A DNA stretch of 64,000 nt from Acinetobacter sp. ANC 4910 (lineage in GTDB: Bacteria; Pseudomonadota; Gammaproteobacteria; Pseudomonadales; Moraxellaceae). Shown here piece by piece: positions 1-64,000 of this stretch. Location: the NCBI RefSeq assembly GCF_004331035.1, contig NZ_SJNT01000002.1:1-64000 (forward strand), in the 5' to 3' direction. How positions within the stretch are numbered: the first letter of the stretch is position 1; each line of letters opens with the position of its first letter. The notes under the pieces are model-generated. The model made no database searches. It was not told the DNA's origin and saw only the letters and a list, made by a program, of their open reading frames with translations. The translations under genes were made by a program, and so were the position numbers.

Positions 1-555
1 TAAAGACTTTATTAAAAAATTTTTATCAGCTCTTTCAGTAATAAACATATCTTGCCAAGATTCTTTATTTAACTTACCAAACTCATTAACTTGGCATTTA
101 TAGACAATGAGATATAAATATATTTTCTCTAAATAGGTTAAATTAAATATATTTTTTTTAAAGAGAAAATTATATTTATCTTCTATGATTGATTCTATTT
201 CACACAAAACTTCTTGTGCTAATTTATCAGTTTCCTTTGCTAAGCATGTATTACATTCAAATAGAGATTTTATTAATTTTTTATAATCATTTCTCAATTT
301 AATTTTAAAAATTCCCCCACAATTTTGACATTTAAAATGATCAGACTCAGATGTAATATAACTATACTTTGAAACCGAGGCTTCTAGTATATGCAAACTT
401 TTAAAACCATATTTTAATAACAGTTCTTTCGTAGAATATTTAAAAGCTGATAATTCTTTATTTAGTTCCCAGTAATCCTGAATAAGTGTTAAATAATTGT
501 TACATTCATCTCCTACATGATATACGGAGAAATCTTTTGTATTCATCAATAACAT
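1..555 (-). CDS. partial zinc-ribbon-like hypothetical protein (C terminus outside window)
   Basis: This AT-rich frame of 185 codons is still open at the left edge, so the protein is longer than seen. The ATG at 555 is chosen because an AAGAAGAG ribosome-binding site ends six bases before it; another ATG lies three codons inside. Residues 76-79 (CQNC) and 101-104 (CNTC) form two CxxC pairs about 21 residues apart, the pattern of a zinc ribbon, and the rest is charged and probably helical. No signal peptide or membrane span is seen. I do not recognise the family. Its base composition and its position beside a broken greB suggest it is cargo of an inserted element, which is inference. Confidence 0.6.
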   Translation of the reverse strand, partial: MLLMNTKDFSVYHVGDECNNYLTLIQDYWELNKELSAFKYSTKELLLKYGFKSLHILEASVSKYSYITSESDHFKCQNCGGIFKIKLRNDYKKLIKSLFECNTCLAKETDKLAQEVLCEIESIIEDKYNFLFKKNIFNLTYLEKIYLYLIVYKCQVNEFGKLNKESWQDMFITERADKNFLIKSL

Positions 556-735
556 TTTTTTCTCTTCTTAAAAAGAACATTCTATTTCAGTGTACTAGTC
601 ATCATAAGATGTGGCATTAAAGTGCTAAATTCATCAATGTAACCCCCTGACAGAGCTGCTACTTTAGCTTACTAATCACTCAATTATCTTGTTTAATGTT
701 TTTTATACACCACTTCACAATAAGATCAAAACAAA

Positions 736-850
736 AAAATAGTACATTAACAATAGTATAAAGAAATAGTTTATATACTAATTATAACTCATTATTTTAT
801 AATAATATAAAATTAAATAGTATGAAAATAAGGGTTATTTAGTATAATCC
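736..850. repeat. TAGTA-type direct repeats at the edge of the element that interrupts greB
   Basis: Five direct copies of a short motif (core TAGT, usually A/T-rich then TAGTA then T or C) begin at 740, 754, 767, 818 and 840. The last lies on the point where greB homology ends. Spaced short direct repeats at a boundary are typical of transposase-binding sites at ends of Tn7-like and related elements. That parallel is inference, since no transposase gene or second end is in the window. The stretch 556-834 otherwise shows no gene. Confidence 0.4.
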
Positions 851-987
851 GCATTTTCACTTCGATCACCAAGGCTAGCAGCCCAGTTCACTTTTTTGGT
901 AATTTCTGGGCGTTCTTCACGCCATAAACGCTGCAATTCGGCCACCAATTTATCGTGTCCAGAACGTGTAATTAAGTTAGATTTCAT
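835..987 (-). pseudogene. greB: greB, 5' fragment only (transcript cleavage factor GreB)
   Basis: Fifty codons from the ATG at 987 encode the start of GreB, including the stretches EERPEITKKV and AASLGDRSENADY that are nearly invariant in the family. Intact GreB is about 160 residues and reactivates backtracked RNA polymerase by promoting transcript cleavage through the tip of its N-terminal coiled coil. Here homology ends after ENADY, then Thr-Lys-stop in AT-rich DNA. The rest of the coiled coil and the whole C-terminal polymerase-binding domain are missing. The join coincides with the TAGTA repeats, so insertion of foreign DNA is the simplest explanation. The intact paralogue greA lies at 40.2 kb and may partly compensate. 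Confidence 0.85.
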
Positions 988-1354
988 ATTGCAAATTGTC
1001 TTTTCAAAGTACGAAACAGATACATTTTTAAGCTATTTTATGCCCAATTTCACTACAACAAAAGGGTATAAAAATAATTTATTAATTAAATTATATAGTT
1101 ACATTACATTTTTTCACTATTTTTTATACTAAATTTGACAATCTAAATTTCCGACTTTATTATGCCCTCATCTTCTGTTTAGTGTACTTTTTAACCTATG
1201 TGGTTTTTTACTGCATAATTTCCTTTTTTCCCATGTCATTTTGAATGACGTCCATGACTGCCCACCCCTTATTGAATTTATCAAACTTTAAAGAAGTTTA
1301 AGGCCTCGTTTGCTTTGGCTTTTTAGGGCATAAATTACTTGTAGCGGAGACAAC
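988..1354. other. intergenic region between greB fragment and transglycosylase gene
   Basis: This AT-rich divergent intergenic region has no convincing gene. It holds a rightward promoter-like pair at 1135-1163, then a pyrimidine-rich stretch that would be a leader of roughly 185 bases for the transglycosylase gene. GGAGA at 1346-1350 is the ribosome-binding site. Confidence 0.6.
1135..1163 (+). promoter_or_regulatory. sigma-70 promoter, TTGACA-17-TATTAT
   Basis: A perfect -35 (TTGACA, 1135-1140) is followed after 17 bases by TATTAT (1158-1163). It points at the transglycosylase gene starting at 1355 and implies an unusually long untranslated leader, unless another promoter lies closer. Confidence 0.65.
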
Positions 1355-2467
1355 ATGCACAGTAGTTCACCTTCTGGGTCGAGGCTTAGCCTTAACTCAT
1401 TAACTTTCTCTCTCCCTTTAAAAGCCTTAGCACTCACCGCAGCCTTAATTCCGTTTCATACAATTAATGCTAGCAAGGCTTACCAATATGACGCTGTTGT
1501 TAATAACAACAAACTCACAGTGGTTGGTGTAGAAAATCCATCGACTGTTTTTAAAGATGGACAGTATTTACATGGCTTTGGTTATGACCTTGCGCGTAAT
1601 TATGCTGACAGTATGAATGTTGAACTGGTGTTTACCACAGTTCCTGATGATGCCACGGCATTAAAATTGGTTGATCAAGGTAAAGTAAACTTTGCCATTA
1701 CTACCTCAAGCATTCAAAAAATTGAAAGTAAAAAACTGACCTCGTTTTCAGCCACCTGTGGTGACTTATATAGCCTACAGAAAAATGGCTTAAATACTCA
1801 ATTGAATTGGGTATTTAAACATGCGGATGACCCTTTGACTCAAACTGCCAGTGGTTTTGTTTGTCAAGGTAAGCAAACGGGTTCAATTAGCCAATTGGCT
1901 TCTTTTTATAATCGTAATGTTGTACAGGCCGAGTCATGGGATTCTATTGAACGTGATCTCACCAAACGTATGCCGATTTATAAAGCCAGTTTCCAGCGTA
2001 CAGCCGAGAAATATGATCTCGATTGGCATTTCTTGGCAGCCATTGGGTATCAGGAATCGTATTTAAAACCCGATTCAATTTCGCCCACAGGCGTACGCGG
2101 TATCATGATGCTGACCAATAGCACAGCCAAAGCGATGGGTGTAAGTAACCGCACCGATCCCGCTCAAAGTATTCAAGGTGGTGCGAAGTATTACGACCTT
2201 ATGCTCAGCAAGTTCGAAGAAGTGCCGTATCCAGATCGTAACTGGTATGCCTTGGTCGCTTATAATATGGGACCAGGTGCCGTAGATCAGATTCAAAAGC
2301 GTATCAGTGCTCAAGGCAAAGATCCGAATAACTGGGTAAACCTATATAGTTATTTAGATGGTCATAAAGCACAAAATGGTCGCTATCGCCAAGCAGTACA
2401 ATATGTCACGCGTATTCGTTCTTACTTGGAATACATCAAAAACACGCCTCAATTGGTGAATATATAA
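1355..2467 (+). CDS. MltF-like lytic murein transglycosylase with solute-binding-like N-terminal domain
   Basis: The protein is 370 residues. A signal peptide or N-terminal anchor (hydrophobic around 20-38) leads into a region resembling a solute-binding family 3 domain (about 50-170). A C-terminal SLT lysozyme-like domain (about 205-350) follows. The catalytic glutamate is Glu234 in GYQES, followed by GIMML and AYNMGPGAV, the usual SLT motifs. Such enzymes cleave the MurNAc-GlcNAc bond of peptidoglycan with formation of a 1,6-anhydro end. E. coli MltF is about 520 residues, so the regulatory N-terminal part is shorter here. The start has GGAGA four bases upstream. The gene stands alone, ending in a strong terminator. 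Confidence 0.85.
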   Translation: MHSSSPSGSRLSLNSLTFSLPLKALALTAALIPFHTINASKAYQYDAVVNNNKLTVVGVENPSTVFKDGQYLHGFGYDLARNYADSMNVELVFTTVPDDATALKLVDQGKVNFAITTSSIQKIESKKLTSFSATCGDLYSLQKNGLNTQLNWVFKHADDPLTQTASGFVCQGKQTGSISQLASFYNRNVVQAESWDSIERDLTKRMPIYKASFQRTAEKYDLDWHFLAAIGYQESYLKPDSISPTGVRGIMMLTNSTAKAMGVSNRTDPAQSIQGGAKYYDLMLSKFEEVPYPDRNWYALVAYNMGPGAVDQIQKRISAQGKDPNNWVNLYSYLDGHKAQNGRYRQAVQYVTRIRSYLEYIKNTPQLVNI

Positions 2468-2487
2468 ATAGTCATGAATTGAAGGTA

Positions 2488-2520
2488 GAAAAAAAGCTTA
2501 CCCATGGGTAAGCTTTTTTT
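2488..2520. terminator. bidirectional intrinsic terminator
   Basis: The arms AAGCTTACC and GGTAAGCTT are separated by CATG and flanked by A-run and T-run. It lies between the convergent transglycosylase and SCP2 genes. Confidence 0.9.
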
Positions 2521-2531
2521 CTGCGAAAAAC

Positions 2532-2915
2532 TTAAGCTGTATGCTCAAGTACTTTCTTAAATAAATCCTTTTGTTCTTGGCTTGGTTTTGCGGTTTGCAA
2601 CGCCATCAATTGTGACATATCACCTTGAACTTTGATTTTACCTGTCATGAATGCTTGCATCGCAGCAGCCATATCAAACTCTAAGAATACTTTACGAAGT
2701 GTATCAGCATCCATATTGAGCGTTGTTTTGGCATTTGAAGACAAACCTTTTAAGATTTTGCCGCCATCTAATGCCAATTCGGTATTACCACTCGTATCTG
2801 TCACAACCAAGTTAATGGCTAAATTTGCCAAAGCGGGTGGCAAATTCAAGTCCCCTGCTTGTGCAGTCAAAGTTTCTACAGTTGAAAACCAATCATCAGT
2901 TAAAAAGGCAGGCAT
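2532..2915 (-). CDS. SCP2 sterol-binding domain protein
   Basis: The 127-residue protein has the layout of a stand-alone SCP2 domain. It has a hydrophobic N-terminal helix, a beta-sheet region around TSGNTELALDGG, and the C-terminal segment AFMTGKIKVQGDMSQLMAL, close to the GKIKvkGd signature of the family. SCP2 proteins bind lipids such as sterols or fatty acyl-CoA in a hydrophobic cavity. The bacterial ligand is usually unknown, and nothing here identifies it. It has no signal peptide, so it should be cytoplasmic. It is monocistronic, convergent with the transglycosylase gene and separated from ttcA by a terminator. Confidence 0.8.
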   Translation of the reverse strand: MPAFLTDDWFSTVETLTAQAGDLNLPPALANLAINLVVTDTSGNTELALDGGKILKGLSSNAKTTLNMDADTLRKVFLEFDMAAAMQAFMTGKIKVQGDMSQLMALQTAKPSQEQKDLFKKVLEHTA

Positions 2916-3093
2916 GATGTTTCCTCAAATTTATTTGTTCATTTTGTGTCGCCTATCCAGTCGACATCATTGTGAAGCTAAATACACGTGGAGATTGTTA
3001 TAGCATGTATATCTTACATGTGCCTAAAGTTTTTTGTACGTACCGTTCATATTTTATATTTCTTATACAAAGATGATCAAAATCATCTACATA

Positions 3094-3125
3094 AAAAAAC
3101 ACCAATCATGGATTGGTGTTTTTTA
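3094..3125 (-). terminator. intrinsic terminator of ttcA
   Basis: The arms ACACCAATC and GATTGGTGT are flanked by A-run and T-run, just beyond the ttcA stop on the minus strand. Confidence 0.85.
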
Positions 3126-3143
3126 TTGGCCTAAATGACAAAA

Positions 3144-4067
3144 TTATTCAACAGCAAAGCCAAGATTAACCATATTAATGCGTTTGTTCTCAGGTTCAGC
3201 TTCAGTCGAACAACTTTCGCCTTTAAAGTCGAATTCACGTTGTGAATCGAGCACCTCAAAATCAAACAGTTCACGATCGGCCAATTGGGATGGTGAAACG
3301 TTCTGTAATGCACCAAAAATGCTGTGTAAACGCTTCGGATGCTCCTTGTCCCATGTACGCAACATGTCATTTAACATTGCGCGTTGCAGGTTTTCCTGCG
3401 AACCACATAAGTTACATGGAATAATTGGGAACTGACGCATTTCTGCATATTTAATAATGTCTTTCTCTTCCACATAGGCCAGTGGACGAATCAAAATGTT
3501 CTTTTTATCTGTAGACAACAATTTTGGTGGCATGGCTTTTAAGCTACCGCCATGGAACAAGTTCAGGAAGAAGGTCGCTAAAATATCATCACGGTGATGT
3601 CCGAGCGCCACTTTGGTTGCACCAATCTCTTGTGCAAAGCCATACAACGAACCGCGACGTAACCGTGAACACACCGCACAATAGGTTTTCCCTTCTGGGG
3701 TTAGACGCTTAGTAATGCTGTAAGTGTCTTTTTCCAAAATATAGTAGGGAATGTTATTTTCTTCTAAATAACGCGGTAATACATCTTCAGGAAAACCCGG
3801 TTGCTTTTGGTCAAGGTTTACCGCAACCACGTCAAAGTTAATCGGTGCAATACGTTTAAACTGCAATAAGATGTCCAGCAAGGTATAACTGTCTTTACCG
3901 CCAGAAATACAGACCATGACCTTATCGCCGTCTTCGATCATTTTAAAATCACGAATAGCATGCCCCACTTGGCGGCGAAGCTTTTTTAACAAACGATAGT
4001 AGGCAGAGCTGGTTGGGAGTTCTGGCTTGAAATTAAACCCTTGTTCGGACTCAACTGGCGAGTACAT
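3144..4067 (-). CDS. ttcA: tRNA 2-thiocytidine(32) synthetase TtcA
   Basis: TtcA thiolates cytidine 32 in the anticodon loop of certain tRNAs, using ATP and an iron-sulfur cluster. The PP-loop SGGKDS that binds ATP is present, and the CAVC and CNLC pairs supply the cluster cysteines and the second CxxC. The whole core matches the family over about 300 residues. The frame extends upstream to a TTG at 4121, but the extra 18 residues are not family-like. I therefore start at the ATG at 4067 (MYSPVES), although no strong ribosome-binding site precedes it. The C terminus after about residue 285 is acidic and variable. It is transcribed alone, divergent from the transglycosylase at 4562. Confidence 0.93.
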
Positions 4068-4244
4068 AGACACGATTAACCCATAAATGAAAATACCGCG
4101 CAATTTTATATGATTCGCCAAGCAATCGCATCTAAAGAATGTAAATTCTCATGACCGAATCTACTTGTCATTTTTTCGTATTACTTAAAGGGTAAATTTG
4201 AACGTTGCAGTTCATTTTTTCGCCCAAATGCTTATCTTTTGGAC

Positions 4245-4289
4245 TTTTCCACAGTTGTCCACAAAAGCTGTGGATAACTTTGTGGATTT
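4245..4289. promoter_or_regulatory. cluster of four DnaA-box-like 9-mers
   Basis: TTTTCCACA (4245-4253), TTGTCCACA (4255-4263), TGTGGATAA (4269-4277, an exact consensus TTATCCACA box on the minus strand) and TGTGGATTT (4281-4289) lie within 45 bases. The first two point right and the last two left. The window has no dnaA, dnaN or gidA, so this is unlikely to be oriC. A DnaA-titrating or DnaA-regulated site is possible. Confidence 0.5.
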
Positions 4290-4336
4290 CAAAACACTTG
4301 ACAGGTGATGCTTCCCATAGTCTAAGGCTTCTATTT

Positions 4337-4361
4337 AAATTGATCATTTTTTGATCAATTT
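4337..4361. repeat. perfect 10-bp inverted repeat (AAATTGATCA / TGATCAATTT)
   Basis: The two arms are separated by five T residues. It could be an operator or a hairpin. It lies about 200 bases before the transglycosylase start and is followed by T-rich DNA. Confidence 0.45.
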
Positions 4362-4561
4362 TATTTTAATTAAATATCAATGGCTTACCATAGTCAAGCA
4401 ATCCCGATTAAAAATAAATTAATTTTTTTTTTGATTATTAACTCCGCAATTAAGCTTGATTTTTACAAAGTCATGAAAAATAAAATCCAGTAACGCTTTT
4501 TATCTAAGCGTTTTTTGCTAAACTTAGCTTGACTGTTTGGGGACAGAAAAATTGATAAAAA

Positions 4562-5434
4562 ATGAAAAATAAATGGCATAACATGCAAGCTTACCTTCTT
4601 GGCTGTGCATCTTTAGTATTGATAAGCCCAGCCTGCGTTGCTGGCGAAACCATTTATCAATTGACCGATTCGAATGGTACAACCTTGCTCACCAATAAAA
4701 AAAGTAAATATAGCCATTTGAAAGTCGAAAAAAAAACCTATTATCCCGACAGTAACATGCACAGTTATAGTAACTGGGGAAATTCAGAATCCTCGGTTTT
4801 ACCCAGTTATAACCGTAATCGAAATGCTTTTGACAGCATGATTCGTCAAGCTGCCCAAACCCATGGAATTTCTGAAGGTTTAATTAAAGCAGTAATGCAT
4901 ACTGAATCTGGCTTTAATGTCAATGCTCGCTCGCCTGTGGGTGCTTTAGGCTTAATGCAACTAATGCCCGCAACTGCACGTCGCTTTAATGTTTCAAATG
5001 CCTATGACCCTCAGCAAAACATTATGGGGGGGGCAAAATATTTAAGCTGGTTACTCAAACGTTTTAATGGCAATACCTCTTTAGCACTGGCTGCATATAA
5101 TGCAGGCGAAGGTAATGTCGACAAATACGGCGGTATCCCTCCATTTAAAGAAACCCAAGACTATGTACGCCGTGTGAGCAGTCGTTATAGCAATCTGTAT
5201 TCAGGTGGTCTGATCAGCAGTGGTGGCAGCTCAGGGAAAATCGTTGCCCAATCTGTAAATTACAGTCCGAATCAAACCAATGCTCAATCGGCACAGGCAC
5301 AGTCCATTCCAAACCCGTCGTCCAGAAATGGGCAGCGTGAGATCATCATCGCAGCGGATGGTAGTTATACTGATGCACCAAGAGCAGGCTCATATTCGAC
5401 TGAGCATGCGTCTGCATCTGCACGAATCTATTAA
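4562..5434 (+). CDS. lytic transglycosylase, SLT domain, with extra C-terminal tail
   Basis: This 290-residue exported protein has a signal peptide (about 1-28, cleavage near CVAGE). A short region with the look of a DUF4124-type domain (IYQLTDSNGTTLLTN, about 31-45) follows. The SLT domain (about 88-205) has catalytic Glu115 in HTESGF, then ALGLMQLMPATA and AYNAGEGNV. It should cut glycan strands in the periplasm. The last 80 residues are Ser/Gln/Asn-rich and look unstructured. The start ATG is the first in frame; no clear ribosome-binding site is visible. It is the second SLT enzyme within 3 kb but is not a close duplicate of the first, which has a different N-terminal domain. Confidence 0.85.
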   Translation: MKNKWHNMQAYLLGCASLVLISPACVAGETIYQLTDSNGTTLLTNKKSKYSHLKVEKKTYYPDSNMHSYSNWGNSESSVLPSYNRNRNAFDSMIRQAAQTHGISEGLIKAVMHTESGFNVNARSPVGALGLMQLMPATARRFNVSNAYDPQQNIMGGAKYLSWLLKRFNGNTSLALAAYNAGEGNVDKYGGIPPFKETQDYVRRVSSRYSNLYSGGLISSGGSSGKIVAQSVNYSPNQTNAQSAQAQSIPNPSSRNGQREIIIAADGSYTDAPRAGSYSTEHASASARIY

Positions 5435-5564
5435 TGGAAAAATGTTATTTTTCGCGACGAATCACGATTTTTTCTTGAATTTTTGCAATATTCACCGCAT
5501 ATTGATTCTTATGATTTATCAGTTATAAATCAGATTATATTTCTATATTAAGAGGATTTTCTCA

Positions 5565-6470
5565 ATGATGCGGATTGGTTTGTTCTTGCTAACCAACCTC
5601 GCGGTACTGGTTGTAGCTGGCATTATTTTGTCACTCTTCGGTGTCGGTAGTTATCATGGCGCGGGTGGCTTGAATCTAGGCAACCTTTTAGTCGTCTGTT
5701 TCGTGTTTGGTATGGTTGGATCTGTAGTGTCTCTGTTCATGTCGAAATGGATGGCAAAAAAAACAACTGGCACTGAACTTATTGACCCTAATGCTCCACG
5801 TAGCCAAGCAGAGGTTTGGTTGCTACAAACAGTTGCGGAATTGTCTCAGCATGCTGGTATTAACATGCCAGAAGTGGGTATTTTCCCATCTTACCAATCG
5901 AATGCATTTGCAACAGGTTGGAATAAAAATGATGCGCTCGTAGCTGTCTCTACAGGCTTACTTGAGCGTATGAATAAAGATGAATTGCGTGCGGTACTGG
6001 CTCATGAAATTGGTCACGTTGCCAATGGTGATATGGTCACACTGGCATTGATCCAAGGTGTCGTTAACGCCTTTGTCATGTTCTTTGCTCGTGTTGTAGG
6101 CGATTTTATTGACCGTAATGTCTTCGGTCGTGAAGATGGTGAAGCCCCTGGCTTAGCTTACTTCGGTATTACAATTGTTCTCGACATCGTCTTTGGTATT
6201 TTGGCTTCTGCCATCGTGATGTGGTTCTCACGTCATCGGGAATACCGTGCTGATGAAGCCGGTGCGCGTTTAGCAGGCAAACAAGCCATGATTTCTGCCT
6301 TATTACGCTTACAAGCAGAATCAGAGCTTCCAGACCAAATGCCAAAAGAAATGAAAGCATTTTCAATTGCAGAAGGTAAAGAACAAGGATTTAGCTTAGC
6401 AGCCTTATTTCAAACTCACCCAACAATTGAACAACGTGTAGCAGCCTTACAACAATTAGACTGTGCATAA
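5565..6470 (+). CDS. htpX: membrane zinc protease HtpX
   Basis: HtpX is an M48 metallopeptidase of the inner membrane that degrades misfolded membrane proteins alongside FtsH, which is encoded at 31.1 kb. The 301-residue length is normal. Two N-terminal transmembrane helices (about 4-25 and 38-60) precede the zinc motif HEIGH (147-151), two further hydrophobic segments (about 158-180 and 195-215), and the third-ligand region [18 protein letters not shown] lies shortly before the ATG. The gene is monocistronic, with a clean terminator. I see no sigma-32-type promoter, so Cpx-like or constitutive control is possible. Confidence 0.95.
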
Positions 6471-6487
6471 ACTTGATTTTAAAGATT

Positions 6488-6519
6488 CAAAAAAAGCCTC
6501 CCACATGGAGGCTTTTTTT
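6488..6519 (+). terminator. intrinsic terminator after htpX
   Basis: AAAAAGCCTCC and GGAGGCTTTTT are separated by CACAT. It can serve both htpX and the convergent DUF4112 gene. Confidence 0.9.
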
Positions 6520-6534
6520 ATGCTAAGAATTAAC

Positions 6535-7128
6535 TTATGACCAGTTTTGATACCAAGCCCATACTATGGTAAATCCAAACCACGTTGCCAATAGCAGACC
6601 AATAATAAAGACCAGACCCACTAAATCTGGAATATGTAACCATAACCAAGCAATAACAGGATGACGCCAAAATGCCGAATGCTGTTGTTTCACTTCTAAT
6701 TTTTCATGTAAATAAGGATGGACCACGTGTGCAGTATCGCGGATTTGATATTCCTCACGAATATGCTCATGCACGATATCCAGTGCTTTACGGCTTGGAC
6801 GAATAAAAATATCAAATAACGTCCCTGCAATCGGAATAAATCCCACCACCAAATCCATTAGCGCCAGTTTATACACCACATTTAATTTATGTTGTGGCAC
6901 CCCAATTTGCTTGGCTTTGTAAATTGCATAACAGGTTAAGGCAAAACCTGCGACATCTCCCGCTATAGGAATGGTGCCTAAAGCAGCATCTGCCCCCACA
7001 CCCTGCTTGGTAAAAGGAATACGAATCACTGAATCCATGAGATTGGCATATTTAGCCAAATCACGCTCTAAACGAATCACTTCTTGCGGTGTTTTTTGGG
7101 TAGCTCGCTGCTGTTCAGGCATGTTCAT
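6535..7128 (-). CDS. DUF4112 family membrane protein
   Basis: The 197-residue protein has the family hallmark of two similar glycine/proline-rich hydrophobic segments, LGTIPIAGDVAGF (about 50-62) and VVGFIPIAGTLFDIF (about 93-107). A further hydrophobic C-terminal helix spans about 165-192. The function of DUF4112 proteins is not established. The segments could insert in or lie on the inner membrane. A second ATG two codons downstream is an equally possible start. It is monocistronic, and a 269-base gap before the RND gene shows no clear element. Confidence 0.8.
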   Translation of the reverse strand: MNMPEQQRATQKTPQEVIRLERDLAKYANLMDSVIRIPFTKQGVGADAALGTIPIAGDVAGFALTCYAIYKAKQIGVPQHKLNVVYKLALMDLVVGFIPIAGTLFDIFIRPSRKALDIVHEHIREEYQIRDTAHVVHPYLHEKLEVKQQHSAFWRHPVIAWLWLHIPDLVGLVFIIGLLLATWFGFTIVWAWYQNWS

Positions 7129-7397
7129 GTCGGCATGATGTTGATTTCACTACAGCTTAAAGCATTTTTCTTGCGAATGCCGTAACAAAGGGTTATTCAA
7201 AATTCCAGAAAATTAAACCACTACTTTCCATTCATCTAGCAGAATAGTCGTCAAGCATGAATCAGCAGTTTGTATGAACTTTGCCATTACATGGTTTCGT
7301 AGGTGAATCACTTGCAACATGAAATTTTAGAAATCTCTCCATGCTCATACTGCTGCCGGATTTACAAAGCATAGAAAACCATCAACAGTTCGAAGCA

Positions 7398-10300
7398 CTA
7401 TAATTGCTGATTTTTCACACCAACAATGGAACGAATCAATACATACATAAAGGGAATAAAAATCAATACCAAGACTGTCCCAAAAATCACACCGCCTAAG
7501 ACGCTAATGCCTATTTCCTGACGACTTGCCGCCCCTGCACCAAAGGCAAATACCAAAGGAATAACCCCAGCACCAAAAGCCAAAGAAGTCATCAAAATTG
7601 GGCGTAAGCGCAAACTCGCCCCCTCCATGGCCGCTTGCATCACCGTGAGACCACGTGTTTGCGCCATAGAAGCAAATTCCACAATCAAAATGGCATTTTT
7701 ACAGGACAGGCCAATTGTAGTGAGTAAGGCAATCTGGAAATAAATGTCATTTGGAAAGCCTACAAAATAGCTAAAGAGAATATTTCCTCCAATGCCTAAA
7801 GGAATAGCACTCATCACAGCTGTGGGAATCGTCCAGCTCTCATACAGCGCAGCCAAACATAAAAAGATAAAACCAATCGAAATTAAATATAACCATAATG
7901 CCTGATGACTTGATTTCTGCTCCTCAAAAGACAGTCCACTCCATGCCAAGTCAATATCGGGCTGCTGCTCTACCAGTTTCTGAATATCGCTCATGGCAAC
8001 ACCTGAACTGACATTCTTGGCTGTATCAACTTCCATCTCTAAAGCGGTATAGCCCATAAAGCGTTTTACGACTTCAGGTCCACCACCCCAGTTGACGTTG
8101 GCAAAACTGGCAAATGACACCATCTGGTTGGCATCATTGCGGACATACCATTGTTGCAAATCTTCAGGTTTCGATCGATATTCGGCATCTCCCTGCATCA
8201 TCACGCGTTTGACCCGCCCACGGTCAATGAAATCATTCACATATGAGCCGCCCCACGCAGCCGATAAGGTACTATTAATAGCAGACTGAGATAAACCTAG
8301 AGCCAATGCTTGTTTTTGATCAACCTTGACTTGTAACTCAGCTTTATCGGGGTTTGCTTTGTTATCCAGATTTTCAAAGCTCTTATAGTGTTCTGTAGCA
8401 GTTTGTAATTTTTTAAATTCCGCATCTAAGAATTGACGTCCATTGCCGTTAATGTCTCGAATCCAGAACTCTAAACCATCAGTTTGTCCCAAACCACTGA
8501 CTGAAGATGGCATATTCACCATAATCTTGGCATTACGATTCTGACGGAAATGCTGCATCGCCCGTTCACGTATGGCTTGGGCTGAGTTATGTCGACCACT
8601 TCGTTCATCCCAATGTTTCAAGGCAACAAAACCCTGCCCTAAATTCTGTCCAGTTCCAGAGTAATTACGCCCATAACGCACCATCACCAAATTGACATTG
8701 TCTTTTTCTTGACTCAGAAAATACTCGCGAATTTCCTCACCGACTTCACGACTTTTAGATAACGGTGCGCCATTGATCAGCTCAAATTGCACACTTAACA
8801 TGCCCTGATCTTCGCTCGGAATAAAGCTGGTCGGTAAGGCACGGTAGAACAAGGCAAACACGGCGATTAACGCAGTAAATATTACCAAACTGATGCGTTT
8901 ATGATGTATGGTCAATTTCGTAAGTTTAAGATAATGTGTTTTTAACTGGTCTAACTTTTGATTGAACCACACTGCCCATTTTTTCTGCTTATTGCTGGGC
9001 TGCAAAATTAAAGCGCATAGGGCTGGCGTTAACACCAAAGCCACCATTAAGGAAAGCCCCATTGCAGCCACTAAAGTGATAGAAAACTGGCGATAAATTA
9101 CCCCAGTTGACCCACCAAAAAATGCCATGGGAATAAATACTGCAGTCAGTACCAAAGTAATCCCTATTAAAGCACCACTAATTTCCTGCATGGATTCAAT
9201 GGCAGCATCTTTGGCAGACAAATGCTGTTCGTGCATCAGACGCTCCACATTTTCGACCACCACGATGGCATCATCTACCAATAAACCAATTGCTAAAACC
9301 AAAGCAAATAGCGTTAAGGTATTAATGCTCATACCTAAAACATAGAGTATTGCCATCGTGCCCAAAATCACCACAGGCACGGTAATAGTTGGAATCAGGG
9401 TTGCACGCCAATTCTGCAAAAACAGAAACATGACAATGACCACCAGAATGACCGCTTCAAACAGGGTTTTGACGACTTCCTTAATCGACTCTTGCACAAA
9501 CGGCGTATTATCCCGCGGATAAACAATTTTATACCCCGCGGGTAATTTACTGGATAAGTGCTCAACCTCAGCTTTAATCAGTGCAGATGTCGCAAGTGCA
9601 TTTGCTCCAGAAGATAAAGAGATCCCCATCCCTGCCGATGCAAAACCATTAATGGTATTAAAAGATTGATAGTTTTCCGCACCTAACTCAATTCGAGCCA
9701 CATCTTTCAAAAAAACGAAACTACCATCACGGTTTGATTTCACAATAATCTGTTCAAATTCAGGCACAGTTTTAAGCCGAGATCCCGAAGTCACTTTTGC
9801 ATTCAGATATTGATTTTCGACTGTGGGTAAATCGCCAATGCCGCCCGCTGCCACTTGGGTATTCTGTGCTTCAATTGCGCTACGAATATCGGATGGCATT
9901 AAACTATATTGCTTAAGTTGGCTCGGATTCAGCCAGATACGCATGGCATATTGTGAGCCAAATACATCAACTTCACCGACACCGTCAATACGGGCAATGT
10001 CTTGCTCCAAATGCGTCATCATATAATCAGACAATTCTATATTGTCACTACGACCAGAGGCATCATACAAGCCAATCACCATATGGGTATCCCCCAGTGA
10101 TTTATAGACATTTACGCCTTGGCGCTGTACATCTTCTGGTAAACGACTGACGACACCGTTAATTGCATTTTGTACTTGTACCTGTGCCGTATCGGGGTCT
10201 GTGCCATTTTCAAAACTGATGCTAATTCGACTACGTCCAGAAGAATCACTGCTGGAACTAAAATATAAAAGATGATCGATCCCTTTGATTTGCTGTTCTA

Positions 10301-10496
10301 AAATTTGCGTAACACTTTCCTCTACAGTTTCCGCAGATGCACCTGTATAAGTTGCACTCACAGTAATTCGTGGTGGCGCAATATCGGGATAACGTTCTAC
10401 TGGCAAATTCAGAACGGCAAAAAGCCCCAAAGCCATCACAATAATTGCAAGTACACCAGCAAAAATAGGACGTTGTATAAAAAACTTAGACAACAT
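7398..10496 (-). CDS. RND (HAE1-type) multidrug efflux inner-membrane permease, orphan
   Basis: At 1032 residues this is full length for the AcrB/MexB family, proton-driven pumps that expel drugs through a periplasmic adaptor and an outer-membrane channel. The duplicated 12-helix layout is present. TM4 carries the paired aspartates in GLLVDDAIVVVEN, and TM10 carries the lysine in GLSCKNAILIVEF, so the proton relay is intact. Clustering of TM helices around 335-480 and 840-1020 is as expected. The usual adaptor gene is absent: upstream 10497-10921 has no adaptor frame, and downstream is DUF4112. The pump must borrow an adaptor or act differently. The sequence is not a close AdeB or AdeJ match, so no symbol is given. 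Confidence 0.9.
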   Translation of the reverse strand: MLSKFFIQRPIFAGVLAIIVMALGLFAVLNLPVERYPDIAPPRITVSATYTGASAETVEESVTQILEQQIKGIDHLLYFSSSSDSSGRSRISISFENGTDPDTAQVQVQNAINGVVSRLPEDVQRQGVNVYKSLGDTHMVIGLYDASGRSDNIELSDYMMTHLEQDIARIDGVGEVDVFGSQYAMRIWLNPSQLKQYSLMPSDIRSAIEAQNTQVAAGGIGDLPTVENQYLNAKVTSGSRLKTVPEFEQIIVKSNRDGSFVFLKDVARIELGAENYQSFNTINGFASAGMGISLSSGANALATSALIKAEVEHLSSKLPAGYKIVYPRDNTPFVQESIKEVVKTLFEAVILVVIVMFLFLQNWRATLIPTITVPVVILGTMAILYVLGMSINTLTLFALVLAIGLLVDDAIVVVENVERLMHEQHLSAKDAAIESMQEISGALIGITLVLTAVFIPMAFFGGSTGVIYRQFSITLVAAMGLSLMVALVLTPALCALILQPSNKQKKWAVWFNQKLDQLKTHYLKLTKLTIHHKRISLVIFTALIAVFALFYRALPTSFIPSEDQGMLSVQFELINGAPLSKSREVGEEIREYFLSQEKDNVNLVMVRYGRNYSGTGQNLGQGFVALKHWDERSGRHNSAQAIRERAMQHFRQNRNAKIMVNMPSSVSGLGQTDGLEFWIRDINGNGRQFLDAEFKKLQTATEHYKSFENLDNKANPDKAELQVKVDQKQALALGLSQSAINSTLSAAWGGSYVNDFIDRGRVKRVMMQGDAEYRSKPEDLQQWYVRNDANQMVSFASFANVNWGGGPEVVKRFMGYTALEMEVDTAKNVSSGVAMSDIQKLVEQQPDIDLAWSGLSFEEQKSSHQALWLYLISIGFIFLCLAALYESWTIPTAVMSAIPLGIGGNILFSYFVGFPNDIYFQIALLTTIGLSCKNAILIVEFASMAQTRGLTVMQAAMEGASLRLRPILMTSLAFGAGVIPLVFAFGAGAASRQEIGISVLGGVIFGTVLVLIFIPFMYVLIRSIVGVKNQQL

Positions 10497-10921
10497 AGGT
10501 TTGCGCCACTTAAAAATTAGAATTCAAAGGAGGAAGAAAAACTAGCAAATTTATGTTGATATTCAATGACCCAACCATAAAACACAATCATTATTAACAT
10601 AGTTACGGATTTATTATTCAATTATGTAGAAATGATGAAGATCCATTCCTTCCACCCTATAATTTTTTAATCAATCATGCAAATCAAGCTTCAATCCAAT
10701 GTCTGCTCTATGTTTTTCAATACATAAAACCAATGCCAACTTGAATATAATGCTGAACTTAAAGGATGAATATCTCTTTATTCCAAGCCAAGTTACAACT
10801 TTTTGCTCATTTGATTGAGCGTAATTCATGCTAAACTGGACATACATATTTTTGTATGTTTTAAGCCCACTTTAATCTATCGGGGCTATTCTCTTCTCTA
10901 CCTTGAACGATCCAATCCATC
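10497..10921. other. intergenic region between RND pump and dgkA
   Basis: There is no adaptor or regulator gene. A 27-codon minus-strand frame beginning near 10600 ends 14 bases or so before the pump start region; it is too short to judge. An inverted repeat ACATACA/TGTATGT (10840-10859, six-base spacer) lies in front of dgkA. Confidence 0.5.
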
Positions 10922-11296
10922 ATGAGCGAATATTCTCCCCTTAAAGGTAAAACTGGTTTTAAACGAATTTTTAACGCAACCCACTATTCTATCGCTGGCT
11001 TTAAAGCTGCTTTTCAACATGAAGCCGCTTTTCGACAAATTATTTATATCAATCTTATTTTAATTCCCGTCACGTTTTTTCTTAACGTGAGTCGTAGCGA
11101 ACAAGCCATTCTCATTGCAGTCTGTCTATTGGCAATTATTGTTGAACTCTTCAACTCTGCCTTAGAAGCCATTGTCGATCGCGTTTCTTTAGAACGTCAT
11201 CCCTTGTCTAAAAATGCCAAAGATATGGGCAGTGCTGCACAATTTGTTGCTTTAAGTATCATTGCTGTCACTTGGACACTGATTTTATGGGGTTAA
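10922..11296 (+). CDS. dgkA: diacylglycerol kinase DgkA
   Basis: This is a small integral-membrane kinase that phosphorylates diacylglycerol to phosphatidic acid, recycling the lipid left by membrane-derived oligosaccharide or lipid A modification. The 124 residues carry the family core, with an amphipathic N terminus, the segment AFRQ, and the catalytic ELFNSALEAIVDR motif with Glu and Asn. Three transmembrane helices lie around 38-55, 60-78 and 103-123. The ATG follows a weak ribosome-binding site, and an upstream inverted repeat may affect expression. It is transcribed alone. A second, soluble-type lipid kinase gene is at 14.7 kb. Confidence 0.93.
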   Translation: MSEYSPLKGKTGFKRIFNATHYSIAGFKAAFQHEAAFRQIIYINLILIPVTFFLNVSRSEQAILIAVCLLAIIVELFNSALEAIVDRVSLERHPLSKNAKDMGSAAQFVALSIIAVTWTLILWG

Positions 11297-11303
11297 AGTA
11301 CGC

Positions 11304-11629
11304 TTAAGGAATATGTTCAAAATCCAGACTTATCCCTACCCATAAGCGAAATAATTCGACTTGAGTTGAACACTACGTTTTGGCAAAAATGTACTTCATT
11401 TATAGGTACGGACCTAACCGAATGTCAGCGTACATTCTTCTGTAATGGCTTCAAGATTGTATCCATCAACACATAGTTGACAAATTTTAACCTCTCGCTG
11501 TGAAAGCTGATCATGTTGCTTTAAACAATCACTGGCAAGTTGATAATGCTTATCTGGCTCAGTTAAAAATACCACCATCTTCTGTTCTGTCTGCTGTTGA
11601 TTCGGCAAGTTTTGCCAATCACTGAAAAA
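11304..11629 (-). pseudogene. decayed LuxR-type regulator, C-terminal HTH remnant
   Basis: The frame reads FFSDWQNLPNQQ, then LSQREVKICQLCVDGYNLEA, the first half of a LuxR-type helix-turn-helix. After ECTLTFG a stop interrupts it. VRTYK follows before another stop. After a frameshift the text continues YIFAKT, a third stop, and STQVELFRLWVG, which fits the end of the same domain. A TGA at 11632 closes it upstream and no N-terminal regulatory domain remains. With at least three stops and one frameshift it cannot make a working regulator. Its former target is unknown. It sits downstream of groEL and convergent with dgkA. Confidence 0.6.
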
Positions 11630-11709
11630 TCAGACTGCCTTGATACTCTTTTAATATTTTTTTTTATTGTTTTAGAATCTTTTTCTAACTCAATTAAACC
11701 GATAAAAAT

Positions 11710-11743
11710 AAAAAAATCCCCACATCAAGTGGGGATTTTTTTA
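11710..11743 (-). terminator. intrinsic terminator of groES-groEL
   Basis: ATCCCCA and TGGGGAT arms with A/T runs lie just past the groEL stop. Confidence 0.9.
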
Positions 11744-11766
11744 GATCTGTGAATCTGGGGTGCAGA

Positions 11767-13401
<1,635 letters not shown>

Positions 13402-13461
13402 TTATAGACTCCGAAATTTTTTAATCTTTACTAATCTGAGATTGAACGAGTAAGGACAGAA

Positions 13462-13752
13462 TTAGCCTTCTAATACAGCTAAAATGTCAGACTCTTTCAT
13501 GATAAGAAGTTCTTCACCTTGTACTTTTACAGTTGTACCTGCATACGTACCGAACAATACTTTGTCGCCAACTTTTACATCTAAAGCGCGAATACCGTTG
13601 TCCGTGATTTGACCATTACCTACTGCAATAATTTCACCTTGTGCTGGCTTTTCTGCTGCAGAACCTGGCAATAAGATACCGCCAGCGGTTTTCGTTTCTT
13701 CTTCAACACGACGAATAACTACACGGTCATGTAATGGACGAATGTTGCTCAT
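13462..13752 (-). CDS. groES: co-chaperonin GroES (10 kDa)
   Basis: This is the heptameric lid of the GroEL chamber. The 96 residues starting [12 protein letters not shown] match the family, with the mobile loop around [12 protein letters not shown] that docks on GroEL. The start is set at 13752 because GGAG lies seven bases before this ATG. The frame opens four codons earlier, but that ATG overlaps the ribosome-binding site itself. It is the first gene of the groES-groEL operon. Confidence 0.98.
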
Positions 13753-13845
13753 AAATAACTCCATCAGACTAAGTCTATTAAGATGACTGATGACGACTTA
13801 TTTATTCCTTTGGTCATCATCAAAATGAATTTAGATGACACTTTT

Positions 13846-13873
13846 GTGGGGATGGAAAAGAACGCTTCAAGGG
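13846..13873 (-). promoter_or_regulatory. sigma-32-type heat-shock promoter of groES-groEL
   Basis: On the minus strand CCCTTGAA (13873-13866) is followed after 14 bases by CCCCAC (13851-13846). This matches the sigma-32 consensus CTTGAA and CCCCAT closely, about 95 bases before the groES start. No CIRCE element is seen. Confidence 0.75.
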
Positions 13874-13947
13874 CTGCTTTAAAAAAAAAGCATCTTTTTT
13901 GTATTTTTTTTAGGCAACACGAATGATTCGTCGATTAATTCAGCAAT

Positions 13948-14706
13948 TTATACCAATTCAAACTCTAAATGTTGAAGGCTAAATTGATAATGTCGTACAT
14001 CTGCCTGTTCATCAATCACATTAAAACTATTACTTAAAGCATGGTGTAAACGATAAGACGTTGCTGTTCCTGCATGAATATCCAACACAGGATGCCCAAC
14101 ATTTAAATGGTATAAATAATTTAAATCGAATACCGCTGACTGATGCAAATGACCATGCAGCAGTGCCTTTAAACCACTTTTACTCCAAACTTCCAATGCC
14201 ATACGCCCAAGTACAGGACAGTCTTTAATGTCATGCGGATCTTCTGGCGATGCGTAAAAAGGCTGATGTGCTGCAATAATTTTTATTTTGTGCTCTGGTG
14301 CACGCTGTAATATTTGATCAATCTGCTGAATTTGCTCTAAAGAAATATGCCCGCGCGTATGGTAACGACGGCGGATACTGTTGACCCCAATCACATAAAA
14401 GTGCTCAGTTTCCAAGGTCATTTCCATATTGCCAAAAAACAATTGGTAGCGCGTAAAGGGATTAAAAATACGATCCCAAATATGGTACAGCGGAATATCA
14501 TGGTTACCTGGCACCACCAAGTAAGGGCAATTCAGGCTGTCGAGGAATTGTTTACAGTGAAAAAATTCTCTATAGCGTGCACGTTGGGTTAAATCCCCGC
14601 TCACAACCACCAGTTCGGGCTGTTGTTCACGACAAAACCGCTGAATCGCAGTCAGACATTCAGGTCGCTCAGTACCAAAATGCAGATCAGACAGATGCAG
14701 CAGCAT
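13948..14706 (-). CDS. calcineurin-like metallophosphoesterase
   Basis: The 252-residue protein has every metal-binding motif of the superfamily in order: DLHFG (about 7-11), GDLTQ (about 37-41), GNHD (about 67-70), AAHQP (about 145-149) and GHLHQS (about 184-189). It should be a soluble dinuclear-metal phosphoesterase; the substrate cannot be told from sequence. Its start overlaps the end of the upstream lipid kinase gene by 20 bases, implying translational coupling. A phosphodiesterase acting in lipid or nucleotide turnover beside the kinase is plausible but is inference. Confidence 0.87.
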   Translation of the reverse strand: MLLHLSDLHFGTERPECLTAIQRFCREQQPELVVVSGDLTQRARYREFFHCKQFLDSLNCPYLVVPGNHDIPLYHIWDRIFNPFTRYQLFFGNMEMTLETEHFYVIGVNSIRRRYHTRGHISLEQIQQIDQILQRAPEHKIKIIAAHQPFYASPEDPHDIKDCPVLGRMALEVWSKSGLKALLHGHLHQSAVFDLNYLYHLNVGHPVLDIHAGTATSYRLHHALSNSFNVIDEQADVRHYQFSLQHLEFELV

Positions 14707-15619
14707 AAGGCACCATTATGTTAACTGCATTTTTTTGTACGGTGATATGCAGTGGAGGACGCATTTCTACAATTTCACCATCTAGTGCAACTGTTAATTT
14801 TTCACGTTGTGAAAAGACTTTGACATCGTCTGCGGCAAAACTATAAACATCAGGTGCTTTTTCTAGCTCACCACGAATCAACTGTAATAACATTCGAAAT
14901 AAAGTTAATTTATCGCTTTTTGCCACGACTAGACCAGCAACTTGCCCCTGCTCTGCACATTTAGCAATACGTAATTTCATTTCCGCTAACTGTAGTTGAT
15001 TATTACCAAAAAAGATTAAGGGGGTTTTTACAGGGTAGATTTTCCCATCCACTTCCACCTCTAGCTTCAACTCTTTACGATCTCGAATCAACACATCTAA
15101 ACCCGAAGTGTAGGCATGTAAAGGAAAACGCCCAAACTTGGCATTATAGAGTTCACGGCGTTGAATGAATAAAGGATATAACCCCAAACTGGCATTATTT
15201 AAGTAAATTTGATCATTAATTTTAGCCACATGAATGGAGCGTATCTGCCCTGTAGTAATCACTTCAGCGGCTTGCATAATTTCAAGTGGAATATTCAAAA
15301 CCCGAGCCACATAATTAAATGTGCCTAAAGGTAAAATACCTAAAGGGATGTTACTGCCTAATAGCGCTTTAGCGACTGAATTTAAAGTACCATCGCCACC
15401 TGCAGCAACAATAACACCTATACTATTTGAAGATTGATGACGTTGAATAATAGATTGCATCAGAGTAGGAAAATCTTTTTTTTCACCAAGCTCAAAAACC
15501 TGAATCTCAAAGCCTTGCTCTGTAAAATATGTCAGCAATTGCTCATAGATTTCTTCTTTATTACTGGCATGAAAACCAGAGCGTGCATTGTAAATAATGG
15601 AAAGGGGTTTTAAATTCAT
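14687..15619 (-). CDS. diacylglycerol/lipid kinase, YegS/DagK family
   Basis: The 310-residue soluble kinase begins with the NARSG motif of the catalytic domain (about 11-15). It carries the ATP-site glycine motif AAGGDGTLNSVA (about 72-83) and PLGTFNYVAR, in place of the more common PLGTaNdfA, then a C-terminal beta-sandwich ending near DGEIVEM. The family phosphorylates diacylglycerol, sphingoid bases or phosphatidylglycerol. The substrate is not predictable here. It is the first gene of a two-gene operon with the phosphoesterase. It is distinct from the integral-membrane DgkA at 10.9 kb. Confidence 0.88.
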   Translation of the reverse strand: MNLKPLSIIYNARSGFHASNKEEIYEQLLTYFTEQGFEIQVFELGEKKDFPTLMQSIIQRHQSSNSIGVIVAAGGDGTLNSVAKALLGSNIPLGILPLGTFNYVARVLNIPLEIMQAAEVITTGQIRSIHVAKINDQIYLNNASLGLYPLFIQRRELYNAKFGRFPLHAYTSGLDVLIRDRKELKLEVEVDGKIYPVKTPLIFFGNNQLQLAEMKLRIAKCAEQGQVAGLVVAKSDKLTLFRMLLQLIRGELEKAPDVYSFAADDVKVFSQREKLTVALDGEIVEMRPPLHITVQKNAVNIMVPYAAASV

Positions 15620-15888
15620 CCCGCAAATTCACTTCTATGAAGTATTTGCTCTAATTTTGTCCAATTTATCACCAATTAACAATGCCCTTATGCAAAATTC
15701 AAATTACCACCATTCATTTAATCAATAATAGTTCTCATAAAAAAAATACACATAAGTCATTGTATGTAAATAACATAATTTAAATAAATAATTTCCATAA
15801 ACAAAATAAATACAAATAAAGTTTAAAAATATAAATCACAACACAATGATTTATAATAGAAAATCAAAAACACAATACAAATTATCAA

Positions 15889-15904
15889 TATCTACAAGTA
15901 GATA
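15889..15904. promoter_or_regulatory. perfect palindrome TATCTAC-AA-GTAGATA, candidate operator
   Basis: The 7-bp arms have a two-base centre and lie 129 bases before the pckG start. The size and symmetry suit a dimeric regulator. The cognate regulator is unknown. Confidence 0.45.
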
Positions 15905-15995
15905 CGGGTGTCTTATTTTTTTCATCGTTTTGTGCTTTAATACTGCCACTTTTTTTTACTTTCATCTAGGTAACCTGATTACTTAGATTGGACTT

Positions 15996-16012
15996 TGTAC
16001 AAAATTTGTACA
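15996..16012. promoter_or_regulatory. perfect palindrome TGTACAAA-A-TTTGTACA, candidate operator of pckG
   Basis: The 8-bp arms around one base lie 20 bases before the pckG ATG, where binding would block transcription or translation initiation. The form resembles GntR-type or other dimeric operators. The assignment is inference. Confidence 0.5.
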
Positions 16013-16032
16013 CTTTTAAGATAGGCCTCACC

Positions 16033-17865
16033 ATGACCCAAGTGAACGCACCAGAATTCGTTCGTCACCCTAAGCTTATTGCATGGGTTGAAGAAATTGC
16101 GAAATTAACCAAACCAGCAAAGATTGAATGGTGTGACGGCAGCGAAGAAGAATATCAACGTCTTATCGACTTGATGATCGCTAACGGCACTATGCAAGCT
16201 TTAAACCAAGAAAAACACCCTGGTTCTTATCTTGCAAATTCTGACCCTTCTGACGTTGCACGTGTTGAAGGTCGTACATATATCTGTTCTGAAAAAGAAG
16301 AAGATGCTGGTGCGACAAACAACTGGGAAGCTCCTGCAGAAATGCGCACTCGTTTAAATGGTTTATTTGAAGGTGCAATGGAAGGGCGTACAATGTACGT
16401 TGTTCCTTTCTCTATGGGTCCTTTGGGCAGCCACATTGCACACATTGGTATTGAATTAACAGACTCACCTTACGTTGCTGTAAGCATGTCTAAAATGGCA
16501 CGTATGGGTAAAGCCGTTTATGACGTTCTTGGTACTGATGGCGAGTACATTCCTTGTATCCACACTGTAGGTGCACCACTTGCAGAAGGACAAAAAGATG
16601 TTGCATGGCCTTGCAACCCTGAAAAATACATCGTTCATTATCCAGAAACTCGTGAAATTTGGTCATACGGTTCTGGTTACGGCGGCAATGCATTATTGGG
16701 TAAAAAATGCTTGGCACTCCGTATTGCATCAGCAATGGGTCGTGAACAAGGCTGGTTAGCTGAACACATGCTTATCCTTGGTGTGACTAATCCTCAAGGT
16801 GAGAAACACTACATCGCAGCGGCATTCCCTTCTGCTTGTGGTAAAACAAACTTTGCAATGTTGATTCCACCAGCTGGCTACGAAGGCTGGAAAATTGAAA
16901 CTGTAGGTGACGATATTGCTTGGATTAAACCAGGTGAAGATGGTCGCTTATATGCAATTAACCCTGAAGCTGGTTTCTTCGGTGTTGCGCCTGGTACAAA
17001 TACCAAGACTAACCCGAACTGTATGGCGACACTTCACAAAGACGTCATCTATACCAACGTTGCTGTAACTGACAACGGCGAAGTTTGGTGGGAAGGTCTT
17101 TCTAAAGAAGCGCCTGCAAACCTTACTAACTGGAAAGGCCAACCTCATACAGGTACTGAAAAAGCAGCTCATCCAAATGCGCGCTTCACCGTAGCTGCTG
17201 GTCAATGTCCTTCTATTGACGCTGACTGGGAAAATCCAGCTGGTGTTCCAATTTCTGCATTCATCTTCGGTGGTCGCCGTGCGGACACAGTTCCATTAAT
17301 CTCAGAAGCATTTGACTGGGTAGATGGCGTGTACAAAGCTGCAACAATGGGTTCTGAAACAACTGCTGCCGCTGTTGGTCAACAAGGTATTGTTCGTCGT
17401 GATCCATTTGCTATGCTTCCGTTCGCGGGCTACAACATGGCAGACTACTTCTCTCATTGGTTAGAAATGGGTGCAGAAGTTGAAGCAAAAGCGAAAGCTG
17501 CGGGTAACAAACTTCCAGGTATCTACAATGTAAACTGGTTCCGTCGTGATGCTGAAGGCAACTTCGTATGGCCTGGTTTCGGTCAAAACATGCGTGTGCT
17601 TGAATGGATTATTGATCGTTGTGAAGGCCGTGCTGATGCAGTTGAAACTCCAATTGGTCGTGTGCCAACTTACGAACAGTTAAACTGGACTGGTTCTGAC
17701 TTTACTCAAGCTCAATTTGACCTAATTACCTCTCAAGACAAAGAGCAATGGATCAAAGAAATTGAAAGTCACACTGAATTGTTCAATCAATTAGGTGAGC
17801 GTTTACCAGCTGCACTTAAAGCTCGTCAAAACGAACTTTTAGAAGCAGTTAAGCAATCTGCTTAA
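16033..17865 (+). CDS. pckG: phosphoenolpyruvate carboxykinase (GTP)
   Basis: This enzyme converts oxaloacetate and GTP to phosphoenolpyruvate, the entry to gluconeogenesis from organic acids, the usual carbon source of Acinetobacter. The protein of 610 residues is the GTP type. The P-loop variant is [12 protein letters not shown], and the hyper-reactive Cys lies in it. RRADTVPLI and the metal-binding region DDIAWI are present. The frame opens at a TTG at 15988, but the conserved protein begins at [12 protein letters not shown] 16033, preceded by a weak AGG. The upstream palindrome at 15996 would lie inside the coding region if the TTG were used, another reason to prefer the ATG. A terminator follows. 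Confidence 0.95.
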
Positions 17866-17883
17866 GTACAAAATAAAACTTAG

Positions 17884-17912
17884 AAAAAAGACCGTGTAAG
17901 CGGTCTTTTTTC
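17884..17912 (+). terminator. intrinsic terminator of pckG
   Basis: AAAAAAGACCG and CGGTCTTTTTT are separated by TGTAAG. Confidence 0.9.
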
Positions 17913-17963
17913 TACCTATTTTATAAACTTTATAATTTAACAAAAACATAAAAGGGGAAATTC

Positions 17964-18329
17964 ATGCTAAAAGCACTTACACTTACAACTTGTTTGTTTG
18001 GTTTATCTAGTCTTGCTCTAGCTAACACCGAAACAACCGAACAACCTACTCTGCATGTTTGTGCGATTAAAGGTACACCCGATTCCAATCAATTTCAGAT
18101 TAAGAAGCGGATTAAAGTTGCGAAAGGGACTTATGGTAGCGTAGAAGAGCTCTACCCTCGCTTCGCCGAGCGTGCCCATCAAGTCGGTGGTAATGTGGTT
18201 ATTAACTATAATGCAAGCCAAAGATTTGGTTTTTGGCCTTGGCGTATTGTACGCCCTGTAGTTTGGGGTACAGCCGTTAAATGGAATACGCCTGTAAACT
18301 GCCAACAACTTGGCGGTATCGAAATCTAA
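17964..18329 (+). CDS. small exported protein, unknown function
   Basis: The 121-residue protein has a clean signal peptide (cleavage near LALAN, about residue 20). The mature part has an LYPRFAERAHQVGGNVVINY segment and a Trp-rich stretch near FWPWRIVRPVVWG. Two cysteines (in HVCAIKG and near the C terminus, PVNCQQL) may form a disulfide. The pattern of a helix followed by GgNvVInY resembles small periplasmic YbjQ/RcsF-like folds, but I cannot name a family. AAAGGGGA lies before the ATG, a good ribosome-binding site. It is monocistronic, between pckG and glpD, with its own terminator. Confidence 0.7.
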   Translation: MLKALTLTTCLFGLSSLALANTETTEQPTLHVCAIKGTPDSNQFQIKKRIKVAKGTYGSVEELYPRFAERAHQVGGNVVINYNASQRFGFWPWRIVRPVVWGTAVKWNTPVNCQQLGGIEI

Positions 18330-18336
18330 AGACTAG

Positions 18337-18360
18337 AAAGCCGCATACGCGGCTTTTTTT
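18337..18360 (+). terminator. intrinsic terminator
   Basis: AAAGCCGC and GCGGCTTT around ATAC, followed by T residues. Confidence 0.85.
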
Positions 18361-18420
18361 AATCAAAGATCCAACGCCGATTATAATTAAAAAATAATCC
18401 ATACTTACTCAAAATTAAGA

Positions 18421-19932
18421 CTACGCAGCTATTTCTTGTGCACGACGTTTATGTAAAGCAAGCAAATACTCGTCCAATCTAGCAATCTGGTCTTGGTCAA
18501 ATTTTAAATACAGTTTGCTACGGCGCTTTAAAATATCTTCGCTACTCACCGCCCATTCATTCGCAACCAAATAATCCACTTCCTGCTGATATAAATCATG
18601 ACCAAAATCCTGTCCTAATGCAGCAACATGTTCACAACTTCCAAGCATTCTCCATACTCGGGAACCGTAGCTATGCACCCAGCGCTCGACCAGAGACTTC
18701 GGCACGTCTGGTAAATATTGCTCTAGCTCTTTAACCAGACGCTCAGCATTAAAGAAGTTTTCTGCACCTGGCAACAAGGCTTTGGCCGTCCAGTCAGGTT
18801 TCAATTTACTAAAAAATGGTTTGAGCTGATGCATGGCAGATTCAGCCAGTTTACGATAAGTCGTAAGCTTGCCCCCATACACTGAAAGTAAGGGCGCATG
18901 CTGCTGTTGAGTCAATACCAAGGTATAATCACGCGTCATAGCAGATGGATTATCAGACTCATCATCGCACAATGGACGGACGCCTGAATAAGTTGAAATA
19001 ATATCTTGGCGCGTTAATTGTTGTTGGAAATGTGCATTCATGACTTGCAACAAATAATCAATTTCACTTTCTGTAATTTCCACCTGATCTGGATTGCCCA
19101 AATAACGCTGATCCGTAGTCCCAATCAAAGTGTATTCATCTAAATACGGGATAGCAAAAACAATCCGCTGATCATCATTTTGCAGAATAAAAGCCTTATC
19201 TCCTGCATAAATTTTAGGCACAATAATATGACTACCTTGAATCAATCGAATACTATAAGCTGCCTGCATTTTTAAATTTTGCTGTATAAATTCGGTGACC
19301 CATGGCCCTGCGGCATTCACCAGAACTTTGGTACGAACAACGAAAGTCCCTTGTGTATTTTGTAATTGTACCGTCCAAATGTTTTGCTCTGCCTGCGCAG
19401 CAATACAGCGTGTGCGTGTTTGTATACTGGCGCCATTTTCATGTGCTTGAATTGCATTCGCAACGACAAGACGTGCATCATCCACAGCGCAATCCGAGTA
19501 CTCAAAACCTTTGATGATTTCAGGTTTAAATAAACTGGTTTCTGGATCGAAATCAACCAGATTCGAAGATGCCAATTTTTCACGTTTGCCCAAATGATCA
19601 TAGAAAAATAAGCCCGTTCGAATCAGCCATGCGGGCCGTAAATGTGGGCGATGTGGCATAATAAAGCGCATGGCACGAATGAGATGTGGCGCTTTCGCCA
19701 TGAGGACTTCACGCTCAGCCAAAGCTTCTCGTACCAGACGAAACTCTTTATGCTCTAAATAACGTAACCCGCCATGAATCAATTTACTGCTGGCAGATGA
19801 CGTATGGCCAGCCAAATCATCCTTTTCACACAACAAAACAGATAACCCACGCCCTGCGGCATCGGCAGCAATACCTGCACCGTTGATTCCGCCACCAATG
19901 ACGACCATGTCATATATATGATGTTGATCCAT
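18421..19932 (-). CDS. glpD: aerobic glycerol-3-phosphate dehydrogenase GlpD
   Basis: This is an FAD enzyme of the inner-membrane face that oxidises glycerol-3-phosphate to dihydroxyacetone phosphate and passes electrons to quinone. The 503 residues begin with the FAD dinucleotide fold VVIGGGINGAGIA (about 10-22). The family segment SSASSKLIHGGLRYLE, the active-site area GVRPLCDD and the conserved GGKLTTYR follow. The ATG has GAGGAG eight bases upstream. No glpK or glpF is adjacent, so it probably serves phospholipid-derived glycerol phosphate. It is divergent from the KgtP-like transporter across a 367-base gap. Confidence 0.95.
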   Translation of the reverse strand: MDQHHIYDMVVIGGGINGAGIAADAAGRGLSVLLCEKDDLAGHTSSASSKLIHGGLRYLEHKEFRLVREALAEREVLMAKAPHLIRAMRFIMPHRPHLRPAWLIRTGLFFYDHLGKREKLASSNLVDFDPETSLFKPEIIKGFEYSDCAVDDARLVVANAIQAHENGASIQTRTRCIAAQAEQNIWTVQLQNTQGTFVVRTKVLVNAAGPWVTEFIQQNLKMQAAYSIRLIQGSHIIVPKIYAGDKAFILQNDDQRIVFAIPYLDEYTLIGTTDQRYLGNPDQVEITESEIDYLLQVMNAHFQQQLTRQDIISTYSGVRPLCDDESDNPSAMTRDYTLVLTQQQHAPLLSVYGGKLTTYRKLAESAMHQLKPFFSKLKPDWTAKALLPGAENFFNAERLVKELEQYLPDVPKSLVERWVHSYGSRVWRMLGSCEHVAALGQDFGHDLYQQEVDYLVANEWAVSSEDILKRRSKLYLKFDQDQIARLDEYLLALHKRRAQEIAA

Positions 19933-20299
19933 ATTCAGGCTCCTCTTATTTTGCGTGCTTTCAGCAACTTTTATTTTGTTTATATAATTCTCTACTCAAT
20001 CCTAACAGAAAACCCAAATTGCAAGGCATTTATTGTCTAACCATTGCAGTAAAATGTGTTCTTTGCAAAGTCTTTACACATGTGTCATCAATTGCGGTTA
20101 GCCAATTCGATCTTGAATAACTCCTCAGTTACCACACACTTTATTGCGACTAAAGTCGAATGCGAAATCCATCTCAAGAGCGTATAAATAAATGTGAAAA
20201 GTATCATATTATTTCTCCTAAAAAATACATGTTTTTAAGTTTTTCTCCCACTGGAAAGAACTTAAAAGAATGTGTTTTGCCACAGCTTTGGAATTTCTT
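19933..20299. other. divergent regulatory region, glpD / KgtP-like transporter
   Basis: No gene is seen. Two small perfect palindromes lie close together: CTTTGCAAAG (20061-20070) and ACACATGTGT (20076-20085). They could be regulator sites. No promoter pair is convincing. Confidence 0.45.
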
Positions 20300-21619
20300 G
20301 TGTCAAACTCATCTCCACAAATTGCACACACGCCATTTGATCGAAAAACGCGTTTTAAATCTATTTTAGGGGGGTCCGCCGGTAATCTTGTAGAGTGGTA
20401 CGACTGGTATGTCTACGCGGCTTTCACACTTTATTTTGCACCTGTTTTCTTCCCAGATGGCAATGAAACCGTCAAGCTTTTACAAGCAGCAGCCGTATTT
20501 GCCTTAGGCTTCTTAATGCGTCCTATTGGCGCTTGGATTATGGGCATTTATGCAGATCGAAAAGGGCGTAAAGCAGGTTTAACCCTATCCGTATCTTTGA
20601 TGTGTGTTGGCTCACTAATGATTGCCTGCGCCCCTTCCTATGATGCTGCGGGAATGTTAGCGCCTGCAATTTTATTGTTTGCACGCCTATTACAAGGGCT
20701 CAGTGTCGGTGGAGAATATGGTTCGAGTGCGACTTACCTCACCGAAATGGCAGGAAAAAACCATCGCGGATTTTTCTCTAGTTTTCAGTATGTGACTTTA
20801 ATTTCAGGGCAGCTTATCGCCCTGTGTGTACTGATTATTCTGCAACATACGCTTTCCGAAAAAGCACTACATGCTTGGGGATGGCGTATTCCCTTCCTGA
20901 TTGGTGCCATGTTAGCCATTGTTGTATTTTGGATTCGTCGTGGACTGGTTGAAACCCAATCTTCAAAAGAAGCGCAAGAACAAGCCAAACAAGGTGGCCC
21001 AAAATCAGGGGCAATCGAGTTATTTACTAAACACCCTAAAGCTGCTTTTACTGTCATTATGCTGACTGCGGGCGGAACGCTCGCATTCAATACCTTTACC
21101 ACTTATCTACAAAAATACTTGGTGAATACTTCTGGTTTTGACAAAAGCACTGCCACTGAAATTACCACAGCAGCCATCTTTATTTTTATGCTGATTCAAC
21201 CTGCGGTAGGCGCCTTGTCAGATAAAATTGGGCGTAAACCAATTATGATCGCTTTCGGTATTTGTGGGGTTCTGTTTACCGTGCCGATTTTCAATCGTCT
21301 AGGAACGACCACTGATGCAACCACTGCATTCTGGCTCTGTATGAGCGGGATGGTTATTGTTACTGGATATACTGCAATTAACGCGGTCGTAAAAGCAGAA
21401 TTATTTCCACCACACATCCGTGCCTTAGGGGTTGCACTGCCTTATGCGATTGCCAACACCATTTTTGGCGGTACAGCAGAATTGGTGGCTTTGAGCTTTA
21501 AAAATGCAGGACATGAAAGTTACTTCTTCTACTATATTACTTTCATGATTGGCCTCTCACTCATCACCTACGTCTTCATGAAGGACACTAAAAAACATAG
21601 TCTGATCACAGACCATTAA
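20300..21619 (+). CDS. MFS dicarboxylate/alpha-ketoglutarate permease, KgtP-like
   Basis: This is a metabolite:H+ symporter of the major facilitator superfamily with twelve helices. The family motifs are GNLVEWYDWYVYAAF near the start, DRKGRKAG between helices 2 and 3, and LQGLSVGGEYG. KgtP and similar members import alpha-ketoglutarate or citrate-like acids, but the substrate here is inferred. The frame includes an ATG at 20270. I start at the GTG at 20300 because GGAA lies six bases before it and the protein then begins (M)SNSSPQIAHTPF. The ATG would add ten residues. It is monocistronic. Confidence 0.85.
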   Translation: MSNSSPQIAHTPFDRKTRFKSILGGSAGNLVEWYDWYVYAAFTLYFAPVFFPDGNETVKLLQAAAVFALGFLMRPIGAWIMGIYADRKGRKAGLTLSVSLMCVGSLMIACAPSYDAAGMLAPAILLFARLLQGLSVGGEYGSSATYLTEMAGKNHRGFFSSFQYVTLISGQLIALCVLIILQHTLSEKALHAWGWRIPFLIGAMLAIVVFWIRRGLVETQSSKEAQEQAKQGGPKSGAIELFTKHPKAAFTVIMLTAGGTLAFNTFTTYLQKYLVNTSGFDKSTATEITTAAIFIFMLIQPAVGALSDKIGRKPIMIAFGICGVLFTVPIFNRLGTTTDATTAFWLCMSGMVIVTGYTAINAVVKAELFPPHIRALGVALPYAIANTIFGGTAELVALSFKNAGHESYFFYYITFMIGLSLITYVFMKDTKKHSLITDH

Positions 21620-21638
21620 ACGCTTAAAATAAGCACTG

Positions 21639-21675
21639 ACGACCTAGCTTTATTTTGTTACAGGTGGGTCGTTTT
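21639..21675 (+). terminator. probable terminator of transporter gene
   Basis: ACGACC and GGTCGT arms, extended with one mismatch and separated by a long loop, are followed by TTTTA. It is weaker than the others in the window. Confidence 0.45.
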
Positions 21676-21748
21676 ACTTTGAATCACATCGTTATTTTCA
21701 CGGGCTTATGTCATACTGTGCCCAAGAATAAAACACGGAACTTTCACC

Positions 21749-22180
21749 ATGAAAAAAACGTTTCAATTTTTAGGGCTCGGTTTTATCGCTTTAGGTCTTG
21801 CAGCATGCCAAAGCACTCCCCAACAGTATAATGGTCAAGTTGGTTACCGTGTAGAAAGCCAAACAGCGGACTCAGCAACCCTCGCTTATACTTTAGCTGG
21901 TCGTCAAAATCAGGATCTGGATGCCAAAAAACTACAACGCACTTGCCAAAAGGTTTTAGGTACAAATAAAACCTTTAAACTGCAAATTCTCAGCGTGAAT
22001 GAAGTTGCTAACCCCGCTGCGATAACATCCGATAGTTATGGTCGCCAAATTGGCAACTCACGCACGTCTATCGGTCTAAGCAACACGCCTGACTTACACA
22101 ATGGCCAAGACTACGCAACGCGTCAGGCTTTAGAAGCACGCCCAAGCACCTTACGTATTGTACGTTATAGCTGCTCGTAA
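21749..22180 (+). CDS. lipoprotein, unknown function
   Basis: The 143-residue precursor has a lipoprotein signal peptide ending in LAAC, with the lipidated Cys at residue 20 followed by Gln, so export to the outer membrane is expected. The mature domain has no motif I recognise. It contains two more Cys (in QRTCQK and the C-terminal YSCS), which may pair. The ATG has ACTTTCACC rather than a strong ribosome-binding site. It is monocistronic and convergent with the methyltransferase gene, sharing the hairpin at 22192-22220. Confidence 0.75.
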   Translation: MKKTFQFLGLGFIALGLAACQSTPQQYNGQVGYRVESQTADSATLAYTLAGRQNQDLDAKKLQRTCQKVLGTNKTFKLQILSVNEVANPAAITSDSYGRQIGNSRTSIGLSNTPDLHNGQDYATRQALEARPSTLRIVRYSCS

Positions 22181-22191
22181 AATCCCCTCCA

Positions 22192-22220
22192 ATAAGGCGC
22201 TATGCGTTATAGCGTCTTAT
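22192..22220. repeat. 12-bp hairpin between convergent genes, overlapping a stop codon
   Basis: ATAAGGCGCTAT and ATAGCGTCTTAT form a stem with one mismatch and a GCGTT loop. The TAA stop of the minus-strand methyltransferase is at the loop (22209-22207). No T-run follows on either strand, so terminator activity is uncertain. Confidence 0.5.
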
Positions 22221-22875
22221 AAAAGCTCACATTGCGAAACTCTTTTGCTTCATCCAAATCCGGCCAAGTTGTGGCACTACGTTCATCAATTTTCATATAT
22301 TGGGGATGACTAAAATTTTTCACCCGACTGTCTGCCACCCAAACTTCGGGTGCAAATTTTAAGAATTCATCTAAGAAAAAACGGTTGCATTGGTCATACA
22401 ACACATCTGCTGCCAACAGTACATCGACTTGTTCAGCTTGGTATAAATCATCTAAATATTCCAATTCGACCTGATTTAGCGCTGCATTTTCTTTACAGGC
22501 AGCCAAGCTAATGGAATCAATATCACAACAAATCACGCGTTTCGCACCCGCCATTTTGGCTGCAATCGCGACCACACCCGAACCAGCCCCAAAATCCAAA
22601 ACCACTTTATCTTTCACGTGATGAGGCTCTGCCAATAACCACTGTACCATTGCTAATCCCGAAGCCCAGCAAAAAATCCAGTATGGGGTTTCACTCCAAA
22701 TACGACGAATCACCTCATCATCTAGACGATCTGTTGGAAAGACAGGTGGAATAAGCCACAAAGAAATAGGAGTTTCTGGCAACTGTTGCGCCAATAGCTC
22801 CGCCTGAGGAATGACCTCATGCAATGCATCCAATAAATGTTGTGGTGCTTTCGCCATTTGAAAAGTACAGCTCAT
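22207..22875 (-). CDS. protein methyltransferase, ETF-beta-lysine-methyltransferase/PrmA-like
   Basis: The 222-residue seven-beta-strand SAM methyltransferase carries the SAM-binding motif VLDFGAGSGVVAIAA (about 92-106), the acidic motif CCDIDSISL, and a post-II motif ADVLYD. The last is of the D-x-x-Y type found in protein-lysine methyltransferases such as METTL20, whose bacterial relatives methylate the beta subunit of electron-transfer flavoprotein. The target here is inference. It is cytosolic and monocistronic, with a 300-base gap to folD that contains nothing but the folD terminator. Confidence 0.8.
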   Translation of the reverse strand: MSCTFQMAKAPQHLLDALHEVIPQAELLAQQLPETPISLWLIPPVFPTDRLDDEVIRRIWSETPYWIFCWASGLAMVQWLLAEPHHVKDKVVLDFGAGSGVVAIAAKMAGAKRVICCDIDSISLAACKENAALNQVELEYLDDLYQAEQVDVLLAADVLYDQCNRFFLDEFLKFAPEVWVADSRVKNFSHPQYMKIDERSATTWPDLDEAKEFRNVSFYKTL

Positions 22876-23119
22876 TAAATTTATAAACCTTTAACGCCAT
22901 GCAAAATATACATCGTCCAGAAACAACGAATCGTATAGAAACAGGAATTTAAATACTATCATCGCTGTCGTTAGAATCAACAGATCAGGCGATCATAATC
23001 TAGCTACGTATGACTGAAAAGTAATAATCCGCTTAGTAAACCTCCACAATCACTCAAAGCGGCTTAAATAGAGGATTTTTTAACTAAGCTTAAAATTCTC
23101 CTTAATGGAATCTACCCCA

Positions 23120-23157
23120 TAAAAAAAGCTGTATAGTTTTATGCTATACAGCTTTTT
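23120..23157 (-). terminator. intrinsic terminator of folD
   Basis: AAAGCTGTATAG and CTATACAGCTTT are separated by seven bases with flanking A and T runs, just beyond the folD stop. Confidence 0.9.
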
Positions 23158-23175
23158 AGAAGCGCACTTAAAGTA

Positions 23176-24024
23176 TTAGCCTAATGCTTTCTCTGCCGCT
23201 TCAACTGTTTGACGAATTAAAGTGGTAATGGTCATTGGACCTACACCACCTGGAACTGGCGTATAAGCAGATGCAATCTCTTCAATCCCTACCAATTGAA
23301 TATCACCTACACCACCGCCATCACGCGGATGGAAGCCCGCATCAACCACAACAGCGCCTTGCTTAATCCAGTCTTTTTGAATCAGCTCAGCTTTACCTAC
23401 CGCACCCACAATAATATCGGCTTGTTTAACAAACTCAGCAAGGTTTTGGGTACGTGAATGGCAAATCGTTACTGTTGCATTTGCTTCCAATAACATTGCA
23501 GCCATTGGTTTACCTAAAATTGCAGAACGACCAACTACAACGGCATGCTTACCTGCAATTTCAATGTTGTTTTCTTTCAGAATCGTCATAATGCCTGCTG
23601 GGGTTGCAGAACCATATGCCGCTTCGCCCATCGCCATACGACCAAAGCCAAGGCAAGTCACGCCATCCACATCTTTAGCAAGAGAGATTGCATCAAAACA
23701 TGCACGCTCATCAATTTGCTCAGGCACTGGATGCTGCAACAAAATCCCATGAACATCAGGATTCGCATTTAATTTTTCAATTTCAGCCAATAATTGTTCA
23801 GTCGTAGTTTCCTTTGGAAGCTCAACTTTTAATGAATCCATACCTACACGACGGCAGGCATTTCCCTTCATACGTACATAAGTCGCTGATGCACCATCGT
23901 CACCGACCAAAATCGTTGCCAAAATTGGGGTACGACCTGATTTTGCTTTCAACGCTTCAACACGGGTTAACAAGTCAGTTTCAATTTGTTTCGCCAACGT
24001 ACGACCATCTAAAACTAATGCCAC
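23176..24024 (-). CDS. folD: bifunctional methylenetetrahydrofolate dehydrogenase/cyclohydrolase FolD
   Basis: FolD interconverts 5,10-methylene-THF and 10-formyl-THF, feeding one-carbon units to purine and formyl-Met synthesis. The 282 residues are the normal length. [16 protein letters not shown] carries the catalytic Lys and Tyr region, [11 protein letters not shown] and CLGFGRMAM follow, and [11 protein letters not shown] is the NADP-binding turn. C-terminal [12 protein letters not shown] is nearly invariant in the family. It is monocistronic, just left of tRNA-Cys on the other strand. folP at 30.2 kb works in the same cofactor pathway. Confidence 0.96.
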
Positions 24025-24176
24025 AGCACATCTCCAAGGTAGATATGAATCAATTTTGCAAATAATACATGATTATTTAGGCAATTTTATTCTACATGCT
24101 GATTTTATGTTCATATGCGCTATTTAAAGTATTGTAATTTTTTTAAAGGTTGCTAATATGTGCATCAACAAGACAT

Positions 24177-24250
24177 GGCGGGGTGGCAGAGTGGTCATGC
24201 AGCGGACTGCAACTCCGTGTACGCCGGTTCGATTCCGACCTCCGCCTCCA
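24177..24250 (+). tRNA. tRNA-Cys (GCA)
   Basis: The 74-base gene has the full cloverleaf: acceptor GGCGGGG pairs with CTCCGCC, the anticodon loop CTGCAAC gives GCA, the T-loop is GGTTCGATTCC, and CCA is encoded. It is 13 bases before tRNA-Leu and probably cotranscribed. Confidence 0.95.
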
Positions 24251-24263
24251 ATCTTGTTAAAAC

Positions 24264-24349
24264 GCCCGGGTGGTGAAATAGGTAGACACAGGGGATTTAA
24301 AATCCCCCGCCCTCAAAGCGTGCCGGTTCGAGTCCGGCCCCGGGCACCA
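24264..24349 (+). tRNA. tRNA-Leu (UAA), copy 1
   Basis: The 86-base class II tRNA has acceptor GCCCGGG/CCCGGGC, a GGGGATTTAAAATCCCC anticodon arm giving UAA, a long variable arm, and encoded CCA. It is identical to copy 2 at 27821-27906. Confidence 0.96.
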
Positions 24350-24373
24350 TTTTAATACTTCTTAAAATGGTGC
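24344..24373 (+). repeat. 12-bp inverted repeat overlapping tRNA-Leu 3' end
   Basis: GCACCATTTTAA, which includes the tRNA CCA end, can pair perfectly with TTAAAATGGTGC around a six-base loop. The same is present in copy 2 at 27901-27930. Confidence 0.6.
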
Positions 24374-24383
24374 AATAAAGAAC

Positions 24384-24404
24384 CCAGCGAAAGCTGGTTT
24401 TTTT
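24384..24404 (+). terminator. intrinsic terminator of tRNA-Cys/tRNA-Leu
   Basis: CCAGC GAAA GCTGG followed by seven T residues. Confidence 0.85.
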
Positions 24405-24504
24405 ATGTCTAAAATATACCCCTTGTGCTTAACCCCTTCAGCAAAGCCTTCAAATTAAAATTAGATAAACTACAAAGCTCTGATTTTTTAAATTAATTAT
24501 TTCG

Positions 24505-24822
24505 TTAAGTGATCAAAGATTGCTGCATATAAGTTTTCAATTCCTGAAAGAGATCTTCTTTTAAACTGCTTGGCTCAATAATTTGCACATAGGGAATCCA
24601 ATAACGAACAAAAGGTAGCAATTGCTTCGGATGAGTTATGGAAATAGATAAGTGCAAATTTCCATTTTCCATTTCTTTGAGGATAGTCTGCTTGGGGAGT
24701 TATATTACATCTTCAAAACTACAGCCTTTTACCATATCTTGATTGCCAAGGAGTTCCTGCAAAAATAATAGCTCAAGGCTTAGAAGCAATCTACCCATAT
24801 CTGATAGCCACGAAATAACAAA
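24505..24822 (-). pseudogene. decayed WYL-domain (YafY-type) regulator, C-terminal part
   Basis: A single minus-strand frame reads WLSDMGRLLLSLELLFLQEL, then SFEDVI, a TAA stop, then LPKQTILKEMENGNLHLSIS and YWIPYVQIIEPSSLKEDLF before its natural end. The last part fits the C-terminal extension of WYL-domain transcription factors (strand, then the V-E-P-sLkee motif). The DNA-binding domain is absent and a stop splits the remainder. WYL regulators bind nucleic-acid ligands and often accompany defence or stress genes; the target here is lost. The family call rests on pattern only. It lies inside the tRNA-Leu-bracketed segment. Confidence 0.45.
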
Positions 24823-25054
24823 CAAAACAAAAAAAGCAACTCTTAAAATTTATATAAATTATGTAATGGCATAGCGGTAGTTTTCATAAAACCTTCAACT
24901 GATCTCAGTTTTTAAATATGCTATCTACAGGCAAGGTTATGTCACGATTCTATTTCACAATCAAATTTTATACTCTTCTAATCGATTTTAAGATCATTTA
25001 AACAAAAAGTGTATTTCTGATTTATAATGCCGTAACTTTCAAGTACGCATTTTT
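24823..25054. other. AT-rich gap before membrane-protein gene
   Basis: I see no gene or RNA here. It is presumably the promoter region of the gene at 25055 and the degraded upstream end of the WYL pseudogene. Confidence 0.4.
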
Positions 25055-25786
25055 ATGGTCAGTGATAAGCAGGCAGCACTTTTTTTAAAGCCGTTACAAA
25101 TGCAGTATCCCGCAGCATTTAAACGTAACTTTGTATTTTACGGCATGCTCAAAACCAAAGGTTTAATGGATGAAATCAAAGAATTTATTCCTTGGATCTT
25201 AGCCATTATGATTTTTGTTTCCCTGTCCTTCAGCTTAGGACATTATTTCGAAATATATTTTCCTCGCTTTACCACCTTTCAAGCGCATGGCTTTGCTGTA
25301 TTGTGCTTTATGTTGTTATTTATGCTGTATGTTCCGATTGTACTCAAACAAATGAAACACAGCTCAAGCTCCTGTTATGAACAGCAACAACATGCACCGA
25401 TTAAAATTGCAGCATTAATTATTCTACAAGCAATTAATATCGCATTTATTGAAAGTACTTTTTTGCAAATTGTACTGTTTTTCTTTGCTATGGGTTTTGG
25501 CTTTGTGAAATTTTATAAAGAAAATCTTTTTCGTAATAGCGCAACTCATGTTGGATTGTATTACCTGCAAGAATTAAGACGTTTTAACTTCTGGAGTTAT
25601 AAACAGACGCTTAAACTAAAATTTCAACTAAAATTCACTGGAAAAGATACTGAAAAATATCAGCAAAAAACTAAACAATTACAGCACTTTCATGCTTTGC
25701 ATTTAAAATCTATGCATATGGAACAACAACTTTGCCAAACACATAAACATCAAGATTTAGAAAATTATCTGGATAGCTTGATGTAA
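25055..25786 (+). CDS. membrane protein, unknown function
   Basis: The 243-residue protein has about four hydrophobic helices, roughly 43-63, 78-98, 118-135 and 136-152. A basic, Gln/His/Lys-rich cytoplasmic tail follows, with predicted helices (LKLKFQLKF, QQKTKQLQHFHALHLKSMH). I recognise no domain. Neither the ATG at 25055 nor the nearby alternatives has a strong ribosome-binding site. It is convergent with phoD across a shared terminator and lies in the segment between the duplicated tRNA-Leu units, so it may be variably present among strains. Confidence 0.7.
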   Translation: MVSDKQAALFLKPLQMQYPAAFKRNFVFYGMLKTKGLMDEIKEFIPWILAIMIFVSLSFSLGHYFEIYFPRFTTFQAHGFAVLCFMLLFMLYVPIVLKQMKHSSSSCYEQQQHAPIKIAALIILQAINIAFIESTFLQIVLFFFAMGFGFVKFYKENLFRNSATHVGLYYLQELRRFNFWSYKQTLKLKFQLKFTGKDTEKYQQKTKQLQHFHALHLKSMHMEQQLCQTHKHQDLENYLDSLM

Positions 25787-25816
25787 TAAAAAACTGGGAC
25801 TTTCCCAGTTTTTTAT
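25787..25816. terminator. bidirectional intrinsic terminator
   Basis: AAAAAACTGGGA and TCCCAGTTTTTT separated by CTT serve both the membrane-protein gene and convergent phoD. Confidence 0.9.
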
Positions 25817-25826
25817 TTTATTGCAG

Positions 25827-27611
25827 TTATGCTGATTGTGGTAAGGATTCCAACACTTGTAGCTGTGAATTGAATATCAATTGATATCCTCTGGTTTCAT
25901 CGACCACATAATTTTTTTCCTTGATACTATCAACAAAGATCCAATCAGCTTGCATGTTCTGCTCAGTAAAACTCACCAACAGATAGCCGCGCTGATTCAA
26001 ATTACAATAAGCTAAATCGTTAATGAGTGTTTGAAAGGCATATTCAAATTGCTGCAATTGCACCAAAGGAATATTCAAATATTTTTCCAAACCAGGCGAA
26101 GACACAGAGCTCGTCGCCAATTCGACACCAACCACGTCTTGATCCTTGCTCAGCAACTCAGAATACCATGCATTATGCGTATCCCCAGCCAAGACCACTA
26201 CTTTCTTATTCAATGCCTTGAGCGTTGCATACAACACTTCTCGCTCATAATAATAGCCATCCCATGCATCCAAATTATAGGGTGCTAGCGTATTTACCCG
26301 CGCCTTTTCCAAATCTGTCAATGTAGGATCAGCTGCTTCTAAGCGCAAATTAATTGTCACCAACTCTGTAATTTGAGTATTCATTTTTGTGAGTGTTTCA
26401 GCACTGACAGAGCCACTGCTAATTTCTGCCAAAGATAATAACAACTCGGCAGGAATAAACATTTTTGACATTAGAATTTGCTGCCCCAACACATTCCACT
26501 TTGCATTGCTTTGCATCATTTTTTGTAACAACCAATCACGTTGTTCATAGCCAAGTAAGGTTCGGTCTTGTGCCAACAAATCTTGCTGAAACTGCACCGT
26601 ATTTAAGCCCTGAGCCGTCATATAATTGGCATAATCCAATTGCTGATCACGTGCAATAATTCGAGTGTCCAACATGGTGAGCTGTACCAATGAACCAAAA
26701 TCAAACTGACGATAGATATGTAAATGATCATCCTCTGAAACAGGGCGAATAGGCATCCACTCAAAATAAGCTTGCAAGGCTGCCAATTTACGCTCTGAGA
26801 ACTTACCTTCATTTTGTGCCTGAGCTGTCATCTCAGTATGGTTTTCCGCGCCATTTTGCCATGTATCATTGGCAAGCTCATGGTCATCCCAAATCACAAT
26901 AAAAGGATGTCGCTGATGCAACGCTTGTAAATCAGCATCTTGACGATACAAAGCATAACGTTTGCGATAATCTTCCAAGCTCAATATTTCTTGCTGATTA
27001 TCAGCTGCCAATAAGCGTCCTAACTTTTCCGAATCTTCAGTCGCATAACCATTTTGACCGTATTCATAAATATAGTCTCCAAGATGCAGCACCACATCAA
27101 CATCTTGTTTAGCCATTTCACGATAGACATAAAAATAGCCCGCAGGATAGTTTGAACAAGAACAGACGGCTAATTTCACCTGATTGGTTTGCGACGGCAA
27201 GGTTTTGGTTTGCCCAATCGGTGAAACTTTTTGCCCAAAGCGGAAGCGATAGAAATAACGCTGCTGTGCCTGTAAGCCAGTAACATCTACTTTTACGGTA
27301 AAGTCTTGTGCTGGGCTTGTTTGCACTTTACCTGAGGTTTTAATTTGAGTAAATTGCACATCTAGAGCAACTTCCCAAACAATTTCTAAGCGAGCTTGCA
27401 CATCACTAGGTGTGACACGTGTCCAAATAATCACTCGGTCTTGTAAAGGGTCACCACTGGCAACCCCATGCTCAAATTGAACATTCTCGCTCGAACCTAA
27501 AGAATTATCCGAGTCATCACCACAAGCAGTGAGTGTAATAGGTAAAGATACAGCACCCAAACCTGCTAAAGTTTTTTGAATGAGTTCACGGCGCGTTACA
27601 GTTTTTGTCAT
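25827..27611 (-). CDS. phoD: alkaline phosphatase D (PhoD-type phosphodiesterase/phosphatase)
   Basis: This exported metallophosphatase releases phosphate from phosphodiesters and monoesters during phosphate starvation. The 594-residue protein has a twin-arginine signal (TRRELIQKTLAGLGA, residues 6-20) and the N-terminal domain opening FEHGVASGDP followed by DRVIIWTRV. The catalytic metal region has CSNYPAGYFYVYR, HLGDYIYE, WDDHE and AGDTHNAW. The signal ends in LTAC with Cys30, so lipidation after Tat export is possible. A Pho box lies 67 bases upstream. It is monocistronic, in the segment between the tRNA-Leu copies. Confidence 0.92.
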   Translation of the reverse strand: MTKTVTRRELIQKTLAGLGAVSLPITLTACGDDSDNSLGSSENVQFEHGVASGDPLQDRVIIWTRVTPSDVQARLEIVWEVALDVQFTQIKTSGKVQTSPAQDFTVKVDVTGLQAQQRYFYRFRFGQKVSPIGQTKTLPSQTNQVKLAVCSCSNYPAGYFYVYREMAKQDVDVVLHLGDYIYEYGQNGYATEDSEKLGRLLAADNQQEILSLEDYRKRYALYRQDADLQALHQRHPFIVIWDDHELANDTWQNGAENHTEMTAQAQNEGKFSERKLAALQAYFEWMPIRPVSEDDHLHIYRQFDFGSLVQLTMLDTRIIARDQQLDYANYMTAQGLNTVQFQQDLLAQDRTLLGYEQRDWLLQKMMQSNAKWNVLGQQILMSKMFIPAELLLSLAEISSGSVSAETLTKMNTQITELVTINLRLEAADPTLTDLEKARVNTLAPYNLDAWDGYYYEREVLYATLKALNKKVVVLAGDTHNAWYSELLSKDQDVVGVELATSSVSSPGLEKYLNIPLVQLQQFEYAFQTLINDLAYCNLNQRGYLLVSFTEQNMQADWIFVDSIKEKNYVVDETRGYQLIFNSQLQVLESLPQSA

Positions 27612-27677
27612 TTTTTTAATCCACTACAAACGTGAGTTAAAAATAGACAATAAATATTTAATAATGATCTCAATTAC

Positions 27678-27695
27678 ATGACCAGATGATGACAA
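27678..27695 (-). promoter_or_regulatory. Pho box (PhoB-binding site) before phoD
   Basis: On the minus strand TTGTCAT and TGGTCAT are spaced 11 bases start to start, the geometry of the PhoB direct repeat CTGTCAT. A weak CATTAT -10 follows about ten bases on. Confidence 0.65.
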
Positions 27696-27820
27696 TAAAA
27701 ACCAGATTCATGTTGAAATTGTGATTTTTTAATCACAAACACCTGAATTGTCTGAAAATAAAGCAAACACAAAGAAATAGTCTTGCAAAGAATAAATTCG
27801 TACTCTATTATTGCGCTCAT

Positions 27821-27906
27821 GCCCGGGTGGTGAAATAGGTAGACACAGGGGATTTAAAATCCCCCGCCCTCAAAGCGTGCCGGTTCGAGTCCGGCCCCGG
27901 GCACCA
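27821..27906 (+). tRNA. tRNA-Leu (UAA), copy 2
   Basis: Base-for-base identical to copy 1 at 24264, with encoded CCA. The upstream flanks of the two copies are unrelated, so the identity begins exactly at the tRNA 5' end. Confidence 0.96.
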
Positions 27907-27940
27907 TTTTAATACTTCTTAAAATGGTGCAATAAAGAAT

Positions 27941-27962
27941 CCAGCGAATGCTGGTTTTTTTT
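27941..27962 (+). terminator. intrinsic terminator of tRNA-Leu copy 2
   Basis: CCAGC GAAT GCTGG followed by eight T residues; the first-copy loop is GAAA. Confidence 0.85.
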
Positions 27963-27977
27963 ATGTCTAAAATAAAT

Positions 27978-28002
27978 AAAAAAAGAGAGTGTTACCACTC
28001 TC
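27978..28002 (-). terminator. terminator that contains a stop codon in its loop
   Basis: On the minus strand GAGAGTG and CACTCTC flank GTAA, then a T-run. The TAA is the stop codon of the DUF5713 gene (27994-27992), so the stem begins inside its coding sequence. Confidence 0.8.
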
Positions 28003-28306
28003 GATTTACAATCAACTCTTCCATTTCTACATCGAAATGGCCATGCTCTTGCACCACCATCATCATCGCTTCCGCAATATAATCCGCAGCGGTATCATCC
28101 AAAGATGAATCCAAATCTTCAAACTGTGGTTTCATTGCATTAATTGCCACCACTGTTTCATTAGCAAAACGATAAATTTCTGCTGTGCTCTCTTTGACCT
28201 TCGCGACTTTCTTCGCAAATTGCACAATGTACTGTTGTACTTCAGCCACCAATACATCTGGGTAATAATCATCGTCAAACATTGGGAGAAGTAAATCTGC
28301 AAACAT
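27992..28306 (-). CDS. DUF5713 family protein
   Basis: A small acidic cytosolic protein of 104 residues. The opening MFDDDYYPDVLV and the C-terminal ELIVNREW match the DUF5713 layout, a helical family of unknown function. The ATG at 28306 is used. The frame opens four codons earlier at a TTG, and a third start, MFDDDYYP at 28282, is also possible. No ribosome-binding site decides. Its stop lies in the loop of its own terminator. It is monocistronic. Confidence 0.75.
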   Translation of the reverse strand: MFADLLLPMFDDDYYPDVLVAEVQQYIVQFAKKVAKVKESTAEIYRFANETVVAINAMKPQFEDLDSSLDDTAADYIAEAMMMVVQEHGHFDVEMEELIVNREW

Positions 28307-28370
28307 ACAGCAACTCAAAACTACTTATAAACGCGAGCCTATATAGCACAAAGATGAACATTTACCAAAT

Positions 28371-28401
28371 AAAAAATGGGCAGTATAAATCCTGCCCATT
28401 T
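28371..28401 (-). terminator. intrinsic terminator of VWA lipoprotein gene
   Basis: AATGGGCAG and CTGCCCATT arms, followed on the minus strand by a T-rich tract. Confidence 0.85.
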
Positions 28402-28428
28402 ATCTAAATATAAAAATAACGTGAATTC

Positions 28429-30027
28429 TTAGAGTTTTACAGGCTCGGCACTTAAGCTTTTCGCTGTTTTCACCAAATCTAAAAATTCTGCACGCAAGCC
28501 AAATTCATCTGGTTGAGCTGCACTTTGGGCCAATTTAAAAATATCATCCCACTTCATATTGGCATTATATTGCCCACCACGTAACTGCTGTGCGTAGGAT
28601 GCAACCGCAATAGCAAAGCGAGTATCTGAAGACGATTGTGCCAATGCTAGACTGCGTGCTGGGACAGGTTGACTCAATAAAACACTTTGACTTTGTTTTG
28701 GTTGTTTATAACGGACGTTCACATAAGCATATTCTTGTTTATTGGCTTTAGATGAATTGATTGGCGCTTGATAACGTGATTCATTCAACCAACCTTTCTG
28801 CCCTACAGGAATAATTTCATATAAGGCTGTGACAGTATGTCCCGCACCAATATCTCCCGCATCGACACGATCATTATTAAAATCTTCATTGTTTAATACA
28901 CGATTCTCATAGCCAATTAAACGGTATTCTTTAACTGTAGATGGATTAAATTCCACTTGGATTTTTACATCTTGAGCAACCGTTGCTAATGTCGAACTCA
29001 GTTGTCGCTGCAATACTTTTTTTGCTTCACGCTCATTGTCGATATAACTATAGTTACCATCGCCTGCATCAGCCAATTGTTCCATCAACTGTTCATCATA
29101 ATTACCCGTTCCAAAACCGAATGTAGAGAAAGAAATCCCTGACTTTCGTTTCTCAGCAATCATCCCTTTTAAGGTTTCAAAATTGGTAATTCCTACATTA
29201 AAATCACCATCCGTTGCAATCAAAATACGGTTAATGCCCCCCTGAACATAAGATTTTTGTGCTTGTTCATAGGCCAATTGAATTGCCCGCTCTCCTGAAG
29301 TTGCCCCACCTGCTTTTAATTGGTGAATGACTTTTAAAATTTTATCCTTGTCTGCACCAGAAGTCGGTGCCAATGCCAAATCTTCACCACTGGCATACGT
29401 CACAATGGTAACTTTATCTTGTGGGCGCAATTGCTCAGTGAGTAATGTTAAAGTCTTTTTGACCAAAGGCAGTTTATTGTCCTCATCCATACTGCCCGAA
29501 ACATCCACCAAAAATACCAGATTGGCGGGTGGTAATTGCTTTATTTCCAAATCTTTAGCTTTAATACCAATTTTGATAATTTTGGCATTCTGCTGCCACG
29601 GTGAATTCACCACCTCCGTATTCACAGAAAATGGGTGCTGACCCGTTGGATTTGGGTAGTGATAGTTAAAGTAGTTCAGCATTTCTTCAATTCGAACCGC
29701 GTCCACAGGTGGCAACTGCCCTTCATGTGTCAGAAAACGCCTGACATTACTATAACTGCCCGTGTCCACATCAACACTAAAAGTCGAGATGGGCTGTTGT
29801 GCAACGGCATGCACTGGATTCGTCTCAATTTTTTGATAATTTTCAGTATTCTCAATAGGTTGGGGCATACTTTCATAAGCATTTACCATTGATGGTGCCG
29901 GCATCCCCACTTCCACAGCTGCCATTTTGCTCATAGACATCTGTTGACCAGGCATTTGCCCACAAGCCACCAACAATAAACCACTCATGCTCACAACTAG
30001 AGATTTAGGTTTCACAATCATAATCAT
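28429..30027 (-). CDS. VWA-domain lipoprotein, YfbK-like
   Basis: The 532-residue protein has a lipoprotein signal ending LLLVAC (Cys22). A von Willebrand N-terminal domain (about 80-160, STFSVDVDTGSYSNVRR) comes next, then a VWA domain (about 165-345) whose metal-ion adhesion site DVSGSM is intact, with the downstream TDGDFN. A C-terminal DUF3520-type domain (about 360-530) follows. It is likely anchored in the outer membrane. YfbK homologues have no established biochemical role; metal-dependent protein binding is inferred. It is monocistronic, upstream of a terminator. An alternative start is the Met four codons later. Confidence 0.85.
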   Translation of the reverse strand: MIMIVKPKSLVVSMSGLLLVACGQMPGQQMSMSKMAAVEVGMPAPSMVNAYESMPQPIENTENYQKIETNPVHAVAQQPISTFSVDVDTGSYSNVRRFLTHEGQLPPVDAVRIEEMLNYFNYHYPNPTGQHPFSVNTEVVNSPWQQNAKIIKIGIKAKDLEIKQLPPANLVFLVDVSGSMDEDNKLPLVKKTLTLLTEQLRPQDKVTIVTYASGEDLALAPTSGADKDKILKVIHQLKAGGATSGERAIQLAYEQAQKSYVQGGINRILIATDGDFNVGITNFETLKGMIAEKRKSGISFSTFGFGTGNYDEQLMEQLADAGDGNYSYIDNEREAKKVLQRQLSSTLATVAQDVKIQVEFNPSTVKEYRLIGYENRVLNNEDFNNDRVDAGDIGAGHTVTALYEIIPVGQKGWLNESRYQAPINSSKANKQEYAYVNVRYKQPKQSQSVLLSQPVPARSLALAQSSSDTRFAIAVASYAQQLRGGQYNANMKWDDIFKLAQSAAQPDEFGLRAEFLDLVKTAKSLSAEPVKL

Positions 30028-30153
30028 TCCCGTGTTATTTTAATTTCAAACATTCAATAAATTTTTGTATATCTTTACAGCACATGTACTGCGTAATAAT
30101 CAGAAAAACAAAATGGACAATCTCTTTATTCCCTTAAAGAACTCAATCAATAG

Positions 30154-31005
30154 CTAAGCCTGCTGCATGGCTTGCCAGACTTTAATCGCATCGGACATTG
30201 CTTTAACATCATGTGCACGTACCATACATGCCCCTTGCTGAATACTCAGTAAATGTGCAGCAACTGAACCTACTGCTCGCTGCCCTGCGTCAGCTCCTCC
30301 TAATGCTTCACCAATAAAACGCTTACGTGACAATGCCGATAGAATTGGATACCCCATTGCATTCAACTTCCAAAACTCTTTGAGCAGTTTAAGGTTTTGC
30401 TGGGCATTTTTAGCAAAACCAAAACCCGGATCAATCAGAATATATTCTGGCTTAACCCCAGCAACCAATGCATCATCAACTCGTTGCTGCAATTCAGCTA
30501 TCACATCTTCCGTGACATCTTGGTATTGATCCAGATTATTCATCGTAGTTGGCTCACCACGCATGTGCATAATAATAATGGGTATATCGAGTTCAGCAGC
30601 AGTTTGAAGGGCTTGTGGTCGAGTTAATGCACGGACATCATTCCAAATATGTGCTCCTGCCGCCACAGCTGCACGTATCACCTCTGGTTCAGAAGTATCA
30701 ATTGAAATAATCACATCATGCTGTGCAAGTGCTTCCACCACAGGAATCACTCGTCGAATTTCTTCCCCGATCTCAACCACAGATGCTCCTGGTCGCGTAG
30801 ATTCCCCACCAACATCAATTACAGTTGCACCCTCAATGACCATCTGTAATGCACGCGCAACAGCCGCATCCTTGGTGTTATGTAATCCACCATCACTAAA
30901 AGAATCAGGCGTAACATTCAAAATCCCCATTACATGTGGTTGTGACAAATCTAAACTTAAACGACCACATACTAAAACTCGATTGGGTAAGGGCATAATT
31001 TGCAT
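30154..31005 (-). CDS. folP: dihydropteroate synthase FolP
   Basis: FolP joins pABA to dihydropterin pyrophosphate in folate synthesis and is the sulfonamide target. The 283-residue product has the family motifs IMGILNVTPDSFSDGG-like (VMGILNVTPDSFSDGG), DVGGESTRPGA, IDTSEPEV, IWNDVRA and DPGFGFAK. The frame opens at 31119, but MQIMPLP at 31005 has AGGAG seven bases upstream and is the family start. It lies just after ftsH, as in other gamma-proteobacteria, but a terminator-like hairpin separates them. Confidence 0.95.
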   Translation of the reverse strand: MQIMPLPNRVLVCGRLSLDLSQPHVMGILNVTPDSFSDGGLHNTKDAAVARALQMVIEGATVIDVGGESTRPGASVVEIGEEIRRVIPVVEALAQHDVIISIDTSEPEVIRAAVAAGAHIWNDVRALTRPQALQTAAELDIPIIIMHMRGEPTTMNNLDQYQDVTEDVIAELQQRVDDALVAGVKPEYILIDPGFGFAKNAQQNLKLLKEFWKLNAMGYPILSALSRKRFIGEALGGADAGQRAVGSVAAHLLSIQQGACMVRAHDVKAMSDAIKVWQAMQQA

Positions 31006-31105
31006 GAAAACACTCCTGAAACAAGTGCTATTAGTGTAGCAATTCAATGCTCTCTCTGGCTGAAAAATTTTTAACCCAAACATCACCTTAAAAGCATCAG
31101 CACAA

Positions 31106-31133
31106 AAAAAGAGCCTCATGTAGAGACTCTTTT
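31106..31133 (-). terminator. terminator of ftsH
   Basis: AAAAGAG-C-CTC and GAG-A-CTCTTTT form a stem with one mismatch. It lies between the ftsH stop and the folP start. Confidence 0.7.
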
Positions 31134-31148
31134 CATTGACGTTTAAAC

Positions 31149-33038
31149 TTAACTTGCTGGTAATGGTGGTGGAGTAGATGGACCATTGGCTGGTGTCACA
31201 TCAATCACAGGATTCTCAGCCACATACACTTTAGGTGGTTGTGGCTCGCGACCTTCCATAATGTCACGGATCTGATCACGATCAATCGTTTCCCATTCCA
31301 TCAAAGCTTTTACCATGGCATGTGCAATATCTTTGTTATTTTCTAAGACTTCACGTGCCACACGGTACTGCTCATCCAAAATACGACGTACTTCTTCATC
31401 TACTTTTTGCTGTGTAGCTTCAGAAATGGTACGGCTACCAACATTACCGAAGAAACCATTTTGGTTTTCATCTTCATAAACCATTACACCCAATCTGTCC
31501 GACATACCATATTTGGTCACCATCGCACGTGCCATTTTGGTTGCACGCTCGAAGTCATTCGAAGCACCAGTTGACTGTTGATTAATAAAGATTTCTTCTG
31601 CAATACGACCACCAAACAAAATTGAAAGTTCATTCAACATCTTGTCTTTATAGTGGCTAATTTGATCTTGTTCAGGCAACTGCCAAGTTACACCCAATGC
31701 CCAACCTCGTGGCATGATTGTAACTTTATGTACAGGGTCTGTGCCTGGCAAAATTTCTGCAACAATGGCATGACCTGCTTCATGGTAAGCCGTTGCACGA
31801 CGCTCTTCTTCACGTAGAACCATCGATTTACGCTCTGGTCCCATGTAAATTTTGTCTTTCGCATCTTCAAAGTCATGCATATCAACCGTGTTTTTATTAC
31901 GGCGAGCAGCAAACAATGCAGCTTCATTTACCAAGTTTGCCAATTGTGCACCGGAGAAACCAGGCGTACCACGTGCAAGAACTTTCAGATCTACACCAGT
32001 CACCGACGGCAATTTCTTCAAGTGAACATTTAAAATTTGCTCACGACCTTTAATGTCTGGAAGACCCACCATGACTTGGCGGTCAAAACGACCTGGTCGT
32101 AGCAATGCTTTATCCAATACATCTGCACGGTTGGTTGCAGCAATGACGATAATACCTTCATTACCTTCAAAACCATCCATTTCTACCAGCATCTGGTTTA
32201 AGGTTTGCTCACGCTCATCGTGACCACCACCTGTACCCGAACCACGATGGCGACCTACCGCATCAATCTCATCAATGAAAATGATACATGGCGCATGACG
32301 TTTAGCTTGTTCGAACATATCACGGACACGTGATGCACCAACACCCACAAACATCTCAACGAAGTCAGAACCAGAAATACTAAAGAAAGGAACTTTCGCT
32401 TCACCCGCAATGGCTTTTGCGAGCAAAGTTTTACCTGTACCTGGTGGACCCACCATCAAAACGCCTTTCGGAATAGTTGCACCTAGACGTTTAAACTTCG
32501 CAGGATCTTTCAAGAAGTCTACAATTTCAACTACTTCTTGCTTTGCTTCATCACAGCCCGCTACATCAGTAAATGTAATTTTAATTTGGTCTTCAGAAAG
32601 CATTTTCGCTTTTGACTTACCAAAACTCATCGGGCCGTTTTTACCACCTGCTCCGCCACCCATGTTGCGCATAAAGAACATGAATAACAAAATGATTAAA
32701 AGTACAGGGAAGCTTGCAATCAGAAGTTGCATCAACAAACCTTGACGTTGTGGTGCAGTTCCTTCAACGACAACATTGTTTTTAATCAGGCTAGGCATCA
32801 ATTCAGGATCTTGCACCGCTGGACGGATACTTTCAAATTCAGATCCATTTGATTTAGTGCCACTAATTCTTTCACCATCAATTGTGACTTGCTTAATTTG
32901 ACCAGCATTCACCGCTGTAACGAACTCTGAATAGTTCATTGCAGTTGGCTTATCACGGTCACTGATGTTGCTGAAAATTAAAATCAGCACACCCAGTATA
33001 ATGAGCCACAACACGGCATTCTTGAAGAGATCGCTCAA
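31149..33038 (-). CDS. ftsH: ATP-dependent zinc metalloprotease FtsH
   Basis: FtsH is a hexameric membrane AAA+ protease that removes unassembled membrane proteins and short-lived regulators. At 629 residues it is normal. Two N-terminal helices (about 8-24 and 105-123) flank a periplasmic domain. The Walker A is GPPGTGKT, the Walker [11 protein letters not shown], the SRH region [15 protein letters not shown], and the zinc site HEAGH near residue 420. It follows rlmE by 136 bases, the conserved gamma-proteobacterial order. HtpX at 5.6 kb shares its quality-control role. Confidence 0.97.
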
Positions 33039-33174
33039 AGCTTTATTCCCATATCAATCTAATTTGATCATGCCCAAGGATGGGTGACCTTAATAATGTA
33101 AGCTGTAAACCCAGCTGTTCAATAATGTAAAAAAGTACAAAATGCACAATTTTTAACGAGTTGGCAAGTAAACT

Positions 33175-33825
33175 TTACTTCAAAGCCTTCTTGCGCCCTT
33201 GGCCGATTAAAAAAACTTCTTTCGAACGAGCACGTGATGCAGCCGGCTTAGCCGTCTTCAGCACGTCAAAACTATCGACCACTTGTTTACGGAATTCGTC
33301 AAATCCAGTGCCTTGGAAAACTTTCACCACAAACTGCCCTTTCGGTCCTAAAACTTTATTGGCAAAATCAAGTGCAAGTTCACAAAGGTAAATTTGACGA
33401 GGTTGATCTACAGCCTTATTACCTGATGTATTGGGGGCCATATCTGAAATTACAACGTCAACAACGCGCCCATTTAAAATATTTAACAATTTTTCGAAGA
33501 CTTCTTCCTCACGAAAGTCGCCTTGTAAAAAAGTCACATCTGGTAAAGCATCCATTTCTAAAATATCAGATGCAATGACTAAACCTTTGTCACCGACCAG
33601 TTTTCCTGCGATTTGAGACCAACTCCCTGGAGCAGCTCCCAAATCCACCACGGTCATACCGGGCTTAATAATTTTATATTTTTCTTGAATTTCCAACAAC
33701 TTATAAGCAGCACGTGCTCGATAACCTTCCTTTTGCGCTTTTTTCACGAAAGGATCATCAAGATGTTCTCTCATCCACGCACGACTACTTTGGGATAATT
33801 TTTGGTTGGTAATGCGTGTTGCCAT
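33175..33825 (-). CDS. rlmE: 23S rRNA 2'-O-ribose U2552 methyltransferase RlmE
   Basis: This is a heat-shock-linked enzyme (RrmJ/FtsJ) acting on 50S particles late in assembly. In 216 residues it has [13 protein letters not shown] (SAM site), [10 protein letters not shown] with the catalytic Asp, and [14 protein letters not shown] with the catalytic Lys; the K-D-K-E tetrad starts near Lys38. The rest is collinear with the family. It is the first gene of a likely rlmE-ftsH unit and is divergent from yhbY. Confidence 0.96.
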
Positions 33826-34010
33826 AACTCTCTATGCGTATAAAAACTTCTAATTTTTTATTGTACGTGAAAAACCAAGTGCTTGCAGTATACATCTGTA
33901 TCTAAATCGACTTTATCCTGCTGTTTTTTTCAATCAACAAGATCGATTATTTCAACCGCTTTAACTCAATTTTGCTATACTAGGTCGTTTTTAAAATTAG
34001 GTTATCTTTC

Positions 34011-34334
34011 ATGGCGGCTCTATCTATTCAGGAACGCAAGCGTTTACGTCAAATTGGTCATGCACTTAATCCTGTAGTAATGATTGGTGGTCAAGGTTTG
34101 ACTGAAAATGTCGTTGAGGAAACTACTCGTGCATTAAATGATCACGAACTTATCAAAGTTAAGATTGCTGGTGAAGATCGTGAAGCACGTGTAGCGGCTA
34201 TTGCTGAAATCTCGGAAGTGACAGGTGCTGAAGTTGTACAGACAATTGGTAAAATTGCCCTGCTTTATAAAAAAGCAAAGCAACAAAATCCAAAACTTTC
34301 GAACCTTGTTCGCCACGCACATTTATCTAAGTAA
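34011..34334 (+). CDS. yhbY: ribosome-associated RNA-binding protein YhbY (CRM domain)
   Basis: The 107-residue protein is a single CRM domain. It carries the family pattern LRQIGHALNPVVMIGGQGLT with the GxxG loop, then VKIAGEDREARV. YhbY associates with pre-50S particles. The start follows AGGTTATCTTTC. TATACT at 33976-33981 is the likely -10. The DOMON-like gene begins nine bases downstream and probably shares the transcript. Confidence 0.92.
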   Translation: MAALSIQERKRLRQIGHALNPVVMIGGQGLTENVVEETTRALNDHELIKVKIAGEDREARVAAIAEISEVTGAEVVQTIGKIALLYKKAKQQNPKLSNLVRHAHLSK

Positions 34335-34343
34335 TTTCAATTT

Positions 34344-34883
34344 ATGGCAAGCTACGAGCTCAGTGCATTTGATCGCCGCTTTCAAGCGATTTCAGTGGTC
34401 GGCGCGATTGAACAAGTCAGCCCTTTTACTCTAAATGTTGGCTTTTGGATTCGTGACCCGAATCAGTGGATTGAGTGGCCTGCATTGGTTTCCGCTCACC
34501 CACGTCAGGATTTTCTTTGGGAAAGCACCTGCTTTGAGATTTTTATTGGCGTGAAAGACGAAGATTTTTATCGTGAAATCAATTTGTCGCCGTCTCAAGC
34601 CTGGCAAGTTTATCAATTTGAAGAATATCGCTATCCTGAAGATATGCCACCACATGCTGCGTATGATATTGAGTTAAATCAACTTAAGCGCACGCACTAT
34701 GGACTGAATGTCAGTTTAGATTTAACCGAATTTATACTGAAACATAAGTTGAAATGGTCTGACTTATTTATTGGTTTAACGGCTGTGCTAAAAACTACTC
34801 AAGGTGAACAGTTCTACGCCATGCAGCATAGCAGTCCAAATGCAGACTTCCACAACAAGCGTGATTGGCTACATCAGCTCTAA
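34344..34883 (+). CDS. DOMON-like domain protein
   Basis: The 179-residue protein resembles the DOMON-like (cd09627-type) family. It is beta-rich, with the central segment LWESTCFEIFIGVKDEDFYRE and NLSPSQAWQVYQFE, and the C-terminal YAMQHSSPNADFHNKRDW. DOMON folds bind haem or sugars, but this subfamily has no defined function. No signal peptide is present, so it is likely cytosolic. It begins nine bases after yhbY and is probably cotranscribed, without an obvious functional link. Confidence 0.75.
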   Translation: MASYELSAFDRRFQAISVVGAIEQVSPFTLNVGFWIRDPNQWIEWPALVSAHPRQDFLWESTCFEIFIGVKDEDFYREINLSPSQAWQVYQFEEYRYPEDMPPHAAYDIELNQLKRTHYGLNVSLDLTEFILKHKLKWSDLFIGLTAVLKTTQGEQFYAMQHSSPNADFHNKRDWLHQL

Positions 34884-34949
34884 AGCAATTCGACTCCTCT
34901 CCTTTTACAAGGAGAGGTGAAGCTTAAAGGTTTTTACTTACTAACAAGC

Positions 34950-35405
34950 TCAAGAGATTTCTTTACTTGATACTTTATTCCAAGCTTCAAGCGTATGCTC
35001 TTTAGAACGTTTAAAAGTTTCAGTGAGTTGATCTTTATGCTTGACAGAAATCTGACTCACATCATCTTTTAACTCTTTACCAAATTTGCTCAAATCATCA
35101 ATCACAGCATTGACTTCAGTTTTCACAAAATCTTTAAGCTCGGTTAAATCTTTTTGAGACAGATTTAATTGTGATTTCAAACTGTCGATACGCTGCAATA
35201 CATCTTCTTTCAACTGACGAATTTGATCTTGCACACTGGCGTTGAGATGTTTCGCTTCTGCCTCAAGCTTTTCTTTACTTTCAACTACGGCTTCAGTGAC
35301 CTGCTCTGTTGCTTCTTTCGCCACTTGCTCAAGCTTTTCAGTGCTTTCTGCAACGACTTCTTTCAACGCTGGCTTTGGTTTAGTCACTTTTTCTTGTTCA
35401 GTCAT
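34950..35405 (-). CDS. coiled-coil, apolipoprotein-like hypothetical protein
   Basis: At 151 residues from ATG 35405, which has AGGAA eight bases upstream. The longer frame up to 35483 lacks support. It is almost wholly helical with long heptad-like repeats of Lys/Glu/Gln/Val (residues about 5-70, rich in EQVAKEATEQVTEAV-type repeats, and 75-145). It has no signal peptide or Cys. Phasin-like or membrane-surface-binding proteins look like this, but I cannot assign a function. It is monocistronic and divergent from carA. Confidence 0.7.
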   Translation of the reverse strand: MTEQEKVTKPKPALKEVVAESTEKLEQVAKEATEQVTEAVVESKEKLEAEAKHLNASVQDQIRQLKEDVLQRIDSLKSQLNLSQKDLTELKDFVKTEVNAVIDDLSKFGKELKDDVSQISVKHKDQLTETFKRSKEHTLEAWNKVSSKEIS

Positions 35406-35713
35406 GATTTTATTCCTGTTGTTATATACACAGCGACAGCTTAGCGTGATTTGATAAAATTTAGATTCTGATTTGTTAGACAATTATTTGTTGTTACATT
35501 TTTCTTTTTAAAACTTAAAAACTGCTTTCCTTACAAAATAAAAGTCCTTTATCTTGTTAATTCCATCTTATTGGCATGGACTTTATAAGTAAAGTTGCGT
35601 ATAGTGCCATGTTAAGTTCAAGCGAGCAGACATAGGGAGGGTAGGTTTTTAGATAGCCTTCCTTTTTTTTCGTCTACTCGCTTTTTTACAGCCTAAATTT
35701 CAGGAGCTTTGGT
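35406..35713 (+). other. intergenic region with promoter and leader of carA
   Basis: This 308-base region contains two overlapping rightward promoter candidates: TTCCAT (35561) with TATAAG (35584), and TGGACT (35577) with TATAGT (35600), each with a 17-base spacer. The structured leader at 35620-35687 follows, then AGGAG at 35702-35706. Confidence 0.5.
35620..35687 (+). promoter_or_regulatory. nested-hairpin leader before carA, candidate attenuator
   Basis: Outer arms AAGCGAGCAGAC (35620-35631) and GTCTACTCGCTT (35672-35683) pair at 11 of 12 positions and end in T residues. Inside, GGGAGGGTA (35635-35643) can pair with TAGCCTTCC (35654-35662) with a wobble and a mismatch, followed by eight T residues. 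Both could terminate transcription, and both cannot form independently of the polymerase's position. Pyrimidine- or arginine-controlled attenuation is known for car operons in other bacteria; its use here is inference. Confidence 0.55.
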
Positions 35714-36856
35714 TTGAGCACCCCAGCAATTTTAGCCCTTGCCGATGGTACGATCTTTAAAGGAACGTCTATTGGTGCATCGGGTAGTACGACTGGTGAA
35801 GTCGTTTTCAACACTGCCATGACTGGCTATCAAGAAATTTTGACTGACCCGAGTTATGCACAACAACTTGTGACTTTAACTTACCCTCATATCGGTAACA
35901 CAGGTTGTAATGATGAAGACGCTGAGTCAGGTCGAATTCATAAAGTATGGGCCAACGGATTGATCATTCGTGACCTGCCTTTATTGCATAGCAACTTCCG
36001 ATCAACGCAATCTTTAGGCGAATACTTAAAAGAACATAATGTTGTCGCAATTGCAGATATTGATACGCGTAAATTAACCCGTATTTTGCGTGATAAAGGT
36101 GCGCAAAATGGTTGCATCCTTGCTGGTGAAAATATTACTGAAGAGCAAGCTTTAGAAAAAGCACGTGCTTTCGGTGGTTTAAATGGTTTAGACCTAGCTA
36201 AAGAATGCTGTGACCCGACTGGTTTCGAATGGACAGAAGGTTCTTGGGTATTAGGCAAAGGCTTCACACAACCTGAACTTAAATTCCATGTTGTTGCATA
36301 CGACTACGGTGTCAAAACCAACATCTTACGTATGCTTGCAGACCGCGGTTGTAAACTCACTGTCGTGCCTGCACAAACTCCTGCTGCTGACGTGCTTGCA
36401 TTGAATCCGGATGGCGTGTTCTTATCGAATGGCCCTGGCGATCCAGCTGCATGTGACTACGCAATTGAAGCTGTAAAAACAATTGTAGAAGACGCTCGCA
36501 ACCTACCTGTCTTTGGTATTTGCTTGGGTCACCAAATTCTTGCACTTGCCTCAGGTGCAAAAACGGTGAAAATGCCTCATGGCCACCACGGTGCTAACCA
36601 CCCTGTTCAAAACATGGAAACTGGCATAGTGATGATTACTTCGCAAAACCACGGCTTCGCAGTGGATGCAGAAACACTTCCTGCAAACTTGAAAGCTACG
36701 CACAAGTCTTTGTTCGATCAAACTCTTCAAGGGATTCATCGTACAGACAAACCAGCGTTCAGCTTCCAAGGTCACCCTGAAGCAAGCCCTGGTCCGCATG
36801 ACTGCGCACCATTGTTCGATCATTTCATCGAACTTATCGAAGCATCTAAGAAGTAA
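35714..36856 (+). CDS. carA: carbamoyl-phosphate synthase small subunit CarA
   Basis: This is the glutaminase subunit that feeds ammonia through a tunnel to CarB for arginine and pyrimidine synthesis. The 380 residues have the N-terminal small-subunit domain ([10 protein letters not shown]) and the class I amidotransferase domain, with nucleophile FGICLGHQ and the [11 protein letters not shown] triad region. The start is a TTG at 35714. AGGAG lies seven bases upstream and no ATG or GTG competes, so an uncommon UUG start is well supported. carB follows after 14 bases. Confidence 0.97.
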
Positions 36857-36870
36857 TTAAGGAAGCGATC

Positions 36871-39800
36871 ATGGCTAAACGTACAGACATTAAAAGTATC
36901 TTAATTATTGGTGCAGGTCCGATTGTCATCGGACAGGCATGTGAGTTTGACTACTCAGGTGCGCAAGCGTGTAAGGCTCTTCGTGAAGAAGGCTACCGTG
37001 TTATTTTGGTAAACTCTAACCCAGCAACCATTATGACCGACCCTGCTATGGCAGATGCAACTTATATCGAGCCAATCACCTGGCAGACTGTTGCACAAAT
37101 CATTGAAAAAGAGCGTCCAGATGCTGTCCTTCCAACAATGGGGGGTCAAACAGCCCTGAACTGTGCGCTTGCACTTGATGCCAACGGTATTTTAGAAAAA
37201 TACAATGTTGAATTGATCGGTGCGAGTAAAGAAGCGATTGAAAAAGCTGAAGACCGTAAACTGTTTGATGAGGCAATGCGTAAAATTGGTCTTGAATGTC
37301 CAAAAGCTGCAATTGCTGAAAACATGGAAGAAGCGTTAGCGATTCAAGCACGCTTCGGCTTCCCTGTAATTATCCGTCCATCATTCACCATGGGTGGTTC
37401 AGGTGGCGGTATCGCTTATAACAAAGAAGAATTCCTTGAAATCTGTGAACGCGGTTTCGATCTTTCTCCAACCAAACAGTTATTGATTGATGAATCTTTA
37501 ATTGGTTGGAAAGAATACGAGATGGAAGTTGTTCGTGACAAAAACGACAACTGTATTATCGTTTGTGCGATCGAAAACTTTGACCCAATGGGCGTGCACA
37601 CAGGTGACTCAATCACTGTTGCTCCTGCACAAACATTGACAGACAAAGAATACCAATTGATGCGTAATGCATCTTTAGCAGTTCTTCGCGAAATTGGCGT
37701 TGAAACAGGTGGTTCTAACGTTCAGTTCGGTATTTGCCCAAATACTGGCCGTATGGTCATCATCGAGATGAACCCGCGTGTATCGCGTTCATCTGCACTT
37801 GCATCGAAAGCAACAGGTTTCCCGATTGCAAAAATCGCAGCGAAACTGGCTGTCGGTTATACCCTTGATGAATTGAAAAATGACATCACAGGTGGAACCA
37901 CTCCTGCTTCGTTCGAACCTGCAATTGACTACGTGGTAACAAAAATTCCACGTTTCAACTTCGAAAAATTCCCACAAGCAGACGCAACGCTCACCACTCA
38001 GATGAAATCTGTCGGTGAAGTGATGGCGATTGGTCGTAACTTCCAAGAATCTGTAAACAAAGCGCTTCGTGGTCTTGAAGTAGGTGCATGTGGTTTTGAT
38101 GAAAAAATCGCAGTAGGTACTGAAGGCGCGAAAGAAAAGATATTGGTTGAACTTAAAGTTCCGGGTCCGGAGCGTATTTGGTATGTGGCTGATGCATTCC
38201 GTCATGGTTTCACGTTAGAAGATGTGTTCCAAGCGACGAAAATCGATAAATGGTTCTTGATCCAAATCGAAGACATCATCAAAACTGAAAATGAAATCAA
38301 AACTTTAGGTTTTGGTGATCTAAACGCAGACAACATCCGTTCATTCAAACGTAAAGGTTTATCTGACCTTCGCATCGCGAACTTGATGGGTATTTCACAA
38401 AAGCAATTCCGTAAGCACCGTTGGAACTTGGGCGTGACTCCAGTTTACAAACGTGTAGATACCTGTGCAGCAGAATTCGAATCTGACACTGCATACATGT
38501 ATTCAACTTACGATGAAGAGTGTGAATCAAACCCATCTGATAAAGATAAGATCATGGTGATCGGCGGCGGTCCTAACCGTATTGGTCAAGGTATCGAATT
38601 CGATTACTGCTGTGTACACGCAGCGCTTGCAATGCGTGAAGATGGCTACGAAACCATCATGGTGAACTGTAACCCTGAAACGGTTTCAACCGATTACGAC
38701 ACGTCTGATCGTTTGTACTTCGAACCAATCACTTTGGAAGATGTACTTGAAATCGTACGTACTGAAAAGCCAAAAGGCATTATCGTTCAGTACGGTGGTC
38801 AAACGCCGCTTAAATTGGCACGTGCTTTAGAAGAAGCTGGTGCACCAATTATCGGTACATCACCAGATGCGATTGACCGCGCAGAAGACCGTGAACGTTT
38901 CCAACAAATGATTCAACGTCTTCAACTTCGTCAACCCAACAACAGCATCGTAAAATCTGCTGAAGAAGGTATGGCTGAAGCATCGAAAGTAGGCTACCCA
39001 CTTGTAGTACGTCCTTCTTATGTACTCGGTGGTCGTGCGATGGAAATCGTATACAACGACGAAGAGCTTAAACGCTACTTACGTGATGCGGTTCAAGCAT
39101 CAAATGAAGCGCCTGTTCTACTTGACCGTTTCTTAGATGATGCGATTGAAGTTGATGTAGACTGTGTATCTGACGGTAAAGACGTTGTGATTGGCGGTAT
39201 TATGCAGCACATTGAACAAGCAGGGATTCACTCAGGTGACTCAGCATGTTCGATTCCTCCATACTCGCTTTCTGATGAAATCCAAGACGAAATGCGTCGT
39301 CAAACCGTTGCGATGGCGAAAGAGCTTGGCGTTATTGGTTTAATGAACGTTCAGTTTGCTGTGAAAGGCGAAGACGTTTACATTCTAGAAGTGAATCCAC
39401 GTGCGTCTCGTACGGTGCCATTCGTATCTAAATGTATCGGTGAGTCTTTAGCGAAAGTCGCTGCACGTTGTATGGCGGGTCAGTCTTTAGAATCTCAAGG
39501 ATTCACTAAAGAAATTATCCCGACTCACTTCTCTGTAAAAGAAGCAGTGTTCCCATTCAACAAATTCCCGGGTGTTGACCCTATTCTTGGCCCTGAGATG
39601 AAATCTACAGGCGAAGTAATGGGCGTAGGTAAAACATTTGGTGAAGCATTCTACAAAGCTGTGTTAGGCTCGAATGAACGCGTACCTGGTCTTCCTACAG
39701 AAGGCGAAGTGAAGCATGCATTTATCTCTGTGCGTGATTCTGACAAGCCTCGTGCTGTTGGTATTGCGAAGCAACTGGTAGGCTTTGGCTTCAAAGTACT

Positions 39801-40104
39801 TGCAACTGGCGGTACTTATGAGTTCATTAAAGCTGCGGGTATTGAGTGTGAACGTGTAAATAAAGTCACTGAAGGCCGTCCTAATATCGTGGACCGCTTG
39901 AAAAATGGCGAAGTTCACCTCATTATCAACACAACTGAAGGCAAACAAGCTCAACAAGATTCGTTCTCGATTCGTCGTTCAGCGCTTCAAGCGAAAGTGT
40001 ATAACACGACGACCTTGAACGGTGCTGATGCTGTATGCCAAGCTTTTGCGATTCAATTGCCAATGGATGTATACCGTTTGCAAGATTTACAACCTGTAGG
40101 TTAA
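36871..40104 (+). CDS. carB: carbamoyl-phosphate synthase large subunit CarB
   Basis: At 1077 residues, this has two tandem ATP-grasp synthetase halves. The first opens [18 protein letters not shown], the second [17 protein letters not shown] near residue 560. The C-terminal allosteric MGS-like domain (from about 940) has SVRDSDKP and ATGGTYEF, site of UMP and ornithine control. It performs bicarbonate phosphorylation, carbamate formation and carbamate phosphorylation. It has AAGGAAGCG before the ATG, 14 bases after carA, in one operon, and is followed by a terminator. Confidence 0.98.
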
Positions 40105-40121
40105 TTCGTTTACCGAGAAGT

Positions 40122-40152
40122 CCCGCCACCTCTCGGTGGCGGGCTTTTTTCA
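40122..40152 (+). terminator. intrinsic terminator of carAB
   Basis: CCCGCCACC and GGTGGCGGG around TCTC, then T residues. It lies between carB and greA, which may still be read through. Confidence 0.9.
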
Positions 40153-40198
40153 TTTATAAACCTATATTTTTTTACACTCACAGACTTGAGGGACAACA

Positions 40199-40675
40199 AT
40201 GCAACGTTATCCTATGACTCCCCAAGGCAAATTAGCCTTAGAGAAAGAATTACATCAATTAAAAAGTATTGAACGTCCACGTATTATTGCGGCAATTGCT
40301 GAAGCACGTGAGCACGGGGATTTGAAAGAAAATGCGGAATACCATGCTGCGCGTGAGCAACAAGGTTTCTGTGAAGGTCGTGTTCAAGACATCGAAGGTA
40401 AATTGGGTGCGGCTCAAGTTATCGATGTAAAAGAACTTGAACAGAACGGTCGTGTGGTTTTTGGGGTCACAGTCACGATCGAAAACTTAGATACCGAAGA
40501 ACAAAAGACCTATATGATCGTGGGCGATGACGAAGCTGATTTCAAAATTAATAAGATTTCTGTCAATTCGCCAATTGCACGTGGTCTTTTAGGTAAAAGC
40601 GAAGGCGACGAAGCAAAAATTCAAACGCCAAATGGCGAAGTTGAATACGAAATTGTCAGTGTTGAATACCTTTAA
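40199..40675 (+). CDS. greA: transcription elongation factor GreA
   Basis: GreA rescues backtracked RNA polymerase by stimulating transcript cleavage. The 158 residues include the N-terminal coiled coil with the acidic tip [15 protein letters not shown] and the C-terminal FKBP-like domain ending IVSVEYL. GAGGGA precedes the ATG. Because greB is broken at the left edge, this may be the only full transcript-cleavage factor here. It follows carB after a terminator and has its own terminator. Confidence 0.97.
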
Positions 40676-40695
40676 TTTTATGTAATTAGAGATTC

Positions 40696-40722
40696 AAGCC
40701 CCTCCGCTGAGGGGCTTTTTTG
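40696..40722 (+). terminator. intrinsic terminator of greA
   Basis: AAGCCCCTC and GAGGGGCTT around CGCT, then T residues. Confidence 0.92.
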
Positions 40723-40776
40723 TACAAAACCTTTTAAGATAAATATAAACATATATTCAAAACGACTACTCAAATA

Positions 40777-40989
40777 ATGGACAATAGAATCATCCAAGCT
40801 TTCTACTCCGCAATTGGTGCTGTTTTGCTTGGAATAATGCTTACCTTCACATGGTCAATGTATATTAACAGCAGTACTAACTCAGTGATGATCATCCTGA
40901 TGACGACCATAATTTCCGCTATTGCCGATTTTCTTTTCCCCAATTTTATCCAACACGGGTTTAAATTATTTTGGAATTTCTTTCGTTAG
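40777..40989 (+). CDS. small two-helix membrane protein, unknown
   Basis: A 70-residue frame between greA and the acetyltransferase gene with two hydrophobic helices (about 12-31 and 38-56) and a basic C-terminal end (HGFKLFWNFFR). No strong ribosome-binding site precedes the ATG, only ACTACTCAAATA. I do not recognise it. The transmembrane pattern and lack of overlap with other genes support it only moderately. Confidence 0.5.
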   Translation: MDNRIIQAFYSAIGAVLLGIMLTFTWSMYINSSTNSVMIILMTTIISAIADFLFPNFIQHGFKLFWNFFR

Positions 40990-41099
40990 CACAACATGAT
41001 CATCCGAATATACCATAAACAACCACATCAAAATTACCCAATAGGGAAACGGCATGTGATCCGCTATAATGCACATCCTCATGCTTTGTGATGTATTTT

Positions 41100-41726
41100 A
41101 TGTCTGAACATTTGATTAACTCCCCTGTCAAACACTGGTGTGAATTTGAATTCATCTCAAAGACTGTGAAGAATCCGAATATTCACATTAAAGGGAATTA
41201 TTCATATTATTCAGCCTATTGGGATCAAGGTTTTGAGCGCTGTGTCGTACGCTATTTACATGACAAGCCGTCGACTCCTGAAAAACCGATTGACCAACTG
41301 CATATTGGCAACTTTGTTTGTTTTGGGGCTGAATGCGTGATTATGATGGGTGGGAATCAGCTGCATCGTACCGACTGGATTTCAGCTTTCCCCTTTGATA
41401 CGCGTAGTTTTGTTCCTTCTGGAGATACCATCATTGGTCATGGCTGCTGGATTGGCAGTCGTGCCATGATTATGCAAGGGGTGACACTGGGCGAAGGTGC
41501 TGTGGTTGCGACTGGGGCTGTGGTCACCAAAGATGTGCCACCTTATGCAGTAGTAGGCGGTGTGCCTGCCAAAGTGATTAAGTATCGTTTTCCTGAACAA
41601 GACATTGAAAAACTGCTTTCCCTGAAGCTATACGACTTAGATGAAAAGCAGATTTTAAAAATGCGGGAACAATTGCAGACGGATGATGTTGTTGCACTCA
41701 TACAATACTTCTCAAAGAATGTTTGA
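41100..41726 (+). CDS. CatB/Vat-type hexapeptide acetyltransferase
   Basis: This 208-residue left-handed beta-helix acyltransferase has the xenobiotic acetyltransferase layout of CatB/Vat. It carries [40 protein letters not shown] with catalytic-type His and Gly, then [26 protein letters not shown], and [14 protein letters not shown]. It likely acetylates a small hydroxylated substrate; drug resistance is possible but not shown. Alternative upstream starts at 41088 (GTG) and 41091 (ATG) exist. A perfect TATAAT lies at 41065-41070 just before, which would leave a leader of only 20-25 bases. It is monocistronic. Confidence 0.85.
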
Positions 41727-42069
41727 GAGAATCCGTTCAATTCAATCATCTAAATATTCAATAAAGTGAGCAGCCTTGATACAACTCATATTATTTTCAA
41801 TGCCGCTTCTTTTCTCTTACCAATAGCCGTTTCATTTTTATCACAATTTTTACCAGACTTTAGTACAACAACGCATACTTTTTAGACAAAAAACATGCTA
41901 AGTTAAGTTATGGAATCGACGGTTTATAAAGCCTTATCCCTATGAAAATACTAGGTTTTATAAAATCAAAATTAGCGTTAGTATAAAAGTATAAACAATA
42001 GTTTTGAGTCGCAACTCTCAAATAAAACAGTTTTAAAAAAGATTGTAATGAAAACAAGGAGTAATACAG
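41727..42069. other. intergenic region upstream of uspA-like gene
   Basis: This 343-base AT-rich gap has no gene. Two overlapping TATAAA-like boxes around 41978-41998 could form the promoter of the stress gene. AGGAG occurs eight bases before its ATG. Confidence 0.45.
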
Positions 42070-42510
42070 ATGGCTTATCAAAATATTTTAGTCCCAGTTG
42101 ACGGTTCAGAAACCTCTTTTGCAGCAGTGAAGCAAGCAGCAGAACTTGCCAAAGTATTTGGCAGTAAAATTACAGTTGTGCAAGTACTTGCTTTAGACCC
42201 TTATATTGCAGCCGAATATATTACTGCGGCACAGACTAACGATCTGATTGAACGTGCTCGTGCATCAATTGAAGGTACACTTGAAGATGCCAAAGCTAAA
42301 TTTGGTGCCGAGGGTTTAACTGTTGAAACTCGTTTACTTGAAGGACAAATGATCCATCAGGAAATTCTTAATGCTGCCAAAGAAACCAATGCCGATTTAA
42401 TTGTGATTGGTTCACATGGTCGTACAGGGCTGAAAAAATTCTTCTTAGGTAGTGTGGCACAAAAAATTCTGGGCGAGACAAGCGTACCCGTATTGGTGGT
42501 TCGTCAATAA
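42070..42510 (+). CDS. universal stress protein, UspA family
   Basis: The 146-residue ATP-binding-type Usp has the start ILVPVDGSETS with the adenine-binding Asp. The C-terminal loop G-S-H-G-R-T-G-L-KKFFLGSVAQ, with the GxxG-(9)-GS pattern, indicates nucleotide binding. Usp proteins accumulate under starvation and stress. AAGGAG precedes the ATG at eight bases. It is monocistronic and convergent with the alkyltransferase-like gene through a hairpin at 42527-42562. Confidence 0.92.
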   Translation: MAYQNILVPVDGSETSFAAVKQAAELAKVFGSKITVVQVLALDPYIAAEYITAAQTNDLIERARASIEGTLEDAKAKFGAEGLTVETRLLEGQMIHQEILNAAKETNADLIVIGSHGRTGLKKFFLGSVAQKILGETSVPVLVVRQ

Positions 42511-42526
42511 TTTAATCAATCAACTT

Positions 42527-42562
42527 GGTCTTACATTCATACTCAGCGTTGAGTGTAAGACC
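42527..42562. terminator. hairpin between convergent genes
   Basis: GGTCTTAC and GTAAGACC form the outer stem, and ACTCA and TGAGT an inner stem around GCGT. Only CCTTT follows, so termination strength is modest. Confidence 0.5.
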
Positions 42563-42564
42563 CT

Positions 42565-42909
42565 TTAACCTAGTCTGTAAATTTCTCCATTCCACTGATA
42601 GAGCTTCAAATTTACCTTCCCTGCAATAACAGCAATATTTTCTGCTTGTAATTTTACGACCTGAAGATTATCTCCTTGAGGGTCCAATTTACTTAGGCTA
42701 ATTTTACCTTGTGAATTAATCACTCTATGCCAAGGCAAATGCTGATCTTCAACTTGTTGCAGTACACGCCCAACTAAACGGGCATGTTTAGGTAAACCTG
42801 CCATCTGGGCAATTTGTCCATAGGTCGCAACCCTCCCATAAGGAATTAAAGCAACCACTTGCAAAATTAACAGTGCTAATTCTTGGGAAGATGTTTTAGC
42901 AATTGGCAT
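42565..42909 (-). CDS. alkyltransferase-like protein (ATL), lacking the acceptor cysteine
   Basis: The 114-residue protein is a DNA alkyltransferase fold. It carries YGRVATYGQIA and the recognition-helix region HARLVGRVL. The position of the alkyl-acceptor Cys in the usual PCHRV motif is PWHRVI here, a Trp. Such ATL proteins bind O6-alkylguanine and flag it for nucleotide excision repair. The frame opens at a TTG at 42939, abutting the antiporter stop. The ATG at 42909 gives the family start and is preferred, with GGAA ten bases before. It is probably cotranscribed with the antiporter. Confidence 0.87.
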   Translation of the reverse strand: MPIAKTSSQELALLILQVVALIPYGRVATYGQIAQMAGLPKHARLVGRVLQQVEDQHLPWHRVINSQGKISLSKLDPQGDNLQVVKLQAENIAVIAGKVNLKLYQWNGEIYRLG

Positions 42910-42939
42910 TTCTGAGTTTATTCCTAAGCTGAAGATCAA

Positions 42940-44439
42940 TTAGAAGTTACCTGGGCTCTCCAGACGTTTCACTTCTTGGACTTTTTCTGGATTATGCACC
43001 GCTGCAACCCCATCATCTGCTTTTACATCCACATATGCATCTGGGTTATAAATGGTGATGGTTTCATTGCCAGTCGCATCTTCCCCAACGATATATTGAA
43101 AACCTTTGCGATTCATCTTATGACATAAACGCTGGTACCAACCTTTAAAGCCTTCAGTTTCTTCATCAGGATTGTAATAAAAAGCATTCATCACTGCAGG
43201 AAGCCCTAATCCGCAGACCAAACCCGACAAAAGTACGCTTATAAAGGTATATCCAATTAAAATACTGCTGTATTCGCTCAATTGTGGAATATTGGCAACA
43301 GCAAGAATTAAAGCCAAGGAAATTCCACCACGTACCCCACCCCAAGAAAGAATTGCTAAACTTCCGTTATAACTTTTGTGTCGAAAACTTGGGAAAAAAG
43401 CAAAAGCGAGATAATTGGCTGCAAAACGTGATGCATGCAGAATAATAAAGGCAATAATGCCACCCAAAATCAGACTTACACTTAAATCTAAGATAAAGAG
43501 TTCTAGACCAATTAGGGTGAATAAGAACGAATTAATAATCCCTTCAACGGTATGCCAAAAATGATTAACCTCACGGATTTCACGCTCTTGCAGAATCTCT
43601 TTCCACCGATTCCCGACAATTAATCCACCAAATACGCAAGCAATCGGTGCGGAAGCATGAGCAAATAGCGCAACCAAATAAGAACCACAGGCAAGCAAAG
43701 CGGTAGTTAAAATGAGAGATTCCATTTCATGTTTGCCACGGAGCAATCTGAGAATGGCTAAACCAAAGCCCCAACCAATAATAATCGCAACAACAATTTC
43801 ATACAGTAAGGTTTGTAGTGTACCGATAAAACTAAAATGCTCACCTTGCAGGACATTGAGTAAGGTCATGAATAAGGCAATACACATTGCATCGTTAAAT
43901 AAGGATTCGCCTTCTAACTTAACCATTAAATGATGTGGCGCACGAACGGAACTTAACACCCCTTTAATCCCAATCGGATCCGTCGCACCTAAAGCCGCAC
44001 CCAAAAGCAATAACACCAACAGATCGACATGCTTCCCGACTAAGAATTGATAACCATAGAGTGCCACCCCAAAGAACACGGCACAGAGTACCAATGCAAT
44101 ACTGGCTAAAATACTGATTGGCTTCCAATAACTGCGTAAATCGGACACTTTGAATTTCAAGGCCGAGGAGGTCAGAATAAAACAAATCACCCCATTAATC
44201 AGAAAGTCATAAAAGTCGATGTGACGTACAGCATTTTCGATATTATGAATATTGATGGTAATAAACCGATTACCGTTGAGTAAACTTGCTCCCCACTGCA
44301 AAATAAAGACAAAAATTGCCGAAACAATGGGCACACCTATCGCTTGTGGGAAACCTAAAATTCGCTTATTAAAAATCGTGGTCGCAATTGATAAGGCAAA
44401 AATAACGGTGAAAATTTGAAGAAATAAAAAATTACCCAT
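42940..44439 (-). CDS. CPA1-type cation:proton antiporter (NhaP-like)
   Basis: The 499-residue exchanger has about 12 membrane helices up to residue 420, including the ALGATDPIGIKG motif and GESLFNDAM with the ion-binding Asn/Asp. A cytosolic C-terminal tail of about 75 residues is charged and likely regulatory. It should expel Na+ or K+ against H+. Ion preference cannot be read from sequence. The stop overlaps no gene, but the ATL frame abuts it by the TTG. The start ATG at 44439 is the first in frame. Confidence 0.9.
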   Translation of the reverse strand: MGNFLFLQIFTVIFALSIATTIFNKRILGFPQAIGVPIVSAIFVFILQWGASLLNGNRFITINIHNIENAVRHIDFYDFLINGVICFILTSSALKFKVSDLRSYWKPISILASIALVLCAVFFGVALYGYQFLVGKHVDLLVLLLLGAALGATDPIGIKGVLSSVRAPHHLMVKLEGESLFNDAMCIALFMTLLNVLQGEHFSFIGTLQTLLYEIVVAIIIGWGFGLAILRLLRGKHEMESLILTTALLACGSYLVALFAHASAPIACVFGGLIVGNRWKEILQEREIREVNHFWHTVEGIINSFLFTLIGLELFILDLSVSLILGGIIAFIILHASRFAANYLAFAFFPSFRHKSYNGSLAILSWGGVRGGISLALILAVANIPQLSEYSSILIGYTFISVLLSGLVCGLGLPAVMNAFYYNPDEETEGFKGWYQRLCHKMNRKGFQYIVGEDATGNETITIYNPDAYVDVKADDGVAAVHNPEKVQEVKRLESPGNF

Positions 44440-44684
44440 GCGAGTTCCGATGCTAACCTAGGGGTGAAATCAAGCGAATGAACTCAATGCTTTATGGACT
44501 AAATATTGACTTAAACACTGTTTTTTACGTTTTTAGTGTACCGCCTTTTAAAGCTAGCCTCCTAGTTTCGTTAATTTTTTTAACATAAAACTTGTGCAAA
44601 ATTAAACAAAGCGTTTAGATTGAGTCAATCTTTAAATTACTCCCTTTATTTTGTGCTCTAAACTTTTAGGATATTGGCTCATTT

Positions 44685-45242
44685 ATGCACCAGACCATTA
44701 AAACCGTTTTTCGCCTGTGTTTCGCAGCCAGTATTTTTTTAATTACCTTGGCATTGGTCTGGACATGTATTGTCAAAACGTTAGAAATTAAAAATGCCGC
44801 TCAAGCTTTGGCTCAAACTCAGCAGTTTGAGCTGAAATCTAGCACAGCTAAACCGTTAGTCTTGGTCACAAACAATCAAAAACCTGACGAATCCGTTTTT
44901 ATTTTAGTCGCCAATCAAGGGTTTATTGCCAAAATAAGCTGTGAGCATTATGCCCAAGACTTGTGTATCGATGCTGAAAATCAAACTCATCGACGTCAAA
45001 TTGACTCACTTGGTTTGAAACAAATTGGACAACAACATTATATTCAGCATATTCAATTTCATGACAGCCAAACTCAGAAAGTCAGCCGTTTTAATTATAG
45101 TGATGCACAAATCCACACGTTCTTCCAACAGGACATTCAGCAATTAAAGTATGTGGTTTTCGGGATTGCCATCTTTGCGCTGATTGCCTTGTATGTCAGC
45201 TACCGTATTTTGCGTAACTTTAAGCAATTTCTACGCAAGTAA
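44685..45242 (+). CDS. membrane protein with two helices and a periplasmic domain, unknown
   Basis: The 185-residue protein has an N-terminal helix (about 10-32), a periplasmic domain of about 115 residues rich in Gln/His/Ser with two Cys (SCEHYAQDLCI, possibly a disulfide), and a C-terminal helix (about 150-172) with a basic end. I recognise no family. AGGATATTGGCTC precedes the ATG. It is divergent from the antiporter and convergent with the Bcr-like gene through the hairpin at 45262-45296. Confidence 0.72.
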   Translation: MHQTIKTVFRLCFAASIFLITLALVWTCIVKTLEIKNAAQALAQTQQFELKSSTAKPLVLVTNNQKPDESVFILVANQGFIAKISCEHYAQDLCIDAENQTHRRQIDSLGLKQIGQQHYIQHIQFHDSQTQKVSRFNYSDAQIHTFFQQDIQQLKYVVFGIAIFALIALYVSYRILRNFKQFLRK

Positions 45243-45261
45243 CTCTTTAATAAATCTTGAA

Positions 45262-45296
45262 GACAGCCATCATTTGCAATGACAGTGATGGCTGTC
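45262..45296. terminator. 11-bp hairpin between convergent genes
   Basis: GACAGCCATCA and TGATGGCTGTC are perfect arms with a 13-base loop, between the stops at 45242 and 45313. No long T-run follows, so terminator role is uncertain. Confidence 0.5.
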
Positions 45297-45312
45297 CTAC
45301 TTCAATTCAGAC

Positions 45313-46530
45313 CTATGACTGAACCATTACTTTTTGTGGAGATAAACTAAAGATTGCCAACATCGCGATACTAATAAAGCACAACATTAAAGTCGCCATA
45401 TTCATCAAATCAGTCCAGACCAAGAAATTCAGAATCACACCACCCAGCAAGCCACAGGCAAATTGCATGCTGCCCATCACGGCACTAGCCGTTCCTGCAC
45501 GTGCACCCTGTTCTGACATTGCCAATGCCATAGCATTCGGTCCTGTAAAACCAATGCCTGAAACTGCCAAAAACATACCTAAATACACCAGTTCAATCGG
45601 TGCATGTTGCAGCATACCTGCAACCACCAAAACCAGTGCACCCGACAACTGAATAAATCCACCAATTTTCAAGCGTGTGAAAACTGAAAGATGCTTACCG
45701 AGTTTTTTATTCAAGGTCGATAACAACATAATACCGAAAGCATTGGAACCAAAAGCAATCGCAAAATGTTGCTGATTCAGACCATAGCCATTCATCAGGA
45801 CGGCTGCAGATGAACTGATATAACAAAACAATACTCCCCCCGAGAAACAGCCTGCTAGCATTGGGATGCGGAAACTACGATCTTGAAAAATAGCCGCATA
45901 TAACTGAAAAACTTGAGTTAAATTCAAACGTAGACGACGTTCAGGCGCTAAGGTTTCATGAAAGAAGAAATGAATACATAACCAGCAAGCCACACCTATG
46001 ATCATTAGAAAAACAAAAATGGCAGGCCAATTAAAATAACTGAGTACCAATGCTCCCAGTGTTGGTGCCAAAATTGGAGCAACCCCCATCACAATCATCA
46101 TACTGGCAAAAGCCTGTGCAGAAGCATTCATATCTAAACGGTCTCGAATCGCAGCTCGTGCAATCACCACCCCTACACATCCCCCAAGTGCTTGTAATAC
46201 TCTGGCTGCGATGAGTGCCCATTCGTTACTTGCAAGCACACACAATAAACTGGCAACCACATATAGACTTAAACCAAAGTACAGTGGTTTCTTCCGTCCA
46301 ATCCGATCACTCAATGGTCCATAAATGAGCTGCCCTATGGCAAGCCCCAAAAAATAAGCAGGTAACGTATTTGCCACCATTTGGGTACTAACCCCAAAGT
46401 CTTTTGCCATCTGTGGTAAAGCAGGTAAATACATATCAATGGAAAGTGGACCTAAAGCAGTTAATAGGGCCAATAACATGATCCAAGTGGTCGAATAGGT
46501 TTTTTTTACGGGAGATGGAGGAGTATTCAT
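45313..46530 (-). CDS. MFS drug exporter, Bcr/CflA family
   Basis: The 405-residue twelve-helix transporter has the 12-TMS drug exporter signatures: PLSIDMYLPALPQM near the start, YGPLSDRIGRKKPL in loop 2-3, and ARVLQALGGCVGVVIARAAIRD. Bcr-type members export bicyclomycin and related compounds or small peptides; the substrate is inferred. It is monocistronic and divergent from the YccS-like gene. Confidence 0.9.
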   Translation of the reverse strand: MNTPPSPVKKTYSTTWIMLLALLTALGPLSIDMYLPALPQMAKDFGVSTQMVANTLPAYFLGLAIGQLIYGPLSDRIGRKKPLYFGLSLYVVASLLCVLASNEWALIAARVLQALGGCVGVVIARAAIRDRLDMNASAQAFASMMIVMGVAPILAPTLGALVLSYFNWPAIFVFLMIIGVACWLCIHFFFHETLAPERRLRLNLTQVFQLYAAIFQDRSFRIPMLAGCFSGGVLFCYISSSAAVLMNGYGLNQQHFAIAFGSNAFGIMLLSTLNKKLGKHLSVFTRLKIGGFIQLSGALVLVVAGMLQHAPIELVYLGMFLAVSGIGFTGPNAMALAMSEQGARAGTASAVMGSMQFACGLLGGVILNFLVWTDLMNMATLMLCFISIAMLAIFSLSPQKVMVQS

Positions 46531-46670
46531 ATTTAATTTTAACTACGAAGAAACAAGACAAGCTTACACTCTCCATAGTATTATTTCTTGATCAAAAAAG
46601 TGAAATTAAATCCTGACTCAAATCTACTTTTTGCATAAAGGTTTGATGTACATCTCTTGAAGGAAACCGC

Positions 46671-48845
46671 TTGAACACTTGGCTTACTCGTCTGAAGCAA
46701 ACCACTTATAACACTACTTTTATGTATAACGTACGCATGATTATTGCGTTCTCAGGTACTGCTTTTGTTCCCTACTTTTTAGGGCACCAACTGGCAACCA
46801 TCCCCCTTACCTTAGGTGTTGTGGCTGCGGGTCTGAGTGACATTGATGACCGCTTCTCGGTGCGTCTTTTAAATTTGGTTTATACCTATATCGGTTTTTT
46901 TGTTACAGCAACTTCAATTTATTTTCTTTTTCCACACCCTGTTCTATTTGCAATCGGACTCATTATTTCCTGCATTGGTTTTATTTTATTGGGTTCTTTA
47001 GGGCGTCGCTATGCCACCATTTCCTATGGCTGTTTGGTCATTTCCGTGTATTCCATGTTGGGCGTACATTTATTTGATCAATGGTATATGCAACCCTCGC
47101 TATTGGTTGCAGGCGCGGCATGGTATGGCTTAATTTCAACCATCAGTTTCTTATTGTTCCCCGTTCGCCAAGTCCAAGACAAATTATCTGAATGTTATTC
47201 ATCGCTAGGTAACTTCCTGTTTGCAAAATCCAATCTTTTTGATGTCGATATGACGCCACAAAGCTACCAGCAAAGCATGATTGATTTGTCACTTGAAAAT
47301 GGCAAGTTAGTCGGTATCTTTAACGAAATGAAAACTGCGCTACTCACCCGCCTAAAAGGTGACCGTGGTCAGCGCGATACTCGACGTAGTTTGCAATATT
47401 ATTTTGTTGCACAAGATATCCATGAACGAGCCGATTCCGCTCACATTGACTATCAAATTCTGACCAAAGTTTTTGAACATAGCGATATCCTGTTTCGCTT
47501 TCAACGTATTTTATCTATTCAGGGTAAAGCCTGTAAGGATTTGAGTGAAAGCATTTTATTGCGGAAAAACTATAAACATAACAAACGCTTTAAACATACT
47601 TTTCAAAATCTAAAAGTGTCTTTAGAAAAATTGCGGGACGACAACCATTACGATCCGATTTGGATCAATGCCCTGTTCTCCTTATACCAAAACCTGAAGT
47701 CAATTGATGCTCAGTTGCGTAATTTGGAAACTGAACAAAACATTGTTTTTGATAAAAGTAAACATATTGAAAACCAGCTGAAGGATGATGATCTTAAAGG
47801 TTGGGATGATATTGTCATTCGAATCAAACAGCATCTTACGCCTGAATCCGTTTTATTTCGCCATGCCATTCGACTCTCAATTGTGTTACTGGTCAGCTAT
47901 ATTTTTGTACAAGTAACCCAAATTCAATATGGATACTGGATTATCTTAACTGCTCTGTTTGTTTGCCAACCCAACTTTAATGCCACCAAACGTCGACTCC
48001 GCCTACGCGTAATCGGAACCCTAATCGGGATTATCATTGGTGAGGCAGTACTGTACTTTATTCCTTCAATTGAAGGTCAGTTACTGCTGTTGATTTTAAG
48101 TGGCGTGTTGTTTTTTGAATTACGCAGTAAACAGTATGCACAAGCGACTGCCTTTATTACCATCTTGGCCTTAATTAATTTTAATTTAGATGGTTTAGGA
48201 TTTTCGGCAGCCGTACCGCGAATGATTGATACCTTGATTGGTTGTGCCCTCGCATGGCTAGGTGTGACCTTTATTTTTCCAGATTGGAAATTCCGTCGTC
48301 TGCCGCATAGTATTCAACGTAGCTTACAAGCTCAATGCACCTATTTAAATGAAGTGATTCAACAATATAAACAAGGTCGAAATAATAGTTTGAATTATCG
48401 TGTGGTTAGACGTGCTGCACACAATACGGATGCTGATGTCGCATCCCTTATTTCAACCCTTGCGACCGAACCTGACTTTGACCCTACGCAAAAAAGTCAG
48501 GCCTTTGAGTTTCTTTGTCTAAATCATACCTTCTTGAGTTATATCGCTGCACTCGGTGCACATCGTGCCCAAATCACTGACCCTGAAATTCTAAATCTGC
48601 TGAATCAAGCACAGGAAGATATTCAAGGCGCATTACTTAAAGACGAAATGCCTGATTTAACAGCGCAAAATATGTTGCAAACCATTCGACAACGCCTTAC
48701 GCAAGATAAAAAAGAAGATCAATTGTCTTTGATTATTTTGCAGCAATTATCGTTAATGTTCAGCATCTTGCAGCAACTTAGCCACCTCAAGCAAAACTTG
48801 AGCAATGAACGTGACGATCAGGCGACCGAGTTTGCACCTTTATAA
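46671..48845 (+). CDS. YccS/YhfK-like FUSC-family membrane protein
   Basis: The 724-residue protein has two clusters of membrane helices (about 20-165 and 400-520) and two large cytoplasmic regions between and after. The N-terminal SDIDDRFSVRLLNL and the second-cluster YGYWIILTALFVCQPNFNAT are typical of YccS. The family is related to p-hydroxybenzoic acid efflux pumps, and function in YccS itself is not defined. The start is a TTG: AAGGAA lies five bases before it, and no ATG fits better, so UUG initiation is supported. It is divergent from the Bcr-like gene. Confidence 0.88.
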   Translation: MNTWLTRLKQTTYNTTFMYNVRMIIAFSGTAFVPYFLGHQLATIPLTLGVVAAGLSDIDDRFSVRLLNLVYTYIGFFVTATSIYFLFPHPVLFAIGLIISCIGFILLGSLGRRYATISYGCLVISVYSMLGVHLFDQWYMQPSLLVAGAAWYGLISTISFLLFPVRQVQDKLSECYSSLGNFLFAKSNLFDVDMTPQSYQQSMIDLSLENGKLVGIFNEMKTALLTRLKGDRGQRDTRRSLQYYFVAQDIHERADSAHIDYQILTKVFEHSDILFRFQRILSIQGKACKDLSESILLRKNYKHNKRFKHTFQNLKVSLEKLRDDNHYDPIWINALFSLYQNLKSIDAQLRNLETEQNIVFDKSKHIENQLKDDDLKGWDDIVIRIKQHLTPESVLFRHAIRLSIVLLVSYIFVQVTQIQYGYWIILTALFVCQPNFNATKRRLRLRVIGTLIGIIIGEAVLYFIPSIEGQLLLLILSGVLFFELRSKQYAQATAFITILALINFNLDGLGFSAAVPRMIDTLIGCALAWLGVTFIFPDWKFRRLPHSIQRSLQAQCTYLNEVIQQYKQGRNNSLNYRVVRRAAHNTDADVASLISTLATEPDFDPTQKSQAFEFLCLNHTFLSYIAALGAHRAQITDPEILNLLNQAQEDIQGALLKDEMPDLTAQNMLQTIRQRLTQDKKEDQLSLIILQQLSLMFSILQQLSHLKQNLSNERDDQATEFAPL

Positions 48846-49005
48846 AAGATATTAAATTCTACACATTACAAATTGGCTTGCGGGACATTAAAAATTTTGC
48901 TGTTAAAAAAGCAGCATCTTACCCGCAATACAATGCATTTATAACGTATCAACCCTGTGTATTTAATGCTAAACTTTCTCCAGTTTTAAATTTGCTCTTT
49001 TCACT

Positions 49006-49566
49006 ATGACCGCAAAAAATTTATACGCTTACACGCTACAACCTGTGAACTACGAAATCTCTGAAGCCGAGCAGCGTCATGCTCAGTTGGTGATTTGGCG
49101 TAGTACCAATAAAATTAGCACCAAAGCATGGATGATTATGGGTGCCATCGTAGCTCTTGCGATTTTGGGCATCATCTTATTAAAAAACTACTCAACCATT
49201 TTCTGCTGGGTGGCAATTGTTGGGGTGGCTTTATACCTTGCAATTCGTACTTATGGCTTAGAATGGTATGTTAAACGCAAAATGAATGAATTTCCTGTGC
49301 AGGAAATCAAAGGCGTAAAATTGGGTGTACAACCTCACGGTCTCGTGATGCGCCAACAAATGGGCATGCAAGAAGGTGTGGGTGCCATTGGCTGGAAAGA
49401 CATTTATGAATGGTATAACACGCCAGAATTTATGTTGTTGAACTTTAAAGTGAAAGGTCAACAAGGTGCCTATATTTTACCTAAGCGTATGGACTCGCGT
49501 AATTTCTCTTTCGAGACTATTCGCAAACATCTAAATGAGTCTGTAGGCGAAGCGAAGAAAATCTAA
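49006..49566 (+). CDS. YcxB-like membrane protein
   Basis: The 186-residue protein has two adjacent hydrophobic helices (about 41-60 and 66-84), then a cytoplasmic domain with the YcxB-type features GAIGWKDIYEWYNTPEFMLL and YILPKRMDS. Function is not established. The ATG lacks a clear ribosome-binding site (CTCTTTTCACT). It is monocistronic, with a terminator, and shows no link to either neighbour. Confidence 0.75.
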   Translation: MTAKNLYAYTLQPVNYEISEAEQRHAQLVIWRSTNKISTKAWMIMGAIVALAILGIILLKNYSTIFCWVAIVGVALYLAIRTYGLEWYVKRKMNEFPVQEIKGVKLGVQPHGLVMRQQMGMQEGVGAIGWKDIYEWYNTPEFMLLNFKVKGQQGAYILPKRMDSRNFSFETIRKHLNESVGEAKKI

Positions 49567-49581
49567 GCAGCCGAATGCAAG

Positions 49582-49611
49582 AAAAGCCTTCTGAAATATG
49601 AAGGCTTTTTT
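49582..49611 (+). terminator. intrinsic terminator of YcxB-like gene
   Basis: AAAAGCCTTC and GAAGGCTTTT around TGAAATAT, then T. Confidence 0.88.
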
Positions 49612-49629
49612 ACGAAACAAATTAAAAAT

Positions 49630-49648
49630 GATAATGAGAATAAATATT
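49630..49648 (+). promoter_or_regulatory. Fur box
   Basis: The 19 bases starting GATAATGAGAAT match the Fur consensus GATAATGATAATCATTATC at 15 positions. They lie upstream of a TATAAT at 49685-49690 and 80 bases before the reductase start, so iron repression is likely. Confidence 0.65.
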
Positions 49649-49727
49649 ATCCTCAAAATCCACATTATCTTCTAAATCTTAAGCTATAATTTCGTCAATT
49701 TTTTCACACTTCCAACACTTGACCATC

Positions 49728-52466
49728 ATGTTGAAAAAAATATTTTTCCAAATTCATTGGTTTATGGGGATTACCGCTGGATTAATACTGTCCATCATGG
49801 GCGTAACTGGCGCTATTTATTCTTATGATCAACAAATCCTTAAATGGATCAATACGGATAGCTATGTTGTGCAGGCTGAAAATCGAGACAAGCTGACACC
49901 AGCTGAACTCTATTTACATTTTCAGCACGTCGATTCCAATATCCAAATTAACAGCATCACAATTGCGAAAGACCCTACTGCGTCAAGCACCGTCAATATT
50001 GTCAAAGAAGGTGCTCGACGCGGCTATAACATGATGGTCAACCCCTACTCTGCTGAAGTTCTGCCAGAAATAAAGGGACAAGGCTTCTTCCAATTTGTGC
50101 AGCAGTTGCATCGTAATTTAACCGTTGGTCCTGTAGGTAAACAAATTACGGCTGCATGTACACTCATGCTGATTTTCTTTGTCTTGAGTGGTCTCTACTT
50201 ACGTTGGCCCAAAAAACACTCAGTTAAACAATGGTTATTTGTTAAGCCCAAACTCAAAGGTCGTAATTTTCTGTGGGATTTACATGCCGTGGTGGGTACG
50301 TGGGTGGTGGTGTTTTATTTACTCATGGCATGTACAGGACTCTACTGGTCTTATGATTGGTGGCGTAGTGGCATGTTCAAGGTTATGGGGGTTGAACAAC
50401 CGAAACCAGAAATGCAAGGCGGTAAACCCGAAGGGCAAGCTCCACGTGGGGCATCAGGTGAACAACGTGGCCAACATGTTCCTCAAGATCGTTCTGATCA
50501 CACTGAAGGTCGAAATGGTACAGCACGCAGTCAAGCTGAAACGAATGATCGCAATCCAGAATCACGTCAAGCCTTTGATGGTATGAAAGGTAATCCTGAA
50601 GCTCGAGAACGTTCAAATAGTGAAACCAAAGGCTCCGAACAACATGCTGAATTCAGTCCAGCACAAATGCAAACGGTACTTTCACAAACATGGACAGGCG
50701 TGCAAGCTAAACTTGGACATGACTATTCAACACTGACCTTAAATCTTCCGAAAAAAGCAGATGGCAAAGTTGAACTTGGTTTTGTCGATCCAACCCCGCA
50801 ACATGACCGAGCACGCAATAAAGCCATCTATAACTATCAAACTGCAACCGTGCAAGATGTTGAATTATATGCAGACAAAAAGCTCAATGAAAAAATCATG
50901 AGCAGTATGCTGCCTGTACACCGAGGTAGCTTCTTTGGTCCTGTGTATCACTTCTTTGCAATGCTTGCCGCACTTGCAATGCCATTGTTCTTTGTCACAG
51001 GATGGATGTTGTATCTTAAACGTCGCAAGCAGAAGAAATTAACTCAAGCAGCCCGTTTAAGCCATTATGGCATTACTGTAGATCCAAATGCGAAACCTTG
51101 GCTTATTGCTTATGCATCACAAACGGGTGTGGCCGAACAATTGGCTTGGCGTACAGCCACCAGTTTACAAGAAGCTCGCCAACCTGTAACCGTCAAAACA
51201 GTGCAACAATTGACCCTAGAAGATCTACAATCTGCTCAACAAATCTTGTTTGTTGCAAGTACTTATGGTACGGGCGATGCACCTGATCTTGCTTCTGGTT
51301 TTGCCAAGAAAATACTGAATAGTCAAATAGATTTAAGCCATGTGCATTTTGCAGTATTGGCCTTAGGATCGAAAGAATATCCAGACAGTTATTGTCGCTT
51401 CGGACATGCCATTGCTGCTTGGCTCAAACAAAACCAAGCACACGCACTGTTCGATACCATAGAAGTCGATAATGCCAACCATGAAGATATACAGCGTTGG
51501 AATCATGCACTCGCAAAAAGTAGCAAGCTTGAGCTGCAAGCAATGTACATCGATAAAACATTTGATCGCTGGACCTTAACCCAACGTGATTTATTAAATC
51601 CAAATAGTCTTGGCGCACCCGCATTCAATATCGAACTTCAAGCCAAACATGAAGCACATTGGCAAGCGGGGGATATTGCAGAAATTCAACCCGGCAATAG
51701 TCCTGCACGTATCGCTGCATTTATGGCGAAACATCAAATTGCACCCCAGACTCAGGTGGAATCTTTAGCTGTTACAATTGAACAGGCGTTATGGGATAAA
51801 CAACTGAATATCGATGTTGAACCTTTTGCCAACATGGAACATTTGCTTGAGCAACTGCACACTTTGGCTTCACGTGAATATTCGATTGCCAGCATTCCAT
51901 CACAACAAACACTGCGTTTGGTGGTGCGTCAGCAAAGTGATCTCACAGGTGAACTTGGTCTAGGTTCTGGCTGGTTAACTGCACATACTGAAATTGGACA
52001 AGAAATTGCACTCCGTATTCGCAATAATGAATCATTCCACCTCATTGATGACAATCGCCCTATCATCTGTATTGGTAACGGAACAGGCCTTGCTGGACTG
52101 ATGAGTCTGATTCATGCTCGAGTTCGTGCTGATTACACCCAAAACTGGCTCATCTTTGGTGAACGTCAACGGGAACATGACTTTTTCTACCAAAGCACCA
52201 TTGAAGCATGGCAAACCACAGGCATGTTGGAGCGTCTAGATTTAGCCTTTTCACGTGATCAGTCAGAAAAAGTATACGTTCATCATGTTCTACGTAATCA
52301 AGCAACAGAACTTGTAGCATGGTTTAATCGCGGTGCAGTAATTTATGTCTGCGGTAGCATTCAGGGAATGGCCCAAGATGTCGATCAAGCCCTCATTGAT
52401 ATTCTAGGTGAAAGTACTGTAGAGCAACTTCGTCAAGAAGGTCGCTATCGTCGTGATGTGTACTAA
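49728..52466 (+). CDS. PepSY-TM / flavodoxin / ferredoxin-reductase fusion flavoprotein
   Basis: This is a 912-residue membrane oxidoreductase. The N-terminal PepSY-TM part has membrane helices near 10-30, 140-160, 185-210 and 405-430 and several His residues, probable haem-type ligands. A Gly/Gln/Arg/Glu-rich stretch (about 225-310) sits between two of these. A flavodoxin domain (about 450-590, YASQTGVAEQLA) and an FAD/NAD(P)-binding reductase domain (about 610-912, ASREYSIASIPSQQ, CIGNGTGLAGLMS, YVCGSIQGMAQDVDQAL) follow. The layout suggests electrons pass from NADPH through FAD and FMN across the membrane, perhaps to ferric siderophores. The frame opens at a TTG nine bases earlier; the ATG is preferred. 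Upstream Fur box. Confidence 0.85.
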   Translation: MLKKIFFQIHWFMGITAGLILSIMGVTGAIYSYDQQILKWINTDSYVVQAENRDKLTPAELYLHFQHVDSNIQINSITIAKDPTASSTVNIVKEGARRGYNMMVNPYSAEVLPEIKGQGFFQFVQQLHRNLTVGPVGKQITAACTLMLIFFVLSGLYLRWPKKHSVKQWLFVKPKLKGRNFLWDLHAVVGTWVVVFYLLMACTGLYWSYDWWRSGMFKVMGVEQPKPEMQGGKPEGQAPRGASGEQRGQHVPQDRSDHTEGRNGTARSQAETNDRNPESRQAFDGMKGNPEARERSNSETKGSEQHAEFSPAQMQTVLSQTWTGVQAKLGHDYSTLTLNLPKKADGKVELGFVDPTPQHDRARNKAIYNYQTATVQDVELYADKKLNEKIMSSMLPVHRGSFFGPVYHFFAMLAALAMPLFFVTGWMLYLKRRKQKKLTQAARLSHYGITVDPNAKPWLIAYASQTGVAEQLAWRTATSLQEARQPVTVKTVQQLTLEDLQSAQQILFVASTYGTGDAPDLASGFAKKILNSQIDLSHVHFAVLALGSKEYPDSYCRFGHAIAAWLKQNQAHALFDTIEVDNANHEDIQRWNHALAKSSKLELQAMYIDKTFDRWTLTQRDLLNPNSLGAPAFNIELQAKHEAHWQAGDIAEIQPGNSPARIAAFMAKHQIAPQTQVESLAVTIEQALWDKQLNIDVEPFANMEHLLEQLHTLASREYSIASIPSQQTLRLVVRQQSDLTGELGLGSGWLTAHTEIGQEIALRIRNNESFHLIDDNRPIICIGNGTGLAGLMSLIHARVRADYTQNWLIFGERQREHDFFYQSTIEAWQTTGMLERLDLAFSRDQSEKVYVHHVLRNQATELVAWFNRGAVIYVCGSIQGMAQDVDQALIDILGESTVEQLRQEGRYRRDVY

Positions 52467-52483
52467 AAAGCAGTAGCATAAAA

Positions 52484-52516
52484 TAAAAAACCGAGCTTAA
52501 ATAGGCTCGGTTTTTT
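52484..52516 (+). terminator. intrinsic terminator of the fusion flavoprotein
   Basis: AAAAAACCGAGC and GCTCGGTTTTTT around TTAAATAG. Confidence 0.9.
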
Positions 52517-52598
52517 ATTGATCAATTCAATATCATAAGCAGCAATGCCTTAAACTCGGTTACCATTCATGGTAAATATATAAATCCAATTTATACCT

Positions 52599-53384
52599 AT
52601 GCAATCAACACCATTAAAAAGACGATTCGCGGCACTCATTGGAACTGTGCTCTTCCTGGATGGGACTTACTTAATCAGTCTCAATAAAATTCATTTAGGT
52701 ACTATACTGCCGTTGTTGATTGGATTAGGTCTACTGGTCTTTGCAATTTCCTACCCTAAAATTCAAATTTCTATTCATAAAACACCATTGAGAAATATCA
52801 TCTGGCGTGTAGGCTGCTTAGGTTTTCTCCTTTGGAGCACGAGTGTAGTTTGCTTTTTTGTCTATTTACATCTAGCAACTCAAAACAATACTCAGCAAGC
52901 CCCTGTGAAAGCCATTATTGTTCTGGGGAGTGGCATAGAAAACGGGCAACCTTCCGCCACCTTAGCACAACGCTTAGATCGGGCTGCTGCACTGGCAGAA
53001 CAACAACCCAACGTTCCTCTCATTATGACAGGCGGTTTAGATTTTAGAGAGAAATACACTGAAGCAGAAATTATGTCCAAGTATGTGCAGCAAAAATTCT
53101 CTATATCCCCTACCCGTATTTGGCTTGAAGACAAAAGTACCAGTACCGATTTAAATCTAAAAAATAGCCAACCGATTCTAGCTCAGCTCAATATTCAATT
53201 GAATGAACCGATTGCCATCATTACCAGTGATTTTCATACCTTAAGAGCTGCCGCGATTGCCCGTAAACAAGGCTATCGTCATATCATTACTGTAGCCGCC
53301 CCCACTCCTTTAATTAACCGTTATAATTCATGGCTCAGAGAGTATTTTGCTTATGGTAGTGGCTGGCTCTTCAATGAATTTTAA
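52599..53384 (+). CDS. YdcF/ElyC-like DUF218 membrane protein
   Basis: The 261-residue protein has three hydrophobic helices (about 8-28, 33-51 and 68-90). A DUF218 domain (about 102-245) then carries AIIVLGSGIENGQPSATLAQRL, LIMTGG, EAEIM, LEDKSTST and ITSDFHTLRAAAIA. The E. coli relative ElyC acts in envelope biogenesis and peptidoglycan lipid-carrier metabolism; others act on vancomycin sensitivity (SanA). The function here is inferred. Stop 53384 is four bases from the convergent DUF2750 stop, and no terminator lies between them. Confidence 0.85.
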   Translation: MQSTPLKRRFAALIGTVLFLDGTYLISLNKIHLGTILPLLIGLGLLVFAISYPKIQISIHKTPLRNIIWRVGCLGFLLWSTSVVCFFVYLHLATQNNTQQAPVKAIIVLGSGIENGQPSATLAQRLDRAAALAEQQPNVPLIMTGGLDFREKYTEAEIMSKYVQQKFSISPTRIWLEDKSTSTDLNLKNSQPILAQLNIQLNEPIAIITSDFHTLRAAAIARKQGYRHIITVAAPTPLINRYNSWLREYFAYGSGWLFNEF

Positions 53385-53387
53385 AGA

Positions 53388-53849
53388 TTAATTCAGACGA
53401 ATATGACGAGGTAGAGGAAGCTTCATGTCCTGAAATAACTCAGGTTTTTGCATATACACTTGATATAAATAGTTTTTTAAATCTAACAATAGTTTTTCTG
53501 GTGCAACCAAAATATTCTGTCCTTCAGGAGTCAAGTCCATCGAAATGGTGGTATGTTCCTTTCTTAGATAGGGAATCAGTTTTTCTACCAAATCTTTGAG
53601 ACTGATTTCTTTTAATTGATAATCTGCCCAATTATCTCTAATCAACAATTTAGCTAAATTTTTATTTTGCCAGATTGCAAATGCACGTTGCCCTGTTGGG
53701 GTTGCACACAATGCCCAACCATCCTGATATAAAGCACTCACAGATCCTTGAGCAACCATATTTTCAATAAATTGCCGATAGATATTCTGCGCGCTCGGGC
53801 TAGAATTTTGACTTTTAGATGCAGCTTTACGCTGATAAGGGTTTCTCAT
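53388..53849 (-). CDS. DUF2750 family protein
   Basis: The 153-residue cytosolic protein has a basic, disordered N terminus (about 1-22). A compact domain follows with DGWALCATPTGQRAFAIWQ and KLLIRDNWADYQLKEISLKDLV, typical of DUF2750. The family has no known function. It is convergent with the YdcF-like gene with only three bases between the stops, so antisense overlap of transcripts is likely. The tRNA array lies directly upstream on the same strand. Confidence 0.75.
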   Translation of the reverse strand: MRNPYQRKAASKSQNSSPSAQNIYRQFIENMVAQGSVSALYQDGWALCATPTGQRAFAIWQNKNLAKLLIRDNWADYQLKEISLKDLVEKLIPYLRKEHTTISMDLTPEGQNILVAPEKLLLDLKNYLYQVYMQKPELFQDMKLPLPRHIRLN

Positions 53850-53929
53850 ATCAATGATATATATTGAATTATTATTGAGTAATAAATTCTATATAAAAGA
53901 CTGAGCTTAAACAATATGAAGGAGATATA

Positions 53930-54005
53930 TGGTGGGCGCTGACGGGATCGAACCGCCGACATTCTGCTTGTAAGGCAGACGCTCTACCAACTGAGCTAAG
54001 CGCCC
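53930..54005 (-). tRNA. tRNA-Val (UAC), copy 1
   Basis: The 76-base gene has a full cloverleaf, anticodon TAC in CTTACAA, acceptor GGGCGCT and CCA encoded. It is last in the array in transcription order. Confidence 0.97.
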
Positions 54006-54099
54006 TGAAGAATAAAAATAGAGACCTATTTTTATTAAATCTAGATAAAGGAGCTTTATCTGGATTAAACATCTTATTCAGGGTAATAAGATATTAAAA

Positions 54100-54176
54100 T
54101 GGCGCAGCGGACGGGGCTCGAACCCGCGACCCTCGGCGTGACAGGCCGATATTCTAACCAACTGAACTACCGCTGC
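54100..54176 (-). tRNA. tRNA-Asp (GUC), copy 1
   Basis: The 77-base gene has anticodon GTC in CTGTCAC, acceptor GCAGCGG/CCGCTGC, CCA encoded. Confidence 0.97.
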
Positions 54177-54220
54177 AACACGGAATTCTTAAAACCAAAA
54201 TCCATAATTTGTCAAAATTA

Positions 54221-54296
54221 TGGTGGGCGCTGACGGGATCGAACCGCCGACATTCTGCTTGTAAGGCAGACGCTCTACCAACTGAGCTAAGCGCCC
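54221..54296 (-). tRNA. tRNA-Val (UAC), copy 2
   Basis: Same as copy 1 over its 76 bases, with encoded CCA. Confidence 0.97.
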
Positions 54297-54396
54297 TAAG
54301 GCATTAAAAATAGCATCACTATTTTTATGATGCAAGATAAACAACAAAGCTTATCTTTTAAAACACAGCTTGTCAGACTGTAAAACTTCTTTGAAA

Positions 54397-54473
54397 TGGC
54401 GCAGCGGACGGGGCTCGAACCCGCGACCCTCGGCGTGACAGGCCGATATTCTAACCAACTGAACTACCGCTGC
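54397..54473 (-). tRNA. tRNA-Asp (GUC), copy 2
   Basis: Identical to tRNA-Asp copies 1 and 3. Confidence 0.97.
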
Positions 54474-54486
54474 ATCGCAAAGATTA

Positions 54487-54562
54487 TGGTGGGCGCTGAC
54501 GGGATCGAACCGCCGACATTCTGCTTGTAAGGCAGACGCTCTACCAACTGAGCTAAGCGCCC
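54487..54562 (-). tRNA. tRNA-Val (UAC), copy 3
   Basis: Same as the other tRNA-Val copies; 13 bases from tRNA-Asp copy 2. Confidence 0.97.
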
Positions 54563-54583
54563 TCAAAAGCTACTTCGTGTAAA

Positions 54584-54660
54584 TGGCGCAGCGGACGGGG
54601 CTCGAACCCGCGACCCTCGGCGTGACAGGCCGATATTCTAACCAACTGAACTACCGCTGC
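54584..54660 (-). tRNA. tRNA-Asp (GUC), copy 3
   Basis: Identical to tRNA-Asp copies 1 and 2. Confidence 0.97.
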
Positions 54661-54710
54661 ACTTACACAATATCGCATTTGTGGTACAAACAATTATTAA
54701 ACTCATCAAG

Positions 54711-54787
54711 TGGCGCAGCGGACGGGGCTCGAACCCGCGACCCCCGGCGTGACAGGCCGGTATTCTAACCAACTGAACTACCGCTGC
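54711..54787 (-). tRNA. tRNA-Asp (GUC), copy 4, variant anticodon stem
   Basis: Differs from the other three by two compensating changes. The outermost anticodon-stem pair U27-A43 becomes C27-G43 (stem CCGGC/GCCGG instead of TCGGC/GCCGA). Confidence 0.96.
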
Positions 54788-54810
54788 ACTGAGAGTTTAA
54801 CGTAAAGGCT

Positions 54811-54886
54811 TGGTGGGCGCTGACGGGATCGAACCGCCGACATTCTGCTTGTAAGGCAGACGCTCTACCAACTGAGCTAAGCGCCC
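54811..54886 (-). tRNA. tRNA-Val (UAC), copy 4, promoter-proximal
   Basis: First gene transcribed in the array, 27 bases after the -10 element. Same sequence as the other Val copies. Confidence 0.97.
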
Positions 54887-54913
54887 TTAACGTCTTCATC
54901 GTTTGTGTGGTGC

Positions 54914-54941
54914 ATTATAGAGAATCCTGACCCAGTGTCAA
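54914..54941 (-). promoter_or_regulatory. strong sigma-70 promoter of the tRNA-Val/Asp array
   Basis: On the minus strand TTGACA (54941-54936), 16 bases, TATAAT (54919-54914): both hexamers are perfect. GCACC follows the -10, a GC-containing discriminator of the kind seen in stringently controlled stable-RNA promoters. Confidence 0.88.
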
Positions 54942-55113
54942 ACGCTTTTCTCACTGTTTTCATAATTTTATGTTTGAGTGATTAAAAAATAAGTGTTTTG
55001 CTATAAAAACAAGCAAATTCTGTAAGTTATTTAGAAAATATGCGTATTTTTTACACATAGTTCTATCTTTATTTTCAAACATTTTTAACGCTATATATAA
55101 AAATGACGACGGT

Positions 55114-55620
55114 TTAACTTAAATTTAAAGTTTGTTCCGAAATATAGACCAATGCATTTTCAGGAATCAGTTCAAATAGCTCAATCACATCTTGATTACG
55201 CATTCTGATACAACCATGCGACATTGGAATACCCATTGGTTCGCTATCTGGTGTGCCGTGAATATAAATATAGCGATTAAAGGTGTCGCACCCCTCACCT
55301 TTATTAAACTGTGGCTCTAAACCAGCAAGCCATAAAATACGCGACAAGATCCAGTCACGTTCTGGAAACTCTGTGGTAAGCGCCTGATCATAGACCTCCC
55401 CCGTTTCTTTACGTGCAATAAAGACCGCATTGATTGGTGCAGACTCACCAAACTTTAATGCCACTTGATGCCATCCTCTTGGTGTCTTGCCGCTATTTTC
55501 TTGTTCACCAATGCCATTTTTACCCGATGAAATTACATAAAACTTATTATGCTTCGGCAGTTGCAAAGTTTGCTCTGCCAAATCTATTAAAATATCTGCT
55601 TGTTGTAATGAATATTGCAT
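55114..55620 (-). CDS. elsL: cytoplasmic L,D-carboxypeptidase-like YkuD protein, ElsL (LdtK)-like
   Basis: The 168-residue YkuD domain has the active-site motif SHGCIRM with catalytic Cys, and the upstream IHGTPDSEPMG His region. It lacks any signal peptide or membrane anchor, unlike secreted L,D-transpeptidases. The Acinetobacter enzyme of this type, ElsL (once LdtK), is a cytoplasmic L,D-carboxypeptidase that trims muropeptide tetrapeptides during cell-wall recycling. The assignment rests on domain, size and missing signal. It is 42 bases downstream of the DUF454 gene, probably the same transcript. Confidence 0.75.
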   Translation of the reverse strand: MQYSLQQADILIDLAEQTLQLPKHNKFYVISSGKNGIGEQENSGKTPRGWHQVALKFGESAPINAVFIARKETGEVYDQALTTEFPERDWILSRILWLAGLEPQFNKGEGCDTFNRYIYIHGTPDSEPMGIPMSHGCIRMRNQDVIELFELIPENALVYISEQTLNLS

Positions 55621-55662
55621 TGAACTGACCTAAATAAAAGTGCAACTTGTTATAAGCATAAT

Positions 55663-56043
55663 CTATCGTGCTTCACTCGAAGTGGGTTCTGGGCGCGACC
55701 ATAACCAAATCGCGACAATCAACATGGTCAAATCTGTAAAGACTTTGACTGCAAATGGGGCGGTTGTGAATAGCATCAACGCACCACTAAATAACATCAT
55801 GATCGATGCAATCCATTTGGCTTTGCGTGGCACAGTGCCATTTTCACGCCAAGCACGTAATGTTGCGCCATGTTTGGGATGATTCAATAACCAATCATCC
55901 ACTTGCGGCCAACCTTTTGAGGCTGCCCAAGCAGCTAAAATTAAAAATACTGTTGTTGGCATACCTGGTAGTACAGCACCAATAAAGCCAAGGATGACAA
56001 AAAGCACCACTAAACTTCGCCAAAACAATATCTTCATCTTCAA
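55663..56043 (-). CDS. DUF454 (YbaN-like) inner-membrane protein
   Basis: The 126-residue protein has the family opening, a first helix with VLPGMPTTVFLILAAWAAS (about 23-42), the motif WLLNHPKHGATLRAWRENG (about 51-69), and two C-terminal helices (about 78-112). Function is unknown. It is upstream of elsL and divergent from the DUF1853 gene. Confidence 0.87.
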   Translation of the reverse strand: MKMKILFWRSLVVLFVILGFIGAVLPGMPTTVFLILAAWAASKGWPQVDDWLLNHPKHGATLRAWRENGTVPRKAKWIASIMMLFSGALMLFTTAPFAVKVFTDLTMLIVAIWLWSRPEPTSSEAR

Positions 56044-56133
56044 GCCCTAATCCAGAATTGCGCTAGTATAAAATGTTTTTACACTTTATCCTTTTTAAAT
56101 TCTGTACATTATTCTGCCATTTCGGTTTTCACT

Positions 56134-57036
56134 ATGTTTTTGACCTTACAACAAGACCATCTTTTTGAACCATGGCTGTATTTTAAAAATCCACTGGTGC
56201 GGCAATTGGCTTTTAGCCTTGCAAGTCCCAATATTCTGCGCGCTTATCCCGATCAATTTGAGATCCAACAATCATTTCAATTACATACTGAGCTTATTTG
56301 GACACAATATTTTCATCTTTACCAAACACGATTACAATATTTAGATCAGCATCCGACTGAATTAGAAGATTTTTTAAATCAATTAAAAAGCACTCGACTC
56401 GGATTACGCTTTGAAATGTTCATTTGGTTTTGGTTACGTGATGATGATTATCATCCTTATGAGCTTTTAGGTCATAGTATTCAACAAATTGCCGGCTCGA
56501 AAACTTTAGGTGAATTAGATTTCTTACTTAAAAATACGCAGACCAATCAAATTGAACATTGGGAAGTGGCTTTAAAATATTATTTAGCAGAATGTGATTT
56601 TTCTTTTCCGCATTGGTATGGGCTCAATCGAACAGATACATTAAAGCGCAAATTAAACCATTTTACCCAAAAGCAATTTCAATTTTATCAAGCACTTAAT
56701 CACGTAATACAACAACGCTTCGTTATTCTAAAAGGTCAGCTGTATATTCCTTTACATGCAACGACACAGCAAATACCACACTGGGTGAATCAGCACCGGA
56801 GAATAGGCTTGTGGGGCTATGATGCGATTCCTTACGCTGCATCACCTTATCGTTTACAGCGGCATGAATGGCTTTGCCCTCACGCATCTGCAACCAGCAT
56901 AACACCACAGCTCTGGACAGATGGCCTGTATTGTTATTTGGATAAAGATGGAGAACAAAACTTTTATATGTATCGTAACCGTCCTTTGCTACAGCATTAC
57001 ACTGAGCCGCAAAATAATGCCATATACATTCTTTAA
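56134..57036 (+). CDS. DUF1853 family protein
   Basis: The 300-residue cytosolic protein matches DUF1853 across its length, with FKNPLVRQLAFSLASPNIL near the start. GELDFLLKN and HWEVALKYYL (about 129-155) follow. The spacing of Asp in ELDF and Glu...Lys in EVALK resembles the metal site of PD-(D/E)XK nucleases, as does the beta-hairpin between them. A nuclease role has not been shown. It stands alone, with no clear ribosome-binding site in front of the ATG. Confidence 0.8.
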   Translation: MFLTLQQDHLFEPWLYFKNPLVRQLAFSLASPNILRAYPDQFEIQQSFQLHTELIWTQYFHLYQTRLQYLDQHPTELEDFLNQLKSTRLGLRFEMFIWFWLRDDDYHPYELLGHSIQQIAGSKTLGELDFLLKNTQTNQIEHWEVALKYYLAECDFSFPHWYGLNRTDTLKRKLNHFTQKQFQFYQALNHVIQQRFVILKGQLYIPLHATTQQIPHWVNQHRRIGLWGYDAIPYAASPYRLQRHEWLCPHASATSITPQLWTDGLYCYLDKDGEQNFYMYRNRPLLQHYTEPQNNAIYIL

Positions 57037-57127
57037 CTTTTTTATAATCAAATCATGGTACTGTTTATGCTGAATGTTTTTTAATCTATATTTGTTCAAG
57101 ATAATAATTCATGTTTTGGAGAACACT

Positions 57128-57268
57128 ATGAAAAAAGCAATTGCGATCTCATTACTACTCACTTTTTTTCTCGCAGGCTGTAATACGGTCGCAGGTGTAG
57201 GTAAAGACGTTTCCAAAGTTGGGGATGTCGTTACAGATAGTGCGGAAAAAAGTGCAGACAAATTATAA
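57128..57268 (+). CDS. entericidin-like small lipoprotein
   Basis: A 46-residue precursor begins MKKAIAISLLLTFFLAGC, a lipoprotein signal with lipidated Cys18. The mature part of 29 residues has the entericidin pattern NTVAGVGKDVSKVGDVVTDS. The ATG at 57128 has GGAG seven bases upstream, while the frame opens earlier at 57074. E. coli entericidin B is a bacteriolytic lipoprotein, paired with an antidote; no partner gene is seen here. It is monocistronic with a terminator. Confidence 0.85.
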   Translation: MKKAIAISLLLTFFLAGCNTVAGVGKDVSKVGDVVTDSAEKSADKL

Positions 57269-57288
57269 TCCCCCCAAAGAACATCAAG

Positions 57289-57316
57289 ACCTTATCAAAA
57301 CGATAAGGTTTTTTTA
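57289..57316 (+). terminator. intrinsic terminator of entericidin-like gene
   Basis: ACCTTATC and GATAAGGT around AAAAC, then seven T residues. Confidence 0.9.
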
Positions 57317-57383
57317 TATCAAAACTCCCTTTATTGATTCGATTCGCCTATCATAGCAGCAAATTTTTCATTTGCTTTTCTGT

Positions 57384-58517
57384 ATGAATCACTCTGAAAC
57401 ACTCGAACTTAGTCTGCAATTACTCCGCCAACCTTCTGTTACGCCTGTCGACCATGACTGTCAGAACATTATGGCTGAACGTTTAGCAAAAATTGGTTTT
57501 AACATTGAACCTATGCGTTTTGATGATGTTGATAATCTTTGGGCGCGTAAAGGGACTGAAGCTCCTGTTTTTTGTTTCGCAGGACATACAGATGTGGTAC
57601 CAACAGGCAACTTAAATGCTTGGCATTCAGAGCCTTTTATTCCAGAAATTCGGGATGGTAAGCTCTATGGTCGTGGTAGTGCAGACATGAAAACTGCATT
57701 GGCTGCAATGGTTGTGGCATCAGAGCGATTTGTGACTAAGCACCCAAATCACAAAGGTTCAATCGCATTTCTAATTACCTCTGATGAAGAAGGTCCTGCA
57801 GTTAATGGAACTGTCAAAGTCATTGAAACGCTAGAAGCTCGCCAAGAGAAAATGACATGGTGTCTTGTGGGTGAACCATCAAGTACGCATCAGTTAGGTG
57901 ATATCGTAAAAAATGGGCGTCGTGGTTCATTAAATGCAGTACTCACAGTCAAAGGTAAGCAAGGTCACGTGGCTTATCCTCATCTTGCGATTAATCCAAT
58001 TCACATGGCGTCTAAAGCCGTTGCAGAACTGTGCGATACCGTTTGGGATCATGGGAATGAGTATTTCCCTGCAACTTCTTTCCAAGTTTCTAATATTCAA
58101 GCAGGTACAGGCGCAACCAATGTCGTTCCTGGTACGATGACTGTGACATTTAACTTCCGTTATTCTACAGAACTCACTGCAGAAGAATTGAAAGCACGTG
58201 TCTTGGAAATTTTAGATCGTCATGGTTTAACATACGAAATTCAATGGACACATTCAGGTTTACCATTCCTAACTCCAGTCGGCGAATTGGTTAGTGCAGC
58301 TCAAAATGCAATTCGTAATGTGACTGGTCGTGAAACTGAGTTATCTACGAGCGGTGGTACATCTGACGGTCGTTTTATTGCTCCTACAGGCGCTCAAGTA
58401 CTTGAACTTGGGGTACTCAATGCCAGTATCCATCAAATTGATGAGCACGTAAATGTGGCCGATTTAGAGCCTTTAGCTGAAATTTATGAACAGATTCTGG
58501 AAGGTTTATTGACTTAA
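57384..58517 (+). CDS. dapE: succinyl-diaminopimelate desuccinylase DapE
   Basis: DapE is a zinc M20 peptidase-family enzyme that releases L,L-diaminopimelate in lysine and peptidoglycan synthesis. The 377 residues carry the zinc-site motifs [10 protein letters not shown] (His, Asp) and [10 protein letters not shown]. They also carry SDEEGPA with the catalytic Glu, the bridging region, and the C-terminal [15 protein letters not shown]. The frame opens four codons earlier at 57372; ATG 57384 gives the family start [10 protein letters not shown]. It is monocistronic. Confidence 0.95.
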
Positions 58518-58539
58518 CATTTCTGATCAATCAAACAAT

Positions 58540-58571
58540 AAAAAAACCCATGTTGAACATGGGTTTTTTTA
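58540..58571 (+). terminator. bidirectional terminator of dapE and chpC
   Basis: AAAAAACCCATG and CATGGGTTTTTT arms around TTGAA serve dapE and convergent chpC. Confidence 0.9.
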
Positions 58572-58582
58572 TTGAAGCCTGA

Positions 58583-59044
58583 CTAATTGATGCCTAAACT
58601 GGTTTGAATCTGTACAACATTAGGCACTTGGAACGTTTGTTCACCCATTCTCACGTACTGAAACACCATTGGATCAGTGACTGTCATTTCTTCGTCAACC
58701 ACCTCAGAAATACGAACACGCACAGATTTCGGCATTTCATTACACATCAAGGCAAAACGCTGATCGACTTCATCACCTTCAATCACCAATGCAACACCCG
58801 TTTCTTTTGCAGGATCATTCACTGCATAAACAGGTAATTTCACATCATGCCACTCCACTGAAGAAACATGTGTCTGGCTATCTAATGCTGAAAGCACGAT
58901 ATTTTGTGGCAATAACATTGCCACTTTGCCATAGCACTGAATGATGTAAGCATCAATAAATCCAGTAGAAACTGTAATAAGATGATGTAACTCTTGCTGA
59001 CTAATTTGGTCTAAAACCGATTTATTCGCGATTTTCTCACTCAT
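58583..59044 (-). CDS. chpC: CheW-like adaptor, ChpC-type
   Basis: The 153-residue protein has a weakly conserved CheW domain: DAYIIQCYGKVAMLLPQNIVLSAL near the start and PVYAVNDP and VRVRISEVVDEE later. In type IV pilus chemosensory systems ChpC is an accessory CheW-like adaptor that couples the receptor to the ChpA kinase. The ATG at 59044 lies four bases after the chpA stop and has AGGGG within the end of chpA, so translation is coupled. It is the last gene of the pilJ-chpA-chpC run. Confidence 0.8.
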   Translation of the reverse strand: MSEKIANKSVLDQISQQELHHLITVSTGFIDAYIIQCYGKVAMLLPQNIVLSALDSQTHVSSVEWHDVKLPVYAVNDPAKETGVALVIEGDEVDQRFALMCNEMPKSVRVRISEVVDEEMTVTDPMVFQYVRMGEQTFQVPNVVQIQTSLGIN

Positions 59045-59048
59045 CAAA

Positions 59049-62000
59049 TTACCCCTGTTTCACAGTCAAAAGACTTTCTATGTTATTCAACAATTCAGCC
59101 TCTTGGAATGGTTTGCCCATGTAGTGAGTGACTCCCAAACTAAATGCGCGTTCACGATGCTTTTCACCCGTACGTGATGTAATCATGATAATAGGCAATT
59201 GCTTATGAACTTCATGGTGGCGAATCAAGTTCGTCACTTCAAATCCATCCATACGTGGCATTTCAATATCCAGTAGCATTAAATCTGGTTTGACGTTTTC
59301 TAACTGCTCTATAGCATCAACACCATCTTTTGCAGTGACTACATCATAACCTTGTCGTTCTAACAAGCGTGAAGTCACTTTACGTACTGTAACCGAGTCA
59401 TCCACAATCATAATTAAACGACGTGTATCACTGTAACGGTATTCACGTTGGTCATGACCATGTTTCACACGTTGTGTGGTTTGCACTTGACGGGCAATAT
59501 TTTGACCATCCAGAATCAAACACACTTGACCATCACCCAGAATGGTTGCACCAGCAATTGCACCAATTGCTGCAAATTGCTGACCAATTGGTTTCACCAC
59601 AATTTGTGCACGTGATCCAATCAACTGATCAACCAATAAGGCAATGGTTTGACCACTATTGCCCTTAATTAACAGCACAGGCAACGAATGAGCAATACTG
59701 CTTAAACGCGGTAAAGGCTGGTTGGAAACAAATTCCGAAATATAACGCAACTTATAGCTTTGATTATCAATCTTGAAATAATCTTCTTTACTATTGAAGT
59801 AAGTTTCTAAAGTTGCTGGTGCAATTCGAACAATACGCTCAATGTGTGCCAACGGAAGTGCGAATTGCTGATCGCCAGATTTCACCATTAAGGCGTCACT
59901 GACAGCCACAGTCGTTGGAACGCGAATACTAAAACTTGTTCCTTTTCCAAGTATTGAGTCTACAGTGACATGACCACCCAACGCTTTAATCGAGCTTTGC
60001 ACGACATCCAAACCAACACCACGTCCAGAAATTTGGGTAATCTGCTGTGCCGTACTGAAACCTGGATGGAAAATAAACTGTAGAATCTCTTCTTTTTCAA
60101 GTGATTGATCAGCTTTCATCAAACCTAAAGAAATGGCTTTTTCTTTGATTCGATTCACATCAATCCCTTTACCATCATCATGGAATTCGACTACAACATC
60201 TGTGCCTTGACGGCTAATGTTGAGTTCAATTTTTCCAATTTCAGGCTTGTTTGCCGACTGACGCTGTGCAGGATCTTCAATACCATGGTCGACAGCATTT
60301 CGTAACATATGCTCAAGCGGGGTTACTAAACGCTCAAGAATTGTACGATCCAATTCCCCTTCAGTATTATTGACAATTAACTCAGCAGGTCGGTTTAGCG
60401 TTGAAGCTGTCTGGCGCACAATACGTTGCAAACGAGGTAATAAACGTGAGAATGGCACCAAGCGTGTTCGCATTAAGCCTTCTTGAATTTCGGCCTGAAT
60501 ACGAGATTGTTGTAATAACAAACCTTCCGTATCACGAATTTTTTCAGCCAAAGTACTCTTGAAATCGACCAAGTCCGAAGCAGATTCCGCCAAGGATTTA
60601 GACAACTGATTTAACGATGAATATTGGTCCATTTCCAATGGGTCAAAGTCGGCATATCGACCAACTTCACTGCCGTGTTTGGCAATAATTTGTGACTCTA
60701 ATTCACCTTCCATTCGACGCAACTGGTCTGCAAGACGCTTAATCGCCAATTCCATTTCATTCAATGTATTGCCTAATTGACCAAGGTCCATTTCAATACG
60801 TGAACGGTTAATCGAATTTTCACCCGACAAATCAATCATCTTCTCAATCAAATCTGCTGAAATTCGGATCATCTCATTCGATTGATCATTGGCTCCAAAG
60901 CTTTCCCACTCGCCCATCATTGCAGGTGGTTCTGCTCCATCCCCTTGAATAAATTCAAAGCTTGGTGCAGTAATCTGCGTGTGACTAGAGTTATTACGGC
61001 TTGGCAATTGAACAGTGACATCTGCATATTCAATTGCTTCCAAGCCCGCTTTTAAACTATCGAAATTAGTATAATCATGGTCAAAAATTGCATGTCTTAA
61101 CCATGTAATCGTGGTTTGTAGTAACGGATCGTAAACATTTGAATTGAAGTGATGAACTGCAAACTGTTCAAAAGCACTTTCTAAACGATATGCAATAGCC
61201 CCGACTGGCTCAATTTCAGCCATGCGCGCACCACCTTTAAGGCTATGTGCTGCACGTTGCAATTGAAGCAATAAACTACGGTCACTACGTTGCTCTGACC
61301 AATTCCGCAGCAGCTTTTCCATGGTATCGAAAATTTCTGCGGCTTCTTCGTAGAAAGTTTCTTCAACAATTGAGCGTACACTCTCATCAAGTGCTAAAGA
61401 TTCAACTTGAAGTGATGGCTCAACAATGTTCGATTGTGATACTGGTTCAACCCAATCGGAAGTTTCAGGTTCTTCTTCAAACGAACTGACTTCTGTGCGT
61501 ACAGGCTGTATAGCAGGCGGTTCAATGGTTGTAGCTTCGTATGCAACCACGTGTTCAACAACAGGTAGTTTTTGTTCTTTAACCACTTCCGTATCTGTAG
61601 ATACTACAGACCCCGCAACCAAAGCTTGAATATTATTTAAAATATCAATCGCTTCTGGAGCTGGATAATCAACTTTTTCTTCTCGAATGGTTTGAATACG
61701 ATCGGCAATGTTGTCTTGAACCAAACGAACAATCTGAATCAAAGCAGGAGATGCTTGAATTTGCTGATTGATAATACGCTCATAAATGGTTTCTAATTCA
61801 TGTGCAATTAAACCAATATGCGTCGCTTGAATCATGTTTGCACCACCCTTTAGGGTATGCAAATAACGCATTAAATTATTCAATGCCGCCGTATTAGATT
61901 GATCACTGCTCCATGTATGAACATCCTGATCCATCCCCATCAGCAACTCATCAGCTTCTTCGAGGAAGATATCCAACAGGTCTTCATCAAATTGTCGATT

Positions 62001-63530
62001 GGCTTCATCGACATCCACTAATTTCGCATCACTGTGCAAGCGTTTTGACAAAGTCGCAAAGTTAACGGCAGCGACCTGATGACCAGATTCTGTCGTTAAA
62101 TCTGCTTCAGGCTCAGAAGTATTTTCTTCAGATAGGGTGTCCTCAACTGAATCAAAAATTTCCAGATCTTGCTGTACAAATGCCGTTAAGTTTTGAAGCA
62201 CTTGCTCTACTGGTGCAGATAAACTTATGCGCTGCCCAGCAGCTAAAGTATCAAACAGATAGATAAATTCTTGATGCGCCTGAGCAAATAACTCATAAGC
62301 ATAATCAATATTGAGTAATGTCGGTTTAGCTAAAAGTGTTTGATAACATTTATCTAAAATCTGAATAAAATCATGAATCCCTTGTGAAGCACGATTATTG
62401 GTATGCTCGGCGAGTAAACTCGCCTTTTGACTTAATTGCTCGACATAAGTAGGAAATTCATTCTTAATCCGTTTTTCAAATTCAAGTTCTGCATCCAATA
62501 ACAGATCAATATCTAATTCAATTAATTGCGATACTAAACCTTGTGGATTTGCACTAGATTCAAACTCTTCTTGATTAAAGCCGTAATTTTCCCATGCTTG
62601 ATTAAATGTTTGATCAATTTGACTTAAGTTTTCGACTTTACCCTGACGTAAAATATGCAAGAAGTCTCGCACAAATTCTGCATACTGAATGAGCAATGCT
62701 GTTTCATTTGAAGTTGAAACAATCTCTTCTTGTAAAAGCGTCTTAAATAAATTTTCAACTTTAGAACTGGCATCAAAAATTTGCTGGATGTGCGCCATAG
62801 ATGAACTTCCTCGCAAAGTATGCAAGGCACGAATCAACCCATTATAATCAGGTACTTCACCAGCTTCTTGTTTTAAGAAGTGATCAATCGTTGCAAGATG
62901 TTCTTCTGCTTCTTCAATGAAAATTGAAGTGGTCACTTCTTGCAAATCACTAGATTCGGCAGATAGCTCTTCTTCCACCAAGACAATATCTGCTTGAGCA
63001 GCATCCAATTCCAGTCCAGTCAAATCATCCGAAGATCTGAGTTGATCTGCTAAAGATAATAACTCTTCAAGTGCAGGTTCAATTGATCGCCCCTGTTGTA
63101 GCTCTTGCCCCAATAGAACCAAAGGTCTTAAATCAATTTCTATCGGTTTGACCGATTTAAACTGCGGATAAAGCTTAAACTGAAAAACACGATAAACCGT
63201 TTCTGCAAATTTCTGGATCTTAAGCTCTAAAGGAACAGAACCAAAAATGACACGATTTAAAGTATCTTCGACAGCCCAAGCCACTTCACCAGCAGACTTT
63301 GCCCCCACCATACGACCCGAGCCTTTCAACGTGTGAAAATGGCGTCGAATGGTCGTTAAAGTATCCTGATCAGAAGGATTTGCTAACCACTGTTCAAAAA
63401 CAGTATCTAATTCTTCAAAAATTTCTTCAATTTCTTCTACAAAGATCTCTAGAATTTCAGCATCTTGTTCAAGATAACTATCTTCTGGAAGCGTTGTCGT
63501 ATCGACTAAATTTTTTAATATTTCTTTCAT
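59049..63530 (-). CDS. chpA: twitching-motility chemosensory hybrid histidine kinase ChpA/PilL
   Basis: The 1493-residue CheA-type kinase of the type IV pilus (Chp) pathway has four histidine phosphotransfer domains with target His at about 66, 237, 558 and 762 (LKGSG, LRGSS, LKGGA and LKGGA contexts). A dimerisation region follows, then an ATPase domain with LRNAVDHG (N box, about 1080), DDGKGID and GRGVGLDVV. A CheW regulatory domain and a C-terminal receiver (VDDSVTVRKVTSRL, LLDIEMPRMDG) complete it. Pseudomonas ChpA is about 2470 residues with more phosphotransfer domains, so this is a shortened version. It controls pilus motors through response regulators outside the window. Confidence 0.94.
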   Translation of the reverse strand: MKEILKNLVDTTTLPEDSYLEQDAEILEIFVEEIEEIFEELDTVFEQWLANPSDQDTLTTIRRHFHTLKGSGRMVGAKSAGEVAWAVEDTLNRVIFGSVPLELKIQKFAETVYRVFQFKLYPQFKSVKPIEIDLRPLVLLGQELQQGRSIEPALEELLSLADQLRSSDDLTGLELDAAQADIVLVEEELSAESSDLQEVTTSIFIEEAEEHLATIDHFLKQEAGEVPDYNGLIRALHTLRGSSSMAHIQQIFDASSKVENLFKTLLQEEIVSTSNETALLIQYAEFVRDFLHILRQGKVENLSQIDQTFNQAWENYGFNQEEFESSANPQGLVSQLIELDIDLLLDAELEFEKRIKNEFPTYVEQLSQKASLLAEHTNNRASQGIHDFIQILDKCYQTLLAKPTLLNIDYAYELFAQAHQEFIYLFDTLAAGQRISLSAPVEQVLQNLTAFVQQDLEIFDSVEDTLSEENTSEPEADLTTESGHQVAAVNFATLSKRLHSDAKLVDVDEANRQFDEDLLDIFLEEADELLMGMDQDVHTWSSDQSNTAALNNLMRYLHTLKGGANMIQATHIGLIAHELETIYERIINQQIQASPALIQIVRLVQDNIADRIQTIREEKVDYPAPEAIDILNNIQALVAGSVVSTDTEVVKEQKLPVVEHVVAYEATTIEPPAIQPVRTEVSSFEEEPETSDWVEPVSQSNIVEPSLQVESLALDESVRSIVEETFYEEAAEIFDTMEKLLRNWSEQRSDRSLLLQLQRAAHSLKGGARMAEIEPVGAIAYRLESAFEQFAVHHFNSNVYDPLLQTTITWLRHAIFDHDYTNFDSLKAGLEAIEYADVTVQLPSRNNSSHTQITAPSFEFIQGDGAEPPAMMGEWESFGANDQSNEMIRISADLIEKMIDLSGENSINRSRIEMDLGQLGNTLNEMELAIKRLADQLRRMEGELESQIIAKHGSEVGRYADFDPLEMDQYSSLNQLSKSLAESASDLVDFKSTLAEKIRDTEGLLLQQSRIQAEIQEGLMRTRLVPFSRLLPRLQRIVRQTASTLNRPAELIVNNTEGELDRTILERLVTPLEHMLRNAVDHGIEDPAQRQSANKPEIGKIELNISRQGTDVVVEFHDDGKGIDVNRIKEKAISLGLMKADQSLEKEEILQFIFHPGFSTAQQITQISGRGVGLDVVQSSIKALGGHVTVDSILGKGTSFSIRVPTTVAVSDALMVKSGDQQFALPLAHIERIVRIAPATLETYFNSKEDYFKIDNQSYKLRYISEFVSNQPLPRLSSIAHSLPVLLIKGNSGQTIALLVDQLIGSRAQIVVKPIGQQFAAIGAIAGATILGDGQVCLILDGQNIARQVQTTQRVKHGHDQREYRYSDTRRLIMIVDDSVTVRKVTSRLLERQGYDVVTAKDGVDAIEQLENVKPDLMLLDIEMPRMDGFEVTNLIRHHEVHKQLPIIMITSRTGEKHRERAFSLGVTHYMGKPFQEAELLNNIESLLTVKQG

Positions 63531-63643
63531 AGCTTTGGCTTCTTACGTTTCTCGCCACCATAAAAGGCGCTAAAACCTGAGTGTAATCATCACGCCGAAC
63601 TTTATTCTAGAAGTACAGCGGTTCGATGCTTAAAACTAGATAA

Positions 63644-63672
63644 GTATTCCGATCTGTGTCAGATCGGAATAC
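63644..63672. repeat. perfect 13-bp hairpin between pilJ and chpA
   Basis: GTATTCCGATCTG and CAGATCGGAATAC are separated by TGT. No T-run follows on the minus strand, so it may be a processing or mRNA-stability hairpin rather than a terminator. Confidence 0.65.
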
Positions 63673-63687
63673 CCTTGAATAGCTAAC

Positions 63688-64000
63688 TTATTCAGGTAGT
63701 TTGAAGTCCGTTACAGATTCACGCAGAGATTCTGCCATATTGGCAAGTTCAGAAACCGAACGTGCTGTATCGAAGGTCGCTGTCGTCGTCTGTGACGTAA
63801 TCTCTTGTACAACATTCATCGTTGTCGCAATATGACCTGCAGATGCCGATTGCAGTTTGGCTGCATCCGAAATGCTCGCGATCAGTTTTGCCAAGTTACC
63901 CGATACGTTTTGAATCTCATCCAGTGCAACACCCGCATCTTTAGATAAGTTCGCACCACGGACAACTTCCGAAGTGGTTTGTTCCATTGAAATAACGGCT
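63688..64000 (-). CDS. pilJ: PilJ-type methyl-accepting chemoreceptor, C-terminal end
   Basis: Only the last 104 residues or so are in the window; the frame is open past 64000. The helical stretch around ANLSKDAGVALDEIQNVSGN and IASISDAAKLQSASAGHIAT is the end of an MCP signalling domain, and the tail ESLRESVTDFKLPE is short. Its place directly before chpA identifies it as the type IV pilus chemoreceptor PilJ. Confidence 0.85.
   Translation of the reverse strand, partial: AVISMEQTTSEVVRGANLSKDAGVALDEIQNVSGNLAKLIASISDAAKLQSASAGHIATTMNVVQEITSQTTTATFDTARSVSELANMAESLRESVTDFKLPE

Follow-up and report, generated by a model that had tools for sequence, protein, structure and literature searches.

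Tn916-type tyrosine-recombinase transposons pass through a circular form and exchange a coupling sequence of about 6 nt between moves. SXT elements in prfC exemplify a class of islands and prophages that restore the gene they enter by supplying one end of it at the junction, and recombinase-in-trio (RIT) elements carry three adjacent recombination genes. The Gamma-Mobile-Trio (GMT) islands have already been described (Mahata et al. 2024, Nat Microbiol 9:3268-3283, as cited in PMC12039261); as known here through PMC12039261 and the NCBIfam family names, they hold gmtY, gmtZ and gmtX in one row together with anti-phage cargo. The Acinetobacter locus described here shares both features and differs in belonging to a clade that has greB as its fixed site and a complete greB of its own behind gmtX. 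Like the Tn916-type elements it exchanges a coupling sequence beside its ends, a likeness in mechanism for which we claim no membership; unlike them it uses one fixed site in a conserved gene, encodes three Gmt proteins and keeps its foreign 6-mer on one side (10 of 10 informative cases). As in the SXT-like target rebuilders, the element repairs damage to the gene that it enters, whereas the repair here takes the form of a whole separate greB inside the island, which reads in the opposite direction and can be left behind. RIT elements also have three adjacent recombination genes, whereas the proteins of the present locus match the GMT models.

The window analyzed is a 64,000-nt stretch of Acinetobacter sp. 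ANC 4910 (NZ_SJNT01000002.1, positions 1 to 64,000). It begins at base 1 of C12, one of the 24 contigs of this genome, so the island body cannot lie inside it. The initial annotation had read 48 codons of greB followed by a break; the break stands, and the native 5′ piece comprises 47 codons (987 down to 847, minus strand), matched by the GreA_GreB_N and GreB models and uninterrupted in relatives such as G011. The tyrosine taken as codon 48 is part of a foreign 6-nt coupling sequence (841–846, minus strand; TATACT in the sense of greB) that by chance starts with TAT, and all 12 islands have a variable 6-mer at this position. Next to it is the right end of the island (701–840), with spaced TACTA/TAGTA repeats at 740, 754, 776 and 818. 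Four such repeats are reached in 3.9% of 5000 Markov resamples, which is weak by count alone; the end and the spacing are conserved in related islands, with repeats at distances of ~18 and ~60 nt from the right end in 11 of 12, ~82 nt in 12 of 12 and ~69 nt in 8 of 12, and these are probably recombinase binding sites. The AT-rich character noted at the join is borne out by a GC content of 0.238 in 1–840 versus 0.407 in 1001–64000. The ORF at 1–555 (minus strand), described initially as zinc-ribbon-like, encodes the first 185 residues of a conserved island protein of ~431 residues with two CxxC pairs. Outside the island and beside greB lies a host lytic transglycosylase gene recognized by its SLT domain (1355–2467, plus strand), here called slt, which served as the marker for the locus and, as a single neighboring gene, for the tree discussed below.

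A GreB search of the same genome returned four matches, among them the missing 3′ piece of greB (profile positions 46–156; C17:92726–93061), the sole full-length greB of the genome (C17:97849–98307) and a below-cut-off match that is probably greA (C12:40214–40672). The body of the element, expected to the left of the window, is therefore found on contig C17. From the greB 3′ piece, the order on C17 is gmtY (436 aa), gmtZ (922 aa), gmtX (207 aa) and, with a 4-nt overlap on gmtX, a complete greB (157 aa). Beyond it lie genes for a 1191-aa helicase and a 628-aa phospholipase-D-type protein, and then the end of a further gene. The first three adjacent genes score over their NCBIfam cut-offs as GmtY (NF040693, 508 bits, cut-off 340), GmtZ (NF047926, 799 bits, cut-off 600) and GmtX (NF040692, 228 bits, cut-off 40), and the fourth of the row likewise scores over its cut-off as GreB. 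A phage-integrase-type domain is present in GmtY and lies below the domain's cut-off in GmtZ. By its sequence, the element that breaks greB is a GMT island. Defense or offense cargo is typical of GMT islands, and cargo of this kind is present here, since the helicase matches the PADLOC model for MkoA (E 3e-210) and the phospholipase-D-type protein that for MkoB (E 6e-82), which we take to be the components of the Mokosh defense system. None of the seven C17 proteins searched is a conjugation protein. The island measures ~12.8 kb, and 11 other Acinetobacter islands measure 10.2–22.8 kb.

An assembly artefact or old decay is out, given the other greB piece and the island body in the same genome and like junctions in 11 other species. 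Twenty of 175 Acinetobacter genomes have a GmtY over its cut-off, as do 3 of 369 genomes from the class, the present genome being in both sets, and 12 of the 20 Acinetobacter loci lie in greB. All 12 greB islands have greB after gmtX with the same 4-nt overlap and both broken native pieces present; the distance from the greB 3′ piece to gmtY is ~110 nt in 11 of them and 2.3 kb in G098. Empty sites are present as well, as an intact, uninterrupted greB at the same locus in relatives. The initial annotation is thus partly supported: it had correctly placed a mobile element within the 5′ part of greB, and it missed the complete greB of the island, which is outside the window.

The last gene of C17 aligns to residues 198–431 of a 431-aa homologue from another island, and the first ORF of the window to residues 7–188 of the same homologue, which places C17 and C12 ~9 codons apart. 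The C17 portion supplies the last 235 residues (L028:18290–18997). This right-end protein family is present in 12 of 12 Acinetobacter greB islands. Three members gave no Pfam family over cut-off, a sequence search of the PDB gave a best E-value of 0.29, and a fold search with the predicted model (mean pLDDT 82.5) gave no PDB match at E ≤ 0.001. A known target selector was rejected on these grounds and by G286, in which the gene adjoins the carried greB, away from the right end. A role in excision or target choice would be a guess.

In all 12 Acinetobacter greB islands the insertion site follows codon 47 of greB. The 3′ piece opens with its own codons 48–49 directly after …TT(A/G)TAA, and the 5′ piece runs to codon 47, followed by 6 variable nt and then by the right end of the island. 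The target duplication that had been anticipated is absent, with the 6-nt coupling sequence in its place. Four islands whose right ends are 96–99% identical over 100 nt have different 6-mers, equal at 1–4 of 6 positions, which indicates that each move of the island brings an exchange of the 6-mer. TATCAA and TACCAA, two of the 12 6-mers, resemble the greB site and the other 10 do not, which suggests that most greB islands last moved from some other site. The foreign 6-mer lies on the 5′ side in 10 of 10 informative islands (two-sided binomial 0.002, assuming equal sides and independent cases).

A related island in Halomonas sp. THAF12 is found in two plasmid records, NZ_CP045401.1 (L315) and NZ_CP045400.1 (L316, L317), where the same greB-carrying island sits outside greB. 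The record pTHAF12_b is circular (47,894 bp), is typed as non-mobilizable and has no replicon listed. It consists of the 47,888-bp island of pTHAF12_a and six further nucleotides, GGTGTA, a sequence that also flanks the island on its right in pTHAF12_a. The record is probably an excised island circle, though it may be a tandem island copy that was assembled as a circle. The THAF12 island carries mercury, copper and cadmium resistance genes. Empty sites in relatives, shared ends in 12 islands and this circle-like record are the marks of a mobile island with defined ends, and the sequence records are consistent with both excision and integration of GMT islands.

In each of the 12 occupied genomes one GreB match lies over the cut-off, and it is the carried copy. 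The median dN/dS is 0.062 for carried greB (63 pairs), 0.059 for left-behind greB (91 pairs) and 0.052 for native greB (70 pairs), after pairs with dS over 2 or ≤ 0.05 were dropped (3, 161, 140 and 7 saturated pairs in four sets), which indicates that the carried greB is under purifying selection. G143 and G015 have a TGA inside the greB match, so not every greB copy need be intact. We rejected recoding of the carried copy against insertion (residue 49, Q to I or H), as native pieces in other genera also have I at this position and as complete islands lie inside already inverted island-type greBs in G150 and G108.

Across Acinetobacter, greB was found at E ≤ 1e-48 in 165 of 173 genomes, one in each except G076, which has two. 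The eight genomes below this threshold are G020, G026, G030, G032, G063, G066, G094 and G101; five of them are genomes of 2.4–2.8 Mb, at least 99% complete and low in contamination, and these may have lost greB. Native greB and slt are divergently oriented, with a gap of 357–383 nt in 109 of 112 plain divergent genomes. The 28 loci read for being inverted, distant, broken or low-scoring comprise 23 with an island-type greB (83–94% identity to the carried copy, 53–60% to the native gene), three with a native-type one (G124, G014 and G048) and two whose stretch contains no greB. A further 94 loci have the ancestral layout; 80 of them were read, and all 80 are native-type (83–99% versus 55–62% identity). 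A DNA search added 18 native-type loci, which were included in the GreB tree, and 15 left-over genomes gave 11 island-type and 4 native-type loci. Classification thus covers 151 of 173 genomes, the others being the 8 without greB and 14 with ancestral-orientation loci for which position alone was read. Native-type loci account for 105 genomes, occupied ones for 12 and island-type ones without a complete island for 34, a fraction that is not a random sample, as loci were picked by orientation and score before typing, although just 14 greB-bearing genomes were left out. Orientation follows type: unoccupied loci in the ancestral orientation are native-type in 105 of 111 cases and island-type in 6 of 111, and 26 of 26 inverted loci are island-type, with two loci unreadable (Fisher 1e-22, treating species as independent, which they are not; G048, G019 and G088 were oriented by tRNA-Ser only).

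We considered whether island-type greB is an old native version in some lineages and the source of the islands' copy, the inverted loci having spread by descent and ordinary recombination. This is unlikely as a general account, and it may hold in some lineages and explain where the carried gene came from. It is consistent with G111, G161 and G125, whose island-type greB has 77–78% identity to the carried copy, lies in the ancestral orientation and is without traces of an island, so that island-type greB could be native in some lineages; these three count against the reading that we prefer, set out below. G158 also has a traceless island-type greB in the ancestral orientation, one less diverged than those three. 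Some island-type loci are common to close relatives (G160 and G036; G112 and G008), and 29 of 34 island-type loci show no island traces beyond chance (control of 10 shuffles per locus, slt side only; for 11 of the 29 the sequence covered was ~1.5 kb per side, or less at contig ends), which also counts against the preferred reading. Descent is opposed by the five of 34 loci that retain traces of a lost island or of the old gene. From the tRNA-Ser side toward slt, G134 shows native greB nt 325–491 (E 3e-29), a gmtX scrap, the inverted imported greB and native nt 1–56 (E 2e-13); G019 retains a native 3′ scrap (E 3e-23) and a gmtX scrap, and G113 a short native 3′ scrap (E 6e-7). Scraps of gmtX and gmtY in G117, and of gmtX and an island-type greB in G065, look like decayed islands from a second round of invasion. 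The island type of all 26 inverted loci also argues against descent, since island decay predicts that orientation tracks type.

The trees bear on the same question. In the GreB tree 21 native-type rows form one side of a branch supported at 100/99, and 35 island-type Acinetobacter rows together with two island-borne Ignatzschineriaceae rows are set off by another branch at 100/99. With the 15 left-over loci added, 48 island-type rows remain parted at 100/99 and the native-type rows are not set apart by any single branch. The slt tree (quick search) covers 134 genomes, 24 island-type and 110 native-type, with 10 occupied genomes that have native pieces counted as native-type, and leaves out G019 and the 15 left-over loci. 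On this tree of the neighboring gene the greB allele changed at least 15 times, 12 of the changes being forced by supported branches (shuffled mean 22), which again weighs against an old native version passed on by descent.

The reading that we regard as very probably correct is that a greB-specialized clade of GMT islands breaks greB and supplies its own copy, which can remain after the island decays. It draws on the layout, the fixed site, the one full-length greB per occupied genome, purifying selection and the exchanged 6-mers, and on the island-type, mostly inverted greBs of other species with traces in 5 of 34. A circular form of the island would be inserted after codon 47 by tyrosine-type recombinases through a 6-bp staggered exchange, with the Gmt recombinases predicted to be the cutting proteins; the native 6 nt would stay with the 3′ piece, and the 5′ piece would receive the coupling sequence brought by the island. 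The lost gene would be replaced by the fourth gene of the recombinase operon gmtY-gmtZ-gmtX-greB, so that the cell would keep a GreB, the carried copy being presumably active. Sparing the host is, we infer, the reason that greB is carried; the benefit of a spare is not proven by these data, since the 8 of 173 genomes without greB suggest that the gene may be dispensable, a point against this explanation. As the imported greB reads opposite to the broken one, decay of the island would leave it as the sole greB, inverted and open to new invasion, of which the islands in the inverted greBs of G150 and G108 are examples, and the imported gene seems to outlast the island. The 29 traceless loci would have arisen by the same route of island decay. 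We further consider it likely, with less confidence than the core of this explanation, that the process recurs: invasion would install the element's GreB, decay would leave it inverted and later invasions would flip it back, with 46 of the 151 classified genomes (12 occupied, 34 after loss) relying on an element-borne or element-derived GreB.

The layout extends beyond Acinetobacter. A pattern-based GmtZ scan of one genome per species (84,980 species) gave 34 loci, 10 of which are Acinetobacter islands already in the set; 22 of the other 24 were assessable, L184 (contig ending in gmtX) and L202 (distant GmtZ only) being excluded. In 19 of the 22, greB follows gmtX, in one case behind a second, partial gmtX, and these include loci from Wohlfahrtiimonas, Ignatzschineria, Pseudoalteromonas, Marinobacter, Oceanisphaera, Methylomonas, Zobellella, Vibrio, Photobacterium and Rheinheimera; G491, a fragmented genome from the class search, has greB after gmtX too. 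In the three exceptions (two Marinomonas, one Salinimonas) a full greB lies at another place within or next to the island, and these count against the proposed explanation. The greB 3′ piece adjoins gmtY in 16 of the 22, the contig ends in three, and the piece is absent in three. Two of the last are the Marinomonas loci, in which no gmtY was found and the site is marked by a greB 5′ piece; the third is Methylomonas sp. LW13, whose island lies at a different location. In the Marinomonas loci (L187, L194) an HTH gene occupies the place of gmtY, and greB lies across the recombinase genes, on the other side. The GmtZ proteins of L196, L197, L198 and L199 (Vibrio, Photobacterium) are longer, with an N-terminal stretch repeated several times (tblastn, residues ~20–130). 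Two further islands are beginning to decay with the carried greB intact: in G075 (L122) gmtY is split by ~1.2 kb, and in G028 (L119) the frames of gmtY, gmtZ and gmtX are broken.

That the carried greB might be ordinary cargo, or the island's own helper (e.g. in transcription of a long operon), with the match to the target incidental, is about as doubtful as general descent from an old native gene, or slightly more so. By position it is co-transcribed with the recombinase genes (4-nt overlap), and greB is carried outside greB sites in Methylomonas sp. LW13 and in Halomonas and Pseudomonas plasmid records, as expected of cargo. On the other side, no greB was found in nine GMT loci at other sites, which lie outside this clade, the region downstream of gmtX or gmtZ being visible in seven of them (G005, cut in gmtX, and G086, with no gmtX seen, were excluded), and in the 12 occupied genomes the carried greB is the sole full-length greB. 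It also seems to persist once the remainder of the island has gone. Two GMT islands of another clade, L109 and L110 (in G036 and G033), are without greB and lie directly after a gene that looks like glmS. The site after glmS is the place used by Tn7.

Entry of a Tn7-like (TnsABC/TniQ) transposon into greB, among the possibilities that the initial annotation named for checking, is extremely improbable. The spaced short repeats near the ends and the one fixed site recall Tn7, as a resemblance only. The seven C17 proteins searched include no Tns or TniQ family in Pfam or NCBIfam (~9 codons between the contigs being unseen), the phage-integrase-type domains of GmtY and, below cut-off, GmtZ are found instead, and there is a 6-nt coupling sequence rather than a target duplication.

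The literature search returned no account of greB as an integration site. The main texts of PMC7823893 and PMC5431838 do not contain greB, and in PMC11368177 the string "greB" occurs only in the surname Grebe; a table row of PMC3338528 names an Alteromonas SN2 island "GreB transcriptional factor". Replacement of greB is likewise without an account in the literature searched, and we do not claim that it is unpublished.

The break-and-replace reading of the greB islands has several consequences. Their ends, target and coupling-sequence rules are now open to laboratory tests, and attention is drawn to the gene of the right-end protein, which is conserved among the islands and has no known family. 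By breaking a conserved gene and bringing a spare, a mobile element may be able to land in that gene with little harm to its host. This would give a concrete route for the in-place replacement of core genes by foreign versions, which so far has mostly been inferred from odd gene trees, and, if true, the element would be a recurrent replacement engine for a core transcription factor.
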